DNA of 64,000 nt. It comes from Ponticaulis sp. GTDB lineage: Bacteria; Pseudomonadota; Alphaproteobacteria; Caulobacterales; Hyphomonadaceae. The notes below the pieces were generated by a model, which was not told the DNA's origin, did not search any database, and was given only the letters and a program-made list of their open reading frames with translations. A program made the translations under genes and the position numbers. The number at the start of each line of letters is the position of its first letter. Position 1 is the first letter of the stretch. Of this stretch, positions 1 through 64,000 are shown in pieces. The stretch lies in the NCBI GenBank assembly GCA_002723155.1, contig PBNO01000015.1:124001-188000 (forward strand), read 5' to 3'.

Positions 1-2
1 GG

Positions 3-659
3 GGCACGGTCATCCATGAATACTATGCTGGCTCTGAAGGAAATGGCCTGACATGGATCTCCTCACCGGACTGGATGACGCACAAGGGAAGCGTCGGAAA
101 ACCGCTGCACGGTGTACCACATATTTGCGATGAGGAAGGCAACGAGCTCGGCCCGAATGAAGAAGGCATGATCTACTTCTCTGACACTACGCCTCCGACC
201 TATCACAATGATCCAGAGAAATCGAAGAAGGCATGCCACCCCTTCAAGGAAGGCTGGTCGTCCCTCGGTGACATCGGCAAGCTGGACGAAGACGGTTTCC
301 TCTATCTGACCGACCGCAAGGCGTTCATGATCATTTCAGGCGGTGTGAACATCTATCCTCAGGAAGCTGAAAACGTTCTGATCACGCACCCGAAGGTCGC
401 TGACGTGGCCGTGATTGGTGTTCCGAACGACGAATTCGGGGAAGAAGTGAAAGCTGTTGTACAGCCAATGCCTGGCATCACCGCCAGCGATGAACTTGGC
501 GATGAGCTTATACGCTATTGCCAGTCACAGCTTTCCAAAATCAAATGTCCTAAAAGCGTGGACTTCGATCCTGAACTTCCGCGCCATCCAACGGGCAAAC
601 TCTACAAACGCCTCGTCCGTGACCGGTACTGGGGCAAATCCGACAGCAGAATTATTTAA
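3..659 (+). CDS. Acyl-CoA synthetase (AMP-forming), C-terminal part, cut by window edge
   Basis: This is the C-terminal 218 residues of an ANL-superfamily acyl-CoA ligase, which activates a fatty or other carboxylic acid through an acyl-adenylate. The open frame continues to the left edge, so the real start lies outside the window; the first internal ATG (75) is not the start. Seen in order: the substrate/ATP motif YYAGSEG, the GDIG aspartate that binds the ribose, the hinge DRKAFMI, and the C-terminal PTGKLYKR with the adenylation lysine. The MaoC hydratase begins 18 bases downstream on the same strand, which suggests a fatty-acid operon. Substrate chain length cannot be told from this part. 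Confidence 0.93.
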   Translation, partial: GTVIHEYYAGSEGNGLTWISSPDWMTHKGSVGKPLHGVPHICDEEGNELGPNEEGMIYFSDTTPPTYHNDPEKSKKACHPFKEGWSSLGDIGKLDEDGFLYLTDRKAFMIISGGVNIYPQEAENVLITHPKVADVAVIGVPNDEFGEEVKAVVQPMPGITASDELGDELIRYCQSQLSKIKCPKSVDFDPELPRHPTGKLYKRLVRDRYWGKSDSRII

Positions 660-677
660 AGGAAAAAGAGAAGACAC

Positions 678-1133
678 ATGGCTGAAACAAAAAAAGTCGC
701 ATACGCAGATCTTGAATCGATCATCGGGCAGGAAATCGGTGTATCCGACTGGCACGTCATTGATCAGGACCGCGTAAACCTGTTTGCGGACGCTACAGGC
801 GACCACCAATGGATCCACGTAGACTTAGAACGCGCGACGAAGGAAATGGGTGGCCCGATTGCACACGGCTTCCTTACGCTGTCTCTGCTTCCGATGCTGT
901 CATCTGAAGTTCTTCAAATCACCGGTGTTTCCCGCGGCATCAATTACGGCTCGGACAAAGTCCGTTTCACAAATATGGTCCGCGTTGGTTCTAAAGTCCG
1001 TCTGCGCATGAAGAACATCTCTGTCACCGAGAAGTCCGGCGGCAAGCAGATGATCAACGAGTCGACTGTAGAGATTGAAGGTCAGGAACGCCCTGCTCTC
1101 GTCGCGCAGCAGATTTCAGTCGTCTACGGCTAA
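678..1133 (+). CDS. MaoC-family (R)-specific enoyl-CoA hydratase
   Basis: A 151-residue hot-dog-fold hydratase that would add water to trans-2-enoyl-CoA. The hydratase motif is complete: FADATGDHQWIHVD carries the Asp-x4-His pair (D42, H47), followed by GPIAHGF (59-65). The length is that of a stand-alone PhaJ/MaoC protein. A purine-rich ribosome binding site (aaaggaaaaagag) precedes the ATG. It sits 18 bases after an acyl-CoA ligase and is probably cotranscribed with it, so a role in fatty-acid oxidation or precursor supply is likely; the exact substrate is unknown. Confidence 0.93.
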   Translation: MAETKKVAYADLESIIGQEIGVSDWHVIDQDRVNLFADATGDHQWIHVDLERATKEMGGPIAHGFLTLSLLPMLSSEVLQITGVSRGINYGSDKVRFTNMVRVGSKVRLRMKNISVTEKSGGKQMINESTVEIEGQERPALVAQQISVVYG

Positions 1134-1220
1134 CCCTCTGAACAGGGGATGTTCAGCAAGTTCTGAAATATGGTATCTTTCCGTATCGGCGGCCTGCCGT
1201 CGTTACGGAGGGGTACAGAT

Positions 1221-2000
1221 ATGTCACTTGCGAACATCGCCCTATGCGCGGCCGTACTGACCGGCCTGCCCGCTTTAGCTCAAGCCAACAATCCAGATTG
1301 CAATTCTCCGAGCGCGGTCCTTTTCCAGACATGCGCGCCAGAGCCAGAGCCCGAAGTATCTGAAGAAATCACCAATGAGCTTTCAGAACTCGCCGCCGCC
1401 GCTTACGCTGCTTCAGAAGGCTCGCAGACAACAGATAACCTGCAGGATCACGATGAAGACTTGGCGCTTCGTTGGGGGCAGATGCTTTCATTCAATGAAG
1501 ACAATGAACAGGTGGCCAGACGTGTGACAAGCGTCGATATCATTACTGTCACCCTCTCTGATGGCCAGAAAGTACCATACGTGGAAACCGTTTTCGAAAA
1601 TGGCTCTACAGAGGAACGTTCACCAACGCTCGCCGAAACTGACGCCTGGCGCGAAGCGATCTCGCGCGATCCGGACCTCGAGCGAATGCCGCTCGATCCA
1701 ACAGCGTCAGCCGCTCCAGCTCGGCGGTTTCCTATTCAAAGGCCAGCAAATGAGACCTCTAACCGAAGCGTAAATAGCGGATCTGAGTTTGATCTCTCTA
1801 ATTGGAGGGTCGACACCCGTTCTCAGTCATCGAGCGGACGAGACGACAATCCAGCTCGAGACAGGCTCGAAGAGCGACTAGAAATTCCAGAATCACGTCG
1901 CGGCCGTGATGGCAGGCAGTGTTCTGAATATGAATCTCCGGATGGAACCACGCGGTCCAGCAGCTGTAGCCAGACATGGAGCTGGAGCTCCGAGGATTGA
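1221..2000 (+). CDS. Secreted protein of unknown function
   Basis: A protein of 259 residues in no family I recognise. The frame is open from 1170, but the ATG at 1221 is preferred: it follows a strong site (acggaggggtacag) and starts a clean signal peptide, MSLANIALCAAVLTGLPALA, with likely cleavage after AQA. The mature protein has an acidic stretch (PEPEPEVSEE), a moderately ordered middle, and a polar, Ser/Arg-rich tail ending in SQTWSWSSED with two cysteines nearby. It stands alone, followed by a gap of more than 400 bases. A periplasmic or surface location is inferred from the signal peptide only. Confidence 0.7.
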   Translation: MSLANIALCAAVLTGLPALAQANNPDCNSPSAVLFQTCAPEPEPEVSEEITNELSELAAAAYAASEGSQTTDNLQDHDEDLALRWGQMLSFNEDNEQVARRVTSVDIITVTLSDGQKVPYVETVFENGSTEERSPTLAETDAWREAISRDPDLERMPLDPTASAAPARRFPIQRPANETSNRSVNSGSEFDLSNWRVDTRSQSSSGRDDNPARDRLEERLEIPESRRGRDGRQCSEYESPDGTTRSSSCSQTWSWSSED

Positions 2001-2473
2001 TCGACAGCTGCCTAACGTAGCTGACACGCACAGTCCGGAATACAAACATCGCCCCTGAGCGCGCCCTATGTGAGCCAAGCGATACGAGAGCAAATGGATA
2101 GAGTGGAGGCTTCTGTTGCCAGGCGCCTCCGGGCCCCGCCTGGACGAGCTAAACCATCCAGGAGTTTAAGCGGTTAGTTTCCGCACAGCATTACGCTGCG
2201 AGGAGTTCACCTTCAGCAAAGTTGTCATTAGCAACTATTTGCAAGTTGAGCTTCTAACGGAGCTCATCCGGGCGAAGGCATCACCTTTACACGTCTGTCG
2301 ATCCTATTTCGGCCCCTCACCTTCTGCCTAATGAGCAGAGTTATTGGTGGAGCCGCCGGGTACCGCCCCCGGGTCCAAACCGCTTATTACGTGCGCGTTT
2401 ATCGCCATAGTTCCGAAGAACAAGACTTATATAGTGGTGATTTTCGGCCATTGAAAGGCAGGTTTTGACCCGC
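2001..2473. other. Non-coding gap between convergent genes
   Basis: A 473-base stretch between the ends of two convergent genes. No ORF with a credible ribosome binding site or family was found on either strand. It holds one perfect 7-bp inverted repeat, CCAGGCG at 2119-2125 and CGCCTGG at 2137-2143, with no T-run after it, so it is not a clear intrinsic terminator. Nothing else was recognised. Confidence 0.5.
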
Positions 2474-3763
2474 TTAGTGAGAAATCCGCAAATCGGAGAT
2501 GTTCGTAGCAATTGCCTGATAGGCTTCTTCCAATTGCTCGCCATTTGAGGCGTTGAACGCATACTCGCTGCCAGACGAGCAATAATTCAGAATATTCTGC
2601 CCCTGTTGCGGCGCCTGGAAAGCGACCGTGTAGATCACGATACCCTCCGCTTTCATGGCATCGCAGAACCGCTGGGCATGGTCGAAAGAATTACCATTGC
2701 TCATATAATCGGTATTGAACTCACCATCGGTCATCAGAATGGCAACTTTGGTAGAGTCCGGTTCATCATAAGCGCGAGGCGCCGAATCCGAACCCCAAAT
2801 GCCCGACCAGTCCGGCGAAATCAGATACCAGGCCCACGCAATACCAAGATGCCCTGCGGTACCGCCGGACGTCGGCATTGTGCTGATCGCGGAAATGAGC
2901 GTACCCTGATGGTTGGTAAGTGGCGTGAGCCCCGCCGAATTACAGGATGTGGTTTCATATCGCATCCAAGCGCCAGCCCCCGGTGCCGCATCAGTATATT
3001 TCTGAGCGCCCTCGCGGCCAGTAACGCATGTGTCTGTCACCTGCTCCCAGCGCTGGCAGTAATAATTATTGCTACGGCCACGCCGTCTCCAGCGGGAACA
3101 CTCGTATTGATCGGGTTCTTCGTCCGTAACAGTCTCGAACAGGTCTTCTCCGACATTTACTGCTGACGCGTAAGTCGAGATCGCAATGCGGACGTCTTCG
3201 GGTTCTTCAACTTCGCTGTTCAGAATGGTGCGAACTGCATCACGGGCCGCATGCTGCAGATCGAGCATGCGATCATTATCGCCCATAGACCCGGACGTAT
3301 CGAACATGAAGACGACATCAAGCTTGCCGACGCCATAATCCGTTTCCGCATAACGTGTAAATTCAAGGTTCTCCATACCCAGCAAGCCGGAGAGCGTTGT
3401 CCGCTCCTGGCACGTCACGCTGGAAGCAACCTGATGGTTCACACGGTCGATTTCGAAGATCGGATTAGCACAATTTGCATTTACATTGTTCGCAGACACG
3501 GTCGCATCGTAATACACGCGCCCTGTCTGACGGATTTGCGCATCCGTCTTGTCGTCCTGAAGTGCGCGAGCTGCTGCCAGAACAGCGCCGTCGAGCGCGG
3601 ATTGGACCTGCGTTGCGGACCCTTCAGTACGTGAAAAGTCGATGGCCAGACCGGCGACCATCATTAAAGGAATGAGCGTCAATGCGAATGTCATCGTGAC
3701 ATTGCCATCGCGCTCCCTCAATGCATTTACGAATGTCCGTCCCGCTTTCAGCATTCCACCCAC
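2474..3763 (-). CDS. TadG-like pilus-assembly protein with von Willebrand factor A domain
   Basis: A 429-residue protein with the architecture of TadG-type proteins. A TadE/G N-terminus (NVTMTFALTL and the following hydrophobic segment, about 21-43) anchors a long extracytoplasmic part. That part carries a VWA domain whose metal site is intact: FDTSGSM supplies DxSxS at D155, S157 and S159. A Cys-rich insert lies around 215-275. Tad systems build Flp pili, and TadG is thought to help outer-surface assembly. No other tad genes are nearby except a very small Flp-like ORF at 5780-5950. The annotated start is GTG; an ATG at 3754 (MLKAGRTF) is equally plausible. Confidence 0.85.
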   Translation of the reverse strand: MGGMLKAGRTFVNALRERDGNVTMTFALTLIPLMMVAGLAIDFSRTEGSATQVQSALDGAVLAAARALQDDKTDAQIRQTGRVYYDATVSANNVNANCANPIFEIDRVNHQVASSVTCQERTTLSGLLGMENLEFTRYAETDYGVGKLDVVFMFDTSGSMGDNDRMLDLQHAARDAVRTILNSEVEEPEDVRIAISTYASAVNVGEDLFETVTDEEPDQYECSRWRRRGRSNNYYCQRWEQVTDTCVTGREGAQKYTDAAPGAGAWMRYETTSCNSAGLTPLTNHQGTLISAISTMPTSGGTAGHLGIAWAWYLISPDWSGIWGSDSAPRAYDEPDSTKVAILMTDGEFNTDYMSNGNSFDHAQRFCDAMKAEGIVIYTVAFQAPQQGQNILNYCSSGSEYAFNASNGEQLEEAYQAIATNISDLRISH

Positions 3764-3962
3764 ACTTCGCTGAATTTATCGGTCGTATTATTGTTGTTAA
3801 CTCCTACACAGGAGATAACTCTAAATGCCGAATCATCGCCTGATCTTAAGAGGTTTGCTAACCATAAGGATCAGCGATGGTTAACCGGACAAAAGTCATG
3901 GTCTATCTTTGATAAAAAGACATACTTTTTCAGATGTGTGTAAGTGAGATAAGGTAAACGGG

Positions 3963-4817
3963 ATGCAGAACGTGAACTCTGACACAACACAACCGGAAGT
4001 CAAAAATAATTCAGATTCCGCTGATATTACGTATTTGAAGCTTCTGAAACGCATCCTTGAAGACGGTGTTGAGCGCGGAGATCGTACCGGAACCGGCACA
4101 AAAGCCGTGTTCGGACACCAGATGCGCTTCGATCTGTCTGACACGTTTCCACTTCTGACAACCAAAAAGCTTCATCTGAAATCGATTATCTATGAGCTTC
4201 TCTGGTTTATTAACGGCGACACGAATGTTCGATATCTGCAAGAGAGCGGCGTTTCGATCTGGGATGAGTGGGCCGACGAGAACGGTGAACTTGGCCCCGT
4301 TTATGGTAAGCAATGGCGATCCTGGGCAGCGCCAACCGGCGAAACGATCGACCAGCTAACCTGGGTGCGTGATGAAATTCGCAACAATCCGAATTCGCGG
4401 CGTCTTATTGTATCTGCCTGGAACCCTGCAGACGTAAACGACATGGCGCTCCCGCCCTGCCATTGCCTGTTCCAGTTCAATGTCATGGACGGCAAGCTGA
4501 ACTGCCAGCTTTATCAACGCTCGGCAGATGTATTCCTCGGCGTGCCCTTCAACATCGCCTCATACGCCCTCCTCACCATGATGATGGCGCAGGCCTGTGG
4601 GCTGAAAGCTGGAGAATTCGTCCATACGCTCGGTGATGCTCACCTTTATCTGAACCATTTGGATCAGGCGCGGCTGCAGCTGTCTCGTGAGCCGAATCCG
4701 GCACCCCGTATGCTGTTAAACACAGACCGTAACGACATTTTCGGCTGGGAGCGCAGCGACTTCAAACTCACCGATTATGATGCCCATCCGGGTATTCGAG
4801 CTCCAATCGCCGTTTAG
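3963..4817 (+). CDS. thyA: Thymidylate synthase
   Basis: ThyA methylates dUMP to dTMP using methylene-tetrahydrofolate, leaving dihydrofolate. The 284-residue protein has the folate/dUMP region DRTGTGT (40-46), the catalytic cysteine in LPPCH (C166), and the signature [18 protein letters not shown]. It carries about 20 extra polar N-terminal residues compared with typical ThyA; there is no internal Met before the conserved core, so the ATG at 3963 (after a taagg site) stands. folA, which regenerates tetrahydrofolate, lies about 2 kb downstream on the same strand, with a stress-protein gene and a minus-strand transporter between them. Confidence 0.97.
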
Positions 4818-4934
4818 TCGATACACATGTTATCTCAGACTGCGCGGAACTGACTACTTGTAGTTCACGTTCATTGAGACAAAATCCATACTAACAGCAG
4901 GGTAATTCCCTGCCTTTTAGAGGAGGACGCGACA

Positions 4935-5783
4935 ATGACTGTGCACGCAGCCCTGACCGAAGGCGAATTCAGCCTCGAAAACTCACTCAAGCTCGCCGCG
5001 CGGATCGCGCTCAAGCTTGATACGACGCTCGTAGGCGTTTCAGCCATGCCTGATCCAGCACGCGCCATGTTGATGACAGGCGTCAGCATGCATGGCGTGA
5101 TGATCGCGACCGGCGGCACGCTCGCTGATGGTATTCGCGATGCTCAAAAAGAGGCCCGTGAAAAGCTGGAGACACTGTTCCACAAAGTCTGCAATGACGA
5201 AGGCGTTCCAGTAGAGAAGCGGAAGATCGAACATGAGATAGGCCTTCCAAGCGAAGTCTATCCTCGCATCTCCATGCTCTCTGATGCATTCATCACCCCG
5301 CATGAGTGCGTCACCGACGGATCAGACCATGGCCTGGCATTCGAAAGCATTCTGCTGGACAAACGCTTGCCGGTCATTGCCTGCGGTACCGACGAACCTG
5401 CAAATTTCGGCACTGTGATTATCGCATGGGATGGCAGCCCGGAAGCCGCGCGTGCTGTACGTTTCCATACGCCGGTTCTGAAAGCCGCCGACCGGATCAT
5501 CATTGCGCAGAACAGCAACCGAATTGATGCACAGGACCGCAATGGCAGCGAAGATCCTGCATTCGTTCAGGCTTATCTGGAGCGTTTCGGTATTGAGTCT
5601 GAGGCGACCAACTTTAACGGCAATGTTGCGGAAGGCCTGCTGAAACTCGCTTCAGATGAGAGTGCCGGCATTATCATTGCCGGAGCATATGGCCACAACC
5701 GACTGGAAGAGTTCATTTTCGGCGGCGTTAGCAAGAGCCTTCTGCGTGCAGATCAGGGCCCTGCGCTCGCGCTGGCCCACTAG
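4935..5783 (+). CDS. Universal stress protein, UspA family, tandem-domain type
   Basis: A 282-residue cytosolic protein with two Usp-like halves. The second half is clear: VIIAWDGSPEAARAV (about 156-170) is the start of an ATP-binding Usp domain, and GAYGHNRLEEFIFGG near the end matches the GxxGxxxxxxxxG nucleotide-binding loop. The first half is degenerate. A very strong ribosome binding site, agaggagg, precedes the ATG. Such proteins bind ATP and respond to starvation or redox stress in many bacteria; the specific role here is unknown. Its stop overlaps by four bases the stop of a small convergent ORF. Confidence 0.9.
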   Translation: MTVHAALTEGEFSLENSLKLAARIALKLDTTLVGVSAMPDPARAMLMTGVSMHGVMIATGGTLADGIRDAQKEAREKLETLFHKVCNDEGVPVEKRKIEHEIGLPSEVYPRISMLSDAFITPHECVTDGSDHGLAFESILLDKRLPVIACGTDEPANFGTVIIAWDGSPEAARAVRFHTPVLKAADRIIIAQNSNRIDAQDRNGSEDPAFVQAYLERFGIESEATNFNGNVAEGLLKLASDESAGIIIAGAYGHNRLEEFIFGGVSKSLLRADQGPALALAH

Positions 5784-5950
5784 GCCGGGTCAACAACTTC
5801 TATAGCTGGTGCGCCTGCTTCGGCAGGCTCACCGCCGGTCACAAGACCTAGCGATTGAAACGTCAGACCAAGTTCGGCACTGAGATGTGTCCAGCCAATA
5901 ATGGCTACGCTGGCGATAAGTGCGATTAGCAGGCCGTATTCCAGTTTCAT
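5780..5950 (-). CDS. Very small Flp/Fap-pilin-like ORF, leader missing or frameshifted
   Basis: A 56-codon ORF whose product begins MKLEYGLLIALIASVAIIGW and continues with LGLTFQSLG. This matches the mature N-terminus of Flp-type pilins (EYG followed by a hydrophobic helix and a short tail). There is no basic leader in frame: an in-frame TGA lies nine codons upstream. Another frame upstream, starting at ATG 6008 with a good site (gaagggg), encodes a basic leader-like peptide ending HNDTDHW. A one-base shift near 5951-5957 would join it to this ORF, placing a Gly just before MKLEYG. It may be a frameshifted gene, a sequencing error, or a leaderless protein. It follows the VUT transporter on the minus strand. 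Confidence 0.5.
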   Translation of the reverse strand: MKLEYGLLIALIASVAIIGWTHLSAELGLTFQSLGLVTGGEPAEAGAPAIEVVDPA

Positions 5951-6028
5951 CCCAATGGTCCGTGTCGTTATGGTTCAGTTTCACGACACGATGCAGTCTT
6001 GAGGCCATCACAGCCCCTTCAGGGTTAA

Positions 6029-6742
6029 TCAGGCGGCCTTCGGGTCAACCTCGCCCCGGTCTTCGCGTCTCCGGATCATCCATGACACGACCACGGCGCC
6101 GACCATTTTACCGATCACAAACACAATCCAGTTGGCCGGATGGAGCTGCGATCCACGTTCGGCGATACCAGCCATTGCCTGCGCCAGATCTGCCCCGTAC
6201 AGGAACACGGTCGTGTCGATCGGTGCCGCCAAAGCGCTCGAGAGCAGAATACGAGTTGAGAGACGGTACTTGGTGAAGGTGAAAAGAAGCCAGTCGACGG
6301 TCTCAGACGCAGCAAATGCAATGCCGGATGCGACCGCGATCACAGCCCAGGAATAATAGAATGACCAGGCAATCGCCATCGCCATAACGATTAGGACTTT
6401 ATGGCCGATTTCCCGCTGAACGAAGTCCCGCAGAACAAAGACGAGCCCCGTGACCATGGTCAGCGGGTTGATCAATACGCCATGTGGGAAGCTCTCATTC
6501 GGCTCAATAAAACTGATGCTATCGACATTACCGAAGGACCAGTTGAGAGCAGGAATCAGCGCGACATATATAAATGCCCAGCTACGTCCTTTGAGAATCC
6601 AGATGATTGCGGCGGTGACAACAATCAGAACGGATACAATTAATGCGTGCTGAAGATTAGCGGGTTCGGTCAGGTCAGCCAGAGCACTGATGTTTGACCG
6701 GTAAAAAATCGCGGACAAAAATTGCCCGATAACATCCTGCAT
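6029..6742 (-). CDS. VUT-family (YhhQ/queuosine-precursor-type) membrane transporter
   Basis: A 237-residue integral membrane protein with about six hydrophobic segments. Family features of VUT/YhhQ proteins are visible: LRDFVQREIGHK in a cytoplasmic loop, then ASGIAFAASETVDWLLFT, then a conserved segment with APIDTTVFL. Members import queuosine precursors (preQ0/preQ1) or related vitamins; which one applies here is not shown by the sequence. The start at 6742 (MQDVIGQ) is chosen because gaggggctcac precedes it; an upstream in-frame Met at 6778 has no such site and would add 12 residues. It is transcribed divergently from folA. Confidence 0.85.
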   Translation of the reverse strand: MQDVIGQFLSAIFYRSNISALADLTEPANLQHALIVSVLIVVTAAIIWILKGRSWAFIYVALIPALNWSFGNVDSISFIEPNESFPHGVLINPLTMVTGLVFVLRDFVQREIGHKVLIVMAMAIAWSFYYSWAVIAVASGIAFAASETVDWLLFTFTKYRLSTRILLSSALAAPIDTTVFLYGADLAQAMAGIAERGSQLHPANWIVFVIGKMVGAVVVSWMIRRREDRGEVDPKAA

Positions 6743-6832
6743 TGTGAGCCCCTCGCCCCAAATCCACCCGTTCGTCACTTGCTCATTGCCCGTGTGCGGG
6801 TATCAAGTGGACCGGTTCTATCATTTCTCAAG

Positions 6833-7372
6833 GTGGATGCACAATTGGCCCGAACCGATACACAGATTTTCCGCTCTTTGATCGTTGCACGAGCGAAGAA
6901 CAGTGTCATTGGCCGCGATGGTGACATGCCATGGCGCCTCTCAACGGACCTGAAACGCTTTCGATCACTGACGAGCGGAAAACCGGTGATCATGGGGCGC
7001 AAAACCTGGGAAAGCCTGCCGCGTCGTCCCCTTCCGAACCGACCGAATATCGTGGTCAGTCGTAACTCTGATTACCGCGCCGAAGATGCGTGGCTCACAT
7101 CAGATCTTGCTTCAGCATACGCCATGGCAAGCGCAATGGCGCAGAAAGCAGATGTAGATGAGGTGTTTGTCATAGGCGGCGCTGGTCTTTACGAAGAAGC
7201 TATTCGCCACGCAGACCGCATGCACATCACCGAGGTCGACGCCGATATTGAAGGTGACACATACTTCCCGTCATTTGATGACGATGACTGGGAAGAACTG
7301 GATTCAGAAGATGTTCCAGCAGGCGAGAAAGATGATTACCCTACCCGATATCGCCTGCTCGAACGGAAATAA
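6833..7372 (+). CDS. folA: Dihydrofolate reductase
   Basis: FolA reduces dihydrofolate to tetrahydrofolate with NADPH and pairs with ThyA in the thymidylate cycle. The core is typical: SLIVARAKNSVIGRDGDMPWRL at the N-terminus (with the catalytic acid in GDMPW), GRKTWESLPRRPLPNR for NADPH binding, and VIGGAGLYEEAI. The frame is open from 6722, but starting there would run across the divergent transporter start. In-frame GTG at 6833 gives 179 residues, close to family size, but lacks a good ribosome binding site; GTG 6794 or TTG near 6890 cannot be excluded. The gene is sure, the start is not. Confidence 0.92.
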   Translation: MDAQLARTDTQIFRSLIVARAKNSVIGRDGDMPWRLSTDLKRFRSLTSGKPVIMGRKTWESLPRRPLPNRPNIVVSRNSDYRAEDAWLTSDLASAYAMASAMAQKADVDEVFVIGGAGLYEEAIRHADRMHITEVDADIEGDTYFPSFDDDDWEELDSEDVPAGEKDDYPTRYRLLERK

Positions 7373-8206
7373 TCAGACAAGATTGATCGACTGATCACGC
7401 GTCGGATTATTCTGGTCCAGCCAGCTGTCTGCAAAATCCGGCAGCCAGCTCATAACTTCATCGACGAATGCGAGCGCTTCGAGAGAAGAAGCTGTGCCGT
7501 GCTGCGCGAGCCCTACCAGGGACGCGAGCGTATGCTTACGTTCTGGCACGGACAGCGCGATATACCGCGCCATTGTCGCAAAATCTTCAGTGTAAACCTG
7601 CTCATTCGACATAACGCAGGCGAATGCGCCTTTCAGCGAGGTTTGCGCAAACTGCTTACTGGAAGCACGAACGCGCGACTCAGTCGCGACCGCTTTCAAA
7701 CGATGCTGTAGCGCGCGCAGGCGACCGCTTAGCCCCACAATAGAGGCATTAGACACTGCCGATGTCAGCTTTTGAGGCGCGATCAGACGCTTCAGGTCAC
7801 GACCGGCCACGGCGACACTGTTCACGCCGATGCGGAAACGCGCTGGCGAAAATCGCCCATCAGACGGGAAAACTTCATCCCAGCCATACGTCTCGAATGT
7901 GCAGGCGTGAAGTTCAGGGTGCAGCTTCTGAACCCGCAAGGCCGCAGCCGCGCAGAACAGGTCCAGACCAACGGAAAATTCGGAATTGCGAAGCACGATA
8001 ATAAACGCAGCTTCACCGCCCGCATCACGCGCAAGATCTCCTGACAGATAGACACTGTGCATACGATCACCGAACCGCTCGAATGCGAGATCAGCAGCTG
8101 TATGCGCGATGTCCTGAATCAGTGCTGGCAATTCGCTCGCATCACACGCGCCATTCAGCACGCGCCCCCAGGGATCCTGAGGCCAGAGCGTCGTCGCGCC
8201 AGTCAT
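7373..8206 (-). CDS. Degenerate nucleotidyltransferase-like protein
   Basis: A 277-residue protein that resembles the stand-alone nucleotidyltransferases of alphaproteobacteria, but with a weak active site. SVYLSGDLARDAGGEAAFIIVL sits where a GSxARG...DxD motif is expected, and the acidic pair is not obvious. The C-terminal half (KQFAQTSLKGAFACVMS to ALAFVDEV) looks like the helical domain that follows such folds. It may therefore bind nucleotides without transferring them, or be a scaffold. Its ATG overlaps the TGA of a 36-residue membrane-peptide ORF (ATGA), so the two are probably translationally coupled. Its stop abuts folA. Function unknown. Confidence 0.6.
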   Translation of the reverse strand: MTGATTLWPQDPWGRVLNGACDASELPALIQDIAHTAADLAFERFGDRMHSVYLSGDLARDAGGEAAFIIVLRNSEFSVGLDLFCAAAALRVQKLHPELHACTFETYGWDEVFPSDGRFSPARFRIGVNSVAVAGRDLKRLIAPQKLTSAVSNASIVGLSGRLRALQHRLKAVATESRVRASSKQFAQTSLKGAFACVMSNEQVYTEDFATMARYIALSVPERKHTLASLVGLAQHGTASSLEALAFVDEVMSWLPDFADSWLDQNNPTRDQSINLV

Positions 8207-8313
8207 CGCTTTTTCCTCACACGCACGCGAATGGGCTGAGGTTTCGAGAGGCTTACCGCACCCCAGACAAGAGCCAGAGCGAGGAGCGTTGAGATCGCGG
8301 TTAATAAACTCAT
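8203..8313 (-). CDS. Putative 36-residue single-span membrane peptide
   Basis: This short ORF reads MSLLTAISTLLALALVWGAV, then a basic tail ending RVRVRKKR. It has one hydrophobic segment followed by a strongly positive C-terminus, the pattern of a bitopic inner-membrane microprotein with the tail in the cytoplasm. Its stop codon overlaps the start codon of the nucleotidyltransferase-like gene in an ATGA quartet, which is the main reason to believe it is translated. The ribosome binding site is weak. No family recognised; whether it anchors the downstream protein to the membrane is a guess. Confidence 0.5.
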   Translation of the reverse strand: MSLLTAISTLLALALVWGAVSLSKPQPIRVRVRKKR

Positions 8314-8403
8314 AACGACAGCCAAGCCAACTTCATGCCAACTGGCAAGTCAGATCAGCAGTTCGTGAGATGAATTTAATAATACTGCTAAAAGAATGCG
8401 CGC

Positions 8404-9585
8404 TTATTCGAACACAATCTCAGGGCCTACAGGCACTGAAACGCCCTCCAGCCCTGCCCTTACCTGCTGCGCGATGTCTGCATAGACAGCGCTGGACGTG
8501 CCTTCTGACAGCGCAGCCGGTTTGCCCGTATCTCCGCCTTCCCGAATAGCCTGCAGAAGCGGCACCTCACCCAGAAACGGCACATCAAGTGTTTCCGCCA
8601 TGCGGCGCGCGCCGCCTTCACCGAACAAATATGTTCTATTCTGTGACACCGGGTCTTCGAAATAGGCCATGTTCTCCACAATGCCCAATACAGGCACATC
8701 CGTCTTGCGGAACATGGCCACGCCGCGGCGCACATCGGCCAGCGCGACTTCCTGAGGCGTAGAGACGATCACCGCACCGGAAAGGCTCACGCGTTGAGCA
8801 AGTGTCAGCTGCGCATCACCCGTTCCTGGAGGGGTATCAATGATGAGCATGTCCAGTTCGCCCCACTGAACGTCTTTCAGCATTTGCGTGATGGCCGACA
8901 TAACAATCGGGCCGCGCCAGATCATTGGCGCATCCACATCTGAAATATAACCGATGGACATGAGTTTCATGCCGAACGCCTCAACAGGCGTGATCTTTCC
9001 GCCATCGCCTTTGCCCGGATGCGATTCGACTGTGCCCGTCATGGTCGGCAGAGACGGCCCATAAACGTCTGCATCCATAATGCCGACACGCAGGCCCTGA
9101 TCGCGAAGCGCGATTGCGAGGTTCAACGAGAGCGTGGATTTGCCTACACCGCCCTTGGCACTAGCCACGGCAATGATGTGCTTGATACCCGGAATGTCTA
9201 GCGTTCCGGATTTTGCCGTTACAGCAGGCGCCGGTTTCGAGGTGGATTTCCCAGCAAGGTCTGCCCCTTTGGTGACACGTTGCTGACCGGCTGAAGGCGC
9301 AGGTGTCTCCGAGTGCGCCGTCAGCATCACACGAACCGAGTTGATACCCTTGAGTGCAACCACTGCCTGCTCTACTTCATAACGAAGGCGTTCATCGCGC
9401 TCGAGCGTTTGCGGCGCGCCATATAGCGTGATGGTGACATCACCCTCTTTCGTTACGAGGAGCTGATCGATACGACCGGCTTCAGTGACTGGTGTTCCCG
9501 TAGCCGGATCGGCTATTGATTTCAGGGCTTCGGAAACCAGTTCGGCGTCTGGTCTTGTCGATTTAAAGAAACGCATAATCTTCAT
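8404..9585 (-). CDS. Mrp/ApbC/NBP35-type P-loop ATPase, iron-sulfur cluster carrier family
   Basis: A 393-residue protein: an N-terminal MIP18/DUF59 domain (about 13-90), an Ala/Pro/Lys-rich linker (about 92-128), then the ParA-like ATPase with the deviant Walker A KGGVGKST (144-151), MDADVYGPS and DTPPGTGD. Family members carry and transfer Fe-S clusters in the cytosol. The C-terminal CxxC that holds the bridging cluster in many members is absent: the segment after GIVENMAYF reads EDPVSQNRTYLFGEGG. Start 9585 (MKIMRFF) is preferred over the upstream Met at 9612 because family N-termini begin near there and gagagc precedes it. It is divergent from hflK. Confidence 0.9.
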   Translation of the reverse strand: MKIMRFFKSTRPDAELVSEALKSIADPATGTPVTEAGRIDQLLVTKEGDVTITLYGAPQTLERDERLRYEVEQAVVALKGINSVRVMLTAHSETPAPSAGQQRVTKGADLAGKSTSKPAPAVTAKSGTLDIPGIKHIIAVASAKGGVGKSTLSLNLAIALRDQGLRVGIMDADVYGPSLPTMTGTVESHPGKGDGGKITPVEAFGMKLMSIGYISDVDAPMIWRGPIVMSAITQMLKDVQWGELDMLIIDTPPGTGDAQLTLAQRVSLSGAVIVSTPQEVALADVRRGVAMFRKTDVPVLGIVENMAYFEDPVSQNRTYLFGEGGARRMAETLDVPFLGEVPLLQAIREGGDTGKPAALSEGTSSAVYADIAQQVRAGLEGVSVPVGPEIVFE

Positions 9586-9676
9586 GCTCTCGGTGGCACA
9601 TTGCAGAAACAATCACTAGATAGCAGACTGAATCCGATTAACAGTTGGACATAAAGACACAAAGGAGCGGCTTTAT

Positions 9677-10789
9677 ATGCCATGGAACGACCAAAAAGGC
9701 GGAGGGGGTGGCCCCTGGGGATCCGGCGGCGGGTCCAACGGAGATAATAACTCTCCATGGGGACGTCCACAGGGAGGCGGCAATCAAGGCGAAGATCTTG
9801 AAGATCAGCTGCGCAAAGTCCAGGAGCGCTTCAAAGGCGCGTGGGGCGGCGGTCGCGGTGGATCCGGCGGATCTGGCGGTGGCGGCAAAGGCCTCGGCAT
9901 TGCTGGCATCTTCCTTCTTATCGGCGCACTGGCCGTGGCATGGATCGCAACTGGCGTCGTCGTCGTAGACGCAGGCCAGCAGGCAGCCGTTTTCCAGTTC
10001 GGTAAGTGGCAGCGCAATCTGCCAGCAGGTATCCATATCCACCTGCCGCAACCGATTGAAACCCACCAGATCATCGAAGTGGAAGCACAACAGGAAGTCC
10101 AGATCGGCAACAGCGCTGATCAGAGTCTGATGCTGACATCTGACGAGAACATCGCAGACGTTCGTTTCTCCGTTATCTGGAAAGTCTCCACAGAGAACCC
10201 GCAGGACTACATCCTCAACGTCGCAAATCCGGAAGCTACCGTTCAGATGGTTGCAGAATCCGTGATGCGTGAAGTTGTCGGTCGTTCAGAGCTCCAACGC
10301 GTGATCACGACTGAACGTGCGGAAGTCGCACGTCAGGTTCAGGAACTCACCCAGAACCTTCTCGACCAGTATGGTGCCGGCGTTGAAATCATTGAGATCA
10401 ACATCGCACGCGGCGACCCGCCTGCGCCTGTTATTCAGGCCTTCAACGACGTGAACGTCGCTGAGCAGGACGCCCAGCAGCTGATCAACCAGGCGACGCG
10501 TTACGCCAACCAGGTTGTTCCAGAGGCACGTGGTGAAGCCTCCATCATTCTTGAGGCGGCTCAGGCCTACAAAGCTCAGGTCATTGCGGAAGCCACCGGT
10601 GAAGCATCACGCTTCCTGCAAATTCTCGCAGAATACACTCAGGCACCAACGGTAACGACTGAACGTCTCTACCTTGATACATGGTCCCGCATTCTGAGCC
10701 GTACGCAGAACACCGTTCTGGACAACGATTCCGGTGCTGTTCCGTATCTGCCGCTTGAAAACACAACCCGCCGCCCGACGGCTAACTAG
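9677..10789 (+). CDS. hflK: HflK, SPFH/band-7 subunit of the FtsH-modulating complex
   Basis: HflK and HflC form a large periplasm-facing cage around the FtsH protease in the inner membrane and modulate its access to membrane substrates. The 370-residue protein has the typical Gly-rich cytoplasmic N-terminus (about 1-70), one membrane segment (IAGIFLLIGALAVAWIATGV), then a band-7 domain and a helical region rich in Ala/Glu (EARGEASIILEAAQAYKAQV). The start is clear: aaaggag about ten bases upstream of ATG. hflC follows after 12 bases with its own aggagg site. Confidence 0.96.
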   Translation: MPWNDQKGGGGGPWGSGGGSNGDNNSPWGRPQGGGNQGEDLEDQLRKVQERFKGAWGGGRGGSGGSGGGGKGLGIAGIFLLIGALAVAWIATGVVVVDAGQQAAVFQFGKWQRNLPAGIHIHLPQPIETHQIIEVEAQQEVQIGNSADQSLMLTSDENIADVRFSVIWKVSTENPQDYILNVANPEATVQMVAESVMREVVGRSELQRVITTERAEVARQVQELTQNLLDQYGAGVEIIEINIARGDPPAPVIQAFNDVNVAEQDAQQLINQATRYANQVVPEARGEASIILEAAQAYKAQVIAEATGEASRFLQILAEYTQAPTVTTERLYLDTWSRILSRTQNTVLDNDSGAVPYLPLENTTRRPTAN

Positions 10790-10801
10790 GAGGACGAACA
10801 C

Positions 10802-11713
10802 ATGAGAGCTATTTCAGTCATTCTGCTCGTCGTACTGGGCATCGTCGCTCTGGTCGGTTTGAACAGCTTCTACACGGTCCGTCAGGATCAGCAGGCGTTA
10901 GTTCTGCAATTCGGTAGCCCTGTTGCCGTGCGTAACGAGTTTTCGCTCACCGAAGGCGGCGAACAAATCGATGAAGCCGGTCTTTTCTTCAAATTGCCCT
11001 GGGAACAGGTCATCACGCTTGATCGCAAAAACATCGGCAGCAACATTCCGGACATCGAAGTCCTGGCGTCCGACCAGCGTCGTCTGACGGTTGACGCGTT
11101 CGTCCGCTGGCGCATCACAGACCCACTTATGTTCTATCAGCGTTTCCGCGAAGAACGTGTCGCTGCGGGTCAGATCCAACGCTTCACGGAAACCAGCATC
11201 CGTAACTCACTCGGTCAGGTTCCTGTACCGGAAATCGTCTCCGGTCAGCGTGTTGCGCTGATGGAAGAAATCCGGACTAACGTGAACGAAGCGCTCGACG
11301 GCACCGGCATCGACATTATCGACGTTCGTATCCGTCAGGCTGACCTTCCAGCGGCTGTTGCAGAAGGTGTTTACACCCGTATGCGTACAGAGCGTGAGCA
11401 GGAAGCCCAGCGCATTCGTTCCGAGGGTGAAGAAGAGGCACGCCTCATTCGCGCTCAGGCTGACCGCGAAGCGACGATCGTCCGCGCCGAAGCGAACCAG
11501 ACAGCGGAGCAGACACGTGGTGAAGGCGACGCGGAAGCAACCCGCATTTACGCCGACGCTTATGGCCGTGACATTGCCTTCTTCCGTCTTCAGCGTGGTC
11601 TGATTGCATGTGAGGAAGCCATTATCGAGGGCACAGTCATCGTCTCCGACTCAAGTGAGCTCGATGTCTGCCGTGTCTTCATTGAAGGCGCGCGCCGCGC
11701 AAGCGGTCGTTAA
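10802..11713 (+). CDS. hflC: HflC, SPFH/band-7 partner of HflK
   Basis: A 303-residue protein with an N-terminal membrane anchor (ISVILLVVLGIVALVGLNSF), a band-7 domain starting TVRQDQQALVLQFG, and a long charged helix (REQEAQRIRSEGEEEARLIR) typical of the cage-forming region. It lies 12 bases after hflK and is certainly cotranscribed. Codon use in both genes leans to a few preferred codons, suggesting good expression. The next gene, DUF2065, starts nine bases after the hflC stop, and a terminator-like hairpin lies inside that gene's first codons. Confidence 0.96.
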   Translation: MRAISVILLVVLGIVALVGLNSFYTVRQDQQALVLQFGSPVAVRNEFSLTEGGEQIDEAGLFFKLPWEQVITLDRKNIGSNIPDIEVLASDQRRLTVDAFVRWRITDPLMFYQRFREERVAAGQIQRFTETSIRNSLGQVPVPEIVSGQRVALMEEIRTNVNEALDGTGIDIIDVRIRQADLPAAVAEGVYTRMRTEREQEAQRIRSEGEEEARLIRAQADREATIVRAEANQTAEQTRGEGDAEATRIYADAYGRDIAFFRLQRGLIACEEAIIEGTVIVSDSSELDVCRVFIEGARRASGR

Positions 11714-11722
11714 GCGCACTTC

Positions 11723-11917
11723 ATGAGTGTCTTTATTGTTGCATTAGGCCTTCTGCTCGCTGCAGAAGGCCTTTTGTATGCTCTGGCGCCGGATTTCATG
11801 AAACGCATGGCCGCTCGCCTTTTGGGAACCGAACGCGATCAGCTGCGTCAAAGCGGTATTATCGCTGCAACTCTTGGCGCAATTCTGATTTATATCGCCG
11901 CTCGCTTTATGCGCTGA
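11723..11917 (+). CDS. DUF2065 (YjeT-type) small membrane protein
   Basis: A 64-residue protein with two membrane segments: VALGLLLAAEGLLYAL near the N-terminus and SGIIAATLGAILIYIAARF near the C-terminus, joined by a basic loop (FMKRMAARLLG). This is the layout of the DUF2065 family, which is linked to hflKC in proteobacteria; its function is unknown. The start lies nine bases after hflC and has no strong ribosome binding site, so translation is probably coupled to hflC. A perfect 11-bp hairpin (11746-11772) falls in its codons 9-17. Confidence 0.88.
   Translation: MSVFIVALGLLLAAEGLLYALAPDFMKRMAARLLGTERDQLRQSGIIAATLGAILIYIAARFMR
11746..11775 (+). terminator. Terminator-like hairpin inside the DUF2065 gene
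   Basis: AGGCCTTCTGC (11746-11756) pairs perfectly with GCAGAAGGCCT (11762-11772) around the loop TCGCT and runs into TTT. This has the shape of an intrinsic terminator with a short T-run, starting 33 bases after the hflC stop. It lies within the DUF2065 coding sequence, so ribosomes translating that gene would melt it. It could end hflKC transcripts when DUF2065 is not translated. Termination itself is inferred. Confidence 0.45.
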
Positions 11918-12015
11918 GACCGCTAGGATTGACATCGATTCCAATTAGCCGATTGTTCCTCCGGCCAGACCCCTCTATGACTCTGGCTGGGCGACAGAAA
12001 TTTTAAGGTAGTTTG

Positions 12016-13455
12016 ATGGACCTGAAGCTGATTTCAACTTCGTGTCTGGCCTTGGCCATGGCAAGCGCACTTCCAGCAGTGGCGCAGAATTCAGCGGCTC
12101 AGACGAACTCACCTACTCGTGTGCACGACACGGCTGACGGATTCTCGGAACTCTCGCGCCGCCTCATGCCGTCCGTTGTGAACATTTCCACGTCACAACG
12201 CGTCATCGAAGCAGGCCTGCCTGACTTTCCGCAAGGTTCGCCCATGGAGCGCTTCAACGACCTGTTCGGTCGTGATGATGACGGCTTCCGTAGAACATCT
12301 TCGCTCGGTTCAGGCTTCGTCATCGACCCGACCGGCTACATCGTCACCAATAATCACGTTATTGAGGGTGCTGACGAAATCGAAGTCCAGTTCGCGGACG
12401 GTCGCACCTATCCTGCCGAACTGATCGGCCGCGATGTCGACACCGATATCGCCGTGTTGAAGATCGAACCGCTCCGCCCACTGGAAGCAGTGCCGTTTGC
12501 TGATTCTGATACCGCTGAAGTTGGCGACTGGGTCATTGCTATCGGTAACCCGTTCGGTCTCGGTGGATCTGTCTCCGCGGGTATCATCTCGGCGCGTAGC
12601 CGCGATATCAATGCCGGCTCTTATGATGATTTCATCCAGACCGACGCAGCTATCAACCGCGGCAACTCGGGCGGCCCGCTCTTCAATCTTGATGGCGAAG
12701 TCGTCGGCGTGAATACAGCCATCATCTCTCCGACAGGCGGCTCTGTTGGTATCGGCTTCTCCGTGCCGTCGAACCTTGCTGAGTCCATTGTAGAAGAACT
12801 GATTGCCGAAGGCCGCGTCAGCCGCGGTTATCTCGGCGTGAACATCCAGTCAGTAGACCTGCCTCTGGCGCGCACCTATGGCCTGACCAATGCGGCGGGC
12901 GTCATTGTCACTGAGGTCACACCGGACAGCCCGGGCGATAAAGCTGGACTACAAATCGGCGACTTAATTCTCCGGTTCGATGGCGAACTCATCACTGAAA
13001 CCCGCCAACTGTCTCGCTGGGTGGCGGAAGCCGAACTCGAAACGCCGATCAGCATGAACATTATACGCGGTGAAGTACGCCGCGAATTGTCTGTCACTCT
13101 GACCGAACGCGATGATGGCTTGCCCGACGATGAGGAAGAAGAAGCGCCACCGGCTCTGTTCGCGGGCTCAAACGCTTACGGTCTTCTGCTTCTCGAAATT
13201 GACGAAGATGCTCGCCGCCGCTGGCAAATTCCGTCTCCGGTACAGGGCGCACTGATTGATATGGTTGATCCGGAAGGCCCGTCTTACGGCCATCTGCAGA
13301 AAGGCGATGTCATCACAGAAATCGCCTTCCAGTCGGTCACATCACCAGAAGATGCGAACGAGATTTTCGAAGAAGAAGGCGGCTCGGACCCGTTGCTCGT
13401 TAAAGTGCTGCGTCACGGCCGCTATTCATTTTATGCGCTCCAGCTGGAAAGCTAG
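12016..13455 (+). CDS. HtrA/DegP-type periplasmic serine protease (Do family)
   Basis: A 479-residue envelope quality-control protease. A signal peptide (to about AVAQ, residue 24) is followed by a trypsin-like domain with the full triad H114 (TNNHVIEG), D144 (DTDIAVLK) and S218 (GNSGGPL), then two PDZ domains (about 260-370 and 380-479). An acidic insert (DDGLPDDEEEEAP) separates the PDZ domains. ATG 12016 is chosen over TTG 12013 because of the aagg at the right distance. Placed after hflKC and DUF2065, it forms a membrane and envelope proteostasis cluster, though a 98-base gap suggests its own promoter. Confidence 0.95.
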   Translation: MDLKLISTSCLALAMASALPAVAQNSAAQTNSPTRVHDTADGFSELSRRLMPSVVNISTSQRVIEAGLPDFPQGSPMERFNDLFGRDDDGFRRTSSLGSGFVIDPTGYIVTNNHVIEGADEIEVQFADGRTYPAELIGRDVDTDIAVLKIEPLRPLEAVPFADSDTAEVGDWVIAIGNPFGLGGSVSAGIISARSRDINAGSYDDFIQTDAAINRGNSGGPLFNLDGEVVGVNTAIISPTGGSVGIGFSVPSNLAESIVEELIAEGRVSRGYLGVNIQSVDLPLARTYGLTNAAGVIVTEVTPDSPGDKAGLQIGDLILRFDGELITETRQLSRWVAEAELETPISMNIIRGEVRRELSVTLTERDDGLPDDEEEEAPPALFAGSNAYGLLLLEIDEDARRRWQIPSPVQGALIDMVDPEGPSYGHLQKGDVITEIAFQSVTSPEDANEIFEEEGGSDPLLVKVLRHGRYSFYALQLES

Positions 13456-13458
13456 CGC

Positions 13459-14370
13459 CTAGTCGGGAACGACAACCCAATCCGATTTCGGAATGCCCTG
13501 GAAATAAAGCGCCGTTGCAAGCGACGGCCCTTTAATCACCGCGTCTGCAGCTTCAACGAGGATCGGGTGCGGATGATAGCCAACGCCCAGACCTGCAGCC
13601 TCAATCATGGACATATCGTTCGCGCCATCGCCCATGGACACCACATCGGCAGATGAAATGCCGAGCTTCTCGACTGCTTCATTCAGACGATCGAGCTTCG
13701 CCTGTCGGCCCAGTATAGGCATGCCCACTTCACCAGAGAGCGCGCTTCCATCCATAAGTAGCGTGTTTGCGTAGTTCTCATCAAAGCCCGCAACTTCGGC
13801 TACACGCGATGTGAAGAAGGTGAAACCGCCCGACACCAGCAGGCATCGACCGCCATTCGCCTTCATCGTCGCTGTGAGCGTCTTAATACCTGGATTGAGC
13901 GTGATACGCTCATCAAAGCATTGCTGAAGTGCAGTCTCTGACAGGCCTTTCAAGAGACCGACACGCTCGGTCAGGGCTGCTTCGAAATCCAGCTCGCCGC
14001 GCATAGCGCGCTCAGTGATTTCCGAAATCTGGTCCTTAATGCCCGCATAGTCTGCCAGCTCGTCAATGCATTCCTGACCGATCACGGTAGAATCCATATC
14101 GCAGATGAGAAGCTTCTTTCGCGCGGCATATGTTGGTCGGACATAGACGTCAAACGCATCGCCAATTTCTACGCGTATGGCAGCCATAAGGTCAGCTAAT
14201 GTTTCATTCGGAGGAGCAATTGCAAACTCCATCGCGCCCGGACCAAGAATTTTAATGGAAGCATCTTTCAGCCGGTCAGGCGCGGCATGCGTCTGCTCGT
14301 CGTGAGACACGATCACCACCGTAGCCGGGACTGCGATAGGTTCTGATGATTTAGCACTGAATGTGTTCAT
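13459..14370 (-). CDS. serB: Phosphoserine phosphatase
   Basis: SerB dephosphorylates O-phosphoserine, the last step of serine synthesis. This 303-residue HAD-family enzyme has a divergent N-terminal regulatory region (1-85), then motif I CDMDSTVIG with the nucleophile D91 and D93, motif II LVSGGFTFFTSRVA, and the late motif VSMGDGANDMSMI. It is convergent with the protease gene (3 bases between stops) and divergent from miaA (42 bases between starts). No unusual features; the family match is clear. Confidence 0.95.
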   Translation of the reverse strand: MNTFSAKSSEPIAVPATVVIVSHDEQTHAAPDRLKDASIKILGPGAMEFAIAPPNETLADLMAAIRVEIGDAFDVYVRPTYAARKKLLICDMDSTVIGQECIDELADYAGIKDQISEITERAMRGELDFEAALTERVGLLKGLSETALQQCFDERITLNPGIKTLTATMKANGGRCLLVSGGFTFFTSRVAEVAGFDENYANTLLMDGSALSGEVGMPILGRQAKLDRLNEAVEKLGISSADVVSMGDGANDMSMIEAAGLGVGYHPHPILVEAADAVIKGPSLATALYFQGIPKSDWVVVPD

Positions 14371-14412
14371 GATGAGCTTTCACAAATCTTTCAAACAAGG
14401 TAGGTTTCGGGA

Positions 14413-15357
14413 ATGCGCCCTGCCATTCTCATCCACGGTCCGACCGCCAGCGGCAAGACCCAAATTTCAATCGACGTCGCAAAACGTCTCGATGGCGAGA
14501 TCGTGAATGCTGATTCGATGCAGGTGTACAAAGGATTGCGGGTAATTACAGCCCAGCCATCCGACGAAGAAATGTCGCAGGCGCCACATCATTTATTCGG
14601 ATATCGCGACCCGGCTGATGCGGGCTCCGCAGGAAGCTGGCTGAAAGATGCCAAATCCGTCATTCGCGGCATTCAGATGCGTGGACGCGTACCGATCATT
14701 ATCGGCGGCACAGGGCTTCACCTTCTTGCGCTGGTGAAAGGCCTGTCGGAAATCCCTCCGATTCCCGATGAAGTGCGTTCTCAGGTTCGCACCCTGGTTC
14801 AAGCCATCGGCACTGACGAAGCTCACGCGCGCCTGACAGAGATTGATCCCGACGCGGCTTCCAAAATCAAACCGAATGACCGCCAACGCATCATGCGCGG
14901 TCTTGAGGTGCACACAGCCACCGGAAAGCCACTCTCAAGCTTTCAGGGCGACCGTACCCCGCCGATTCTTAGCCCGGGCGAATGGGTAGGCGTCGCCCTC
15001 ACCCCGCCGCGCGCGAAACTTTATGCCCGTATTGACCGTCGTTTTGCTGGAATGCTGATGGAAGGCGCTATGGATGAAGCGCGTGCGCTGGCTGCACGCG
15101 ACCTTGATCCGTCACTTCCGGCCATGAAAGCACACGGAATGCCATGGCTTCTCGCCTATCTGCGCGGCGAGCTCAGCTCTGATATTGCAGCAGAATATGC
15201 CAAACGTGACACGCGGCGTTATGCAAAACGCCAATTCACCTGGATCTCTCATCAGTTTCCGTTCTGGCCAAGAATCCCGTCTCCGGAGCCTGAAGTGCGA
15301 CAAAAGGTTATTTGTGCCCTTTTTAAAGAGATTGACGCGGCTTTTTCGAAAAGATAA
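14413..15357 (+). CDS. miaA: tRNA dimethylallyltransferase
   Basis: MiaA adds a dimethylallyl group to A37 of tRNAs that read codons beginning with U. The 314-residue protein has the P-loop GPTASGKT (8-15), NADSMQVYKGL for substrate binding, IIGGTGLHL, and DRQRIMRGLEV in the helical tRNA-binding part. The C-terminal KRDTRRYAKRQFTW is typical. The last codons hold the promoter proposed for the downstream ilv leader. miaA next to ilvB is a recurring order in alphaproteobacteria as far as I recall. Confidence 0.96.
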   Translation: MRPAILIHGPTASGKTQISIDVAKRLDGEIVNADSMQVYKGLRVITAQPSDEEMSQAPHHLFGYRDPADAGSAGSWLKDAKSVIRGIQMRGRVPIIIGGTGLHLLALVKGLSEIPPIPDEVRSQVRTLVQAIGTDEAHARLTEIDPDAASKIKPNDRQRIMRGLEVHTATGKPLSSFQGDRTPPILSPGEWVGVALTPPRAKLYARIDRRFAGMLMEGAMDEARALAARDLDPSLPAMKAHGMPWLLAYLRGELSSDIAAEYAKRDTRRYAKRQFTWISHQFPFWPRIPSPEPEVRQKVICALFKEIDAAFSKR

Positions 15358-15360
15358 CCT
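15332..15360 (+). promoter_or_regulatory. Probable promoter of the ilv leader and operon
   Basis: TTGACG (15332-15337) and TAACCT (15355-15360) are separated by exactly 17 bases, a good housekeeping-sigma arrangement. TTGACGC followed after 14 bases by GATAACCT also resembles the Caulobacter-type pattern. It overlaps the end of miaA and would start transcription just before the leader peptide at 15386. No experimental support. Confidence 0.5.
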
Positions 15361-15385
15361 GCATTCGAAGATTAAGAGGAAAAAG

Positions 15386-15433
15386 ATGAGCAAACTGCTC
15401 GTAGTCGTGAGAAAGCGCCTGTCGGTGAAGTGA
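15386..15433 (+). CDS. ilv operon leader peptide (15 residues, Leu/Val-rich)
   Basis: A 15-codon ORF reading MSKLLVVVRKRLSVK, preceded by a good site (agagga) at the right distance. Seven of 15 residues are Leu or Val, with Leu-Leu-Val-Val-Val in a block. It is followed by a pause-type hairpin overlapping its stop and then an intrinsic terminator just before ilvB. That is the arrangement of amino-acid attenuation: slow translation at Leu/Val codons when these amino acids are scarce would prevent the terminator. The peptide itself has no other expected role. Confidence 0.85.
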   Translation: MSKLLVVVRKRLSVK

Positions 15434-15455
15434 GAGACCACTTCAGCGCAGGCGC
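15415..15455 (+). promoter_or_regulatory. Pause-type hairpin of the ilv attenuator
   Basis: Two stacked stems: GCGCCTG (15415-15421) with CAGGCGC (15449-15455), and TGAAGTG (15426-15432) with CACTTCA (15439-15445), loop AGAGAC. It covers the last codons and the stop of the leader peptide, as the 1:2 hairpin does in classical attenuators. A ribosome stalled on the Leu/Val block would cover its 5' side. A possible antiterminator pairs 15434-15443 with 15465-15472, with bulges; this last pairing is weak. Confidence 0.65.
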
Positions 15456-15465
15456 GGTTATGCAA

Positions 15466-15491
15466 GGGGCTCAGCGGGCCCCTTTATTTTT
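15466..15491 (+). terminator. ilv attenuator terminator
   Basis: GGGGCTC (15466-15472) pairs with GGGCCCC (15476-15482; one G-U pair) around the loop AGC and is followed by TTTATTTTT. This is an intrinsic terminator placed after the leader peptide and about 45 bases before the ilvB start, where only regulated read-through makes sense. Confidence 0.82.
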
Positions 15492-15533
15492 GGTTGGAAT
15501 TCTGGCTCGTGCCAAAATGCAGGAATTGAACAA

Positions 15534-17306
15534 ATGGACACGCAAGAAAAGATCGCAGATACGGATTTGACCATGACGGGTGCAGAGATCGTCGTGCGCG
15601 CTCTGTGCGATCAGGGTGTGGATACGCTATTCGGTTATCCGGGCGGCGCGGTCCTTCCTATTTACGACGCATTGTTCACCACACCGGAACTTCATCACAT
15701 CCTCGTTCGCCATGAACAAGGCGCTGGCCATGCGGCTGAAGGCTATGCCCGCTCGACCGGCAAACCGGGCGTTGCCCTGGTTACGTCAGGCCCGGGCGCG
15801 ACCAATATGGTGACGCCAATTGCGGATGCGATGATGGATTCCATCCCGATGGTTGTCATCACAGGTCAGGTTCCAAGCCACCTCATCGGCACTGACGCGT
15901 TCCAGGAATGCGACACGGTTGGCATTACGCGTTGCTGCGCCAAGCACAACTATCTTGTTCGCGATGTAAACGACCTTGCGCGCATCATGCATGAGGCATT
16001 CCTTATCGCCACAACGGGCCGCCCGGGCCCGGTTGTTATCGATATTCCTAAGGATATTCAGTTCTCTAAGGGCACTTATAAAGGTCCTGAAGGAACACAA
16101 CACAAAACCTATCATCCGGCATCTGAGCCGCATGAGGCCGGTATCGAAGCTGCTCTCGAACTGATGCGCAATGCCCGTCGCCCAATCTTCTACACAGGCG
16201 GCGGCATCATCAATTCCGGAACTGAGGCAAGCGCTGCTCTGCGTGCGCTGGTTTCTGAAACGAACTTCCCGATCACATCCACCCTGATGGGACTGGGTTG
16301 CTATCCGGCATCAGGCAGCAACTGGCTCGGAATGGTTGGGATGCATGGCGCGTATGAAGCAAACCACGCCATGCATGATTGTGACGTCATGATCTGCCTT
16401 GGCGCACGCTTTGACGATCGCGTGACGGGACGCCTCGATGCGTTCTCACCAAACTCGAAGAAAATCCACGTCGATATTGATCCATCTTCCATCAACAAGA
16501 CGGTTCGCGTTGACGTTCCGATCATTGCCGATGCTGGCAAAGCCATCAATGCACTGCTCGAAGGTTGGCGCCGCGAACAGCACCCGCGCAATGATCTCAG
16601 CGAGTGGTGGACGCAGATCGACGAGTGGCGCGCGCGGAAAGGCTTCGCTTATGAGAAGCAGGAAGAGCAGATCAAACCGCAATACGCGATCGAGCGCCTG
16701 TACGAGCTGACAAAGAACCGTGACACCTACATCACGACAGAAGTTGGCCAGCACCAGATGTGGGCCGCACAGCATTACCATTTTGAAGAGCCAAACCGTT
16801 GGATGACATCAGGCGGCCTCGGCACAATGGGCTACGGCCTGCCAGCAGCGCTCGGCGTTCAGGCTGCCCACAAGGACGCGCTGGTTATCGACATTGCAGG
16901 TGAAGCCTCCATTCAGATGTGCATGCAGGAGCTGTCCACCGCCGTTCAGTTCAACCTGCCGATCAAGATCTTCATTCTGAACAATGAGTGGATGGGCATG
17001 GTCCGCCAGTGGCAGCAACTGCTGCACGGAGAGCGCTATTCACACTCTTACAGCGACAGCCTGCCTGATTTTGTAGCATTGGCGAAAGCCTATGGCGGTC
17101 ACGGCATTCAATGTCGTAATCCGGCAGACCTTGATGCAGCCATCGAAGAGATGATCGCATATGATGGTCCGGTACTCTTTGACTGCCTTGTCACCAAGGA
17201 TGAGAACTGCTTCCCGATGATCCCATCAGGTGCTGCGCACAATGAAATGATCCTTGGCGAAATCACCGGCGACGAAATCGACGAGTCCGGCAAGGTTCTG
17301 GTTTAA
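15534..17306 (+). CDS. ilvB: Acetolactate synthase, large (catalytic) subunit
   Basis: This ThDP enzyme makes acetolactate or acetohydroxybutyrate, the first common step to valine, leucine and isoleucine. The 590-residue protein has the catalytic glutamate in VRHEQGAGHAAEGYAR (E61), the SGPGATN loop, a middle FAD-binding domain, and a C-terminal ThDP domain with AGEASIQMCMQEL ending in LNNEWMGMVRQWQ. The usual GDG start of the ThDP motif reads GEA here. ATG 15534 follows the attenuator. ilvN starts 59 bases downstream and ilvC follows, so the first two pathway steps share one operon. Confidence 0.97.
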   Translation: MDTQEKIADTDLTMTGAEIVVRALCDQGVDTLFGYPGGAVLPIYDALFTTPELHHILVRHEQGAGHAAEGYARSTGKPGVALVTSGPGATNMVTPIADAMMDSIPMVVITGQVPSHLIGTDAFQECDTVGITRCCAKHNYLVRDVNDLARIMHEAFLIATTGRPGPVVIDIPKDIQFSKGTYKGPEGTQHKTYHPASEPHEAGIEAALELMRNARRPIFYTGGGIINSGTEASAALRALVSETNFPITSTLMGLGCYPASGSNWLGMVGMHGAYEANHAMHDCDVMICLGARFDDRVTGRLDAFSPNSKKIHVDIDPSSINKTVRVDVPIIADAGKAINALLEGWRREQHPRNDLSEWWTQIDEWRARKGFAYEKQEEQIKPQYAIERLYELTKNRDTYITTEVGQHQMWAAQHYHFEEPNRWMTSGGLGTMGYGLPAALGVQAAHKDALVIDIAGEASIQMCMQELSTAVQFNLPIKIFILNNEWMGMVRQWQQLLHGERYSHSYSDSLPDFVALAKAYGGHGIQCRNPADLDAAIEEMIAYDGPVLFDCLVTKDENCFPMIPSGAAHNEMILGEITGDEIDESGKVLV

Positions 17307-17365
17307 GCCCTGCGAAGCTGCAGGTAACAAACAACATCAGGTTATAGCGTGAACAGGAATACCAA

Positions 17366-17932
17366 GTGACGCAAGCTAACACTCCATCTTCGCCACAGAG
17401 CGCATATTTCATTGATGACCATTCAGAGGATGCCATCGTCCGCCGCACATTGGCGGCGATAGTAGACAACGAGCCGGGCGTTCTGGCCCGTGTGGTAGGC
17501 CTGTTCTCTGCGCGCGGCTACAATATTGAAAGCCTGACCGTGGCCGAGGTGGATCATAAAGCCCACCAGTCACGCATCACCATTGTAACGAGCGGTACAG
17601 TTCAGATTATCGCGCAGATCAAAGCTCAGCTTGAACGTCTGGTGCCGGTTGCCCGTGTGGTGGATATCACCACTTCACCTGCTGGTCTCGAACGCGAGCT
17701 TGCGCTTATCAAGGTCAGCGCGGCTACAGGCTCGGACGAGCGCGTCGAGGCGATGCGACTGTCTGAAATTTTCCGCGCACGCGTACTCGATGTCACGCTG
17801 GAAAGCTTCATCTTTGAAGTGACTGGCGGGTCGTCAAAAATTGATCAGTTCATTGAACTGATGGAGCCACTTGGCCTGATTCAGGTCTCAAGAACGGGCG
17901 TTCTGAGTATTCAGCGCGGCCTTCCCGAATAA
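17366..17932 (+). CDS. ilvN: Acetolactate synthase, small (regulatory) subunit
   Basis: The 188-residue regulatory subunit binds valine for feedback inhibition and activates the large subunit. An N-terminal ACT domain begins at RRTLAAIVDNEPGVLARVVGLFSARGYNIESLTV, and the C-terminal ALS_SS_C domain follows (ERELALIKVSA to the end). About 28 residues precede the ACT domain, longer than in E. coli IlvH. The start is GTG at 17366 with caggaat upstream. It belongs to the ilvB-ilvN-ilvC operon. Confidence 0.95.
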   Translation: MTQANTPSSPQSAYFIDDHSEDAIVRRTLAAIVDNEPGVLARVVGLFSARGYNIESLTVAEVDHKAHQSRITIVTSGTVQIIAQIKAQLERLVPVARVVDITTSPAGLERELALIKVSAATGSDERVEAMRLSEIFRARVLDVTLESFIFEVTGGSSKIDQFIELMEPLGLIQVSRTGVLSIQRGLPE

Positions 17933-17937
17933 ACACT

Positions 17938-17957
17938 TGAAGCAAAGTCTTGCTTCA
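17938..17957 (+). repeat. Perfect hairpin between ilvN and ilvC
   Basis: TGAAGCAA (17938-17945) pairs perfectly with TTGCTTCA (17950-17957), loop AGTC, six bases after the ilvN stop. No T-run follows, so it is more likely an RNA-stabilising or processing element than a terminator. Position between ilvN and ilvC suggests it could set different mRNA levels; this is inference. Confidence 0.5.
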
Positions 17958-17962
17958 GATAG

Positions 17963-19033
<1,071 letters not shown>

Positions 19034-19060
19034 GCGAGACCAATTCATCGATTAAGAATA

Positions 19061-19096
19061 AGAGCTGCAAACTTCAGAGTTTGCGGCTCTTTTTTT
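19061..19096 (+). terminator. Terminator after ilvC
   Basis: AGAGCTGCAAAC (19061-19072) pairs with GTTTGCGGCTCT (19079-19090; one G-U pair) around TTCAGA and is followed by a run of Ts. A strong intrinsic terminator ending the ilv operon. Confidence 0.92.
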
Positions 19097-19198
19097 GCCC
19101 AGAAAACTACTCCCGTAAGGAGAGAAACCAGTTTCACTGACCGCAAAAATGATCATGCTGGATATATATTCGAAGAAATGGTTGTTCTGGGGTCTAAC

Positions 19199-19636
19199 AT
19201 GAATTTCTGCGCTAAACTTCTTTCGATCGCATGCCTTTCCGCAGCAGGTGCATCACTCGCACATGCTGCTGATTTCCAGCTTCAGCCGGGCCAGTGGGAA
19301 ATCACTGAGGGCATGAGCCTGTCAGCGAACGCGACGCCAACGCAGACGCGCTCTATCTGCATCACTGCCAACGAAAACCTGGTATCCGAAAACTGGTTCA
19401 TCGATCTGGCGAAACCGAATGCCGGTTGCGCATCCGACCTCACATCAGTGAATGCATCACAGCTCCAGTTCAGCCTGAATTGCCCGAGCCGCAATGGCGA
19501 CATCGAAGGCCCGGTCAACGTGAACGTATCTGCGAGCGAATTCACGATTTCCAGCGACCTCGCGCTGCAACTCGGCGGGCACCCGCTGCCAATGCACCGC
19601 CAGCTGACTGCCCGCAATGTGGGCCAATGCCGCTAA
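19199..19636 (+). CDS. DUF3617-type secreted protein (first of two)
   Basis: A 145-residue secreted protein. ATG 19199 begins a clear signal peptide (MNFCAKLLSIACLSAAGASLAHA, cut after AHA); the frame is open to 19178 but that start lacks this. The mature part has PGQWEITEGM, a cysteine in SICITANEN, a paired cysteine in NAGCASDL, and ends ARNVGQCR. This matches the DUF3617 pattern (PGxWE near the start, spaced cysteines, GxC at the end), a periplasmic family of unknown function. A related gene follows after about 110 bases. Confidence 0.75.
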   Translation: MNFCAKLLSIACLSAAGASLAHAADFQLQPGQWEITEGMSLSANATPTQTRSICITANENLVSENWFIDLAKPNAGCASDLTSVNASQLQFSLNCPSRNGDIEGPVNVNVSASEFTISSDLALQLGGHPLPMHRQLTARNVGQCR

Positions 19637-19745
19637 CCCATTGATCAAGTGCGCGCTGAAAGCAGCGCGCACTGCACTTACCTTCTGTTTGTCTTCGTAT
19701 TGCCCCATTCACGTGCGGGTATGCGCCTGACAACAGGAGCTCCCC

Positions 19746-20183
19746 ATGCAAATCCTCACCAGTCTGATCTTTGTCAGCTATGCCGCCCTCACCTTCAATG
19801 CGACCTCGCCAGAACAGGCGCAGATCGAGGTTGAACCGGGCTATTGGAACTGGTCACACCAGACGACCCTCGCGAACATTCCATTCTCTGAAGAGAACAC
19901 TGAATGTCTACCGCCTTCGCAATCACGGTTCTCACTTGATCGACTTGCTGCCGACCTCGGTCAGGATTGCTCGGTCACAGACGTGGAGCCACAAGGCTCC
20001 GGCTATTCGTTCACGCTCGTCTGTGAAGGCTTCTATTCCGGCGAAGCCCAAGGCACGCTACGCAAGCTGTCGGACTACCAGATACAGCTTGAAGCAAGCG
20101 GACAGGTTATGCTGGCCGGTCTCGCCGCAGACTTTTCATTTGACGCCAATGCGAACCATGTCGGGCAATGCCCTCAGGAATGA
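19746..20183 (+). CDS. DUF3617-type secreted protein (second of two)
   Basis: A 145-residue protein with the same plan as its upstream neighbour: a hydrophobic N-terminus (MQILTSLIFVSYAALTFNA), PGYWNWSHQT where PGxWE is expected, cysteines in NTECLPPSQS, DLGQDCSV and LVCEGF, and the end NHVGQCPQE. The two are probably old tandem duplicates. The RBS is acaggagc before ATG. Its last ten bases overlap the end of the convergent DMT transporter gene. Function unknown. Confidence 0.7.
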   Translation: MQILTSLIFVSYAALTFNATSPEQAQIEVEPGYWNWSHQTTLANIPFSEENTECLPPSQSRFSLDRLAADLGQDCSVTDVEPQGSGYSFTLVCEGFYSGEAQGTLRKLSDYQIQLEASGQVMLAGLAADFSFDANANHVGQCPQE

Positions 20184-21079
20184 GCCGCCTCTGGCGGCGC
20201 AGGCTTCAGCCGCGGCTCACGTGATACCAGCACACACGCGGCGATAATGATCGCCGCGCCAATCCAGACCCAGATGGTCGGAACCTCCTCGTAGAACATC
20301 CAGCCGAGCAGCGCGCTCCAGATCAGCGCCGTGTACTCCATTGGCGCAATCTTTTGGGCTGGTGCGCGGGCGTATGCCGATGTCATCAACACCCAGATAG
20401 ATCCACCAAACGCCCCGAGCATGATGAGCGGCGGAAAATCACTCAGTGTGGCAGGCTCTGCGAACAGAAAGGCGGGCACGGCCATGTATATAGCCGGAAA
20501 GAAATTGGCATAAATCGCTATTGCAAAACCGCTATCTTTTGTGGCCCGCATTCTCAGCATGACCATTGAGAGCGCATAGCAGACAGCAGACGTCATCACG
20601 CTGGCAAAGCCCAGCCACTCGTCTGGCGTGAAGCGCAAATTCATGTCCTTGCCAAGGAATGTCACCAGCACACCAATGAATCCGATGAGGCCCGCCAGCA
20701 CGGCATATTTCGCCGGACGCTCTCCCAACAACAGCCATGCGAACGGCGTGATAATCAAAACAGCTGAGAACCCGAGCGCTGTAACAACCACCAGCTCAAG
20801 CTTACTAAGCGCAAAGAAGAACAAGGTGGCCGCTGCGACGTGAACCAGCCCGCGTAGTGCATGGAAGCGCGTCGCCTTCCAACCAGGAAGCCGTCGCCCC
20901 GTCAGGAAGTAGGGCAGAGCCACAAGGACCGTAGCCAGCCCGAACCGCCAGAAGACAAGCGTTAGCAAGTCCATATCCTGCTGAACAAAACGCACCAGTG
21001 CATCCATGCCGACGCCGAGCATTACTGCCAGCGCAGCAGTCACCAAAGGCGGTGGGACCAATTTTTCTGATAACGTCAT
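20174..21079 (-). CDS. EamA/DMT-family exporter
   Basis: A 301-residue inner-membrane protein with about ten hydrophobic segments in two EamA repeats (first ending near VLVTFLG, second near ACVLVSRE). Family members export amino acids, nucleotides or drugs; the substrate cannot be told. Start 21079 (MTLSEKLVPPP) follows ggagttcgggc; the longer frame to 21181 adds a polar stretch without a site. Its end overlaps the DUF3617 gene by ten bases. Confidence 0.88.
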   Translation of the reverse strand: MTLSEKLVPPPLVTAALAVMLGVGMDALVRFVQQDMDLLTLVFWRFGLATVLVALPYFLTGRRLPGWKATRFHALRGLVHVAAATLFFFALSKLELVVVTALGFSAVLIITPFAWLLLGERPAKYAVLAGLIGFIGVLVTFLGKDMNLRFTPDEWLGFASVMTSAVCYALSMVMLRMRATKDSGFAIAIYANFFPAIYMAVPAFLFAEPATLSDFPPLIMLGAFGGSIWVLMTSAYARAPAQKIAPMEYTALIWSALLGWMFYEEVPTIWVWIGAAIIIAACVLVSREPRLKPAPPEAAHS

Positions 21080-21223
21080 GCCCGAACTCCGGCACCAGAA
21101 CAGCCCGGTGTCATACACCAGTTTGGCAGCCCGCCAAACATGCGATGAGTGAAGTCTGCTATTGCGAACAAGCGGGAACACTGCATTTTAGTAGATATAA
21201 AAAACAGAGGAAGGCCGCACCAA

Positions 21224-22195
21224 ATGCTAAATCCAGATCAGCACAAACTCCCGTCAGGAATTGATCCACATACTTCGGCACAGACCGTTCTCGGAGATGC
21301 CGACCTTTCCGGAAAAACCGCGATTGTCACGGGCGGCTATTCAGGCATCGGCCTTGAAACGACACGCGCCCTCGCCTCCGCCGGAGCACGGGTAATCGTT
21401 CCGGCTCGCACCATCGACAAGGCGAAAACAGCGCTCGCTGAATTGAATGGAGATATAGAGATCGCAACCATGAATCTGGCAGACCTGCCTTCCGTCCAAC
21501 GGTTTTCAAATGATGTGGTCCAGTCCGGCGGCGCAATCGATCTTCTGATCAATAATGCAGGGATTATGGCCTGCCCGCTTTCGCGCACCGCGGCAGGTTG
21601 GGAATCACAGTTCGGCACCAACCATCTGGGGCACATGGTGATGACTCAGGGTCTTTTGCCTGCGCTTCGCAAAGCGAATGGTGCGCGCGTGGTCTGCCTC
21701 TCTTCGACAGGACATATCGTCAGCGATGTTCACTGGGACGACCCGAACTTCCTCTCCCATGACTATGACAAATGGCAGGCCTACGGACAGTCAAAAACAT
21801 CGAACTCGCTGTTTGCCGTAGGCCTCGACCAACGTGAGAGAGACAACGGCATTCGTGCCTTCGCCGTGCATCCGGGCGGCATTATGACTGACCTGCAGCG
21901 TCACCTTGGCAATGAAGAAATGACTGTGCTCGGCTGGACCAATCCAGACGGTACATTGTCCGATCGAGCCGCAAAATCATTCAAGAAGCCGGAAGCAGGT
22001 GCTTCGACGACAATTTTTGCGGCCACTTCGAAACTGCTCGACGGCAAAGGCGGACTCTATTGTGAAGACAGCGACGTTGCTAATCTGGCCACGCCAGAAT
22101 CGCCGCGCTATTGTGACGTCCGCCCTTACGCGATCGACACCGAAGCTGCCGATCGTCTCTGGGCTCTTAGTGAAGCCATGATAGCCGAGGCCTGA
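21224..22195 (+). CDS. Short-chain dehydrogenase/reductase (retinol-dehydrogenase-like)
   Basis: A 323-residue NAD(P)-dependent oxidoreductase. Seen: the cofactor loop TGGYSGIG, NNAGIM, the catalytic Ser in CLSSTGHIV, and YGQSK with the catalytic Tyr and Lys. The extended length and C-terminal region resemble the retinol-dehydrogenase/WWOX-like SDRs. ATG 21224 follows agaggaagg; the frame reaches 21149 but without such a site. It is followed two bases later by a DUF4169 gene, so the two are likely cotranscribed. Substrate unknown. Confidence 0.9.
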   Translation: MLNPDQHKLPSGIDPHTSAQTVLGDADLSGKTAIVTGGYSGIGLETTRALASAGARVIVPARTIDKAKTALAELNGDIEIATMNLADLPSVQRFSNDVVQSGGAIDLLINNAGIMACPLSRTAAGWESQFGTNHLGHMVMTQGLLPALRKANGARVVCLSSTGHIVSDVHWDDPNFLSHDYDKWQAYGQSKTSNSLFAVGLDQRERDNGIRAFAVHPGGIMTDLQRHLGNEEMTVLGWTNPDGTLSDRAAKSFKKPEAGASTTIFAATSKLLDGKGGLYCEDSDVANLATPESPRYCDVRPYAIDTEAADRLWALSEAMIAEA

Positions 22196-22197
22196 AC

Positions 22198-22383
22198 ATG
22201 GGCGATATCGTCAATCTTCGTCAGTTCCGAAAACAGAAGCAACGACAGGACAAGTCTGCGAAAGCTGAAGTGAACCGGGCAAAATTCGGTCAGTCGAAGC
22301 TAGATAAAAAGCGGACCGACGCAGAAAAGGCGCGCTCAGATCAAACGCTGGATAGTGCGCGCCTTGAGCGAGACGAAGACTAG
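22198..22383 (+). CDS. DUF4169 small protein
   Basis: A 61-residue, highly charged protein: MGDIVNLRQFRKQKQRQ at the start, then a Lys/Arg/Glu/Ala-rich helix with NRAKFGQSKLDKKR. This is the typical form of the alphaproteobacterial DUF4169 family, whose function is unknown. It begins two bases after the SDR stop. Its stop overlaps the stop of the convergent gene by four bases. Confidence 0.88.
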   Translation: MGDIVNLRQFRKQKQRQDKSAKAEVNRAKFGQSKLDKKRTDAEKARSDQTLDSARLERDED

Positions 22384-23651
22384 CGAAGTTCGGCAAACGC
22401 AATGGCGTCGACGAGCCAGACGCCATTCACTTCCTGGTACATCAGATCAAACCGCACACCGCCCTCACTCAGGCGGAATGCACCGCGCAGACGCATGCGT
22501 CCGTCGGCAATCAAGTGAGGCGGTATCTCGAACTCAGCCTGCTGCCCGATGGACGCCACCATCTCTGCACGATGGGGCACCAGCGAGCGGAAATGATCCG
22601 GCAGAACGTCAGCTGTTACCTCACTACGCATTCGCGGCGATAGGATCAGCATGAAGCGGCTATAATCTTCCGTCAGCTGAGCCTCAGTGATCACGACCAG
22701 CGTGGACCAGAGAATCTGATGAATTTCATCCATATCGGGCACATCATAAGATGCTGGCGCAAGCCGGTTGCGTGTCAGTGCAGGCGTGCGCGGAGCTACA
22801 CGTGGCTGGATGTTCTCCGGCTGAACCGTCGGAATTTCGGGCTCACTTTCTGTTACCGTCGGCGTAGTCATCTCCGGCTCCGGTGCTGGCTCCTCACGCG
22901 GTATGACAGCAGATGAAGTCGGCGCAATTTCTGTCCTGCGCACAGCCGCGCTCTGAAGAGTGTCAGGAGTCGTAGATACCGTCGGTGCCGGTGCACCGTT
23001 TTCATAGGTATAGGTGCGCATCATCGCAGGTTCAGAAGGCGTCGTGGTGACCGATCGGGTGTATGTGCGAACCGGCGTAGAGGTCGTCACAGTGTCCGAG
23101 CGGTAGCTGGTGCCTGAATTCGTCCCGCTGGATTCGACAGCTGGTTGAGGCTCGGAGGTATAGGTGCGCGTGGTGGTCGTCGGGCGATAGGTCGTCGTCG
23201 CGCCCGTATCCTGCTGCGTTGTGGAGCTCGAACCAGGATAGCGCGTATACGTTCGCGTCGTAGTCGTTGACGTGTTCGTGGTCGACGAAGGCGCTTCAGA
23301 CGGGCTGGAATAGCGTGTTGAAGAGCCGGTCGTCGTTTGCGTTGTCACGGGGGCGGTGTAGGTCGATGTCGAGCCTGCAGGGCGCGTGTACGTCGACCTT
23401 GCAGGCGCTTCCGTCACCGGCTCCGTGACGATGGTCTCTGTCCCGTCCGCTTCAATACGACGAACGGTACGCGTTACTGTACGGCGGACTGTATTTTCAG
23501 TCACCACCGGCTCAGGAGAAGTTTGCGCGGCCGCAGCAGACATGGCTGGCAACGCAAAAAGTGCAAAAAAACCCCAGATAAGAATCGCTGGCGCCCAGAT
23601 CAGGGTATGCTGAAATCGGTCAGACGCTGTTTTGTTGTATCGTTCTGGCAT
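22380..23651 (-). CDS. Secreted Thr/Ser-rich protein with small C-terminal domain
   Basis: A 423-residue protein. The N-terminus has a long signal or anchor segment (IWAPAILIWGFFALFALPAM). About 60 to 250 is low-complexity, rich in Thr, Ser, Tyr and Pro, with a recurring RTYT/STYT unit (for example TRTYTRYPGS, TRTYTSEP, VRTYTRS, MRTYTYENG). A Pro/Glu-rich linker follows, then a folded C-terminal domain (about 300-423) ending WLVDAIAFAELR that looks like a small cystatin/NTF2-like fold, though I cannot name its family. It is probably a surface or periplasmic protein on a flexible stalk. Confidence 0.72.
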   Translation of the reverse strand: MPERYNKTASDRFQHTLIWAPAILIWGFFALFALPAMSAAAAQTSPEPVVTENTVRRTVTRTVRRIEADGTETIVTEPVTEAPARSTYTRPAGSTSTYTAPVTTQTTTGSSTRYSSPSEAPSSTTNTSTTTTRTYTRYPGSSSTTQQDTGATTTYRPTTTTRTYTSEPQPAVESSGTNSGTSYRSDTVTTSTPVRTYTRSVTTTPSEPAMMRTYTYENGAPAPTVSTTPDTLQSAAVRRTEIAPTSSAVIPREEPAPEPEMTTPTVTESEPEIPTVQPENIQPRVAPRTPALTRNRLAPASYDVPDMDEIHQILWSTLVVITEAQLTEDYSRFMLILSPRMRSEVTADVLPDHFRSLVPHRAEMVASIGQQAEFEIPPHLIADGRMRLRGAFRLSEGGVRFDLMYQEVNGVWLVDAIAFAELR

Positions 23652-23743
23652 ATTCGCTTCCCGCGCGAGCGCTTAATTCGGTCCGGAATGGATGTTCACG
23701 GGAAAATGAGCAAGAAACATGCCCGCTGAACATGTATACGGGT

Positions 23744-23772
23744 TTGACAAACGTCAGGTCACCCCAAGTAAA
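23744..23772 (+). promoter_or_regulatory. Possible promoter of the OYE-family gene
   Basis: A perfect -35 TTGACA (23744-23749) is followed, 17 bases later, by AGTAAA (23767-23772), a poor -10. TTTGACAAACGTCAGGTC around it has a partial palindrome that could be an operator. Weak evidence, reported for its position 40-70 bases before the gene. Confidence 0.28.
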
Positions 23773-23811
23773 GACGGCCGAACGAAAACATAGACAGTAT
23801 CGGGAGAACGC

Positions 23812-24924
23812 ATGTCTGATTTTGCACCGCTTTTTGAGCCATTCACGCTAAAAGGTGTCACCTTTGCCAACCGCCTGGCAATGGCCCCAATGACCCGCTC
23901 CTTCGCGACGGGCGGCGTACCTGGCCAGAATGTTGCGGATTATTATTCCCGCCGTGCAGCCGCTGACGTTGGCCTGCTTATCACTGAAGGTACGACCATC
24001 AACCGAGGCGGTGCATCTTTCGACCCGAACATTCCGAATATCCATGCGGACGAAGCCAAAGCCGGCTGGAAACATGTTGTAGACGAAGTCCACGCCAATA
24101 ATGGCAAGATCGCACCGCAAATCTGGCACGTCGGCATGGCGCGCAAGCCGGGTCAGGGCCCGCACCCGGAGGCCCAATCAGATAGCCCGTCAGGCGTCAC
24201 ACATGCTGGCAAGCAGGTCTATGAAACGCCGACGCTTGATGACGTTGATGCGATGATCGAAGCCTTTGTAGACGGTATCGTCACAGCGAAAGAGCTCGGC
24301 TTTGACTGCGCTGAGATACACGGCGCTCACGGCTATCTGGTCGATGAATTCTTCTGGGGCGTGATGAACACCCGCGACGACAAATACGGTGGCTCCATCA
24401 CATCCCGCGCGCAGTTTGCAGCGGACATTATCTCACGCGCAAAAGCTAAAGTCGGCGACGACTACCCTCTGATTCTGCGTATTTCCCAGTGGAAGCAGTT
24501 CGATTACGGCGCGCGCCTTTGCGAGACGCCACAAGAGCTGGAAGCCTTCCTCGGCGTTCTGGCTGACGCAGGCGTAGACTGCATTCACTGCTCTCAGCGT
24601 CGTTACTGGGAACCTGAATTTCCTGAGATCGACGGCGAAGAAGGCCTGAACCTTGCGGGCTGGGCGAAGAAACTCACAGGCCTCCCGACCATCACAGTCG
24701 GCTCTGTAGGCCTCTCTACTGAGTTTACAGGCGCCTTCCGCGGCGAAGGGTCAAAGACACGTCCACTCGCAGACGTAGTCGAGCGCCTCGACAAGGGCGA
24801 ATTTGACATGATCGCTGTCGGCCGCGCCCTGCTTCAGGATCCGGAGTGGGTGAAAAAGGTCAAAGAAGGCCGTTTCGACGAAACCCGCGCCTATGACGGC
24901 GAAGCGCTTAAGACGCTTTTCTAA
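23812..24924 (+). CDS. Old-yellow-enzyme-family flavin oxidoreductase
   Basis: A 370-residue FMN enzyme of the NADH:flavin oxidoreductase/OYE family, which reduces activated C=C bonds. Seen: the FMN-binding start LAMAPMTRSFA, APQIWHVGMA, the substrate-binding His pair in EIHGAHGYLVDEFFW, and IAVGRALLQDPEW. No Fe-S or second reductase domain follows, so it is the short form. A good site precedes ATG 23812 (gggagaacgc). The end overlaps the convergent methyltransferase gene by 17 bases. Natural substrate unknown. Confidence 0.92.
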   Translation: MSDFAPLFEPFTLKGVTFANRLAMAPMTRSFATGGVPGQNVADYYSRRAAADVGLLITEGTTINRGGASFDPNIPNIHADEAKAGWKHVVDEVHANNGKIAPQIWHVGMARKPGQGPHPEAQSDSPSGVTHAGKQVYETPTLDDVDAMIEAFVDGIVTAKELGFDCAEIHGAHGYLVDEFFWGVMNTRDDKYGGSITSRAQFAADIISRAKAKVGDDYPLILRISQWKQFDYGARLCETPQELEAFLGVLADAGVDCIHCSQRRYWEPEFPEIDGEEGLNLAGWAKKLTGLPTITVGSVGLSTEFTGAFRGEGSKTRPLADVVERLDKGEFDMIAVGRALLQDPEWVKKVKEGRFDETRAYDGEALKTLF

Positions 24925-26215
24925 ACTCTGCTTCGAGGTTCACAACCTCGGTCGCGGAGACAATCTCGACCTCCGGCAGCGGGAAGATCAGCTTTCCGCC
25001 GCCGGCAAGGAACTCAGTCTCGCGCTGGATGATGCCTTCACGGAAATGCCAAGGCAGCACCAGGAAATAGTCCGGCTTCATAGAGCGTGCGACGTCTTCC
25101 GGTACAATCGGAATATGCGTTCCCGGCGTGACGCAGCCCCATTTATCAGGGTTCACGTCGGAGATTGCATCCAACATATCAGGGCCGATCCCCGCATATT
25201 GCAGGATGACATTTCCTTTGGTTGAGGCGCCCAGCCCCAGAATACGCTTGCCATCCGCTTTAAGGCTTTGAAGCTTCTCAACGAGCATTCTGGAGTGAAA
25301 CTCAGCACGCTGCGCAAAGTCCAGATATGGCATCATCGTATGCAGACCAGCTGCCACTTCCGCCTGTAGAAGCTCGTTAATTGCAGCCTGATTGACCGGA
25401 ATATTGCGATTGCCCTGATGGGCCGCAGTCACTGCAAACGAGCCGCCATTCGTACCGTTAAGCTCCACATCGACAATCTTCAGCCCCGCTTGCGCAAGGA
25501 TGTTCTTCACGACTGTCAGCGAATAATATTCCAGATGCTCCTGACACACCGTGTCATAAGCAAGCTGGCGAAGCATGAGCGGCAGATAGCTCTGCTCAAA
25601 ATGCCAAATACCGTCATCCGCAAGCACACTCGCGATATCCTTCACGAACGATACCGGATCCGGCAGATCATAGAACATCGCGATAGATGTCACGATGCTG
25701 GCCTGTTTGCCCGTAGCCGCGCGATAGGTTTCTTCGTTGAAGAAGTCGACTTTCAGAGCAATATCGTCGGTATAGAAGCGGCGGAATTTCTCGGCGCTCG
25801 GGTCAATGCCAATACGTTCAATGCCGGGTGTCTTATAGGCCTTGAGGGATGTCGCATCATTTGCGCCAATATCTAAGACTACATCGCCGGAGCCCAATGG
25901 ACGCACACGCTTTTCAAGATCGTATATTTTCGCTTCCAGATGGCGCACCATCGAAGCGTTAAGACCGGAGCGATATCCGTAAGTCTCGCCATACATGAGC
26001 TCACCTGGATAATCATGGTGAAGCTGAACAAGGCCGGACTCTTCGCAGAATGCGAGTTCCAGGGGGCTTACAGAGACCTTATCTTCAGGAGACTTGGGAA
26101 AAACACCCGTCAGCGACTGATGACCGAGGTCCATGATCGTCTGCAGAGGCGCATCCGTCAGGCGGCAGCGCGTACGGCGCGGAAAGAGCGAACTGCCTTG
26201 CGAAACTTCTGACAT
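24908..26215 (-). CDS. SAM-dependent C-methyltransferase-like protein
   Basis: A 435-residue protein with the three-part plan of sugar C-methyltransferases (TylC3/NovU type): an N-terminal putative zinc-binding segment, a class I SAM domain with VVLDIGANDATSLKAY, and a C-terminal domain with GLGASTKGNVILQY. The N-terminal zinc site looks broken: CRLT and FCEESG replace the two CxxC pairs. The start follows agaggtttcg. No sugar or O-antigen genes are nearby, so the substrate is unknown. Confidence 0.82.
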   Translation of the reverse strand: MSEVSQGSSLFPRRTRCRLTDAPLQTIMDLGHQSLTGVFPKSPEDKVSVSPLELAFCEESGLVQLHHDYPGELMYGETYGYRSGLNASMVRHLEAKIYDLEKRVRPLGSGDVVLDIGANDATSLKAYKTPGIERIGIDPSAEKFRRFYTDDIALKVDFFNEETYRAATGKQASIVTSIAMFYDLPDPVSFVKDIASVLADDGIWHFEQSYLPLMLRQLAYDTVCQEHLEYYSLTVVKNILAQAGLKIVDVELNGTNGGSFAVTAAHQGNRNIPVNQAAINELLQAEVAAGLHTMMPYLDFAQRAEFHSRMLVEKLQSLKADGKRILGLGASTKGNVILQYAGIGPDMLDAISDVNPDKWGCVTPGTHIPIVPEDVARSMKPDYFLVLPWHFREGIIQRETEFLAGGGKLIFPLPEVEIVSATEVVNLEAEFRKAS

Positions 26216-26307
26216 TTAACGAAACCTCTGCGGGGTTTAACCATTGATGATAGAATCTGCCCGTATTTGACCTAAATTTTCGTAAAGACTGTCAGGAAGG
26301 ACGTTTT

Positions 26308-26724
26308 ATGACCCAAACACCCCCAAAGGTTGTCCGCAGCGACGAAGAATGGAAATCAATCCTGACCGAGGAGCAATACCGCGTTGGCGTTAAAGACGGC
26401 ACAGAACGCGCCTTTACTCCGGGCAATTATCAGGACGAAAAACGCGACGGCGATTATCACTGCGTCGGGTGCGATACAGTGCTCTGGCAATCCGACCATA
26501 AGTTTGAATCCGGCACAGGTTGGCCGAGCTTCTTCCAGCCTGCCTCTGAGGGCGTGATCGATACGAAGCGTGATTTCAAAATGATTGTGCCCCGCACCGA
26601 ATGCCATTGCGCCGTTTGCGGCCTGCATCAGGGCCATGTCTTCAAAGACGGCCCGCCGCCAACCGGCCTGCGCTGGTGTATCAATGGCGCCATTCTGAAC
26701 TTCGTTCCACGCGAAGAAGGATAA
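26308..26724 (+). CDS. msrB: Peptide-methionine (R)-S-oxide reductase
   Basis: MsrB repairs the R-form of methionine sulfoxide in proteins. The 138-residue enzyme has the catalytic cysteine in RWCIN (C124) and both zinc-binding pairs, C52/C55 (HCVGC) and C101/C104 (CAVC), with GTGWPSFF in between. A strong site (caggaagga) precedes ATG. No signal peptide, so cytosolic. Downstream lies a strong hairpin whose T-run faces the opposite strand. Confidence 0.96.
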   Translation: MTQTPPKVVRSDEEWKSILTEEQYRVGVKDGTERAFTPGNYQDEKRDGDYHCVGCDTVLWQSDHKFESGTGWPSFFQPASEGVIDTKRDFKMIVPRTECHCAVCGLHQGHVFKDGPPPTGLRWCINGAILNFVPREEG

Positions 26725-26764
26725 TAAAAAACCTCCGCTTCCAAGGCTCTTTGGAAGCGGAGGT
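26725..26764 (-). terminator. Strong terminator for the minus-strand TonB-C gene
   Basis: ACCTCCGCTTCCAA (26731-26744) pairs perfectly over 14 bp with TTGGAAGCGGAGGT (26751-26764), loop GGCTCT. The A-run at 26725-26730 is a T-run on the minus strand, so it terminates transcription coming from 27235; it may also stop msrB transcripts less efficiently. A second imperfect hairpin lies at 26822-26848. Confidence 0.85.
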
Positions 26765-26866
26765 CAGGTCTCGATCGCTCATGAACTTTTGAGGGGGCTC
26801 AATTGCCAATCGAGAAAATGGAAACGCCCCGGATCGCTCCGGAGCGTTAAGTCTGTTTGAAAGCGA

Positions 26867-27235
26867 TTAGCTGTCTGCGCCCCAGGACACAGTCAGTTCC
26901 TGAGTGGAAGCCGCTTCCGCTGGCGCGTAGTTCAGCGTACGCGCGAAAGACTCTGCCGCACGACGGAAAGTCGCGTGTGAGCATTCGCGGATCTGGTAAG
27001 ACGTCGCCTCACCAGCTTCGTCTACGCTGAGCTCCATAGAGCATTCGCCAGCCATGCCGCGCTCTGCAGCATAATACGGATATGTAAGTTCACCGAGGCT
27101 CGCTGGGACAGCTGTTCCGGTGACATCAATTGTAAGATCACGAGCGTTTTCTTCAACGCCCTGCTCGGCCGTTGCGGTCGGCATCACGCTGACGACAAGG
27201 GCCAATGTGCCAAGCACTCCAACAAGTTTCTTCAT
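26867..27235 (-). CDS. Secreted orphan TonB C-terminal-like domain
   Basis: A 122-residue protein with a signal peptide (MKKLVGVLGTLALVVSVMPTATA) and one domain. It resembles the C-terminal domain of the TonB proteins at 31-32 kb: YPYYAAERGMAGECSMELSVDEAG, then a helix FRRAAESFARTLNYAPA. It lacks the membrane anchor and Pro-rich spacer of an energy-transducing TonB and carries two cysteines (EC, EC) that could form a disulfide. It may be a free periplasmic binder of receptors or peptidoglycan; that is inference. Confidence 0.7.
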   Translation of the reverse strand: MKKLVGVLGTLALVVSVMPTATAEQGVEENARDLTIDVTGTAVPASLGELTYPYYAAERGMAGECSMELSVDEAGEATSYQIRECSHATFRRAAESFARTLNYAPAEAASTQELTVSWGADS

Positions 27236-27490
27236 GACAACAATGTGTCACTATTGTATTTTTTTGTCTACATCCGGACGATTATTTGCGCATAAAATTT
27301 TTAAGATCACTGATTTCATTGAATGTTATATTTATCATAAATACTAAAATCACATAACTGAAGCATTTCAAGCGGCGAAATCACGCCAATCCATCTGGTG
27401 TAATCCGAAGCAGATATTACCTTATGAAGACACAATTTTCTGCTGGCAAAAACGCAAGTCGAGACTGCCGCAAACTTCATGAGGACCTAT

Positions 27491-29599
27491 ATGACCCGCA
27501 CGCCGCCGATCGCTGAAAGACGCTCTGAAACGATCACTCAGCACGGGCACACAAGGGTATCTCCCTATGCATGGCTGAAGGATGATAACTGGCAGGCGGT
27601 CATGAAGGACCCGAGTGTCCTTTCCGCCGACATCCGAGCCTATCTGGAAGCTGAAAACGCCTACACCAAGGCAGCCTTGGAAGATCCTTCTGAAGCACTG
27701 CGCGAGGAGCTGTTTCAGGAAATGCGAGGCCGGATCAAAGAAGACGATTCCAGCGTACCGACGCCCGATGGTCCGTTCGCCTATTTCACTTTTCATCGTG
27801 AGGGCGGCGAGTATGGCGCCTATGCGCGGCGCCAATGGGAACGCGCCTTCGACACGGATGCGGAATACCAGATCCTGTTTGACGGAGATGTTGAAGGCGA
27901 AGGCAAAGCCTATTTCGATACAGGTGACATCTGCCAGTCGCCCGACCACAAACTGATCGCCGTAGCTGTCGATGACAAAGGCTCAGAATTTTACACCATA
28001 ACCGTTCGCGACATTGCTACGGGCGAACATCTTCCGGATGTGATTGAGAACACGACCGGCGATTTTGTATGGGGCGCTGGCTCAAACGTCATTTTCTGGG
28101 TCTATCGCGATGACCAGGGGCGCCCATCAGCCGTGTATCGTCGCGTGCTGGGCACTGGTGAGGACACGCTGGTGTATGAGGAATCCAATCCAGGCTTCTT
28201 CGTAAACATTGAGCAGAGCCCGTCTGAGAAATACATCTTTATACGCACAGGCGGCCATACGACGTCTGAAGTTCATTTCTTCAGCGCCGACGAAACCGAT
28301 CCGGAGCTGCTTACGATTGCCGCGCGAGAAACGGACATTGAGTACTCGGTCGTCGACTTTGACAACGAGTTCTACATTCTGACGAATGCGGACGGTGCAG
28401 TCGATTTCAAGATTGTGAAAGCACCGATCAGCGCTCCGGGCCGTGAAAACTGGGCCGATGTTCTGCCGCATCAGGCGGGTCGACTCATTCTCGATGTTGA
28501 TTCTTATGAGAACCACCTCGTCCGCGTAGAGCGCGAAAAAGGTTTGCCGCGCATCGTCATCCGTTCGCGTGATGGGGCCGAGCACGCCATTGAGATGAAA
28601 GAAGCCGCCTATGATCTCGGCCTCGCAGGTGGCTATGAATACAACTCTGAAATCCTGCGTTTTGCCTATGCGTCGCCAACAACGCCGGATCAGGTGTTTG
28701 ATTATAATATGACAACGCGCGAGCGTACCTTGCGAAAGACTCGTGAAGTCCCATCAGGCCACAACCCTGAGGACTATGTGGTGGAGCGCATCATGGCGCC
28801 CTCGCACGACGGCGTTGAGGTACCAATCACCCTGCTTCGTCATGTGAGCACACCGCTGGATGGTAGCGCGCCTGTGCTGCTCTACGGCTATGGCTCCTAT
28901 GGTGTCACAATTTCAGCTGATTTCCGCACCGGGCGTCTCAGCCTTGTTGATCGCGGGTTCATTTACGCGATTGCCCATATTCGCGGGTCACAGGCCCTCG
29001 GCTATCAATGGTATCTCGATGGCAAGCTGGAGAAGAAGGAAAACACCTTCCGCGATTATGTTGCTGCAGGTCGCCACCTCGTAGAGCAAGGCTATACGCA
29101 AGAAGGGCGCGTGGTAGACCATGGCGGCTCCGCTGGTGGCCTTCTGATGGGTGCAGCATCTAATCTCGACCCGGAACTCTTTGCAGGCATTATAGCCGCC
29201 GTACCGTTCGTAGATGTGCTGACGACGATGTCGGACGCAGACCTTCCTCTGACGCCGCCGGAATGGCCGGAATGGGGTAACCCGATTGAGAGCGCGGACG
29301 ACTATGAAACAATACGCGCCTATTCCCCTATAGATCAGGTCTCCCAGCGCCCCTACCCTGCCATGCTGATTACGGGCGGTCTCACTGATCCACGCGTGAC
29401 GTATTGGGAGCCTGCCAAATGGGTCGCGACATTGCGCCATGAAGCGCCAGAAGGCGGGCCTTACTTCCTTCGGATCAATATGGACGCAGGACATGGCGGC
29501 GCTTCGGGACGTTTTGAAGGGCTTAAAGAGACGGCAATTGAATATGCCTTCGCGCTCACAATCGCAGGCAAGACAGACGCGTTCTCCCTTGATCTTTAA
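27491..29599 (+). CDS. ptrB: Oligopeptidase B (S9A prolyl-oligopeptidase family)
   Basis: A 702-residue serine peptidase that cuts short peptides after basic residues. The N-terminal beta-propeller starts with the family phrase HGHTRVSPYAWLKDD; the C-terminal hydrolase has the nucleophile in GGSAGG (S547), the acid in GLTDPRV (D633) and the base in DAGHGG (H668). ATG 27491 follows gaggacctat; an ATG 12 bases earlier (27479) lacks that spacing. No signal peptide, so cytosolic. A bidirectional terminator follows. Confidence 0.92.
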   Translation: MTRTPPIAERRSETITQHGHTRVSPYAWLKDDNWQAVMKDPSVLSADIRAYLEAENAYTKAALEDPSEALREELFQEMRGRIKEDDSSVPTPDGPFAYFTFHREGGEYGAYARRQWERAFDTDAEYQILFDGDVEGEGKAYFDTGDICQSPDHKLIAVAVDDKGSEFYTITVRDIATGEHLPDVIENTTGDFVWGAGSNVIFWVYRDDQGRPSAVYRRVLGTGEDTLVYEESNPGFFVNIEQSPSEKYIFIRTGGHTTSEVHFFSADETDPELLTIAARETDIEYSVVDFDNEFYILTNADGAVDFKIVKAPISAPGRENWADVLPHQAGRLILDVDSYENHLVRVEREKGLPRIVIRSRDGAEHAIEMKEAAYDLGLAGGYEYNSEILRFAYASPTTPDQVFDYNMTTRERTLRKTREVPSGHNPEDYVVERIMAPSHDGVEVPITLLRHVSTPLDGSAPVLLYGYGSYGVTISADFRTGRLSLVDRGFIYAIAHIRGSQALGYQWYLDGKLEKKENTFRDYVAAGRHLVEQGYTQEGRVVDHGGSAGGLLMGAASNLDPELFAGIIAAVPFVDVLTTMSDADLPLTPPEWPEWGNPIESADDYETIRAYSPIDQVSQRPYPAMLITGGLTDPRVTYWEPAKWVATLRHEAPEGGPYFLRINMDAGHGGASGRFEGLKETAIEYAFALTIAGKTDAFSLDL

Positions 29600-29622
29600 G
29601 GGCGCACATCGGCCCAGAAACA

Positions 29623-29656
29623 AAAAAGGCGCCTGCATATGCGGGCGCCTTTTTGC
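29623..29656. terminator. Bidirectional terminator between oligopeptidase B and the TonB operon
   Basis: AAAAAGGCGCCTGC (29623-29636) pairs with GCGGGCGCCTTTTT (29641-29654; one G-U pair) around ATAT. With A- and T-runs on the two sides it serves both convergent transcripts. Confidence 0.92.
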
Positions 29657-29678
29657 TTTTGATGTTGATCAACCGATC

Positions 29679-31073
29679 TTAGCCGAGTTGGTCAATTTCT
29701 GCCTGCACTTCCGCAATACGGTCATCAACCGTGCTGCAACCCTCTGGCAGGTTGTTACCGAAGACGCGGAGCTCGTCACAGCTGTCTTTCTCGTTTGTCA
29801 GACCTTGCAGACGAGTCTGGAGCTGGAACCGCTGCAATGCGATCTGTGTACGCACTTCAGAGTCAAGGAAGTTGATCCAGCCGTTTGCCGCACGGCGACC
29901 ATCAGAGAAGCGCGTCGCTTCATTGAAGTAGTCGCGAGCTTCACCTTTACGCTCAAGCTCGTACATCGCCTGACCGATCATCACGCGAGCATAGCCCGGC
30001 TCTGAGAGGTTACCGCGGGAGATAGCGGACTGATAAGCCTCAATCGCATCTTCGTACTCGCCGAGTTCGAAGAGGGAACGACCAAGACGCTCATACATTT
30101 TGCCGTCCGGGCTCATCTGAGCGGCTTCACGAATAGCCGGGAGCGCGCGGTCGAATTCACGGGCAACCTGATAGAGTGTGGCCAGAAGCTCAAGACGTTC
30201 GAAAGTCTTGGACACACGACCACGGTTCATTTCCATTTCCAGAATACGTGCCGCTTCGAACGGAACGTTGAACTGGTTGTAGAAGTTCACCACGCGCATG
30301 ATTTCCTGCTCTTCTGTCAGAAGACCAGCAAGGTACATGGCTTTGTAAACCTCAAACGCGCGGCGTTCCTGGTTACCGGAATAATAGTCACCAGCAATCG
30401 CATCCCACACACGACGGTCGTTCGGATCTGAGCGAAGCAGACGCTGAAGCAGTTCAGCTTTCTTCGCGCGGTCACCTGTACGGTCGTAGAGGAAGATCAG
30501 GAAGTCGATCGTCTGACGGCTGGCATTGTCGCCATCGGCCGCAAGAACCCGCTCAGCGTAAGGGAGCGCACCTCGATAGTCCTCAAGCTGCTGGTGGATT
30601 ACCGCAAGCTGCCAGTTCTGATCGCGAGTTGGAGTTACACCAGTTGCGAGCCAGCGATCCATGTAAGCTTTCGCTTGTGGAACATTTTCTGTCTGCAGGT
30701 GCAGCTGAGCGATTGAGTAGTAAGTCTGACCGACCTGATCACCAGCAATTGCGCCAACGCGGATCGCCTCTTCGAGGTCACGAATAGCACCCGTCAGGTC
30801 ATCCTGGTTGATCTTCACAGCCGCGCTCAGGCGAAGCATCGCACCGCGCTCGTAGCAGTTCAATTCCATGCTACGCAGCTGGTTGAGTTGTTGCAGAGCG
30901 CCTGCAGGGTTGTCGTTCTGGATCAGCTCAGTCTCGGCGTTCAGGTAAACCTGCCCCGCTTCAGAGCCGAACTCAGTCGCTTCACACGCTTGTTGCGCCT
31001 GAGCTGAACCAACTCCCGCAAATGCAATCAATGCAGCGCCGAGGACGCCAGTCATCCATTGTGCTTTACGCAT
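29679..31073 (-). CDS. Periplasmic TPR-repeat protein, last gene of the TonB operon
   Basis: A 464-residue protein with a signal peptide (GVLGAALIAFAGVGSAQAQ) and many TPR-type helix pairs, for example GAIRDLEEAIRVGAI, KAYMDRWLATGVTP and YEDAIEAYQSAISRGN. The C-terminus ends in a coiled segment with two cysteines. TPR proteins are recurrent partners in long TonB operons and may scaffold the complex in the periplasm. ATG 31073 is preferred over GTG 31082 because agggag then has proper spacing. It lies 30 bases after the second TonB gene. Confidence 0.87.
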   Translation of the reverse strand: MRKAQWMTGVLGAALIAFAGVGSAQAQQACEATEFGSEAGQVYLNAETELIQNDNPAGALQQLNQLRSMELNCYERGAMLRLSAAVKINQDDLTGAIRDLEEAIRVGAIAGDQVGQTYYSIAQLHLQTENVPQAKAYMDRWLATGVTPTRDQNWQLAVIHQQLEDYRGALPYAERVLAADGDNASRQTIDFLIFLYDRTGDRAKKAELLQRLLRSDPNDRRVWDAIAGDYYSGNQERRAFEVYKAMYLAGLLTEEQEIMRVVNFYNQFNVPFEAARILEMEMNRGRVSKTFERLELLATLYQVAREFDRALPAIREAAQMSPDGKMYERLGRSLFELGEYEDAIEAYQSAISRGNLSEPGYARVMIGQAMYELERKGEARDYFNEATRFSDGRRAANGWINFLDSEVRTQIALQRFQLQTRLQGLTNEKDSCDELRVFGNNLPEGCSTVDDRIAEVQAEIDQLG

Positions 31074-31103
31074 CGTCTTCACTCCCTAGCCGTCATTCGG
31101 CTG

Positions 31104-31745
31104 CTAGTCTTCCAACCTGTACTGTATCGGATAGACAAGGTTGCCCTGACCTACCGGTACACCATTTCTCACGGGTGCAGCGAACAAGGTTTGCTCAACT
31201 GCGCGCGCGCTGGAGCGCGCAAAAATCTCATCGGTGCAGCTTGCCGAAACGCCGAATGGCCGGCCGGCTGCGTCAATAGAGAAGCTGACTTCGCAATCGC
31301 CTTCAATCCCGCGCGTCAGAGCGCGATGCGGATATTCGACTATTGGCGCCCTTACAGGCACTCCAGTTTCTCTACCAATCACCACTATGGTCCCAGCAAA
31401 ATCTCCAACCGGCCCCGGATCAATTTCCGGTGTGGGCGTTAGAAGCTCTACTGGCGCCAGACCGATTTCACCTGAGTTCGGTCGGCGGACTGGATCTAAT
31501 CTAGGTGGAGGTTGGACCTCACTAATTCGTTCTACGGGTTCACGGCGAATAAGGGTCTGAGGTTCTTCCGGTAATGGCGTAATGCTAACCAGAGGCCTCA
31601 CAGTCCTCTCCGACAAATGAACTTCCCCGACTGACACCAACCGATCCATCACGACAAACAAACACAGAGTGAAAGCGGCGGCGGGGATGAAACTGGCCGC
31701 CAGGCGGCCAGCATCAGAACTAAAACCGGATAATCTTTGGGGCAT
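31104..31745 (-). CDS. TonB-like energy transducer, second copy
   Basis: A 213-residue TonB-family protein: one membrane anchor (FIPAAAFTLCLFVVMDRLV), a Pro-rich periplasmic spacer (PPPRLDPVRRPNSG, LTPTPEIDPGP), and a TonB C-terminal domain (VEYPHRALTRGIEGDCEVSFSIDAAG to NLVYPIQYRLED). It parallels the preceding TonB (31836-32459) in plan and C-terminal pattern, including the two cysteines, so it is probably a diverged tandem duplicate. A strong site (aggagagg) precedes ATG. The 90-base AT-rich gap before it could hold a second promoter. Confidence 0.87.
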   Translation of the reverse strand: MPQRLSGFSSDAGRLAASFIPAAAFTLCLFVVMDRLVSVGEVHLSERTVRPLVSITPLPEEPQTLIRREPVERISEVQPPPRLDPVRRPNSGEIGLAPVELLTPTPEIDPGPVGDFAGTIVVIGRETGVPVRAPIVEYPHRALTRGIEGDCEVSFSIDAAGRPFGVSASCTDEIFARSSARAVEQTLFAAPVRNGVPVGQGNLVYPIQYRLED

Positions 31746-31835
31746 GTTCCTCTCCTATGTCCTATGACAAGGAAAGTTATATCATAACATTATAGAATAA
31801 TCTATATTTTGTTACGTTATCACATGCCCTAAAAA

Positions 31836-32459
31836 TTATTGCAGGTTGAACGAGATCGGATAGACCACGTTCACGCGGCGAACCGCCTGTCCACGGACGA
31901 TCTTCGGCGCAAACTCAACTCGGCTAACCGCACGTTCAGCTTCACGGACGAACACGTTATCTGTGCAAGTCGCTTCGATGTTGAACGGACGACCGCGCTC
32001 GTCCACGTCGAACCGAACATCACAGCTGCCTTCGATACCACGTTCCGCAGCCCGAGTAGGGTAAGACGGAACAGGTGGACGAATTGGCTGCGCGTCACGG
32101 TCAGACACGGCGACTGCGTCCAGAGCGAAGCCGGAAACGTTTCCGATCTCGACTGTTGCTGGTGCAGCACCTTGAATCTGCGGCGTCGGAAGGTTCACGT
32201 CAGAGCGAGAAGACGACAGGCGCGGCGGTGGCGGCGGCTGGTCTGCTGTCTGAATACGTTGAACGTTCTGACGTGTCGTACGACGAATTTCCGTCGCCTC
32301 TTCCTGCGGTGTAACGCGGGAGAGAGAGCGGAATTCGCTTTCGCCGAGTTCAATAGGCTTTGGCTCAATGAGCCAGCCCATCAGAATGAACAGAGCTACG
32401 ACGATCGCACCGGCGAAAGGGACACCGAGAATGATGCGTACCAAAGGGTTACTAAACAT
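31836..32459 (-). CDS. tonB: TonB energy transducer, first copy
   Basis: A 207-residue TonB: anchor at about 9-30 (ILGVPFAGAIVVALFILMGW), spacer with PPPPPR, and C-terminal domain from PSYPTRAAERGIEGSCDVRF to VVYPISFNLQ. It couples the proton-driven ExbB/ExbD motor to outer-membrane receptors. Two cysteines (SCDV, TCTD) sit in the C-terminal domain, as in the downstream copy. The site aaggagg precedes ATG; the gene follows exbD by 13 bases. Confidence 0.92.
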   Translation of the reverse strand: MFSNPLVRIILGVPFAGAIVVALFILMGWLIEPKPIELGESEFRSLSRVTPQEEATEIRRTTRQNVQRIQTADQPPPPPRLSSSRSDVNLPTPQIQGAAPATVEIGNVSGFALDAVAVSDRDAQPIRPPVPSYPTRAAERGIEGSCDVRFDVDERGRPFNIEATCTDNVFVREAERAVSRVEFAPKIVRGQAVRRVNVVYPISFNLQ

Positions 32460-32472
32460 ATTGTAGTCCTCC

Positions 32473-32880
32473 TTAGTCCAGCTCAGTCGACACGTTCACA
32501 GCGGACTCAGGGTCTGCTGAAACAATCGCCTGCATCACAGAGTCGAGAACACCGGCTTCAGACGCATTATCCACCTGGAGAACGATTTCCCCTTTGGCAT
32601 TCGTCTCGCGGAGTTCACGGATCGTGAATTCCAGTTCGCTCAGCTCAATCTTCTCACGGGCAACGAAAACATCGCTGTTTTCGTCAATCGCGATGATGAT
32701 CCCGAGTGGCGCAATGTTGTTATCGTTCTCAGCGTCCGTGCGGCTGATATCCACACCCGGCAGTTTGATGAACTGCGCGGTGACGATGAAGAAGATAAGC
32801 AGGATGAACGTCACGTCGAGCATTGGAGTCAGGTCAAGCGCCTGTTCCTCAGCTTCGCGGGCACGTACTTTTCGAGCCAT
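32473..32880 (-). CDS. exbD: ExbD/TolR-family protein, second copy
   Basis: A 135-residue inner-membrane protein: short cytoplasmic start, one membrane segment with the proton-path aspartate in DLTPMLDVTFILLIFFIVTA, then a periplasmic ExbD domain. It is one of two adjacent ExbD paralogs; the other (32890-33297) is nine bases upstream. Together with the ExbB genes they form the proton-driven motor for TonB. Confidence 0.94.
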   Translation of the reverse strand: MARKVRAREAEEQALDLTPMLDVTFILLIFFIVTAQFIKLPGVDISRTDAENDNNIAPLGIIIAIDENSDVFVAREKIELSELEFTIRELRETNAKGEIVLQVDNASEAGVLDSVMQAIVSADPESAVNVSTELD

Positions 32881-32889
32881 GACGATCTC

Positions 32890-33297
32890 CTATGCTGTTG
32901 CGTCGACTGTGAAACCGACATTCTCAATGCCGGCGCTACGAGCCTGGTCAACAATCATGATGACCAGTTGGTTGCGGGCACGTGGGTGTGCCTGAACCAG
33001 AACAGCGCTTTCCGGATTTTCCGCAATCCGCCGTTCAATCGCAGCCCGCACAGAGCCAACATCCGAAAGACGACCATTGACCGTGACGAGGCTGTCCTCA
33101 GTGATACGGATAAGCACCGTAGGCTGAGGGTTCACCGGCTGATCCGGCGGAGCCGGAGGCGGTGGTGTCAGGTCGATCGCGTTTTCCTTGATGAAGGTCG
33201 CGGTCACAATAAAGAAGATAAGAAGAATGAATACGATGTCGAGCATTGGTGTCAGATCGACTTCGGACTCTTCCGCCTTACGCTTACGTCCTCTCAT
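32890..33297 (-). CDS. exbD: ExbD/TolR-family protein, first copy
   Basis: A 135-residue ExbD with DLTPMLDIVFILLIFFIVTA (proton-path Asp retained) followed by a Pro-rich hinge (TPPPPAPPDQP) and the periplasmic domain. Its ATG overlaps the TGA of the ExbB gene upstream, so the two are translationally coupled. Two ExbD copies in series are common in long TonB systems and may form heterodimers. Confidence 0.94.
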   Translation of the reverse strand: MRGRKRKAEESEVDLTPMLDIVFILLIFFIVTATFIKENAIDLTPPPPAPPDQPVNPQPTVLIRITEDSLVTVNGRLSDVGSVRAAIERRIAENPESAVLVQAHPRARNQLVIMIVDQARSAGIENVGFTVDATA

Positions 33298-33803
33298 GCA
33301 TCAATCTCCATCTGGTCTGCGACCGTCTGAACCTTACGGCTAACCGTACGATCCATACTGCTGGTAAAAATGATGCCTGACAGAGAGGCGACCATGCCTG
33401 CCATTGTCGGGATGGTTGCACGAGACACACCACCAGACATTGCCTGCGCGTCAGAACCCGAAGAAAGGGCCATAACGTCGAATACGGTCACCATCCCCGT
33501 CACTGTACCGAGGAGACCCAGCAATGGCGCTAAAGCTACCATCGCTTTCGTGAGGCCTACATTCTGTTCCGCCTGCTGGCGAACTTCAGACACAAGCTTC
33601 TCGCGAACCCAGTGAGCCAGAACCGAGGATTTGTCTTTACGACTATTCCAAGCTTCTACAGCTCTCTTGGCCACAGCGTTGTGCCCGAAGTTGAAGTAGA
33701 ACATCCGTTCGAGAATCAGAGCCCACATAATGAATGTGGTAGCCATGATCACGACGAGGACTGGTCCACCTCGACCCAGAAAGGCTTGAAGGTCAGCTAG
33801 CAT
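33294..33803 (-). CDS. exbB: ExbB/TolQ-family motor protein, short form
   Basis: A 169-residue ExbB: first membrane segment at VLVVIMATTFIMWALILERM, then the conserved ALAPLLGLLGTVTGMVTVF and a third segment with ATIPTMAGMVASLSGIIFT. It forms the pentameric channel that holds ExbD. In the operon it sits after the long ExbB-like protein and overlaps exbD by four bases. Confidence 0.94.
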   Translation of the reverse strand: MLADLQAFLGRGGPVLVVIMATTFIMWALILERMFYFNFGHNAVAKRAVEAWNSRKDKSSVLAHWVREKLVSEVRQQAEQNVGLTKAMVALAPLLGLLGTVTGMVTVFDVMALSSGSDAQAMSGGVSRATIPTMAGMVASLSGIIFTSSMDRTVSRKVQTVADQMEIDA

Positions 33804-33833
33804 ATGCTTGCCTCCATTCCACCTTGCGACGGC

Positions 33834-35216
33834 CTAAGCCGCCGCCTCACGTTCCGCACGTTCTGCAACCAGACCTGCAGCCTGCTCGTCGAGGAGCTGA
33901 GACGCAGAGCGGGAAGCCGCTGAACAGATTGCGTGGATCAGAAGAAGCGGGATAGCCGCACAGAGACCCATAACGGTTGTCATAAGAGCCTGGGAGATAC
34001 CGTCAGCCATCAGCTGTGGATCACCAGCACCGTAAATCGTGATCGCCGTAAAGGTTACGATCATACCGATAACCGTACCGAGGAGACCGAGAAGCGGAGC
34101 AACAGACGCGAAAACTTTAATGATGTCGTTGAAGCGTTCGATTTTCGGAGACTCTTTGAGGATTTGCTCGTCGAGTTTCATTTCGAGTGTTTCTACGCCG
34201 TCATTACGGTGAGCTTCGTACACACCGAATACGCGTGCCAGAGGGTTACCTTTACCAGCTTGCTTCGACTTCGCTGTAGAACGCATAGCGCCTGTCATCA
34301 GAATGATGGAAACGAGTTTGAAGAGACCGAGGAGAACACCAATGATGCCCATTACGATGATGACGTAACCAACAGTACCACCAGCTTCGATACGGTCATC
34401 GAATGTTGGCAGTTTACCGTATGTGTCGAACAGCGTGCCTTTAGACGGGTCGATTGGCGCGCGAACAACTTCGCCTTCGCCCGCAGAAATCAGAGCCGCC
34501 ATAGCGCTTGAGTAGTTGCCAGGAGGCTGCTTCTCGTAAGCGATAAGATCGCCGTTACGCATTTCAACGAAACGTGTACCGTCAACCGTAGCAGCGTTGA
34601 ATACGCCTACACGGAAAACTTCCATTGTCTGAGTTTCGCCATCTGGACCGATCTGCTGAACAGGAGCTTCGAAAGACGTGACTTCAGACTGAGCGATCAT
34701 TTCGAGAAGGATCGACTTTGGAAGACGGTCAAGTTCTTCACGAACCGGAAGCGACTGAGATTCAGCAACTTCAGCGAGACCTTCTACACGACCTGTGTAC
34801 TGAGCAGATGCAAGTGAGTTGCGCAGAACAGGCATGACCTGACCAGCAGCCTCACGGAACTGACCGTGCAGCTGACCGAAGTCACCAGCAAGTTCAGAAA
34901 TCTCAGCACGGAGTTCGCCGAGTTCAGCTTCCGTTGCAGCAACCTGGTTAGCCAGAGACTGGCCACGGCTGTTTGCAGCGTTCAGCTGTGAACGGAGAGA
35001 CGCCATAGAGGCTTCCTGCTCGCTAGCAGCCTGACGGAATTCGTTCAGACGCTGCTGGTTAGCAGAAGACAGTTCGTTAGAGTCGCGACGGACAGCTTCC
35101 AGAACCTCAGAGAGTGAGCTGACCTGAGCAACTGCCGGAACGGCAGAGACAAGCGTACCAGCGCCGAACATCGCGGCGGCAGCAAGCGCTTTCATAGAAA
35201 AGGTGTTCTTTTTCAT
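33834..35216 (-). CDS. TtpC-like protein: ExbB domain with long periplasmic N-terminus
   Basis: A 460-residue protein. A signal peptide (AAAAMFGAGTLVSAVPAVAQ) and a long periplasmic part with a coiled coil (about 30-130, for example RLNEFRQAASEQEASMASLR) precede an ExbB-type domain: a membrane segment VIIVMGIIGVLLGLFKLVSI and ASVAPLLGLLGTVIGMIVTF. This is the plan of TtpC, which in Vibrio TonB2 systems is an extra, essential partner of TonB2-ExbB2-ExbD2. It probably bridges the inner-membrane motor to the periplasm. Confidence 0.92.
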   Translation of the reverse strand: MKKNTFSMKALAAAAMFGAGTLVSAVPAVAQVSSLSEVLEAVRRDSNELSSANQQRLNEFRQAASEQEASMASLRSQLNAANSRGQSLANQVAATEAELGELRAEISELAGDFGQLHGQFREAAGQVMPVLRNSLASAQYTGRVEGLAEVAESQSLPVREELDRLPKSILLEMIAQSEVTSFEAPVQQIGPDGETQTMEVFRVGVFNAATVDGTRFVEMRNGDLIAYEKQPPGNYSSAMAALISAGEGEVVRAPIDPSKGTLFDTYGKLPTFDDRIEAGGTVGYVIIVMGIIGVLLGLFKLVSIILMTGAMRSTAKSKQAGKGNPLARVFGVYEAHRNDGVETLEMKLDEQILKESPKIERFNDIIKVFASVAPLLGLLGTVIGMIVTFTAITIYGAGDPQLMADGISQALMTTVMGLCAAIPLLLIHAICSAASRSASQLLDEQAAGLVAERAEREAAA

Positions 35217-35239
35217 AGTTACGATACCTTGACCTTGCG

Positions 35240-36010
35240 TTACTCGACCGAGAAGCGTTCGACAGGAGCGAAGAGAACGTCCTGTTGCTTCGTGCCTTCA
35301 GCGATACGGATCGCGTCCTGGATCGGACGACGGTAGCTGTCTGGGAGAACTTCCCAGTCACCAGCTGCGCGGTCCCAACGTGCGACCTGACCGTTTGCAG
35401 GGTTGTGATAAACAAGCGCGACGCGACCGTATTGGAACATTTGAACCGTGATCGCTTCGCCAGCAGCGTTTGTGATTTCACCTTCGAAAGTGTCGATGGT
35501 GTTACCGTACTGCATTTCAGCCTGGTACGCTTCAACGATGAGGCGGTAGCGCTCACCCGCTGTTACGTCCGCAGCTGTCATAGCTGTGTCGAGCTGCTCG
35601 AGGCGCTCTGTACGGATGTCCATTTTGAACGGCAGGTCAGCTTCAACAAATGTGCGCAGATCATCGATCATTGCGTACATCATCGGCATCATCTGAGCTT
35701 TCGTCTCATCGATACGCTCGAGCTGCTCGCGCGCTGAAGCGAGTTCTTCCTGCTGAGATTCAACAACCTGCTCCTGTTGCAGAACAAAAAGTTCAGCAGC
35801 AGTCAGTTCTTGCAGCAGTGAGCGATATTCACGCTCGAGGTCGCTGCGCTCGTCGTCGAGCTGATTGATTTGAACCTGAATTTGCTCGGCTTGGCGTGTA
35901 GCTTGTTCACCAATTTCGAGCGCCTGGTTCAGCTGAGCTGATGCAGGCAATGCAACCAGGCAAAGGCCAGCAATCGCTGCGCTGCAGGCCGGATAAAGAA
36001 CATTCTTCAT
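35240..36010 (-). CDS. DUF3450 periplasmic coiled-coil protein, first gene of the TonB operon
   Basis: A 256-residue secreted protein: signal peptide ending PASAQ, a long coiled coil (about 27-110, for example EQIQVQINQLDDERSDLERE), then a compact domain ending with PIQDAIRIAEG. This matches DUF3450, found at the head of TtpC-type TonB operons. Its role is unknown; the coiled coil may pair with that of the downstream TtpC-like protein. The gap to the next gene is 23 bases. Confidence 0.88.
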   Translation of the reverse strand: MKNVLYPACSAAIAGLCLVALPASAQLNQALEIGEQATRQAEQIQVQINQLDDERSDLEREYRSLLQELTAAELFVLQQEQVVESQQEELASAREQLERIDETKAQMMPMMYAMIDDLRTFVEADLPFKMDIRTERLEQLDTAMTAADVTAGERYRLIVEAYQAEMQYGNTIDTFEGEITNAAGEAITVQMFQYGRVALVYHNPANGQVARWDRAAGDWEVLPDSYRRPIQDAIRIAEGTKQQDVLFAPVERFSVE

Positions 36011-36895
36011 GTTCGCCTCTCACTCCCATTGTGCGCGTGACTTTCACGCGAGAAATCCGCAAGGCGGCAGACAGAGCACTCTGCCGCCGTCAAAACTCAT
36101 AGCCCTGCACACACACGCAGGTTCAGTTCTGGGATTCTGCCGGCCTCTATGGACCGCGCAAGACCCGAAATACGGATGCTAGCCATCCGGCTTATCTTGT
36201 TGAGCCAATTCATTGGCTGAAATGACGCCAGTCCCCGAGCGACATCCTGACGCTATCAACCTTCAGGAAAAGATCAATACGTCAACTCAACAGGTTATAA
36301 TGTAACCAATCACTGAACTGCCGTTAAGACAATAGCTGAAACACAGCGCTGCCTTAAAGGTGCCCAGAATTGGCCCCAGACCGAAGTGCCCCGTTATGAA
36401 GTGAATGTCCAGCATCAATTTTGGACCGCATTTCAAAACAGTCCGACCCTGATGTTGATTAACTTTTTGGTCACTAAGTGCACTCCTGATCTGCTTGATA
36501 AGAGGAGCGTATTTTTATTGTACAGGACCAGATGATTATTTGGCTTTACTCGTCTGGCGAGTGCGTATTTTTTTTCTAACCAATTTAAAAACCGGAATGA
36601 CGTGAACAAATTTCCCGCAAAACTGAAAAATTTTTATTCAGCCAAGTGCTCAGAGAAGACCTGAAACAGAATTCGGCGGCGTTCTTCGTTATTACAGCGC
36701 CCCACAAAAAATACGCCGAAAAATCCTGATACGGGAACACGTTCAGGCCGATTCAATTCTTTGGGGTATTAGGCGACAACGCTTTAAAGCAACTGGATGA
36801 ACCGTTGCGACTTCATCATGGCTCTGGGCCAGTTATGCGACAGCGCGGGCCAGACAAAATTCATCTGACGGAACGGCTCAGTAGTTTTCAGAAGG
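36011..36895. other. Long non-coding gap upstream of the TonB operon
   Basis: An 885-base stretch without a credible gene, unusual for this window. It must hold the TonB operon promoter. One candidate region on the minus strand has TTGACG at 36285-36280, with the palindrome GGTTATAATGTAACC (36293-36307) just upstream of it; no good -10 was found. The middle (about 36440-36660) is AT-rich with T- and A-runs. No tRNA, known riboswitch shape or small ORF was recognised. Confidence 0.5.
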
Positions 36896-36970
36896 TGGCT
36901 GGGGCGCCAGGATTCGAACCTGGGAATGCCGATACCAAAAACCGGTGCCTTACCACTTGGCGACGCCCCA
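36896..36970 (-). tRNA. tRNA-Gln (anticodon UUG)
   Basis: The minus strand folds into a complete 75-nucleotide tRNA: acceptor stem TGGGGCG/CGCCCCA with discriminator G and an encoded CCA end, T-arm with GGTTCGAATCC, and an anticodon stem CCGGT/ACCGG with the loop TTTTGGT, giving anticodon TTG. This closely matches bacterial glutamine tRNAs. It stands alone between the TonB operon and sppA. Confidence 0.95.
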
Positions 36971-37163
36971 ACGAGCGGCGGTTATTACCCAATGCTTTTT
37001 AAGGATGCAACCAGCTTTTTGAAGATTCTTCAGATTGTTTCACTTCAATGCCGCCAGCGCGGGGAATTTTTTTTGTGATGCGATAAAATCTTTACAAAAA
37101 TTAGCTCTTTCCTTATCCTTTTTCGATAAATGCGAATAGTACATTCCGACCAAGGAGCAGGAA

Positions 37164-38912
37164 TTGAAAACCTTTTTTGCCTCAGTGCTGGGCGGCTTTA
37201 TCGCCCTGCTGCTGTTTCTGGCCTTAGGCTTCCTCGCAGTAATTGCGATGATTCCAAAAGCCGAACCGCCACCCGAATCAATCGTCCTGGAAATTGATCT
37301 GCGCCGTCCGCTGCCAGATCAGCCAGTAAACGCCCCTCCTCCGTTTGGATCATCTTCCTCCTTTATCGGAATGCTGCAGAATCTCGAACTTGCTGCAGAA
37401 GACCCTGCCGTCCATGGCGTCTTCATCCGCGCCAGCGAAATGGGAATCGGTCACTCTCGCGCTGAAGAGCTGCGCGATACGATTCAAACCCTTCGCGACA
37501 ACGGTAAGTTCGTTCACGTTCATACACAGGGCGTTCTGGGCACCAGCCCGTCCGCCTATCGGAGCATTTCATCTGCTGACGAGATTATTCTGCAGCCGGG
37601 CTCTGAAATTGTCGTCTCCGGCCTTTCAACAGAGACCCTTTTCATGGGCGACCTGTTTGAAGAGTTTCAGGCTTCAGCTGAGATCCTTGCCTTCTACGAA
37701 TACAAGAACGCGCCAAACGTGTACCAGCAGAACGATTACACAGAGCCGCACCGCGAAGCGATGCTGGAGCTCATCTCAGATATCTGGGACATTACTGTAC
37801 GTGATATCGCCGAAGACCGCGCATATACAGATGTCGGGAGCCTGCGCTCACTTCTGGAAAGCGGCCCGATCACCGCAGACCGCGCCCTGGAAGCGAACCT
37901 GATTACGCAAATCAACTGGCCGGAAGATGCACAGCGCGCAGCCCTGCAACAAGCAGGCTCAAGTGCAGAACTCGTGTCTGTCTTTGATTACGAGCCACCA
38001 TACGTGCGCTATGATAGCCCTGCAATCGCGATTGTTGGCGGCGAAGGCGGTATCGTGACAGGTGGATACAGCGGCTCTCCATTCGGAGGCGAAGGCAATT
38101 TCGCATCTGATTCTATTGCTGAAGCGATCCTTGCGGCCGGCCGAAACGACAATGTCGGCGCGATCGTGTTCCGGGTCGACTCAGGCGGCGGCTCAGCCAT
38201 CGCATCCGAACAGATCTGGCGCGCGGTAGAACGTGTCCAGACGGATATGAACAAGCCAGTCGTTGTTAGCATGGGCTCTGTCGCCGCATCTGGCGGTTAT
38301 TACGTGTCCGCTGGCGCAGATGCAATCTTCGCGTCTGAAACCACCATCACCGGTTCTATCGGTGTTTATGGCGGTAAGTTTGCGCTGGCCGATGCGATGC
38401 GCCGGTTCGGCGTCAATCCAAGCACGATTGCTGTTGGCGGTCCTATGGCGTCCGTCTACACGCTGGATAGCTTCACAGACGAACAGCGGGAACTGCTCTA
38501 TGCCGGCCTTGAGAGGACCTATGATCGCTTCATGCACATCGTAGCGACCGGCCGTGAACTGGACGAAACACGCGTTCGCGAAATCGCACGCGGTCGTGTC
38601 TGGAGCGGCACTGATGCTGCCGATCTAGGCCTCGTCACGAATGTCGGTGGTCTGATGGATGCAATCGATCATGCCCGCGAGCTGGCAAACATCCCGGAAG
38701 ATGCGAACACAGAGACGATCTATTATCCGGAAGCGCCAACCCTGGAAGAGTTCATTGGCAGCCTGACGGGCTCTTCAGCTAACGCCGCGGCAAATATGGA
38801 AGACCTGTCCGTCCTCCTTCAGAACGAGCAGGTCCAAATGCTTATCCAGCAATCTCAGGCTCTGAGCTCCGGCCAGACGCAGATGCGTTCTGAGTACGGA
38901 TCAATCCGTTAA
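37164..38912 (+). CDS. sppA: Signal peptide peptidase SppA, long form
   Basis: SppA degrades cleaved signal peptides in the inner membrane. The 582-residue size is the long, two-domain S49 form: an N-terminal anchor (LLLFLALGFLAVIAMI), a first domain with the catalytic lysine in FYEYKNAPNVY, and a second with the nucleophile in SMGSVAASGGYYVSAGAD. The start is an uncommon TTG at 37164 preceded by caaggagcag; the next residues MKTFFASVLGG make a typical anchor, so the choice is firm. A strong terminator follows. Confidence 0.94.
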   Translation: MKTFFASVLGGFIALLLFLALGFLAVIAMIPKAEPPPESIVLEIDLRRPLPDQPVNAPPPFGSSSSFIGMLQNLELAAEDPAVHGVFIRASEMGIGHSRAEELRDTIQTLRDNGKFVHVHTQGVLGTSPSAYRSISSADEIILQPGSEIVVSGLSTETLFMGDLFEEFQASAEILAFYEYKNAPNVYQQNDYTEPHREAMLELISDIWDITVRDIAEDRAYTDVGSLRSLLESGPITADRALEANLITQINWPEDAQRAALQQAGSSAELVSVFDYEPPYVRYDSPAIAIVGGEGGIVTGGYSGSPFGGEGNFASDSIAEAILAAGRNDNVGAIVFRVDSGGGSAIASEQIWRAVERVQTDMNKPVVVSMGSVAASGGYYVSAGADAIFASETTITGSIGVYGGKFALADAMRRFGVNPSTIAVGGPMASVYTLDSFTDEQRELLYAGLERTYDRFMHIVATGRELDETRVREIARGRVWSGTDAADLGLVTNVGGLMDAIDHARELANIPEDANTETIYYPEAPTLEEFIGSLTGSSANAAANMEDLSVLLQNEQVQMLIQQSQALSSGQTQMRSEYGSIR

Positions 38913-38940
38913 AAAAGCACGCCTGAAAACTAAAACACGA

Positions 38941-38973
38941 AAGGCCCTCTTCAATGCGAAGAGGGCCTTTTTC
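38941..38973 (+). terminator. Terminator after sppA
   Basis: AAGGCCCTCTTC (38941-38952) pairs perfectly with GAAGAGGGCCTT (38958-38969), loop AATGC, followed by TTTC. Intrinsic terminator for sppA. Confidence 0.92.
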
Positions 38974-39295
38974 TTTGCCAGAAAGCAAGTCAGACGACGC
39001 CCGCATAACGCTGGGAGCAATAGCTGCCCTGTGTCAGCCAACGGCACCAAAACGTTGTTTTGCAGGAAGCTCGATCATGGCGACCTGCTGTCTGATCATC
39101 GTGATGTCATTGGAAATCCCAATACTTTCAGCACGTGCTGCGCTGCGAAACCCTCTTTACGTATTGCCCACCCCTTACGCTCCGCCTTGTTGCAGGGCGA
39201 GGCAAACGCCATGCACGACAGTCTCTGCCTATTATTATCGACGCTTCGCGTCGAAGCTTTCTTCAACGCGCAACCCATCTCGAGAAGTTGACACG
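38974..39295. other. Non-coding block between two terminators
   Basis: About 320 bases between the sppA terminator and the receptor terminator. No gene with a ribosome binding site or known family was found; the open frames here are continuations of frames antisense to the receptor gene. It includes small hairpins such as GACGCTTCGCGTC (39239-39251). It could be an RNA gene or a dispersed repeat, but nothing in the sequence decides this. Confidence 0.4.
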
Positions 39296-39327
39296 AAAAA
39301 GGGCCAGCAGTCGAAACTGCTGGCCCT
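39296..39327 (-). terminator. Terminator of the large TonB-dependent receptor gene
   Basis: GGGCCAGCAGT (39301-39311) pairs perfectly with ACTGCTGGCCC (39316-39326), loop CGAA; the A-run at 39296-39300 gives a T-run on the minus strand. A second perfect hairpin, ACGTTCGA/TCGAACGT at 39337-39355, lies just after the receptor stop codon. Confidence 0.9.
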
Positions 39328-39367
39328 AATTCTTTTACGTTCGATCTTCGAACGTTTCAGCGATCGA

Positions 39368-42300
39368 TTAGAAGCGCTTAGAAACGTTCACGAAGAATGT
39401 ACGACCGTAGATGTCGTAACCGATACCACCGAGGGAACCGATGCCGTTGTTGAACGTGATTGGTGGCTGCTCGTCGAATACGTTGCTGACACCAGCACGT
39501 ACGACAGTAGTTTCACCAGACCATGTTACAGACGCATCGTGGACCCAGTAATCGTCGAGCCAGTCAACCTGGATACATGGTGTGTCGCCAGCTTGAACAC
39601 AGAGGTTGAAGAACGAAGTCGTTTCGTCAGTCGGGTCTGTGTTGTCTTCAATCATGCTACCGAGGAAGCGAGATTGAGCTGTGAAACGCCAGTCGCCACG
39701 CTCGAACTGGTTCGTGATGTTGAGGCGCCATTCTGGGTTACCGTACTCACCGAGTGTGTCGTTGATTTCGATACCTGTTGCAGTGACGAACTCTTCAGTC
39801 TGAGTCAGAGACTGAGTTGCACGAACTGTGAGGTTATAACCGATGTCTGCAGGCAGATCAGTCATGAACTCGAGGTTATAGTCGATACCTTCAACAACCT
39901 GGTCACCGAGGTTCTGGTTGAGCGCTTCAATGAAGACGATCTCACCCTGAGTACCAGCAGCCGGGTCCACAGCTTCACGTGTGATGTTACCACACTGCGG
40001 GTCAGACAGACCAACAGAGTTGTAGCAACGTGCCGCGATTGTAGCAGCTGAAAGCTGGTCAATCTCGTCTTCAACCGTGATTTCGTAGTACGTTACAGAA
40101 GTACGAAGGTCGAAAGAGTCAAACCATGGCTGTTCGAACACGATACCCGCAGAAATCGCCTGAGACGTCTCTGGAGCGAGGTTCGGGTTAGAACCAGAAG
40201 CAACCTGAGTTGGTGAACCAGCAAATACTGGGTTCGTAGTGCCGAGACCAAGAACACCAAGCTCTGTTGGGTCAACAGCTGGCAGGTTGAACGGGCCACC
40301 ACCTGCAGCACAACGTGCGATCAGGTCTGGGTCACGTGGGTCGAGGTTAGCCTGGTACTCACGAGTTTCTGGCGTTGTCGGGTCGTTATCGTAGTCACCG
40401 AATGGAACTGCGATACCTGGAACACGACATGGGTCAGAAGGGTTAGAGAAGCCAGTAGCACGACCACCGAACTGCTGACCGAGGTCAGGCGCACGGAAGG
40501 ATGTACCAACAGTTGCACGAGCACGCAGCCACTCTACAGGAGCGTATTGGCCCTGTACGCGGTATGTGAACTCTGAACCGAAGTTAGTTTCGCTTGTGTA
40601 ACGACCAGCAAGGTTGAATGTCAGTTCTTCTGCGAGCGTCATGTCAGCAAGGACAGGAATCTCGATCTCGAAGAAGCCTTCAGTCAGCGCACGCTCACCG
40701 TTAGAACCTGGGTCACCAGAGAAGCCGTAGAAGTCACCAGATGTCGCACCAGCGTCTGTGTCTGTGCGGATCTTGTCTTCACGGTACTCAGCACCGAGCA
40801 CAACGCCCAGTGGACCAGCAGGAAGTTCCATTACGTCGCCAGTGACGAAGCCGGACACAACCATCTGCTCAACAACCGTGTTTGTGATACGGTTAGGGAA
40901 GAGATATTCGTTGTCAGCTGGGTCAGAGAAGCGACCTGTGTTGATGAATGTCGCGTCGAAGAAGTCGAGTGGACGACATTCAACTGTCTGACCGAAGTTC
41001 GGGATAGACAGTGGGTCACAGACGAACTCGCCAGTCGCAGCGTCGAAACGTGTGTTCTGGAAAGTCTGAACGAGACGTGGGTAGTAAGCGATGCCTTCTA
41101 CGATGTCAGTACCAGCTGAACGGCTGTACTGAGCGTAAACGTCATAGCTCCAGTTGTCGCCGAGACCTGTTTCACCGAGGAATGGCAGGTCACCACGAAC
41201 GCCGCCGATCATGCGGGTCTGGCTCACGTCTGTCTGGTTGTAGTAACGTTCTGAGTAGTACAGAGACGCGTTATAACCAAGCTCGTTCAGAGCGTATGTG
41301 TCTGGGAGGTAAACGAAGCCCTGACCAGATGTGTTGGTTGTTGTGATACGTGTAGAGTGCGAAGCCTCGTAGTATGCAACCATGTCACCGTAGAAATCAG
41401 TCTCATACTCACCTGTGGAGTACAGGTTGAAGCGACGGAAGTTAGGTGTCAGGACAGCGTTCTGAGCTTCCGGGTGAAGCAGAAGGCGCTGGCCGTTAGC
41501 AGAATCTGGTGTGATCAGGTCAGCAGCGATACCGATTGGACGGAAGTTCTGCGGGAGACCTGCGATACCAGCGTCGAAGCCTGGATCATAGTACAGGAAG
41601 CCGAATGGCGTACCGGAGATAGCACCAGCACCGAAAGCGGAGCTTGCACAGTTACCGTAGTAAACCTGGCCAGATGCACCCTGGTAAGGACCGATCGTAC
41701 ATGCAGCGTCGTAAAGTTCGTAGAAAGAACCCCACTGGTCTTGCGTGAAGCCGCTAGACTGCGTGTACTCACCAGCGAATGTCATGAAGCCACGGTCGCC
41801 AGATACACCGTAAGTCGCTGCGTAAACTTGCTGCTGACCACCGTTTCCAGAAAGCTCTGGGTCTGTGTAGTAAGCTTCAAGCTGAAGACCATCGAAGTCT
41901 GTACGCAGGATGTAGTTAACAACACCCGCAACAGCGTCAGAACCGTATACAGAAGACGCGCCGTCGAGGAGGACGTCAACGCGCTCAATCATTGTACCCG
42001 GGATCATGTTGAGGTCTGGCGCAGACGGAACACCACGAACACCAGCTGGTGCGAGGCGACGACCGTTTACGAGTACGAGTGTACGACCTGGATCAAGACC
42101 ACGAAGAGAAGCTGTCGCAGAACCTGGACCGCTTTCTGTGTTGATGCCGGCAGATGTAGAAACGCCAGTTGTGATCTGCTGACCCTGAACAACTGTTGTC
42201 TGACCGAGAAGGTCAGAAGCGTCTACGAGACCGAGGTCACGAGATGTGACGCCGTCGATTACCTGAAGCGGAGAAGCACTAGAGAATTCGTCACGAGCAA

Positions 42301-42490
42301 GACGGGAACCCGTTACTGTGACGCGTTGCTGTACGGCAACTTCACCATCTGTTTCTTCTTCTTCAATGATCACGACTTCTTCGTCGGTCTCAGCCTCCTG
42401 CGCATGTGCAGGCGCGAGCGCCATAGCACCCACGAAGCCTGCGAAGACCGAAGTCGCCAGCAGGCGTGATTTAAATAATTTCCCGTTCAC
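39368..42490 (-). CDS. TonB-dependent outer-membrane receptor, large
   Basis: A 1040-residue receptor that would import a large or scarce substrate using TonB energy. Signal peptide (VFAGFVGAMALAPAHAQ), acidic stretch, TonB-box-like QRVTVTGSRL, plug domain (SLRGLDPGRTLVLVNGRRLA; ERVDVLLDGASSVYGSDAVAGVVNY), then a 22-strand barrel ending FFVNVSKRF. Size and plug style fit the large receptors of caulobacters, often for sugars or peptides. Start is GTG 42490, because ggaggttcaaac precedes it; the Met at 42529 has no site. Strong codon bias suggests high expression. It lies near the TonB operon, and no substrate genes are adjacent. Confidence 0.95.
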   Translation of the reverse strand: MNGKLFKSRLLATSVFAGFVGAMALAPAHAQEAETDEEVVIIEEEETDGEVAVQQRVTVTGSRLARDEFSSASPLQVIDGVTSRDLGLVDASDLLGQTTVVQGQQITTGVSTSAGINTESGPGSATASLRGLDPGRTLVLVNGRRLAPAGVRGVPSAPDLNMIPGTMIERVDVLLDGASSVYGSDAVAGVVNYILRTDFDGLQLEAYYTDPELSGNGGQQQVYAATYGVSGDRGFMTFAGEYTQSSGFTQDQWGSFYELYDAACTIGPYQGASGQVYYGNCASSAFGAGAISGTPFGFLYYDPGFDAGIAGLPQNFRPIGIAADLITPDSANGQRLLLHPEAQNAVLTPNFRRFNLYSTGEYETDFYGDMVAYYEASHSTRITTTNTSGQGFVYLPDTYALNELGYNASLYYSERYYNQTDVSQTRMIGGVRGDLPFLGETGLGDNWSYDVYAQYSRSAGTDIVEGIAYYPRLVQTFQNTRFDAATGEFVCDPLSIPNFGQTVECRPLDFFDATFINTGRFSDPADNEYLFPNRITNTVVEQMVVSGFVTGDVMELPAGPLGVVLGAEYREDKIRTDTDAGATSGDFYGFSGDPGSNGERALTEGFFEIEIPVLADMTLAEELTFNLAGRYTSETNFGSEFTYRVQGQYAPVEWLRARATVGTSFRAPDLGQQFGGRATGFSNPSDPCRVPGIAVPFGDYDNDPTTPETREYQANLDPRDPDLIARCAAGGGPFNLPAVDPTELGVLGLGTTNPVFAGSPTQVASGSNPNLAPETSQAISAGIVFEQPWFDSFDLRTSVTYYEITVEDEIDQLSAATIAARCYNSVGLSDPQCGNITREAVDPAAGTQGEIVFIEALNQNLGDQVVEGIDYNLEFMTDLPADIGYNLTVRATQSLTQTEEFVTATGIEINDTLGEYGNPEWRLNITNQFERGDWRFTAQSRFLGSMIEDNTDPTDETTSFFNLCVQAGDTPCIQVDWLDDYWVHDASVTWSGETTVVRAGVSNVFDEQPPITFNNGIGSLGGIGYDIYGRTFFVNVSKRF

Positions 42491-42668
42491 GTTTGAACCT
42501 CCAAAAAGTAACGCTTTGGCAGCTGGCAAAATTTGCCAACGACAAAGGGAGTGCCGGATCCCCAGAATCCGAACTGATTGGAAGCTATTCAGGCCTTAGC
42601 GCAAGCGTCAATTGATAGTGACAGGTTTGTAAGAATTTGCCCAAAACTGTGGCAGAAAGGCCTCATTT

Positions 42669-43826
42669 TTATGACAGTCCGCCTGCTACGGGCGTCACTT
42701 CAAAAGCGCCAACTATAACCAGAATAACGAAGAATATCTGCAACATCAGCGTAAGAGAAAACAGAATAAAACCTGTTCTCAGAAGCGACAATATTCTGCC
42801 TGAACTGTAGACCTCACGAAGCATTCGATAAATATAGATCGGCGGCGCGATGAACAATACGAACACGAACCAATCGAGACCGAGCCAGAAGAATAAAAAT
42901 GCCACACTCAGCAGAATGTAGTACCAACTTTGAAAATGCAGCGACACGATCACATGATCGTAAATATAAATGCGTTTAGAAAACGGGTACACGATGGTGA
43001 GCAATAGTATCATCGCGGGGGTAAGCGCTAAGGCAATTCTTGGTGCCCAGTTCTGGATGGACGCGAAAAACATTCCCTGATTTTCGTAGGCATCAGCGGC
43101 ATGTCCGATCACCATTTCGAGAAATTGCTTTGTACCGTCGTCAAAGTCGTCACTATCCCGGACACTATTCAGAATTTGATCTCGGTTTACGCGCCCGTCT
43201 TCTCTAAACAAACTTGAGTGCTCGGATGTGTTGGTACCAGTAAAACCAGCGTCCCCACCTGAGGAAACACCCGGCACATCTGGCGGCACGCCAACAACCT
43301 CGAGATCAACGGGGACACCCGCCTCATCCAGCGCCTGCTGCGCCTGCTCCATCGCGGCGTCCATATCCTCCTGAGTGACGCCTTCCGGCGGCTCTGTATC
43401 GACTGTGACCGGAACACCGCCCTGATTGGCGTATCGGATATCAAACCAGCCCTGCGAGTCGCCATAGGCAAAGAGCATCACAAAATAGATGAAGCTGGTC
43501 AGAAGATAGAGCCGGAAAGGTGGCACAAAACGCTGACGTTTACCCGTCAGATATTCTTTTGTGACCTTTCCCGGCCGCAACATGAGCGACGGCAGCGTAC
43601 GCATGACGCGACCATCAAGAGATAGAAAGTCACCAAGCACTTCGCTGGCCAGAGACCAGATTGGCCGGTGAAACGTCTGAGCGAGCTGGCCGCAGTTTCC
43701 GCAGTACCTGCCAGTGACCACCGTGCCGCAATTGCGACACGGATCACCTGACAAGTCCCCGTCCCCTGCCCCTTTGGACAATCCGCCAACGGAGCCTAAC
43801 GCTCCTGCTTCGAGTTCTCCGGACAT
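42669..43826 (-). CDS. DUF3667 membrane protein with N-terminal zinc ribbon
   Basis: A 385-residue protein. An N-terminal zinc-ribbon-like motif CRNCGTVVTGRYCGNCG is followed by the conserved DUF3667 core (FHRPIWSLASEVLGDFLSLDGRVMRTLPSLMLRPGKVTKEYLTGKRQRFVPPFRLYL, split here only for description), one membrane segment, a long extracytoplasmic loop (about 130-260), and three or four further membrane segments. Function unknown. It begins 41 bases after the substrate-binding lipoprotein gene and is probably in that operon. Confidence 0.85.
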   Translation of the reverse strand: MSGELEAGALGSVGGLSKGAGDGDLSGDPCRNCGTVVTGRYCGNCGQLAQTFHRPIWSLASEVLGDFLSLDGRVMRTLPSLMLRPGKVTKEYLTGKRQRFVPPFRLYLLTSFIYFVMLFAYGDSQGWFDIRYANQGGVPVTVDTEPPEGVTQEDMDAAMEQAQQALDEAGVPVDLEVVGVPPDVPGVSSGGDAGFTGTNTSEHSSLFREDGRVNRDQILNSVRDSDDFDDGTKQFLEMVIGHAADAYENQGMFFASIQNWAPRIALALTPAMILLLTIVYPFSKRIYIYDHVIVSLHFQSWYYILLSVAFLFFWLGLDWFVFVLFIAPPIYIYRMLREVYSSGRILSLLRTGFILFSLTLMLQIFFVILVIVGAFEVTPVAGGLS

Positions 43827-43867
43827 CAGCCCCTCCCGCTAATAAGCCCGACGCTCAGACGATCAGA

Positions 43868-45472
43868 TCAGCCTTCGCGGCAGATATAACGTGACCGGTG
43901 AACATCATCCGCGTTGTCGACAAAGCCCGTAAGTGTCGGATCAACGAGATTTTTCGTGACCTGATACCACATTGGAATCACCGGCATATCATCGAGCATC
44001 ATTTGCTCGGCCTCTTCCAGCATCTGAGCACGAACATCAAGATCGCGTTCATTGTCCGCCGCTTCTACCAGCGCATCATATTCCGGATTGTTGTAGCGGC
44101 CATAGTTCATAGGACCGGCATTAGATTGCAGAAGGAAGAGGAAGTTCTTCGGATCGTTGAAATCCGCAACCCACGCACCATCACCGATCTGGAAGTCACC
44201 CTGACGCAGAAGTGCATACTGAACCTGAGTTTCTTTCTGGAGGATTTCAGGACGCACCCAGTCAGCGATTTCCAGCCAGCTCGCCTGAACCGCAGGCGCC
44301 ACGCGCGGGTTATCGTCTGTTGAACGGTAAGTGTACTCGAATTCAAGCGGGTTATCCGGGCCAAAGCCGGCTTCTTCCAGCAAGCGGCGCGCTTCAACCA
44401 TACGGTCTTCCTGGCTCATATCCGCCCAATACACTTGCGCACCATCTTCGGTGTAATTCGCTGTACCCGGGGGAATAAGAGAGTAAGCAGGCTCGTAACC
44501 GGCGGTCAGAACTTCGTTGACCATGAAGTCGCGATCGAGCGCCATAGCGAGTGCGTTGCGAACACGTGTATCTTCGAAAATCTCGAGTTCCGTGTTGATA
44601 GAGTAGTATGTCGTGATGAGAGCAGGAGCGGTGCGTACCCAGCCCGGAAAACGCTCGCGCAGCTCATCTGTGCGCTGCCCGTCGAACGAGTTGTTCATGT
44701 CCAGACGACCCGTCTGGATATAGCGCTCAACCGCGTCGAGGTCGTCATACGGGAAGTAGATGACTTCTGTGAAGCAAAGGTCTTCTGCGCCTTCCCATTC
44801 AGGGTTTACGACAGACCGCAGGAAGTCACCCGTACGGAACTGCTCAAGACGATACGGGCCGTTCACGACGATATTTTCAGGGTCCGTCCAGTCGTCGCCA
44901 AACTCTTCAATAGCGTGCTCCGGCACCGGGAAGCTCACATAGTGCTTCAGAATGCCCGGCAGATAAGGCGCAGGATATTCGAGGTTGATCACAAGTGTGT
45001 CATCGTCAACGGCTTCAACGCCCAGCTGATCAGCCTCAACCTCGCCGCCATAGAACTCTTCAGCATTCTCGATCAGGAACAGCATAGACGCATATTGAGA
45101 CGCTGTTGACGGCGTCAGAATGCGGCGGAATGCGAACTCGAAATCGCTGGCCGTAACCGGCTCACCATCTGACCAATTGGCGTCTTTCAGCTCAAACGTC
45201 CATGTGCGGCCGTCTTCGCTGATCTCATAGCTTTCCGCCATGCCGAGCACAGGTGTTGCGTCCGCGCCGTCCGTAAACAGGCCAATGAACATGTCACCAA
45301 TTACGATGTTTTCCCACTGGGAAGAAACTTTGTGCGGGTCGACGGAATCAGGGTTCGCACTGATGCCGCGTCTTAGCGTGTCTGGAGAGACTTCGCTGCC
45401 ACCACCACAAGCCGCCAGTGAAAGCGCAAGTGCCGCTAGCGACGCCGAAAGCAAACCATTTTTGTTTCGCAT
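43868..45472 (-). CDS. Peptide-type ABC transporter substrate-binding lipoprotein (SBP family 5)
   Basis: A 534-residue OppA/DppA-type protein. The signal peptide ends in a lipobox (LAAC), so it is lipid-anchored. The family start (RRGISANPDSVDPHKVSSQWE) and the phrase DGRTWTFELKDANWSDGEPVTASDFEFAFRR identify SBP_bac_5. It should hand peptides to permeases such as those at 46.5-48.3 kb, which are on the same strand but upstream and separated by a plus-strand gene. Confidence 0.94.
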   Translation of the reverse strand: MRNKNGLLSASLAALALSLAACGGGSEVSPDTLRRGISANPDSVDPHKVSSQWENIVIGDMFIGLFTDGADATPVLGMAESYEISEDGRTWTFELKDANWSDGEPVTASDFEFAFRRILTPSTASQYASMLFLIENAEEFYGGEVEADQLGVEAVDDDTLVINLEYPAPYLPGILKHYVSFPVPEHAIEEFGDDWTDPENIVVNGPYRLEQFRTGDFLRSVVNPEWEGAEDLCFTEVIYFPYDDLDAVERYIQTGRLDMNNSFDGQRTDELRERFPGWVRTAPALITTYYSINTELEIFEDTRVRNALAMALDRDFMVNEVLTAGYEPAYSLIPPGTANYTEDGAQVYWADMSQEDRMVEARRLLEEAGFGPDNPLEFEYTYRSTDDNPRVAPAVQASWLEIADWVRPEILQKETQVQYALLRQGDFQIGDGAWVADFNDPKNFLFLLQSNAGPMNYGRYNNPEYDALVEAADNERDLDVRAQMLEEAEQMMLDDMPVIPMWYQVTKNLVDPTLTGFVDNADDVHRSRYICREG

Positions 45473-45595
45473 TTTTATTCCAATCTCTCCGAACTTTAAG
45501 AGGACATTCTATGTCGATCTGTGTTGAGATTGAAACGCAGACGGTTACAGTTCAAGTATATTCGCTGCATTCATGCACAAATACGGACACTCGTG

Positions 45596-46387
45596 ATGAA
45601 AAAAATTTGCCTCGCCGGCGTTGCAAGCCTTTCCCTGCTGGGAATTCCGGCACTCGCCGATGAAGTCGACCCGCTCGCAGACATTTATGCCTGCGCAAAT
45701 ATCGCTGATGATTCAGCACGTCTTGCCTGTTTTGACACGGCGGTCAGCGCGACTCAGTCCGCTCAGCAGGCCGGTGATTTCCGTACAATAACGCGCCAGG
45801 ACTCAGAGCGCGTTCAGGAAGATGCCTTCGGACTTCGCATTCCGAGCATCTCTAATTTCAACATCCTGTCGCCAGGCTCGCGTCCTAATGCGCTTGCCGA
45901 TGCTGTTCCAGAACCAGAGCCAACTCCGGAGCCGGTTGTGGAAGCGCCAACGCAGGTCGCTGAAGCACCTGAAACGCCAGAACCAGCTGAACCGGTAGCT
46001 GCTGCACCAGAAGTGCCAGAAACAGTCGAAACGCCTGCGCAACCGATCGCGCCGCCAGTTCAGGCTGCACCGACTCCGACACCTGCCCCGGCCGCACCGG
46101 AAGAAGAAGCCGAGGACGAAAATCGTCCGCTCGAGGTTGAGCGCAATGATGATGGAGAGATTGAATCTGTATCTCTCAGCATTGAACGCATCACGGTGAA
46201 CGCAAACGACCAGATCACGGTCTACTTCAGAAATGGTCAGGTCTGGCGTCAGATCGAGAGCCGCCCTACCCGCCTCAATCGCCGTCGCCCGCCAACCTTC
46301 GCGACAATTCGCCGGACGACACTCGGTGCTTACGTCATGCGCCTGAATGGTCAGGGCCAGTCATTGCTCGTTCGCCGCGTCGACTAG
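45596..46387 (+). CDS. Secreted Pro/Glu-rich protein of unknown function
   Basis: A 263-residue protein: signal peptide (MKKICLAGVASLSLLGIPALA), a short Cys-containing N-terminal region (IYACANIADDSARLACFD), a Pro/Glu/Ala-rich stalk (about 100-180), then a small C-terminal domain (SLSIERITVNANDQITVYFRNGQVWRQ to LLVRRVD). The CxxI...RLACFD opening and the C-terminal pattern recur in alphaproteobacterial secreted proteins. The frame is open from 45521, but only ATG 45596 starts a signal peptide. It is divergent from the lipoprotein gene and convergent with oppC. Confidence 0.72.
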   Translation: MKKICLAGVASLSLLGIPALADEVDPLADIYACANIADDSARLACFDTAVSATQSAQQAGDFRTITRQDSERVQEDAFGLRIPSISNFNILSPGSRPNALADAVPEPEPTPEPVVEAPTQVAEAPETPEPAEPVAAAPEVPETVETPAQPIAPPVQAAPTPTPAPAAPEEEAEDENRPLEVERNDDGEIESVSLSIERITVNANDQITVYFRNGQVWRQIESRPTRLNRRRPPTFATIRRTTLGAYVMRLNGQGQSLLVRRVD

Positions 46388-46409
46388 CGGAAAGCCGAAA
46401 ACCTAAAAG

Positions 46410-46441
46410 AAAAAGCCGCCCCGAAAGGAGCGGCTTTTTTA
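46410..46441. terminator. Bidirectional terminator
   Basis: AAAAAGCCGC (46410-46419) pairs with GCGGCTTTTT (46430-46439), followed by further Ts on the plus side and a T-rich run on the minus side. It serves the convergent secreted-protein and permease genes. Confidence 0.9.
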
Positions 46442-46460
46442 TTGGTTCGTTCAGATCAGC

Positions 46461-47363
46461 TTAGCGCTCTTTCGGGTCGACCGCATCACGCACGCCGTCA
46501 CCGATGAAGTTCAGGCAGAGCAATGTTACCGCCATGACAACCGCCGGGAACAAAAGAAGCCACGGGCTGGACGACATTTGCTGCTTACCGTTTGAAATCA
46601 GAACGCCGAGTGATGTCAGCGGCTCGTTAATGCCAAGACCGATGAAGCTGAGGAAGCTTTCTAGCAGAATGACCTGCGGAATAATCAGCGTCATGTAGAC
46701 GACAACAGGGCCGATAATATTCGGCACGATGTGACGTGCGATGATCGCGCCTTGAGACACACCAGATGCACGCGCTGCCTCGATGAACTCACGGTTCTTC
46801 AGAGACAACGTTTGCCCACGCACGATACGCGACATGGTCAGCCATTCGACGGCACCAATCGCGATGAAGATCAGATAGATGTTCCGCCCGAATACAGTGG
46901 TCAGCAGGATCACGAAGAAAATGAACGGGATCGCATAGAGCGCATCAACGATACGCATCATGATGCTGTCAGTCCGGCCACCGAAATAGCCTGCAACCGT
47001 ACCCCATGTCACCCCGATGACGAGACTGACGAATGTCGCCAGAACGCCAACAGCAAGAGACACCTGATAACCGACCAACAGACGGATGAACTGGTCACGG
47101 CCAAGCGTGTCTGTACCCATAATGTGAAGGTGCTCGAATGTCGGCGACCAGCCCACACGATCACGGTACAGCGTTTCATATTCGTGTGGCCAGAATAGCG
47201 GCAGGATCAGCGCACAAGCCGTGAAAAGGCCCAGCACGATCATAGCGGCCACAGCAGCCTTGTTCCGGAACAGACGCGCACGGGCATCATCCCATAGCGA
47301 GCGACCAGCGACTGCGGCAGCTTCCAGCGCCGCGTCGTTCTGAGGGTTACGCATTCCGATCAT
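46461..47363 (-). CDS. Peptide-type ABC transporter permease, OppC/DppC-like
   Basis: A 300-residue permease with an N-terminal segment (VAAMIVLGLFTACALILPLF) outside the core, then the BPD-transport domain with the EAA-type loop EAARASGVSQGAIIARHIVPN. It pairs with the DppB-like permease upstream; its ATG shares one base with that gene's TGA, so they are coupled. No ATPase genes follow, and a terminator lies just downstream. Confidence 0.93.
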   Translation of the reverse strand: MIGMRNPQNDAALEAAAVAGRSLWDDARARLFRNKAAVAAMIVLGLFTACALILPLFWPHEYETLYRDRVGWSPTFEHLHIMGTDTLGRDQFIRLLVGYQVSLAVGVLATFVSLVIGVTWGTVAGYFGGRTDSIMMRIVDALYAIPFIFFVILLTTVFGRNIYLIFIAIGAVEWLTMSRIVRGQTLSLKNREFIEAARASGVSQGAIIARHIVPNIIGPVVVYMTLIIPQVILLESFLSFIGLGINEPLTSLGVLISNGKQQMSSSPWLLLFPAVVMAVTLLCLNFIGDGVRDAVDPKER

Positions 47364-48337
47364 CAGTACTTCACCCTCGGATCCAGAATTGCATAGAGGA
47401 CGTCAGCCACCAGGTTCATCAGAAGGATCAGCGTCGCAAAAAGAATAACCACGCCCATAACCAGCGTATAGTCACGGTTGAGCGCGCCATCGATGAAGAA
47501 GCTGCCAATGCCCGGAAGGCTGAAGACGCGTTCGATCACGAGAGAACCGGTCACAACGCCGACAGAGGCAGGACCGATATAGCTGACGAGAGGCAGGACC
47601 GCGATTGGCAGCGCATGCTTCAAAATAATCTCACGCTCCGACACACCCTTAGAACGCGCGGTGCGGATATGGTTAGACCGCATCGCCTCAATCATACTGC
47701 CGCGCATAATCCGCGAAATGCCCGCGATATAATAAAGAGACAGCGTGATAACCGGCAAAGTGATCGTGTATGGCGTCATGCGCCCCAGATCGAGCCCGCC
47801 GGGCGCGAAGATCGGTATCCAAACCCCGAACACGAGAGCCGCAACAGGACCGACCACATAGGACGGAATGGAAATGCCCAGCGTGGCCACCCCCATTAAT
47901 CCGTAATCCACCGCCGAGTTCTGCTTGAGCCCCGATATGATCCCGAGACCACCGCCAACAACGAAGGCGAAAAACATTGCGAGGCCGCCAATTGTCGCGC
48001 TGACAGGAAACCCTTCGCCGATCAGTTCGGAGACAGTTTTATCCTTGTTACGGAGCGACGGACCGAAATCACCCCGCACCACATCTCCCAGATAAGTGAG
48101 ATATTGCTCGTGCAGCGGACGGTCATGACCATAAACAGCGAGAATTTGCGCTTCGACCGCGGGCTCAAGGCGGCGGTCATTACTGAACGGGCTGCCTGGC
48201 GCGGCGCGCATCATGAAGAAGGCGACCGTGATCACGACAAACAGCGTCGGGATCGCGATCAGCAGCCGTTTCAGAATGAAAGGCAGAGAAATACGTGAGA
48301 GAAATCGAGGCACGATGAAACTTGGTACTCCACTCAA
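47363..48337 (-). CDS. Peptide-type ABC transporter permease, OppB/DppB-like
   Basis: A 324-residue permease: first membrane segment ILKRLLIAIPTLFVVITVAFF, then the family insert with GPSLRNKDKTVSELI and the EAA-type loop TARSKGVSEREIILKHALP. It forms a heterodimeric channel with the downstream OppC-like protein. The lipoprotein at 43.9-45.5 kb is the probable donor. Confidence 0.93.
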   Translation of the reverse strand: MSGVPSFIVPRFLSRISLPFILKRLLIAIPTLFVVITVAFFMMRAAPGSPFSNDRRLEPAVEAQILAVYGHDRPLHEQYLTYLGDVVRGDFGPSLRNKDKTVSELIGEGFPVSATIGGLAMFFAFVVGGGLGIISGLKQNSAVDYGLMGVATLGISIPSYVVGPVAALVFGVWIPIFAPGGLDLGRMTPYTITLPVITLSLYYIAGISRIMRGSMIEAMRSNHIRTARSKGVSEREIILKHALPIAVLPLVSYIGPASVGVVTGSLVIERVFSLPGIGSFFIDGALNRDYTLVMGVVILFATLILLMNLVADVLYAILDPRVKY

Positions 48338-48464
48338 ATTTTCGGACAGCTGATTAATACGCCCAGCCGGGATTCCGTGAGCGGCCTATCTGGCATGGGT
48401 TTACCTTGATCGACAAGACTGGCATCAGGATTTCCGCAGATAACACTCATGTGGAGGTCAGATC

Positions 48465-48899
48465 GTGCACAATTTTCGTAAGATCACCGATCATTTTTAT
48501 GCCGCGCCTCAAATCGAACCAGACGAAATCGATGTCGCTGCCAGCGAAGGCTTCGCAGCCATCATCATGAATCGCCCTGATGGCGAAACACCTGACCAAC
48601 CGGCAACCGCACTGATCAAAGATCGCGCAGATGCAAACCAGCTGCCCTTCGTTCACATTCCGATCACCGCGCCACCACAAATGAGCGATGTAAAAGCGAC
48701 GCTGGAAGTCCTGAAAGCCCATGAAGGTGAGAAAGTGCTCGCGTTCTGTCGTTCCGGCACACGCTCAACGACTCTGTGGGCGTATGCCGTGGCACTGGAT
48801 AAGGCGATGCCCGTCAATGATATCCTGACCGCAGCTATGAATGGCGGCTATGATTTGTCACCACACAGACCAGCGCTCGAAGCGCTTTTTGCACTGTAA
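48465..48899 (+). CDS. DUF442/TIGR01244-type phosphatase or sulfurtransferase domain protein
   Basis: A 144-residue protein with the dual-specificity-phosphatase-like fold: opening ITDHFYAAPQIEPDEID, IIMNRPDGETPDQP, VHIPITAP, and the Cys loop FCRSGTRSTTLWA. This matches the TIGR01244/DUF442 family, seen fused to metallo-hydrolases in sulfide-handling enzymes; an MBL hydrolase gene lies 1.2 kb downstream. Start is GTG 48465 after gtggaggtcag. Whether it acts on phosphate or persulfide is not known. Confidence 0.88.
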   Translation: MHNFRKITDHFYAAPQIEPDEIDVAASEGFAAIIMNRPDGETPDQPATALIKDRADANQLPFVHIPITAPPQMSDVKATLEVLKAHEGEKVLAFCRSGTRSTTLWAYAVALDKAMPVNDILTAAMNGGYDLSPHRPALEALFAL

Positions 48900-48910
48900 A
48901 GATTGCACCT

Positions 48911-49108
48911 TTACCCAGCTGGGATATGAATGGTGACAGAGGGGACGCTCGCGGTAGATGGAGCTGAACTCGGTGCTGCCATAGCCTGTACCACGGCAAG
49001 GCCAATGAGTGCCGCAGCAAACGGCCGGATCACGCGAAAGAAAACAGGTGTGATTTTGTCTGTCACGAGAATGTCCCATTCTGGCTTTAACGAAAGATGC
49101 GATTGCAT
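48911..49108 (-). CDS. Putative small membrane protein
   Basis: A 65-residue ORF with one hydrophobic segment (RPFAAALIGLAVVQAMAA) and a Ser/Pro/Ala-rich tail. It fills most of a 300-base gap and ends 12 bases from the stop of the convergent DUF442 gene. No clear ribosome binding site and no family. The plus-strand ORF in the same gap looks less protein-like, so this one is preferred, without certainty. Confidence 0.38.
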   Translation of the reverse strand: MQSHLSLKPEWDILVTDKITPVFFRVIRPFAAALIGLAVVQAMAAPSSAPSTASVPSVTIHIPAG

Positions 49109-49199
49109 CCACGCAAAGCCTGCGCCAAAGACGCTGAAAAAGCGCGACGCGCATAAGTAGAGTAAAAAGCAGCGCGAAGCTGCCGACGGGAAAACGGGT

Positions 49200-50126
49200 A
49201 TGAGTAAGAACTGGCTTTCAGACTTTAAAATTCAGGACGGCGGCGTTCTGGTGAAGAAGACAGGGCACACCGTTCCCTTCAATCTCGGTCTGGTGAACGA
49301 CATCCTGACATGGATGAGCTTCTACTCGCTCGCGCAAGGCTGGCGCATCTGGCAGCGCATTCAGGGCCATCGTGCACCGCGAATCGCTTTTCTGCCTGAT
49401 CAGCCACGTCCGTGGTATTTTATCTGGCCGGTCATGCACGCTGCCGGTGCGATCATCGAGAAAGACGTCAACAAAGCTGACGTGATCTTCCACTTTGATG
49501 ATTCGACTCTTTGCGATGCTGATAAGCCTGAAGTCTCCCATCCGGTAAAATTCATCAATTTCGGCTGCAATGACGTTTCCAAGTCGCTTGTCGCATCCAC
49601 GTTTACTCGGGTTGCGGGTTATGATCTGGCCGTTGATCCGTCTGACTATGACGGGCTGATGGTTGAAAAGTCCGAGATCAACGCAGCCCATGACGGCCGT
49701 ATCGTTCAAGGGCCGATGGAGCCGATTGACGGCAAGAGCTATCAGCGCCTCGTCGACAACTCTATTGAAGGCGATCTGGTAGAGGACCTGCGTACGACAC
49801 TGGTCGGCGGCGAGCCAACAATCGTCTTCCGCAAGCGCCGTCCACTGAGCCGCCGCTTCCTCAATGAAAACACCGATGTGACCCTCACCTCACCGCAAGC
49901 TGTCTTCTCTGCGGAAGAAATTGAGGTCATCAAGAACTTTGCAACTGAGCTCGGCCTCGACTGGGGCGGTGTGGATGTACTGCGCGACAAGCGTGACGGC
50001 CGTATCTATATTGTTGACGCCAACAAGACGGACATGGGCCCGCCTGTAGCGATGCCGCTCGGCCAGAAACTACGCTCTACACGTTACATGGCACGTAAAT
50101 TCCGTGCATCATACGGACCAAAATAA
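49200..50126 (+). CDS. ATP-grasp-like protein of unknown function
   Basis: A 308-residue cytosolic protein. The second half looks like an ATP-grasp core: IVFRKRRPLSRRF, then LGLDWGGVDVLRDKRDGRIYIVDANKTDMGPP, where the acidic and Asn residues of D-x-N-K-T sit where Mg-ATP ligands fall in that fold. The first half carries PRIAFLPDQPRPWYFIWPVMHAAGA and FINFGCNDVSKSLV. I know no function. A cggg-type site precedes ATG; an MBL hydrolase gene follows after 27 bases, so they may be one operon. Confidence 0.72.
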   Translation: MSKNWLSDFKIQDGGVLVKKTGHTVPFNLGLVNDILTWMSFYSLAQGWRIWQRIQGHRAPRIAFLPDQPRPWYFIWPVMHAAGAIIEKDVNKADVIFHFDDSTLCDADKPEVSHPVKFINFGCNDVSKSLVASTFTRVAGYDLAVDPSDYDGLMVEKSEINAAHDGRIVQGPMEPIDGKSYQRLVDNSIEGDLVEDLRTTLVGGEPTIVFRKRRPLSRRFLNENTDVTLTSPQAVFSAEEIEVIKNFATELGLDWGGVDVLRDKRDGRIYIVDANKTDMGPPVAMPLGQKLRSTRYMARKFRASYGPK

Positions 50127-50153
50127 ACTCCAAACACTTTGAAAGGGGGCCTC

Positions 50154-51056
50154 ATGGCTGGTCAGATCCCGTTTGTCCGCGACATGGACTTCGACTATGG
50201 CGCCGTCACAGAGATCAGCCCCCTCGTCCGCCGTGTGATTGCCAATAATCCCGGCCCGTTCACCTTTACCGGCACCGGCGTCTATATAGTCGGGCGCGGC
50301 ACAGTCGCTGTAATCGACCCCGGCCCATACACAGAAGAACACTTTGATGCGCTTAAACAAGCGCTCGAGGGCGAAGCGGTCAGCCATGTGATTGTCACCC
50401 ACCATCATATGGATCACTCTCCGCTCGCCCATCCGCTCGCGGAATGGGCAGGCTGCAAGGTCTATGGCAAACCAGCGCCGCGCCACGAAGAATCTGCTGT
50501 CCAGATGGATGCCGGTTCAGACCACGGCTTTAAACCACATGTCGAACTGAATGATGGCGACGTTCTGGAAGGTCCTGGCTGGACGCTGGAAACGATAGAA
50601 ACTCCGGGACATACATCGAACCATCTCTGCTTTGCGCTGAAAGAAGAAAATGCGCTGTTCTCGGGCGATCATATTATGGGCTGGTCGACGACAGTGATAT
50701 CTCCGCCGGACGGCGATATGCGCGACTATTTCGAAAGCCTCGACAAAGTCCGTGCACGCGGCTTCGACACACTCATCCCTACGCATGGTCCACCGATTAC
50801 GGATGATGTGGATGGATTTATTGGGGCTTACATCACCCATCGCCGCGCGCGTGAAGCGTCAATCCTCGAACGCCTGAAAGCGGGCGATACAACCATTCCC
50901 GATATGGTGAAGGTAATCTATGCCGACGTGGACTCGCGCCTGCATCCAGCAGCTTGCCACTCAGTGCTCGGCCATATGATCCATCTGGTGAAAGACGGGC
51001 ATGTGTCAGTCACCGGCTCCATGGACGTGTCCGGCACCTACACTCTCACACAATAA
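50154..51056 (+). CDS. MBL-fold metallo-hydrolase (LACTB2/glyoxalase-II-like)
   Basis: A 300-residue metallo-beta-lactamase-fold hydrolase. The zinc motif HxHxDH is present in VTHHHMDHSP, with later ligands in ETPGHTSNHLCF and SGDHIMGW, and a C-terminal winged-helix-like part (VIYADVDSRLHPAA) as in LACTB2-type enzymes. ATG 50154 follows gaaaggggg; the open frame reaches a TTG at 50139 without need. Reaction unknown; hydrolysis of a thioester or RNA-type substrate are options in this group. Confidence 0.88.
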   Translation: MAGQIPFVRDMDFDYGAVTEISPLVRRVIANNPGPFTFTGTGVYIVGRGTVAVIDPGPYTEEHFDALKQALEGEAVSHVIVTHHHMDHSPLAHPLAEWAGCKVYGKPAPRHEESAVQMDAGSDHGFKPHVELNDGDVLEGPGWTLETIETPGHTSNHLCFALKEENALFSGDHIMGWSTTVISPPDGDMRDYFESLDKVRARGFDTLIPTHGPPITDDVDGFIGAYITHRRAREASILERLKAGDTTIPDMVKVIYADVDSRLHPAACHSVLGHMIHLVKDGHVSVTGSMDVSGTYTLTQ

Positions 51057-51081
51057 AAAACGCGGCCCCGAAAGGCCGCGT
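51055..51081 (-). terminator. Terminator of the DUF1499 gene
   Basis: ACGCGGCC (51060-51067) pairs with GGCCGCGT (51074-51081), loop CCGAAA; the A-run 51055-51060 is a T-run on the minus strand. It may also stop the convergent MBL gene. Confidence 0.87.
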
Positions 51082-51107
51082 CTCGATTTTCTGAACTGAG
51101 CTGTCGC

Positions 51108-51917
51108 TTAGGACGGCATGTCCGCAACATCCAGCTTGCTGGACAGGCTTTCCAGAATAGCGCTGATGCGAGCGGCATTTGCGCCAAGGTCGGAACGACC
51201 AACACGAGACACTGAGCGTACGTCCACCTGACTACCTTCGCCTTGCGGACGGATGCGGACTGCGACGTCATCTTTGAAGCCGTACCAGGTAGAGGTGTAA
51301 GTTGCTTCCAGAACGCCTGCTTCCTCATTCGCTGTGACGATCTCCATGCCCATCTCATCGAGCGTGGAATACGCCGCAGAATAGGTCACGTCAGCCGGTG
51401 CACGCAGAATAAGTGAGCGGATTTCCGGATACGCTTCAGCTTGCGCTTCTGACACGAGGCGTTCGTTATCGCCGCTACCAAATGTAGGCGCGTCGAGCAC
51501 AGGGTTAGCCCCTTCACGCAGTTCCATCATTTCATCTGAGAACTGGATCGGATCGGACCAGTCCGTCTGGATATCATGGATTGGCGGAACGCTTTGGGCA
51601 TTCATTCGGAAGCCCTGCATGCGACCGAGAACAAGACCCGCTATGAGAATAGCCGCAAGCGACAGAATGACGATTTTGACGCGCGGCGCTTTGATCAGGC
51701 CGAGCACTGTCAGCACGATACCGGCACCGCCAATGCCCATTGCAAGCTTCGGCCCCCAGTTTACCGTCATTGTGCTCAAAGCGGTTCCAAGATCCCAAAG
51801 GCCGTATTTATAGCCGAGGCCGGCAGCCATGAACCAGAACGGCAGCAAGATCGCCAGAAACAGCACCAGCCATGCGAGCCCGAGGCGAATACCGCCCTTA
51901 CTCTTAGAATTGCTCAT
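51108..51917 (-). CDS. DUF1499 membrane-anchored protein
   Basis: A 269-residue protein with three hydrophobic segments at the N-terminus (LAWLVLFLAILLPFWFMAAG; LAMGIGGAGIVLTVLGLI; IVILSLAAILIAGLVLG) and a C-terminal DUF1499 domain (IPPIHDIQTDWSDP; VLEATYTSTWYGFKDDVAVRI). Function unknown; such domains are found in envelope and plastid proteins. It stands alone between the M24 peptidase operon and a terminator. Confidence 0.87.
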   Translation of the reverse strand: MSNSKSKGGIRLGLAWLVLFLAILLPFWFMAAGLGYKYGLWDLGTALSTMTVNWGPKLAMGIGGAGIVLTVLGLIKAPRVKIVILSLAAILIAGLVLGRMQGFRMNAQSVPPIHDIQTDWSDPIQFSDEMMELREGANPVLDAPTFGSGDNERLVSEAQAEAYPEIRSLILRAPADVTYSAAYSTLDEMGMEIVTANEEAGVLEATYTSTWYGFKDDVAVRIRPQGEGSQVDVRSVSRVGRSDLGANAARISAILESLSSKLDVADMPS

Positions 51918-52039
51918 TTTATCACTCCACTCCCGAGATTGAGAGAGTCATAGCGCAGGAATCAGGCTTGTCACGCAATGTTTCTCCCCTTCCCTGAGGG
52001 AACTGGGGCGTAGGTGAACAAGGTCAATAGATTGCGAAA

Positions 52040-53290
52040 TCAGCCGAACGGCATATCAATTGATGGCGAAAACTCGCTAAACAGGCGCGGACCATCCTCG
52101 GTCATATAAAGGCAGTCTTCGAGGCGCACTCCGAATTCGCCAAAGATATAAATCCCCGGCTCGTTAGAGAAACACATGCCCGGCGCAAGCGGTGTGTCCT
52201 CGCCCATGACGAAATTTACAGGCTCATGCCCGTCGAGGCCGATGCCATGGCCAAGACGGTGGGAAAGCCCCGGCGTCTGGTAGCCCGGCCCATAGCCCTC
52301 ACGCTCATAATAGGCGCGCACCGTTGCATCCACCTGCCCTGCCGGCGCACCGATCTGAGCAGTTTCCAGCGCCAGCTCCTGCCCGCGTTTGACTGTGTTC
52401 CAAACCTGCCGTTGCTTTGCTGTGGGTTCGCCAAATACCCATGTACGTGAGATGTCGGATTCATAATCATGCACGCCGCAGCCGCAATCCATCAGAATAA
52501 CGGAGCCCTCACGTACGTCCTGCGCTGAACCCGTACCATGCGGATAAGCGCTCGCCTCGTTCAACAGGACCATTGAGAACTCGACATTTCCGCCAAGCCT
52601 GCGCGTGGTTTCACTCATAAGATTGGAGATATCGAACTGGTTCATCCCCAGTTCGACCCGCGGATAGATATGCCTGTAAGCCGCCAGCGTTATGTTGTTA
52701 GCTGTCTGCATCAGAGCGAGTTCGGCGGGCGATTTGAACATGCGAACGCCTCGGGTAACACTCATGCCCGACACCATTTCAAAAGATGGCGCTGCCTGTG
52801 CAATTCCGTCTGAAATGAAGTGACGCACCGTCTCTTCAATCGCAACCTTGCCTTCACTCAGGCCGGCATCACTCAGAATTCCAGCGACCAGCACGAACGG
52901 GCTTTCATGCTCGTGCCATGTCCGAACGACAACATCCACTTTCACGCTTTCGCGGACGGACGGTTCTTCAAAGTATGGAGTGACAACGGTGGGCGTTCCT
53001 TCGGCAGGAATCACTACGCCTGTGAACCGTTCAGAGCGCCACCAGCGAATACCGGTGAAGTAGACCAGCGCAGAGCCTGCCTCCAGAACAAGTGCAGAAA
53101 TGCCCTGCTCCTGCATAAGCACCTGCGCTTTTGCGATACGCGCCTCATGCTCCAGCGGAGAGATAGGTTGCGCACCTGCAGCCATCGTTGTCAGCTCGTC
53201 ATCGCGAGCAGACGCGATTTGAGGCGCGATCAGGCCGGTCAAACCTGCAGCCAGTCCTAATTGTCCGAAACGTCGTCTGGAAAGTGTCAC
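52040..53290 (-). CDS. Tat-exported M24-family peptidase (Xaa-Pro aminopeptidase-like)
   Basis: A 416-residue metallopeptidase with a twin-arginine signal (SRRRFGQLGLAAGLTGLIAP), so it is exported folded. The creatinase/prolidase fold keeps all five metal ligands: two Asp in MDCGCGVHDYESDISRTW, His in LGHGIGLDGHE, Glu in SNEPGIY and Glu in RLEDCLYM. Start is GTG 53290 after ggagatccttgc. It is the last gene of a likely three-gene operon with an SDR and an acyl-CoA ligase. It may cleave Xaa-Pro peptides in the periplasm. Confidence 0.92.
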   Translation of the reverse strand: MTLSRRRFGQLGLAAGLTGLIAPQIASARDDELTTMAAGAQPISPLEHEARIAKAQVLMQEQGISALVLEAGSALVYFTGIRWWRSERFTGVVIPAEGTPTVVTPYFEEPSVRESVKVDVVVRTWHEHESPFVLVAGILSDAGLSEGKVAIEETVRHFISDGIAQAAPSFEMVSGMSVTRGVRMFKSPAELALMQTANNITLAAYRHIYPRVELGMNQFDISNLMSETTRRLGGNVEFSMVLLNEASAYPHGTGSAQDVREGSVILMDCGCGVHDYESDISRTWVFGEPTAKQRQVWNTVKRGQELALETAQIGAPAGQVDATVRAYYEREGYGPGYQTPGLSHRLGHGIGLDGHEPVNFVMGEDTPLAPGMCFSNEPGIYIFGEFGVRLEDCLYMTEDGPRLFSEFSPSIDMPFG

Positions 53291-53331
53291 GCAAGGATCT
53301 CCGCTGCTGAGATAATCAGATCAGGCGCGGA

Positions 53332-54081
53332 TCAGCCCCGCCCGACGAATGGCATGTTCGTCGCCATCACAGTCATAGAAAGTACATTTGCCTCAAGAGG
53401 CAAATTCGCCATGTGCAGCACAGAACTCGCCACATCCTCGACGGCCATAGTCGGTTCGGGCTTCAGGCTGCCATCTGCTTGCGGTACGCCTTTCGCCATG
53501 CGCACGGTCATCTCGGTTGCAGCGTTGCCAATATCAATCTGGCTGCAAGCAATTGAATACGGACGACCATCGAGCGCGAGTGATTTGGTAAGGCCCGTCA
53601 CGGCGTGTTTGGTCGCGTTGTAAGGCGTCGCGCCCGGGCGCGGCGTCATCGCGGATATCGAACCGTTATTTATGATCCGTCCACCTTGCGGCGATTGTTG
53701 GCGCATATGGCGGAAGGCCGCGCGTGCGCACCAGAACATGCCATTCAGGTTCACGTTCACGACTGAGAGCCATGTCGCTGGCGAAATCTCGTCAATCGTG
53801 GCCGGAAACGCGCCCCGACCGGCATTATTGAAAAGCACATCAAGCCGTCCTGCCGCTTCGACAAATTTATCGAATGCGGCATCGACGGCTTCATGATCTG
53901 TTACATCACACTCAAGTGCGTGTGCATTGGGATGATCGGCAGCCATTTCTGCCAGAGCATCCCCGCGACGCGCCAGAAGCCCGACAGCCCAGCCCTGCTC
54001 AAGAAAGAGCTGCGCGGTGGCTTTACCAATCCCCGCGCTGGCTCCCGTAATCAGAATGGACTTCACGTCATGCTCCGGCAC
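53332..54081 (-). CDS. Short-chain dehydrogenase/reductase
   Basis: A 249-residue classical SDR: GASAGIGK cofactor loop, LFNNAGRGAFP, catalytic Ser in NNGSISAM and YNATK. The start is GTG 54081 with a strong aggaggtc site seven bases or so upstream. It lies 14 bases after the acyl-CoA ligase gene. Substrate unknown; lipid or acyl-CoA intermediates are possible from context. Confidence 0.92.
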   Translation of the reverse strand: MPEHDVKSILITGASAGIGKATAQLFLEQGWAVGLLARRGDALAEMAADHPNAHALECDVTDHEAVDAAFDKFVEAAGRLDVLFNNAGRGAFPATIDEISPATWLSVVNVNLNGMFWCARAAFRHMRQQSPQGGRIINNGSISAMTPRPGATPYNATKHAVTGLTKSLALDGRPYSIACSQIDIGNAATEMTVRMAKGVPQADGSLKPEPTMAVEDVASSVLHMANLPLEANVLSMTVMATNMPFVGRG

Positions 54082-54095
54082 AAACGACCTCCTGC

Positions 54096-55739
54096 TTACG
54101 CAGTTGGCAGTTTGTAGTCCTTGAACATGTCGCGAAGGGCGAGCTTGTTGATCTTGCCGGTCGCGCCGAGCGGAATAGCCTCAACAAACGCAACATCATC
54201 CGGCGTCCACCATTTCGCGATCTTGCCTTCGAGTTGCTTCAGCATCTCTTCCTTCGTGGCCTCCTGCCCCTCATGGAGCTGAATGATCAGAAGCGGACGC
54301 TCATCCCATTTCGGGTGATAGATACCAATAGCGGCGGCATTAGCGACCTTCGGGTGACCGACAGCGATGTTCTCGATGTCGATGGAGGAAATCCATTCAC
54401 CACCGGATTTGATCACGTCTTTCGCACGGTCAGTGATCTGCATGTAGCCGTACTCGTCAAGGTGCGCGACGTCGCCCGTATCGAAGAAGCCGTTTTCATC
54501 CAGAACCGAGCCGCCATCGCCGCCAGCACCTTTGAAATAGGTGTCGACAACTGCGCAACCGCGAACAAGTAGGTGACCAGAGCTCTCGCCATCACGCGGC
54601 AACTCCTTGCCGTCGTCATCGACGACTTTCAGCTCGACACCGAATGGCATACGGCCCTGTTTGAGCTTGTACTCGACGTGCTTATCCCAGCCCTGTTCAA
54701 CAATTTCCGGGATCAACTGGCCGATTGTGCCGAGCGGAGATGTTTCCGTCATCCCCCAGGCGTGAGCTGTGTCGACGTCGAACTTCTCTTTGAACGCACG
54801 CAGAATGCGCTCAGGAACCGCAGAACCACCAATAACAACGCGATCAAGATCCGGCAGATCGAGATTATTCGCTTCAAGGTGCTGAAGCAGCATCAGCCAG
54901 ACGGTCGGAACCGCCGCTGACATTGTCACTTTGTACTTTGTCAGAAGCTCGTAGATCGACGCACCGTCCATCTGCGCGCCCGGCATAATCATTTCAGCGC
55001 CAACTGCAGGACACGTAAATGTCAGGCCCCAAGCGTTCGCGTGGAACATTGGAACGACCGGCAGAACCTTATCAAAAACGGTGACGCCAAGCGCGTCAGC
55101 CATGCCGGTGATGAAAGTGTGGAGCACGTTCGAACGGTGCGAATAAAGAACACCCTTAGGATTGCCCGTCGTACCGGATGTGTAGCAAAGGCCACATGGC
55201 GTCGTTTCAGGGAAGTCACCCCAGACACAGTCCTGAGACTGGCCCGCGATATATTCTTCATATGCAACAGCGTTGCGAAGCTTCGTGTCCGGCATATGCG
55301 CCGCATCACAGAAAATGACATAGCGCTCGACGGTTTTGATCTGATCCTGAACAGCTTCAAGCAGTGGAACGAATGTCAGGTCAACGAAGAGGATTTTATC
55401 TTCTGCATCATTTGCAATCCAGGCGATCTGCTCAGGGTGCAGACGCGGATTGATGGTGTGAAGTACGGAGCCGATGCCCATTGCGCCGAACCATGTTTCC
55501 ATGTGGCGCGCAGTATTCCATGCAAGCGTTGCGACACGGTCATGCAGCTTGACGCCATCACCCTTCAGGGCGTTGGAAACCTGCTTCGCGCGGTCGTGAA
55601 TTTCTGCGTATGTCGTCTCGACAATCGGGCCCTCAACCGAGCGCGAAATAACCCGGCGGTGGCCGTGATTGGCTTTGGCGTGTTCGATAACCTTGTTTAC
55701 GGTTAGCGGCCAATCCTGCATTTTGCCGATTAGGCTCAT
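54096..55739 (-). CDS. Long-chain fatty-acid--CoA ligase
   Basis: A 547-residue ANL ligase: P-loop-like YTSGTTGNPKGV, VPMFHANAWG, the A5 motif AWGMTETSPLG, FDTGDVAHLD, DRAKDVIKSGGEWIS, and the C-terminal lysine in GATGKINKLAL. It activates medium or long-chain acids; a similar ligase (partial) lies at the left edge of the window. ATG 55739 (MSLIGKMQDWPL) follows gggagaggac; the frame upstream to 55787 is not used. It heads the operon with the SDR and M24 peptidase. Confidence 0.94.
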   Translation of the reverse strand: MSLIGKMQDWPLTVNKVIEHAKANHGHRRVISRSVEGPIVETTYAEIHDRAKQVSNALKGDGVKLHDRVATLAWNTARHMETWFGAMGIGSVLHTINPRLHPEQIAWIANDAEDKILFVDLTFVPLLEAVQDQIKTVERYVIFCDAAHMPDTKLRNAVAYEEYIAGQSQDCVWGDFPETTPCGLCYTSGTTGNPKGVLYSHRSNVLHTFITGMADALGVTVFDKVLPVVPMFHANAWGLTFTCPAVGAEMIMPGAQMDGASIYELLTKYKVTMSAAVPTVWLMLLQHLEANNLDLPDLDRVVIGGSAVPERILRAFKEKFDVDTAHAWGMTETSPLGTIGQLIPEIVEQGWDKHVEYKLKQGRMPFGVELKVVDDDGKELPRDGESSGHLLVRGCAVVDTYFKGAGGDGGSVLDENGFFDTGDVAHLDEYGYMQITDRAKDVIKSGGEWISSIDIENIAVGHPKVANAAAIGIYHPKWDERPLLIIQLHEGQEATKEEMLKQLEGKIAKWWTPDDVAFVEAIPLGATGKINKLALRDMFKDYKLPTA

Positions 55740-55918
55740 CGTCCTCTCCCTGACGTTCGAATAGCGTAATTTTGTATGATGACGCATGTGTCATCTTTTT
55801 TGGGTATTAAGAAGCGTCAAACGAACAAAAAGTGCAACCCGGCAGCACTGAATATTTTCCATGTCACAAATATTCGTTAGAGAGAGGCCGCAATATACAT
55901 CGCCGAGGCCCACTGATC

Positions 55919-56899
55919 ATGTTTAAAAATGCCGCACTACCGCTATTCGCCGCAACTTTCCTGTTCACAGGCTGCTTTGGTGAAGTAGAATCGCCTGATG
56001 TCTCTTCTGTTGATCCAGTTGAGGTAGAGCAGAGCTCTGGCGAGACAACAGCGACTCCGGTTGCCGCCCGACCGCCCCTGCCGGAAATCTTCGACTGCCT
56101 GCGCGAGAATAACGGCACCGCCATCGCTGCACATCGCGGCGGCCCGTATGAGTTCTATCCCGAGAATGCCATCGAGACGCTTCAATACGGCTACAACAAT
56201 GACGTCCGCGTCTTTGAGATCGACATCGCCGAAAGTCAGGATGGCGTACTCTTCCTGATGCATGACCGCACCCTCACCCGCACCACCACCATGCAAGGCG
56301 CTGTGGCAGAGTATGACTGGTCTGAAATCAGCCGGGCAACGCTGGTCGACAATTTCGGCAATGAGACCGGCTATGCCATTCCAACTCTGGAAGACGCTCT
56401 GAACTGGGCGGTCGAGAGCGGGGCTATTCTGGAACTCGACAAAAAGCCAACCACCAGCTTCCGAAACATTATCGAAGCCGTCCGCGCGGCAGGTGCAGAA
56501 AATAACGTCATCATGATCTCCTATGATGACCGTCAGGCAGCAGAAATTGCGCGCATCGCGCCAGAGCTGATGATGACAGCCAGCGCATTTGGCGCGCGTG
56601 ACATCAATACGCTCCTCGACCTTGGCGTTCAGCAGCCTCAGCTCATCGCCTGGACTGGCACACGTGATCCGGATTTTGCGGCATGGGAACGCGTTCTGGA
56701 TGAAGGCGTGGAAGCAGCGTTCGGCACGCTGGGGCGTCCGGGCGAACGCCTAGATGATGAGTACATGGCGGACGGAGACGGATCCGAATTTCAGGACCTG
56801 GTCGATGCCGGCCTGACGCTTATTGCAACAGATGTTCCGCTTGAAGTCGCAGAGGCGATTGATGGTGACGACATCGCCCGCGAACAGTGTGGGCTCTAG
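55919..56899 (+). CDS. Glycerophosphodiester phosphodiesterase, lipoprotein
   Basis: A 326-residue GDPD-family enzyme that would hydrolyse glycerophosphodiesters in the periplasm. The start at 55919 gives a lipoprotein signal (FAATFLFTGCFG, lipobox FTGC). The catalytic core is present: AAHRGGPYEFYPENAIETL, FEIDIAESQDGVLFLMHDRTLTRTT, and ILELDKKP. The frame is open from 55832 but without a signal. A stem (56914-56945) follows the stop. Confidence 0.9.
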   Translation: MFKNAALPLFAATFLFTGCFGEVESPDVSSVDPVEVEQSSGETTATPVAARPPLPEIFDCLRENNGTAIAAHRGGPYEFYPENAIETLQYGYNNDVRVFEIDIAESQDGVLFLMHDRTLTRTTTMQGAVAEYDWSEISRATLVDNFGNETGYAIPTLEDALNWAVESGAILELDKKPTTSFRNIIEAVRAAGAENNVIMISYDDRQAAEIARIAPELMMTASAFGARDINTLLDLGVQQPQLIAWTGTRDPDFAAWERVLDEGVEAAFGTLGRPGERLDDEYMADGDGSEFQDLVDAGLTLIATDVPLEVAEAIDGDDIAREQCGL

Positions 56900-56913
56900 G
56901 CTGGCCGAATTGG

Positions 56914-56945
56914 TCACCAGTCCCTGCGCGTGCGGGGACTGGTGA
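56914..56945. repeat. Hairpin between two convergent genes
   Basis: TCACCAGTCCC (56914-56924) pairs with GGGACTGGTGA (56935-56945) around TGCGCGTGCG. A perfect 11-bp stem without a T-run, placed in the 54-base gap between convergent genes, so it may end transcripts in both directions or protect them. Confidence 0.55.
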
Positions 56946-56953
56946 GCGCATTG

Positions 56954-57922
56954 CTATCTCGCCTGCCGTTCGCGTCGTTCCGCTTTGCGCTCCATCTCGG
57001 CCATATAAGCGTCCACAAACTCGTCGAACGTCATTTCCGGCTGTTCTTCCTGTATACGCCGCTCCTCTTCTCCGAGAATTTGGTAAAAGTCTTCTCGGGT
57101 TATTGGAGAAGGATTCTGACGGTATTCTTCAAGAAGCGCGGCCCCTGCGGGCGTGTTTGGATGCGCCGGCGCATAAACGATCCGCCATTCTGTGTCCCGA
57201 TAGACCCAGTCGTACTCAGGTCCTATCAAGGGGACGATATTATAGTCTTCGTCAATAACATCATTCGCGATCAGGCGCTCAGCATTCGCGATTTGAATAT
57301 GCGCCGGTAAACACTGAAAAACGATCTCACGCGATGCCAGCACACCAGACGCGCGGTGCTGGTAGACTGAAGGCGCATCAATCGCGAGGTCTGCCGAGCC
57401 CGCAGAATAGCGCATAGGCTCATACACGTCCCAATTCGGGTCGTTAGCCGGAGATCGAAATTCCGAAGATCCCAAATCAATGAGCTTTATTCTTACGAAT
57501 GGACTGCTCAGCAGCACTGAGTCGACAAATCGGGATGCCGGATGCTGCGGACTATAATACGACCAGAGGGTCAGCCAGTGCGCGATAAAGAACAGAGCCA
57601 ATAGCACGTTTACCGTTCCGAGGCTGAAATCCATCCAACCAAAACGCTTATCCAGAATACCGCCCAGCATGACCATAAGCTGAGCGACGAGAAGAAGCCC
57701 ACCAACAATCATGAACCACTCAATGCCGGAAATATCCTGATCCGGTAGCCGTCCCGTGAATATGAGCGGATCGCACATCTCGTGCACAATGATATGAATA
57801 CTGATGATCCGACCGATAACGGCGAAACTTACAGCAACCAGAAACAGACACAGTGTTGTGCTGATAAGCGGTTTCTTGCGTGATTTACTCAACAACCGTG
57901 AATACCGGTTCACTCTTTTCAT
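56954..57922 (-). CDS. Membrane protein of unknown function
   Basis: A 322-residue protein with three hydrophobic segments in the first 120 residues (TTLCLFLVAVSFAVIGRI; MIVGGLLLVAQLMVMLGGIL; VLLALFFIAHWLTLWSYY) and a larger extracytoplasmic C-terminal part. The C-terminus is charged, with EEERRIQEEQPEMTFDEFVD. No family recognised. It is convergent with the GDPD gene and divergent from the SDR at 58.1 kb. Confidence 0.7.
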   Translation of the reverse strand: MKRVNRYSRLLSKSRKKPLISTTLCLFLVAVSFAVIGRIISIHIIVHEMCDPLIFTGRLPDQDISGIEWFMIVGGLLLVAQLMVMLGGILDKRFGWMDFSLGTVNVLLALFFIAHWLTLWSYYSPQHPASRFVDSVLLSSPFVRIKLIDLGSSEFRSPANDPNWDVYEPMRYSAGSADLAIDAPSVYQHRASGVLASREIVFQCLPAHIQIANAERLIANDVIDEDYNIVPLIGPEYDWVYRDTEWRIVYAPAHPNTPAGAALLEEYRQNPSPITREDFYQILGEEERRIQEEQPEMTFDEFVDAYMAEMERKAERRERQAR

Positions 57923-58089
57923 AAACCAAAACTATAGCGCCTCACACTGACGGTAAAGCAAATTGTACGTGCTTCACTCATGCACTACATGGCGCTTTCG
58001 CGACAGAACCATTCACTCATCTCTTGCCAATTGCGCAGGAACTCACTGATAAGGTTCGCAACTAAACAGCAAGCTCAGGGGAGACAATT

Positions 58090-58872
58090 ATGGAGCCGTA
58101 TCGCGAACTCAGCCGGTCCATCAAAGGCAAAACAGCAATCGTAACGGGTGCAGCATCCGGCATGGGCCGCGCCACCGCACACCTCTTTGCACGCGAAGGC
58201 GCAAACGTCGTCGTCACCGACCTGTCTCAGGAAAAAGTGGATATCGTCGTCGATGAAATCAAAGCCGCTGGCATTGATCACGTTTTCGGTCTGGCGCTTG
58301 ATGTCGGCGACCATGGAGCGATCAAAACAACGGTTGCGGCGACTGTCGAGCGCTTTGGCGGCCTCGATATCGTCGTCAACAATGCGGGCTTTGCCCATCT
58401 CGTACCGTTCGAAGCAGACGAGTATGATGAAGTCTGGAACCGCTCCATCAATGTCATGCTGACAGCGCACCAGCGTATGGTTCGTGCGGCGCTGCCATAT
58501 CTCGTCAAATCCGGCGAAGGCCGCATTGTAAACATCGCCTCTACCGAAGGCCTAGGCGCGACCGCGCTGAACTCGCCTTATGTTGCGGCCAAGCACGGCG
58601 TTATCGGCCTCACTAAAGCTATGGCCGTCGAACTCAGTGCGAAAGGCATCACTGTGAATGCCGTCTGTCCGGGCCCGATCCATACCGGCATCACCGAAGG
58701 CATTCAGGATGATCACAAGACGATCTTCGCCAAGCGCCGCGTTCCGCTGCGCCGCTATGGCTATCCCGAAGAGGTAGCTAACATCACGCTTAACTGCGTG
58801 CTGCCAGCGTCTTCCTTCATGAACGGTGTCGCGATCCGCGTAGATGGCGGCCAGTTGGCACGTAACGCGTAA
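58090..58872 (+). CDS. Short-chain dehydrogenase/reductase (3-hydroxybutyrate-dehydrogenase-like)
   Basis: A 260-residue classical [32 protein letters not shown], catalytic Ser in NIASTEG, YVAAK, and VCPGPIHTG. It resembles enzymes acting on 3-hydroxy acids, but the substrate is not fixed by sequence. A site (aggggagac) precedes ATG. Alone on its strand at this point. Confidence 0.9.
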
Positions 58873-58951
58873 CAGACGCGAAATTTAATGATCAGCCACC
58901 TGTTATGCTCCGGCATGCTGGGTTAGCGTCCCGTCAGGGAGACGATTTCAG

Positions 58952-59413
58952 GTGGCTTTTCAAACACTCATACTGGCGGGCACGATTGCTATCGCCGCCG
59001 TTTCGGACGTGCCGAAGGCCGGTCCCGTTTTACGCGACTTTTCGAATGACCCGGTACGCCTGGTCATCTGTAATTTCGGTGATGCGGATTTCGCACATAC
59101 CCAGCTGAACCAGATCAACTGGGCTGGCTACGCAGAGCGACAGGTCACCGTAGCCGAGTTCTCCGAGGCACGCGCAGCAACGCATGTCTCAACCGCGTTC
59201 GGCCCGATGAGCCAGGTCATGTCACTCAATCTGACAGGGCGTAAACGCGAGGCCCGCGAACAGGGGTGCAATCTGGAAACGAACGAGATCATTTTGTTTG
59301 GAAAGTCAGGTCAGGTCGTTGCGCGCTGGAATGACTTTCTGGGCAATGATGACCTGTTTCAGCTCCTGGATTCAGATAAATTCACTTCACCGTCATCCGG
59401 CATTGCCAACTGA
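58952..59413 (+). CDS. DUF4174-like exported protein
   Basis: A 153-residue protein with a hydrophobic N-terminus (FQTLILAGTIAIAAVSDV) that looks like a weak signal. The C-terminal part, LFGKSGQVVARWNDFLGNDDLFQLLDS, matches DUF4174 (a thioredoxin-like fold ending in a regulator-like segment). Start is GTG 58952 after agggagacga. Function unknown. The DMT transporter gene starts 28 bases later. Confidence 0.68.
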   Translation: MAFQTLILAGTIAIAAVSDVPKAGPVLRDFSNDPVRLVICNFGDADFAHTQLNQINWAGYAERQVTVAEFSEARAATHVSTAFGPMSQVMSLNLTGRKREAREQGCNLETNEIILFGKSGQVVARWNDFLGNDDLFQLLDSDKFTSPSSGIAN

Positions 59414-59440
59414 GAGCCCGAGGCCTAATGCCTCGCCTCT

Positions 59441-60379
59441 ATGCAACATGACAATCACCGTCTGACCGGCCTCGGCTTTGCCATTATCGGCACCATCCTT
59501 TTCGGCGCGAAAGGGATTGTGTTGAAGCTCGCGCTGGATGAAGGCAGCACGGTGGAGCAGATGATGCTCCTGCGTATGGGCTTCTCGCTGCCTGCATTTC
59601 TGGCTGTGGGCTTCTTTTCTTTCCGAAAGCGTCTGGCCAGCACAAAGCTGCGAACAGTTCTGCTCGCTGCAGGCCTTGGCATAATGAGCTACCATTTATG
59701 CACCTGGCTCGATTTTCAGGGTCTGCGATACACCTCTGCACAGCTGGAACGACTGATCCTCTTCACCTACCCGACAATTGTCGCGGTTCTGGCGGCGATA
59801 TTCCTCAAAGAAAAGCTGACGATCCGGCACATGATGGCGCTCGCCCTCTCCTATGCCGGCGTTTTTCTTCTGTTCGGTCGTGAGTTCTCGCAGCAAGGCG
59901 ACCACATCATTTTCGGTAGTCTCCTGGTGTTCAGCGCGGCCATTCTGTTCGCGATCTACGTGACAGCGGCCAAACCGGTGATCACGGCACTCGGCTCAGC
60001 ATTGTTCACCAGCATTGCCATGACAGCAGCTGGCGCGACGATTATGGCCCACTCCGGCATCGTTGCCATTAGCGGAGACATGCCGGACTTCACATGGTTG
60101 ATCATTGTCTACGGGGTTTTACTCGCAACCTTCTGTACAGTGCTGCCAAGCTTTATGCTCTCAGAAGCGATTGCCCGCCTCGGCTCCGGCCCAACCAGCG
60201 CCATTGGCAATGTCGGACCGGTCGCGACATCCATGCTCGCTGTTTTCGTTCTTGGAGAAAGTTTTGGCCTGCCCCATCTCGGCGCGTTGATCCTCACATC
60301 GGTCGGAATTGGTCTGCTAACCACGGGCAAACCGGCGGCAACAACTGGACAAGCCGCGCTGAATGCAGAAAAAGGCTGA
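59441..60379 (+). CDS. EamA/DMT-family transporter
   Basis: A 312-residue protein with ten hydrophobic segments in two EamA repeats, the family plan of small-molecule exporters. No N-terminal signal other than the first membrane segment. The trmJ-like gene starts one base after its stop, so the two are cotranscribed and probably coupled. A second, unrelated DMT transporter lies at 20.2 kb. Substrate unknown. Confidence 0.9.
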   Translation: MQHDNHRLTGLGFAIIGTILFGAKGIVLKLALDEGSTVEQMMLLRMGFSLPAFLAVGFFSFRKRLASTKLRTVLLAAGLGIMSYHLCTWLDFQGLRYTSAQLERLILFTYPTIVAVLAAIFLKEKLTIRHMMALALSYAGVFLLFGREFSQQGDHIIFGSLLVFSAAILFAIYVTAAKPVITALGSALFTSIAMTAAGATIMAHSGIVAISGDMPDFTWLIIVYGVLLATFCTVLPSFMLSEAIARLGSGPTSAIGNVGPVATSMLAVFVLGESFGLPHLGALILTSVGIGLLTTGKPAATTGQAALNAEKG

Positions 60380-60380
60380 C

Positions 60381-61118
60381 ATGACAAAGAACACGCCTGC
60401 AATCATCCTCGTTGGCCCTCAAATGGGCGAGAATATCGGCGCTGCGGCGCGCGTTATGGGGAATTTCGGCCTGTCGGATCTGCGCATCGTCGCACCGCGT
60501 GACGGATGGCCGAACCCTGCAGCAGAGATCATGTCTGCAGGCGCTTTCGAAAGCGGCGTGGTCACGCCAACCGTTTGCGAGACGCTGGATGAGGCCGTTT
60601 CAGATCTCCACTTCCTACTCGCAACCACCGCCCGCCAACGCGGTATGGAAAAGCCGGTTCATTCCACACGTACCGGCGTTGATGCACTCATAAAGGCTCC
60701 GGGCAAAACAGGCGTTTTGTTTGGCGCCGAAAAATCAGGTCTCCCGAACGACGCTGTTGTCATGTGCGATGCTATCCTGACCTATCCGGTGAACCGTGAG
60801 TTTGCGTCCCTCAATCTGGCTCAGGCCGTTGGCGTCTTTGCTCATGCCTTTGCCGATGCGGAAGCAACCGAGGAGGTTACGGGCGTCGATATGCCGGCGG
60901 ATAGAAAAGAGCTTCTCGGCATGATGGAGCATTTCGAAGACGAGCTCGACCGCGCAGGCTTCTTCTTTCCTGCACAGAAGAAAGACGTGATGGTTCAGAA
61001 CCTTCGCAACGCTTTCACCCGTTCTGGCTGGACAGCGCAGGAAACCAGAACCTTTCGCGGTGCCATCAAAGCCCTCGCGATTGGTCGCGGAAAAGCCCGC
61101 ATTCAGCGCGATGACTGA
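60381..61118 (+). CDS. SPOUT-family tRNA methyltransferase, TrmJ-like
   Basis: A 245-residue SPOUT enzyme. The N-terminal fold with GPQMGENIGAAARVMGNFGL and the SAM-binding knot FGAEKSGLPNDAVVMCDA...FASLNLAQAVGVFAH are clear. TrmJ makes 2'-O-methyl at position 32 of several tRNAs; related TrmL modifies position 34. A C-terminal tail of about 80 residues (EEVTGVDMPADRKELL onward) fits TrmJ. ATG 60381 follows aaaaagg; the earlier ATG at 60363 is inside the upstream gene. Confidence 0.87.
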   Translation: MTKNTPAIILVGPQMGENIGAAARVMGNFGLSDLRIVAPRDGWPNPAAEIMSAGAFESGVVTPTVCETLDEAVSDLHFLLATTARQRGMEKPVHSTRTGVDALIKAPGKTGVLFGAEKSGLPNDAVVMCDAILTYPVNREFASLNLAQAVGVFAHAFADAEATEEVTGVDMPADRKELLGMMEHFEDELDRAGFFFPAQKKDVMVQNLRNAFTRSGWTAQETRTFRGAIKALAIGRGKARIQRDD

Positions 61119-61213
61119 TTGAAACACGTCAGAACTACCTGACGCACAAAAGTCACACTCCTCCAATCGTAAGCGATATCAGAAAATACGGGGTTGCAAT
61201 TCACTCCCCCTGT

Positions 61214-61240
61214 TGCGAATGCTTCGCATAATCATTCGCA
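61214..61240 (+). promoter_or_regulatory. Two overlapping Fur-box-like inverted repeats
   Basis: TGCGAAT-G-CTTCGCA (61214-61228) and GCATAAT-C-ATTCGCA (61226-61240) each fit a 7-1-7 inverted-repeat plan and overlap by three bases. They sit 16 to 42 bases before the siderophore-receptor start. Fur-type regulators bind this arrangement, so iron control is likely. The exact consensus in this organism is unknown. Confidence 0.5.
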
Positions 61241-61255
61241 CAGTATGGATTACCT

Positions 61256-63430
61256 ATGAAAACCCTCGTTCTGAGCTCAACCATTCTCGCCAGCGCAGCC
61301 TTCGCTGCTCTCCCTGCTATTGCGCAGGAGGCTAGTGAAACCGAAGATCTGCGTCTTGAAAGCATTACCGTTGTCGACTCCGGTTCGCAGGTAAATCTCA
61401 CAGAGCCATATGCTGGCGGTCAAGTCGCGCGCGGTGGTCGCAATGGCCTGCTAGGTAATCTCGACTTTTTGGACTCGCCCTTTTCCGGCACGGCCTACAC
61501 TGAAGAGCTGATCTCCAACCAACAAGCAGATAGCGTTGGCGCCGCCCTCCAGAATGATCCTGTTGTTCGTGTCGCCAAAGGCTTCGGCAATTTTCAGGAA
61601 GTCTATGTCGTTCGCGGCTTTCCGGTTTATTCCGACGACATCACCTATAACGGTATTTACGGCATTCTGCCCCGCCAGTTCGTGGCGGCCGAACTCGTCG
61701 AACGTGTAGAAGTCTTTCGTGGTGCAAACGCTTTCCTGAATGGCGCAGCGCCGGGCGGCTCTGGCGTTGGCGGCGCGTTTAACCTCGTACCGAAGCGCGC
61801 GCCGGAAGACGACTTTAACCGCGCGACCGTCGGCTTTGAGAATTCAGGTCAGCTTTATGGTGCACTGGACATTGCCCGTCGCTCAGGTGCGGATGATGAA
61901 TTTGGCTGGCGCTTCAACGCAGTACGTCGAAATGGTGAAACATCAATAGAAGGTCAGGACCGCGAACTGAACGTTCTTGCCTTCGGGTCCGACTATGCCG
62001 GCGACCGTTTCCGCGCGAGCTTCGATATAGGCTATCAGGACAACCAGCTCGACGCTCCACGCCCTCAGGTGACACCATCAGGCGGTGTACCGGACGCGCC
62101 GGACGCGAGCACAAACTATGCCCAGCCATGGACCTATTCATCTGAAGAACAGCTCTTTGGTGTTGTGCGCGGTGAGTATGACCTCACCGACAATGTAACC
62201 GTCTGGGCAGCAGCAGGTGCGCGAAACGGCGAAGAAGCCAATGTTCTGGCGAATCCGACCGCCACACCAACGGGCGCAACCACCGCCTACCGCTTTGACA
62301 ATACGCGTGAAGACGATGTTTTATCCGGCGATATCGGCCTGCGTGCGGACTTTGCGACCGGTTCCATCGATCACCGTCTGGTGGTTTCCGGCTCTGCCGT
62401 ATCGCTTGAATCGCGCAACGCCTACGCATTCTCCAGCTTCTTCACGCCGTTTGCCAGTGACCTCAACCAGCCGGTTTCGGTCGCCCCTCCAGCAGCAGAC
62501 TTCTTCGTCGGCGGCGATCTGAGCTCACCACTTAAGACCGAGGAAACCCAGAACAGCTCGCTTGCGATTGCAGACATGATGAGCTTCCTTGATGGCCAGC
62601 TTCTAGTGACCATTGGTGCACGTCAGCAATGGATCGAGACAACCAGCTTCGATTACAATAGCGGCGCAGAACTCTCATCCTATGATGACAGCGCCCTCAC
62701 CCCAACCTTTGGCGTTGTCTATCAGCCAACGGAGAACGTCTCTGTTTACGGCAATTACACTGAAGGCCTGCAGCCGGGCGCGATAGCACCGGCGACCAGT
62801 GGCGGCGTTGCTATCTTGAATGCAGGTGAAGTGCTCGACCCGTTCCGCAGCGAACAGCTTGAAATCGGCGTAAAATATGACAGTGGCAATTTCGCAGCGA
62901 CCTTTGCAGGCTTCAACCTCTCCAAACCAAACGCGATTGTCGAAAATCAGATTTACTCCGCATCTGGCGAGCAACAGGTAAATGGTTTCGAGGCCAGCGT
63001 CTTCGGTGAACCGCGCGATGGGCTACGCCTGATTGGTGGCCTGACATGGCTGGATGCTGAACTAGCCGAAACGCAGAGTGACCTGAACGAAGGCAACACG
63101 CCTATCGGCATTCCCGAATGGCAGGCCAACGCTAACCTCGAATGGGATGTACCGGCCGTTGAAAACCTGTCTCTTGATGGCCGTATCGTCTTCACGGGCG
63201 AGCAATATATCGACGAAGCAAACACAACAGAAATCGACAGCTGGACGCGTCTCGATATTGGTGCCCGCTACATCATGGCCGTTCAGGATAATGACGTCAC
63301 GCTGCGCGCACGTATAGAGAACCTGACTGACGAATCCTATTGGGCATCCACGGGCGGTTTCCCCGGCGCCAACTACCTCGTGCAGGGTGGCCCGCGGACC
63401 TTTATCGTTTCAGCTTCGGTAGACTTTTAA
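61256..63430 (+). CDS. TonB-dependent siderophore receptor
   Basis: A 724-residue outer-membrane receptor: signal peptide (STILASAAFAALPAIAQ), plug domain with NDPVVRVAKGFGNFQEVYVVRGFPV and ELVERVEVFRGANAFLNGAAPGGSGVGGAFNLVPKR (the PGG SG loop is typical of siderophore receptors), then a barrel ending in SASVDF with a terminal Phe. It has Fur-box-like repeats just upstream and a PepSY membrane protein just downstream, both consistent with iron uptake. The siderophore is unknown. Confidence 0.95.
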   Translation: MKTLVLSSTILASAAFAALPAIAQEASETEDLRLESITVVDSGSQVNLTEPYAGGQVARGGRNGLLGNLDFLDSPFSGTAYTEELISNQQADSVGAALQNDPVVRVAKGFGNFQEVYVVRGFPVYSDDITYNGIYGILPRQFVAAELVERVEVFRGANAFLNGAAPGGSGVGGAFNLVPKRAPEDDFNRATVGFENSGQLYGALDIARRSGADDEFGWRFNAVRRNGETSIEGQDRELNVLAFGSDYAGDRFRASFDIGYQDNQLDAPRPQVTPSGGVPDAPDASTNYAQPWTYSSEEQLFGVVRGEYDLTDNVTVWAAAGARNGEEANVLANPTATPTGATTAYRFDNTREDDVLSGDIGLRADFATGSIDHRLVVSGSAVSLESRNAYAFSSFFTPFASDLNQPVSVAPPAADFFVGGDLSSPLKTEETQNSSLAIADMMSFLDGQLLVTIGARQQWIETTSFDYNSGAELSSYDDSALTPTFGVVYQPTENVSVYGNYTEGLQPGAIAPATSGGVAILNAGEVLDPFRSEQLEIGVKYDSGNFAATFAGFNLSKPNAIVENQIYSASGEQQVNGFEASVFGEPRDGLRLIGGLTWLDAELAETQSDLNEGNTPIGIPEWQANANLEWDVPAVENLSLDGRIVFTGEQYIDEANTTEIDSWTRLDIGARYIMAVQDNDVTLRARIENLTDESYWASTGGFPGANYLVQGGPRTFIVSASVDF

Positions 63431-63493
63431 TTTCAACAGTCGGGGCGGAGTTAACCTGCCCCTCCCTTTCTGATTCCCTATCTGGAGAAATGC

Positions 63494-64000
63494 ATGACAT
63501 CGCGCACTGTTCGGCTCTGGTCACTGATCCATAAATGGTCGAGCCTGATCTGCACGGTTTTCCTGCTTATGCTCTGCATTACCGGCCTGCCGCTGATCCT
63601 CCATGATGAGATCGAGCACGCGCTGGATACGAGCGAGCCGTGGGTGCCGGCCAATCCTGATGGGCCAATGCTGTCACTGGATGCCATTCTGGCTGCCGCC
63701 GAGGCGAACCGTCCAGGTGAAGTGCCCCTCTTCATGAGCTTTGACGAGGATCGGCCTGTTGTGAACGTCACATCTGGCCCCACGCCAGATGCCCCCGGAA
63801 GCCAGATGTACTTCGAACGCTTTGACCGGACGAGTGGAGAGATCGTGCCTGCGCCGACAGGTGATGGCGGCGTGATGGACTTCATATTGCAACTTCACAC
63901 CGACATGTTTCTTGGTCTACCCGGCATGCTTTTTCTCGGCCTGATGGGCCTTTTGTTCACGCTGGCGATTGTTTCAGGCGTGGTTCTCTATGCGCCGTTC
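63494..64000 (+). CDS. PepSY-domain membrane protein, cut by window edge
   Basis: At least 169 residues, running off the right edge. The N-terminus LWSLIHKWSSLICTVFLLMLCITGLPLI is the first membrane segment of PepSY/iron-regulated membrane proteins (pfam PepSY_TM); the next part is extracytoplasmic, then a second segment LGLPGMLFLGLMGLLFTLAI. Such proteins often act as reductases or accessory factors next to siderophore receptors. ATG 63494 follows tctggagaa. The gene begins 64 bases after the receptor stop, so it is probably cotranscribed. Confidence 0.88.
   Translation, partial: MTSRTVRLWSLIHKWSSLICTVFLLMLCITGLPLILHDEIEHALDTSEPWVPANPDGPMLSLDAILAAAEANRPGEVPLFMSFDEDRPVVNVTSGPTPDAPGSQMYFERFDRTSGEIVPAPTGDGGVMDFILQLHTDMFLGLPGMLFLGLMGLLFTLAIVSGVVLYAPF

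Follow-up and report, generated by a model that had tools for sequence, protein, structure and literature searches.

The DNA upstream of ilvB in the Ponticaulis sp. window (the whole analysed stretch of 64,000 nucleotides) very probably acts as a ribosome-mediated transcription attenuator of ilvB-ilvN-ilvC, to judge from sequence comparison, and corresponds to the known ilvBN attenuator of Caulobacter. This reading follows from the conservation of the leader, the control codons, the hairpin, the terminator and the promoter. The unit is an ordinary further member of the known ilvB attenuator system, extended here to another genus. A preliminary description of the window had already proposed an attenuator built of these parts, and all of them were recovered in the comparison, but the antiterminator pairing that it had tentatively added and its view of the unit as a compact, special case were not supported.

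Among enterobacteria, the ilvBN and ilvGMEDA operons are attenuated through an intrinsic terminator whose use depends on ribosomes stalling at codons for branched-chain amino acids. The plan proposed for the window is alike, except that no antiterminator was detected in its genus. Attenuation of ilvIH has reportedly been predicted across the Alphaproteobacteria by Vitreschak et al. in 2004. The nearest known counterpart is the ilvBN (ilvIH) attenuator of Caulobacter crescentus. A passage of PMC4117421, citing Tarleton, Malakooti and Ely (1994), describes attenuation via tandem Ile and Val codons; the gene, the tandem branched-chain codons in the leader and the rho-independent terminator given there are the same as in the window. 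An alphaproteobacterial "ilvB leader peptide" is likewise named as previously described in a passage of PMC1273637, with Vitreschak et al. 2004 as its source. Corresponding ilvB leaders were present in the Caulobacter loci compared here, but their control runs differ: for example, MRKTMIVLMERPFAG reads Ile-Val-Leu, whereas the genus of the window has Leu-Leu-Val-Val-Val, without Ile.

Organization of the ilvB leader region

The features of the locus are listed in Table 1. The genes ilvB, ilvN and ilvC were identified with NCBIfam models, and the closest named relatives of the IlvB protein come from a Hyphomonadaceae MAG (99%) and a Ponticaulis MAG (87%). Four of the features by which branched-chain attenuators are recognized were found: a short, putatively translated leader with a cluster of branched-chain codons, a promoter upstream of it (recognized by its sequence only), a pause hairpin overlapping the leader and a terminator before the first structural gene, which is separated from the ilvB start by 42 nt.

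Table 1. Features of the ilvB leader region and the adjoining genes, in window positions
Feature	Position	Strand	Details
miaA	14413-15357	+	stop codon is the first three bases of the -10 TAACCT
Promoter	15332-15360	+	-35 TTGACG 15332-15337, 17-nt spacer, -10 TAACCT 15355-15360; overlaps the miaA 3' end and stop codon
AAGAGG	15374-15379	+	6 nt before the ATG at 15386
Leader ORF	15386-15433	+	15 codons and stop, MSKLLVVVRKRLSVK
Control codons CTG CTC GTA GTC GTG (Leu-Leu-Val-Val-Val)	15395-15409	+	read from the sequence and from relatives
Pause hairpin (segments 1:2)	15415-15455	+	outer stem GCGCCTG/CAGGCGC; inner stem around the leader stop codon
Intrinsic terminator	15464-15491	+	stem 15464-15484, T-rich tract to 15491
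ilvB, acetolactate synthase large subunit	15534-17306	+	NF006581, 1087 bits (cut-off 974)
ilvN, acetolactate synthase small subunit	17366-17932	+	NF008864, 205.6 bits (cut-off 119)
ilvC, ketol-acid reductoisomerase, class I size (341 aa)	18008-19033	+	NF004017, 553 bits (cut-off 336)

The interval 15360-15500 is strongly structured, with a predicted fold of -59.4 kcal/mol (z -5.3) that was equalled by none of 200 shuffles. Generic scans of the window were less telling. The promoter was missed by such a scan, and two terminator-like sites were found where shuffles gave 1.4. Since the promoter was not called and terminator-like sites are not rare, the single site is weak by itself, and the weight lies on conservation. 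The Rfam scan of the window at gathering cut-offs returned only two tmRNA models on one gene and one tRNA, and no Rfam leader family reached its cut-off on the interval of the ilvB leader.

Conservation of the leader, its hairpins and its codons

The loci compared were the best 80 of 592 confirmed named loci, together with 30 from the 50 matching genomes among 61 others; one of these 30, L082, is the window's own copy. In an automatic search, a leader with at least three consecutive Ile, Leu or Val codons followed by a terminator was present in 89 of 104 distinct ilvB upstreams and in only 6 of 448 upstreams of other ORFs of at least 200 aa in the same loci, these being mechanical ORFs rather than annotated genes. 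With at least four such codons, the counts were 71/104 and 3/448. No single locus was removed by hand for this comparison: the exclusions were upstreams shorter than 420 nt, duplicates and the window copy. The set of 104 has also been described as containing the window copy L082 and close relatives, and the two statements differ. Identical leaders were counted once; close relatives remain, and the rows are not independent.

No leader was obtained from seven loci in the leader search (L012, L026, L031, L036, L043, L061 and L074). L012 and L074 have hardly any upstream sequence, and in L026, L031 and L036, ilvC lies directly upstream. For the counts on 85 leaders, L014, L034, L037, L040, L055, L063, L066 and L071 were dropped by hand, as the automatic choice of leader or terminator was judged wrong or doubtful, as was the window copy, which is represented by the identical L002. 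The leaders kept are 9-22 residues long, and many have fewer than 15, so that the short peptide does not set the window apart as a compact case. TTGAC was found 35-63 nt upstream of the leader start in all 85 distinct leaders, compared with 62 of 1700 random 60-mers, which bears out the promoter proposed for the window. Of the 109 related loci, 26 have an ilvC gene no more than 1.5 kb downstream of the ilvB match, a count limited by short flanks.

Conserved Leu and Val codons and compensating stem changes in relatives had been named as a check of the attenuator, and each was borne out in part. The Val codons vary at their third positions in five sequences of the genus, one of which carries an in-frame 3-nt insertion, as a translated control run would be expected to show. 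In two relatives within the genus, on the other hand, ATG or AAG stands in place of the first Leu codon (CTG). Val is thus the firmest control residue, since the first Leu codon varies within the genus and relatives also use Ile.

For the stems, 38 Hyphomonadaceae leaders were aligned; their hairpins were misaligned, and 13 leaders without large gaps were selected for covariation. In these 13, 9 of the 17 pairs of the equivalent pause hairpin are changed on both sides, whereas no pair of the terminator helix is. Over the whole structure, 93.2% of the cells are paired, against 31-55% (at most 55.1%) in slid structures, and 27 cells show a two-sided change, compared with 9.5 in shuffles (0/500 as high). 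The number of further pair types in the 13 leaders, 31, was not above that of the shuffles (29.7; 165/500). In the Hyphomonas-type relatives, a further helix (helix 1, 87.2% of cells paired) joins the start of the leader to the 3' side of the pause hairpin.

The control runs of the 85 leaders contain 162 Val, 106 Leu and 78 Ile codons, and their choice is highly skewed. GTA makes up 111 of the 162 Val codons (69%), compared with 6.8% in the long ORFs of the same loci; outside the runs, in the rest of the leaders, it accounts for 3 of 25 Val codons. Similarly, CTC and CTT together make up 96 of the 106 Leu codons (91%) vs. 44% in long ORFs, and CTG only 6 of 106 vs. 41%. The run contains GTA in 80/85 leaders. 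The base 3' of GTA is C in 63 cases, G in 29, A in 16 and T in 3, and this variation argues against a fixed nucleotide motif, even if the sequences, being related, are not independent. In the window, the GTA skew is weak (1 of 3 control Val codons, compared with 27 of the 215 Val codons across eight window genes), and the run of one relative in the genus, L085, has no GTA. According to an idea set out in passages of PMC1183508, attenuator codons are chosen for tRNA isoacceptors that are sensitive to starvation (selective charging). The GTA and CTC/CTT skew would fit this idea, for which the control-codon comparison offers a natural test.

Proposed ribosome stalling and the antiterminator question

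We infer transcription, translation, stalling and read-through as follows. When charged Val and Leu tRNAs are available, the leading ribosome would reach the stop codon, and the pause hairpin and the terminator would form. Termination near 15490 would give an RNA of ~125 nt, the start being placed from the -10 box. Under Val or Leu tRNA shortage, the ribosome would stall within CTG CTC GTA GTC GTG, and a larger share of the transcripts would read into ilvB. If the footprint extends 10-12 nt beyond the codon, as assumed here, a ribosome stalled at the last control codon would have its leading edge at ~15420 and would obstruct the pause hairpin at its base. However, a stall on GTA (15401-15403) would free all or nearly all of the hairpin, which counts against the stalling model.

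How stalling would be passed on to the terminator depends on whether the freed RNA pairs with the terminator. The antiterminator pairing was tested on 84 leaders, L048 being omitted in addition to the loci named above, in two ways: as a duplex of the RNA freed by the stalled ribosome with the 5' arm of the terminator, which ignores internal folding, and by partition function, in which the shuffled gain tends to be raised because the hairpin of segment 2 is lost on shuffling. Neither gave a general signal over the 84 leaders. The best duplexes had on average the same strength as in shuffles (mean z 0.01), and the pairing gain, calculated for a ribosome at the last control codon, was 2.97 kcal/mol, compared with 4.04 in shuffles. 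In L002, identical to the window over the stretch, the gain was 2.37 vs. 4.86 kcal/mol in shuffles.

It is possible, if short of probable, that attenuation does use a true 2:3 antiterminator, missed here because it is short or kinetically formed. A weak duplex of the stop-codon region with the 5' arm of the terminator is present in the genus (-5.7 to -8.8 kcal/mol), but it is no better than in shuffled sequence (z -0.2 to +1.5), and the inner hairpin, which contributes about 8 kcal/mol by the difference of two folds, competes with it. Elsewhere, the duplex z falls below -2 in 7/84 leaders, three of them from Caulobacter (L028, L033 and L042) and the others being L046, L051, L069 and L073. The Caulobacter signal disappeared in the partition-function test, with gains of about 0.7 vs. 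1.9-2.2 in shuffles. The clearest case for such an antiterminator is Bosea: the only three of the 84 leaders with a partition-function z above 1.5 are L060, L069 and L073, whose gain of 9.5 to 13.4 kcal/mol falls to 0.6-3.2 with the ribosome at the stop codon. Yet the other two of the five Bosea loci, L059 and L064, did not show the pairing in this test. An antiterminator pairing is therefore not supported in the genus of the window by these tests, which are thermodynamic only.

Alternatively, control may be free of an antiterminator: the stalled ribosome would act on the pausing or coupling of RNA polymerase, or on the pause hairpin and its state, and thereby weaken the terminator. The leader, the pause hairpin and the terminator are widely kept where a general antiterminator pairing was not found, as such control would have it. 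We put it forward tentatively, for it draws on a negative result alone, equilibrium folding and a simple footprint can miss co-transcriptional structures, and the pairing does appear in some clades.

Relation to Atu_C8 and to a transporter gene

Rfam RF02502 (Atu_C8) matches the window interval over its full length with 23.3 bits, below its cut-off of 50 (E 0.012 for the stretch); in the window's own genome, the model gave no match at E 1. The window leader is related to RF02502 by gene position and plan, but, being below the gathering cut-off, it is not counted among its members. Of 18 ilvB loci picked from the 80, 8 have an RF02502 match over the family's own cut-off at the ilvB leader, including those of Mesorhizobium, Rhizobium and Devosia. 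Within one order, it was found in 66/150 genomes at E 1e-4, 22 of them over the cut-off, and 29 of the 30 loci fetched from that order lie directly upstream of ilvB, likewise two further loci. A class-wide search gave matches in 15/289 genomes at E 0.01. Among the 18 loci under the cut-off, ilvB was present only at L113 and L114; as such loci mostly lack ilvB, weak RF02502 scores were not used as evidence.

These positions suggest that RF02502 marks the ilvB leader in the Rhizobiales loci compared and in the one order searched. Rfam types the family as an sRNA gene, whereas the unit of the window is read as an ilvB leader attenuator. The comparison is worth more than the single instance, as it suggests a functional identity for a family filed and benchmarked as an sRNA. 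In the literature searched, no equation of RF02502 with the ilvB leader was found; RF02502 itself appears there in an sRNA benchmark list, in a passage of PMC5913331. A passage of PMC3738593 considers three Agrobacterium sRNAs of an earlier survey, without giving their names there, as likely 5' UTR leaders, and in light of it the identity of Atu_C8 with the ilvB leader may partly be known already.

Following the Rfam filing of the Rhizobiales counterpart, the main product could be a trans-acting small RNA, with control of ilvB secondary. The terminated RNA, at ~125 nt, would be near the 122 positions of RF02502, and the tryptophan attenuator RNA of Sinorhizobium, rnTrpL, is a dual-function sRNA whose leader peptide is itself functional, according to passages of PMC10117765 and the abstract of PMC7298713. 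We consider this improbable, as all but one of the 30 RF02502 loci fetched from the order sit directly upstream of ilvB and a conserved amino-acid control run is unnecessary for a purely trans role. A chance juxtaposition of the miaA end, a miaA terminator and a random small ORF, to which the frequency of terminator-like sites in the window might point, is refuted by the leader-and-terminator counts and by TTGAC in all 85 leaders, and we give it practically no weight.

Units of this kind also stand before a transporter gene in seven genomes. In another order, RF02502 exceeds its cut-off in 6/36 genomes, and a transporter gene comes next in 6/6. A transporter gene also follows L141, the one of the 30 loci above that does not lie directly upstream of ilvB, and its genome has a second RF02502 copy before ilvB. 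All seven transporters following RF02502 exceed the NCBIfam cut-off of TIGR00710, the Bcr/CflA family. From position only, a substrate related to branched-chain amino acids or a corresponding control could be surmised for them, and a transporter possibly under branched-chain amino acid control is thereby indicated.

Taken further, the alphaproteobacterial ilvB leaders might form one ancient unit, mostly without a conserved antiterminator, that senses the isoacceptors for GUA and CUC/CUU rather than those for the commonest codons, whose RNA has been catalogued as Atu_C8 and which was recruited before a Bcr/CflA transporter; we hold this as a whole to be rather doubtful. If it is true, the recruitment predicts a branched-chain-related substrate or control of the transporter.

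Two other Rfam families were considered on the window interval. BjrC68 (RF02353) matched weakly and was followed in 150 genomes, but ilvB was found by tblastn in 0/12 fetched loci, and the family was dropped. IMES-5 matched the interval at E 0.58.

Rfam family RF02502 and the ilvB leader

The ilvB attenuator leader is marked by the Rfam family "Atu_C8 sRNA" (RF02502): the fetched loci carrying this family lie upstream of ilvB in 29 of 30 cases (L137-L166). Among the control codons of 85 distinct ilvB leaders, GTA for valine and CTC or CTT for leucine are strongly favoured, as measured against the codon usage of long open reading frames from the same loci; the control run of the window is a weak example.

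Features located in the window
Feature	Positions	Strand
Permuted tmRNA gene, alphaproteobacterial type	2102-2460	-
miaA stop codon, first half of the -10 hexamer	15355-15357	
Control-codon run of the ilvB leader	15395-15409	

Gene order and predicted pairings in relatives

The -10 hexamer of the leader promoter overlaps the end of miaA. Of 109 related loci, 76 have a miaA gene no more than 1.5 kb upstream of their ilvB match. In three loci (L026, L031 and L036), tblastn places ilvC immediately upstream of ilvB, and a search upstream of ilvB found no leader; both gene order and attenuator thus differ in these lineages.

For three Bosea loci (L060, L069 and L073), a strong antiterminator is predicted, in which the stop-codon region would pair with the 5' arm of the terminator; the same test gave no such pairing in Bosea L059 and L064. 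In Hyphomonas-type leaders, the start-codon region pairs with the sequence that borders the pause hairpin on its 3' side (columns 1-6 with 71-76 of A1, an alignment of 13 Hyphomonadaceae leaders).

Attenuator copies before a transporter gene

A gene for an MFS transporter of the Bcr/CflA family is found directly 3' of an ilvB-type attenuator in L112, L131-L135 and L141/L181, that is, in six genomes of one order and one genome of another. These copies score over the RF02502 gathering cut-off (50 bits), and those that were read possess a Val/Ile leader, a hairpin and a terminator.
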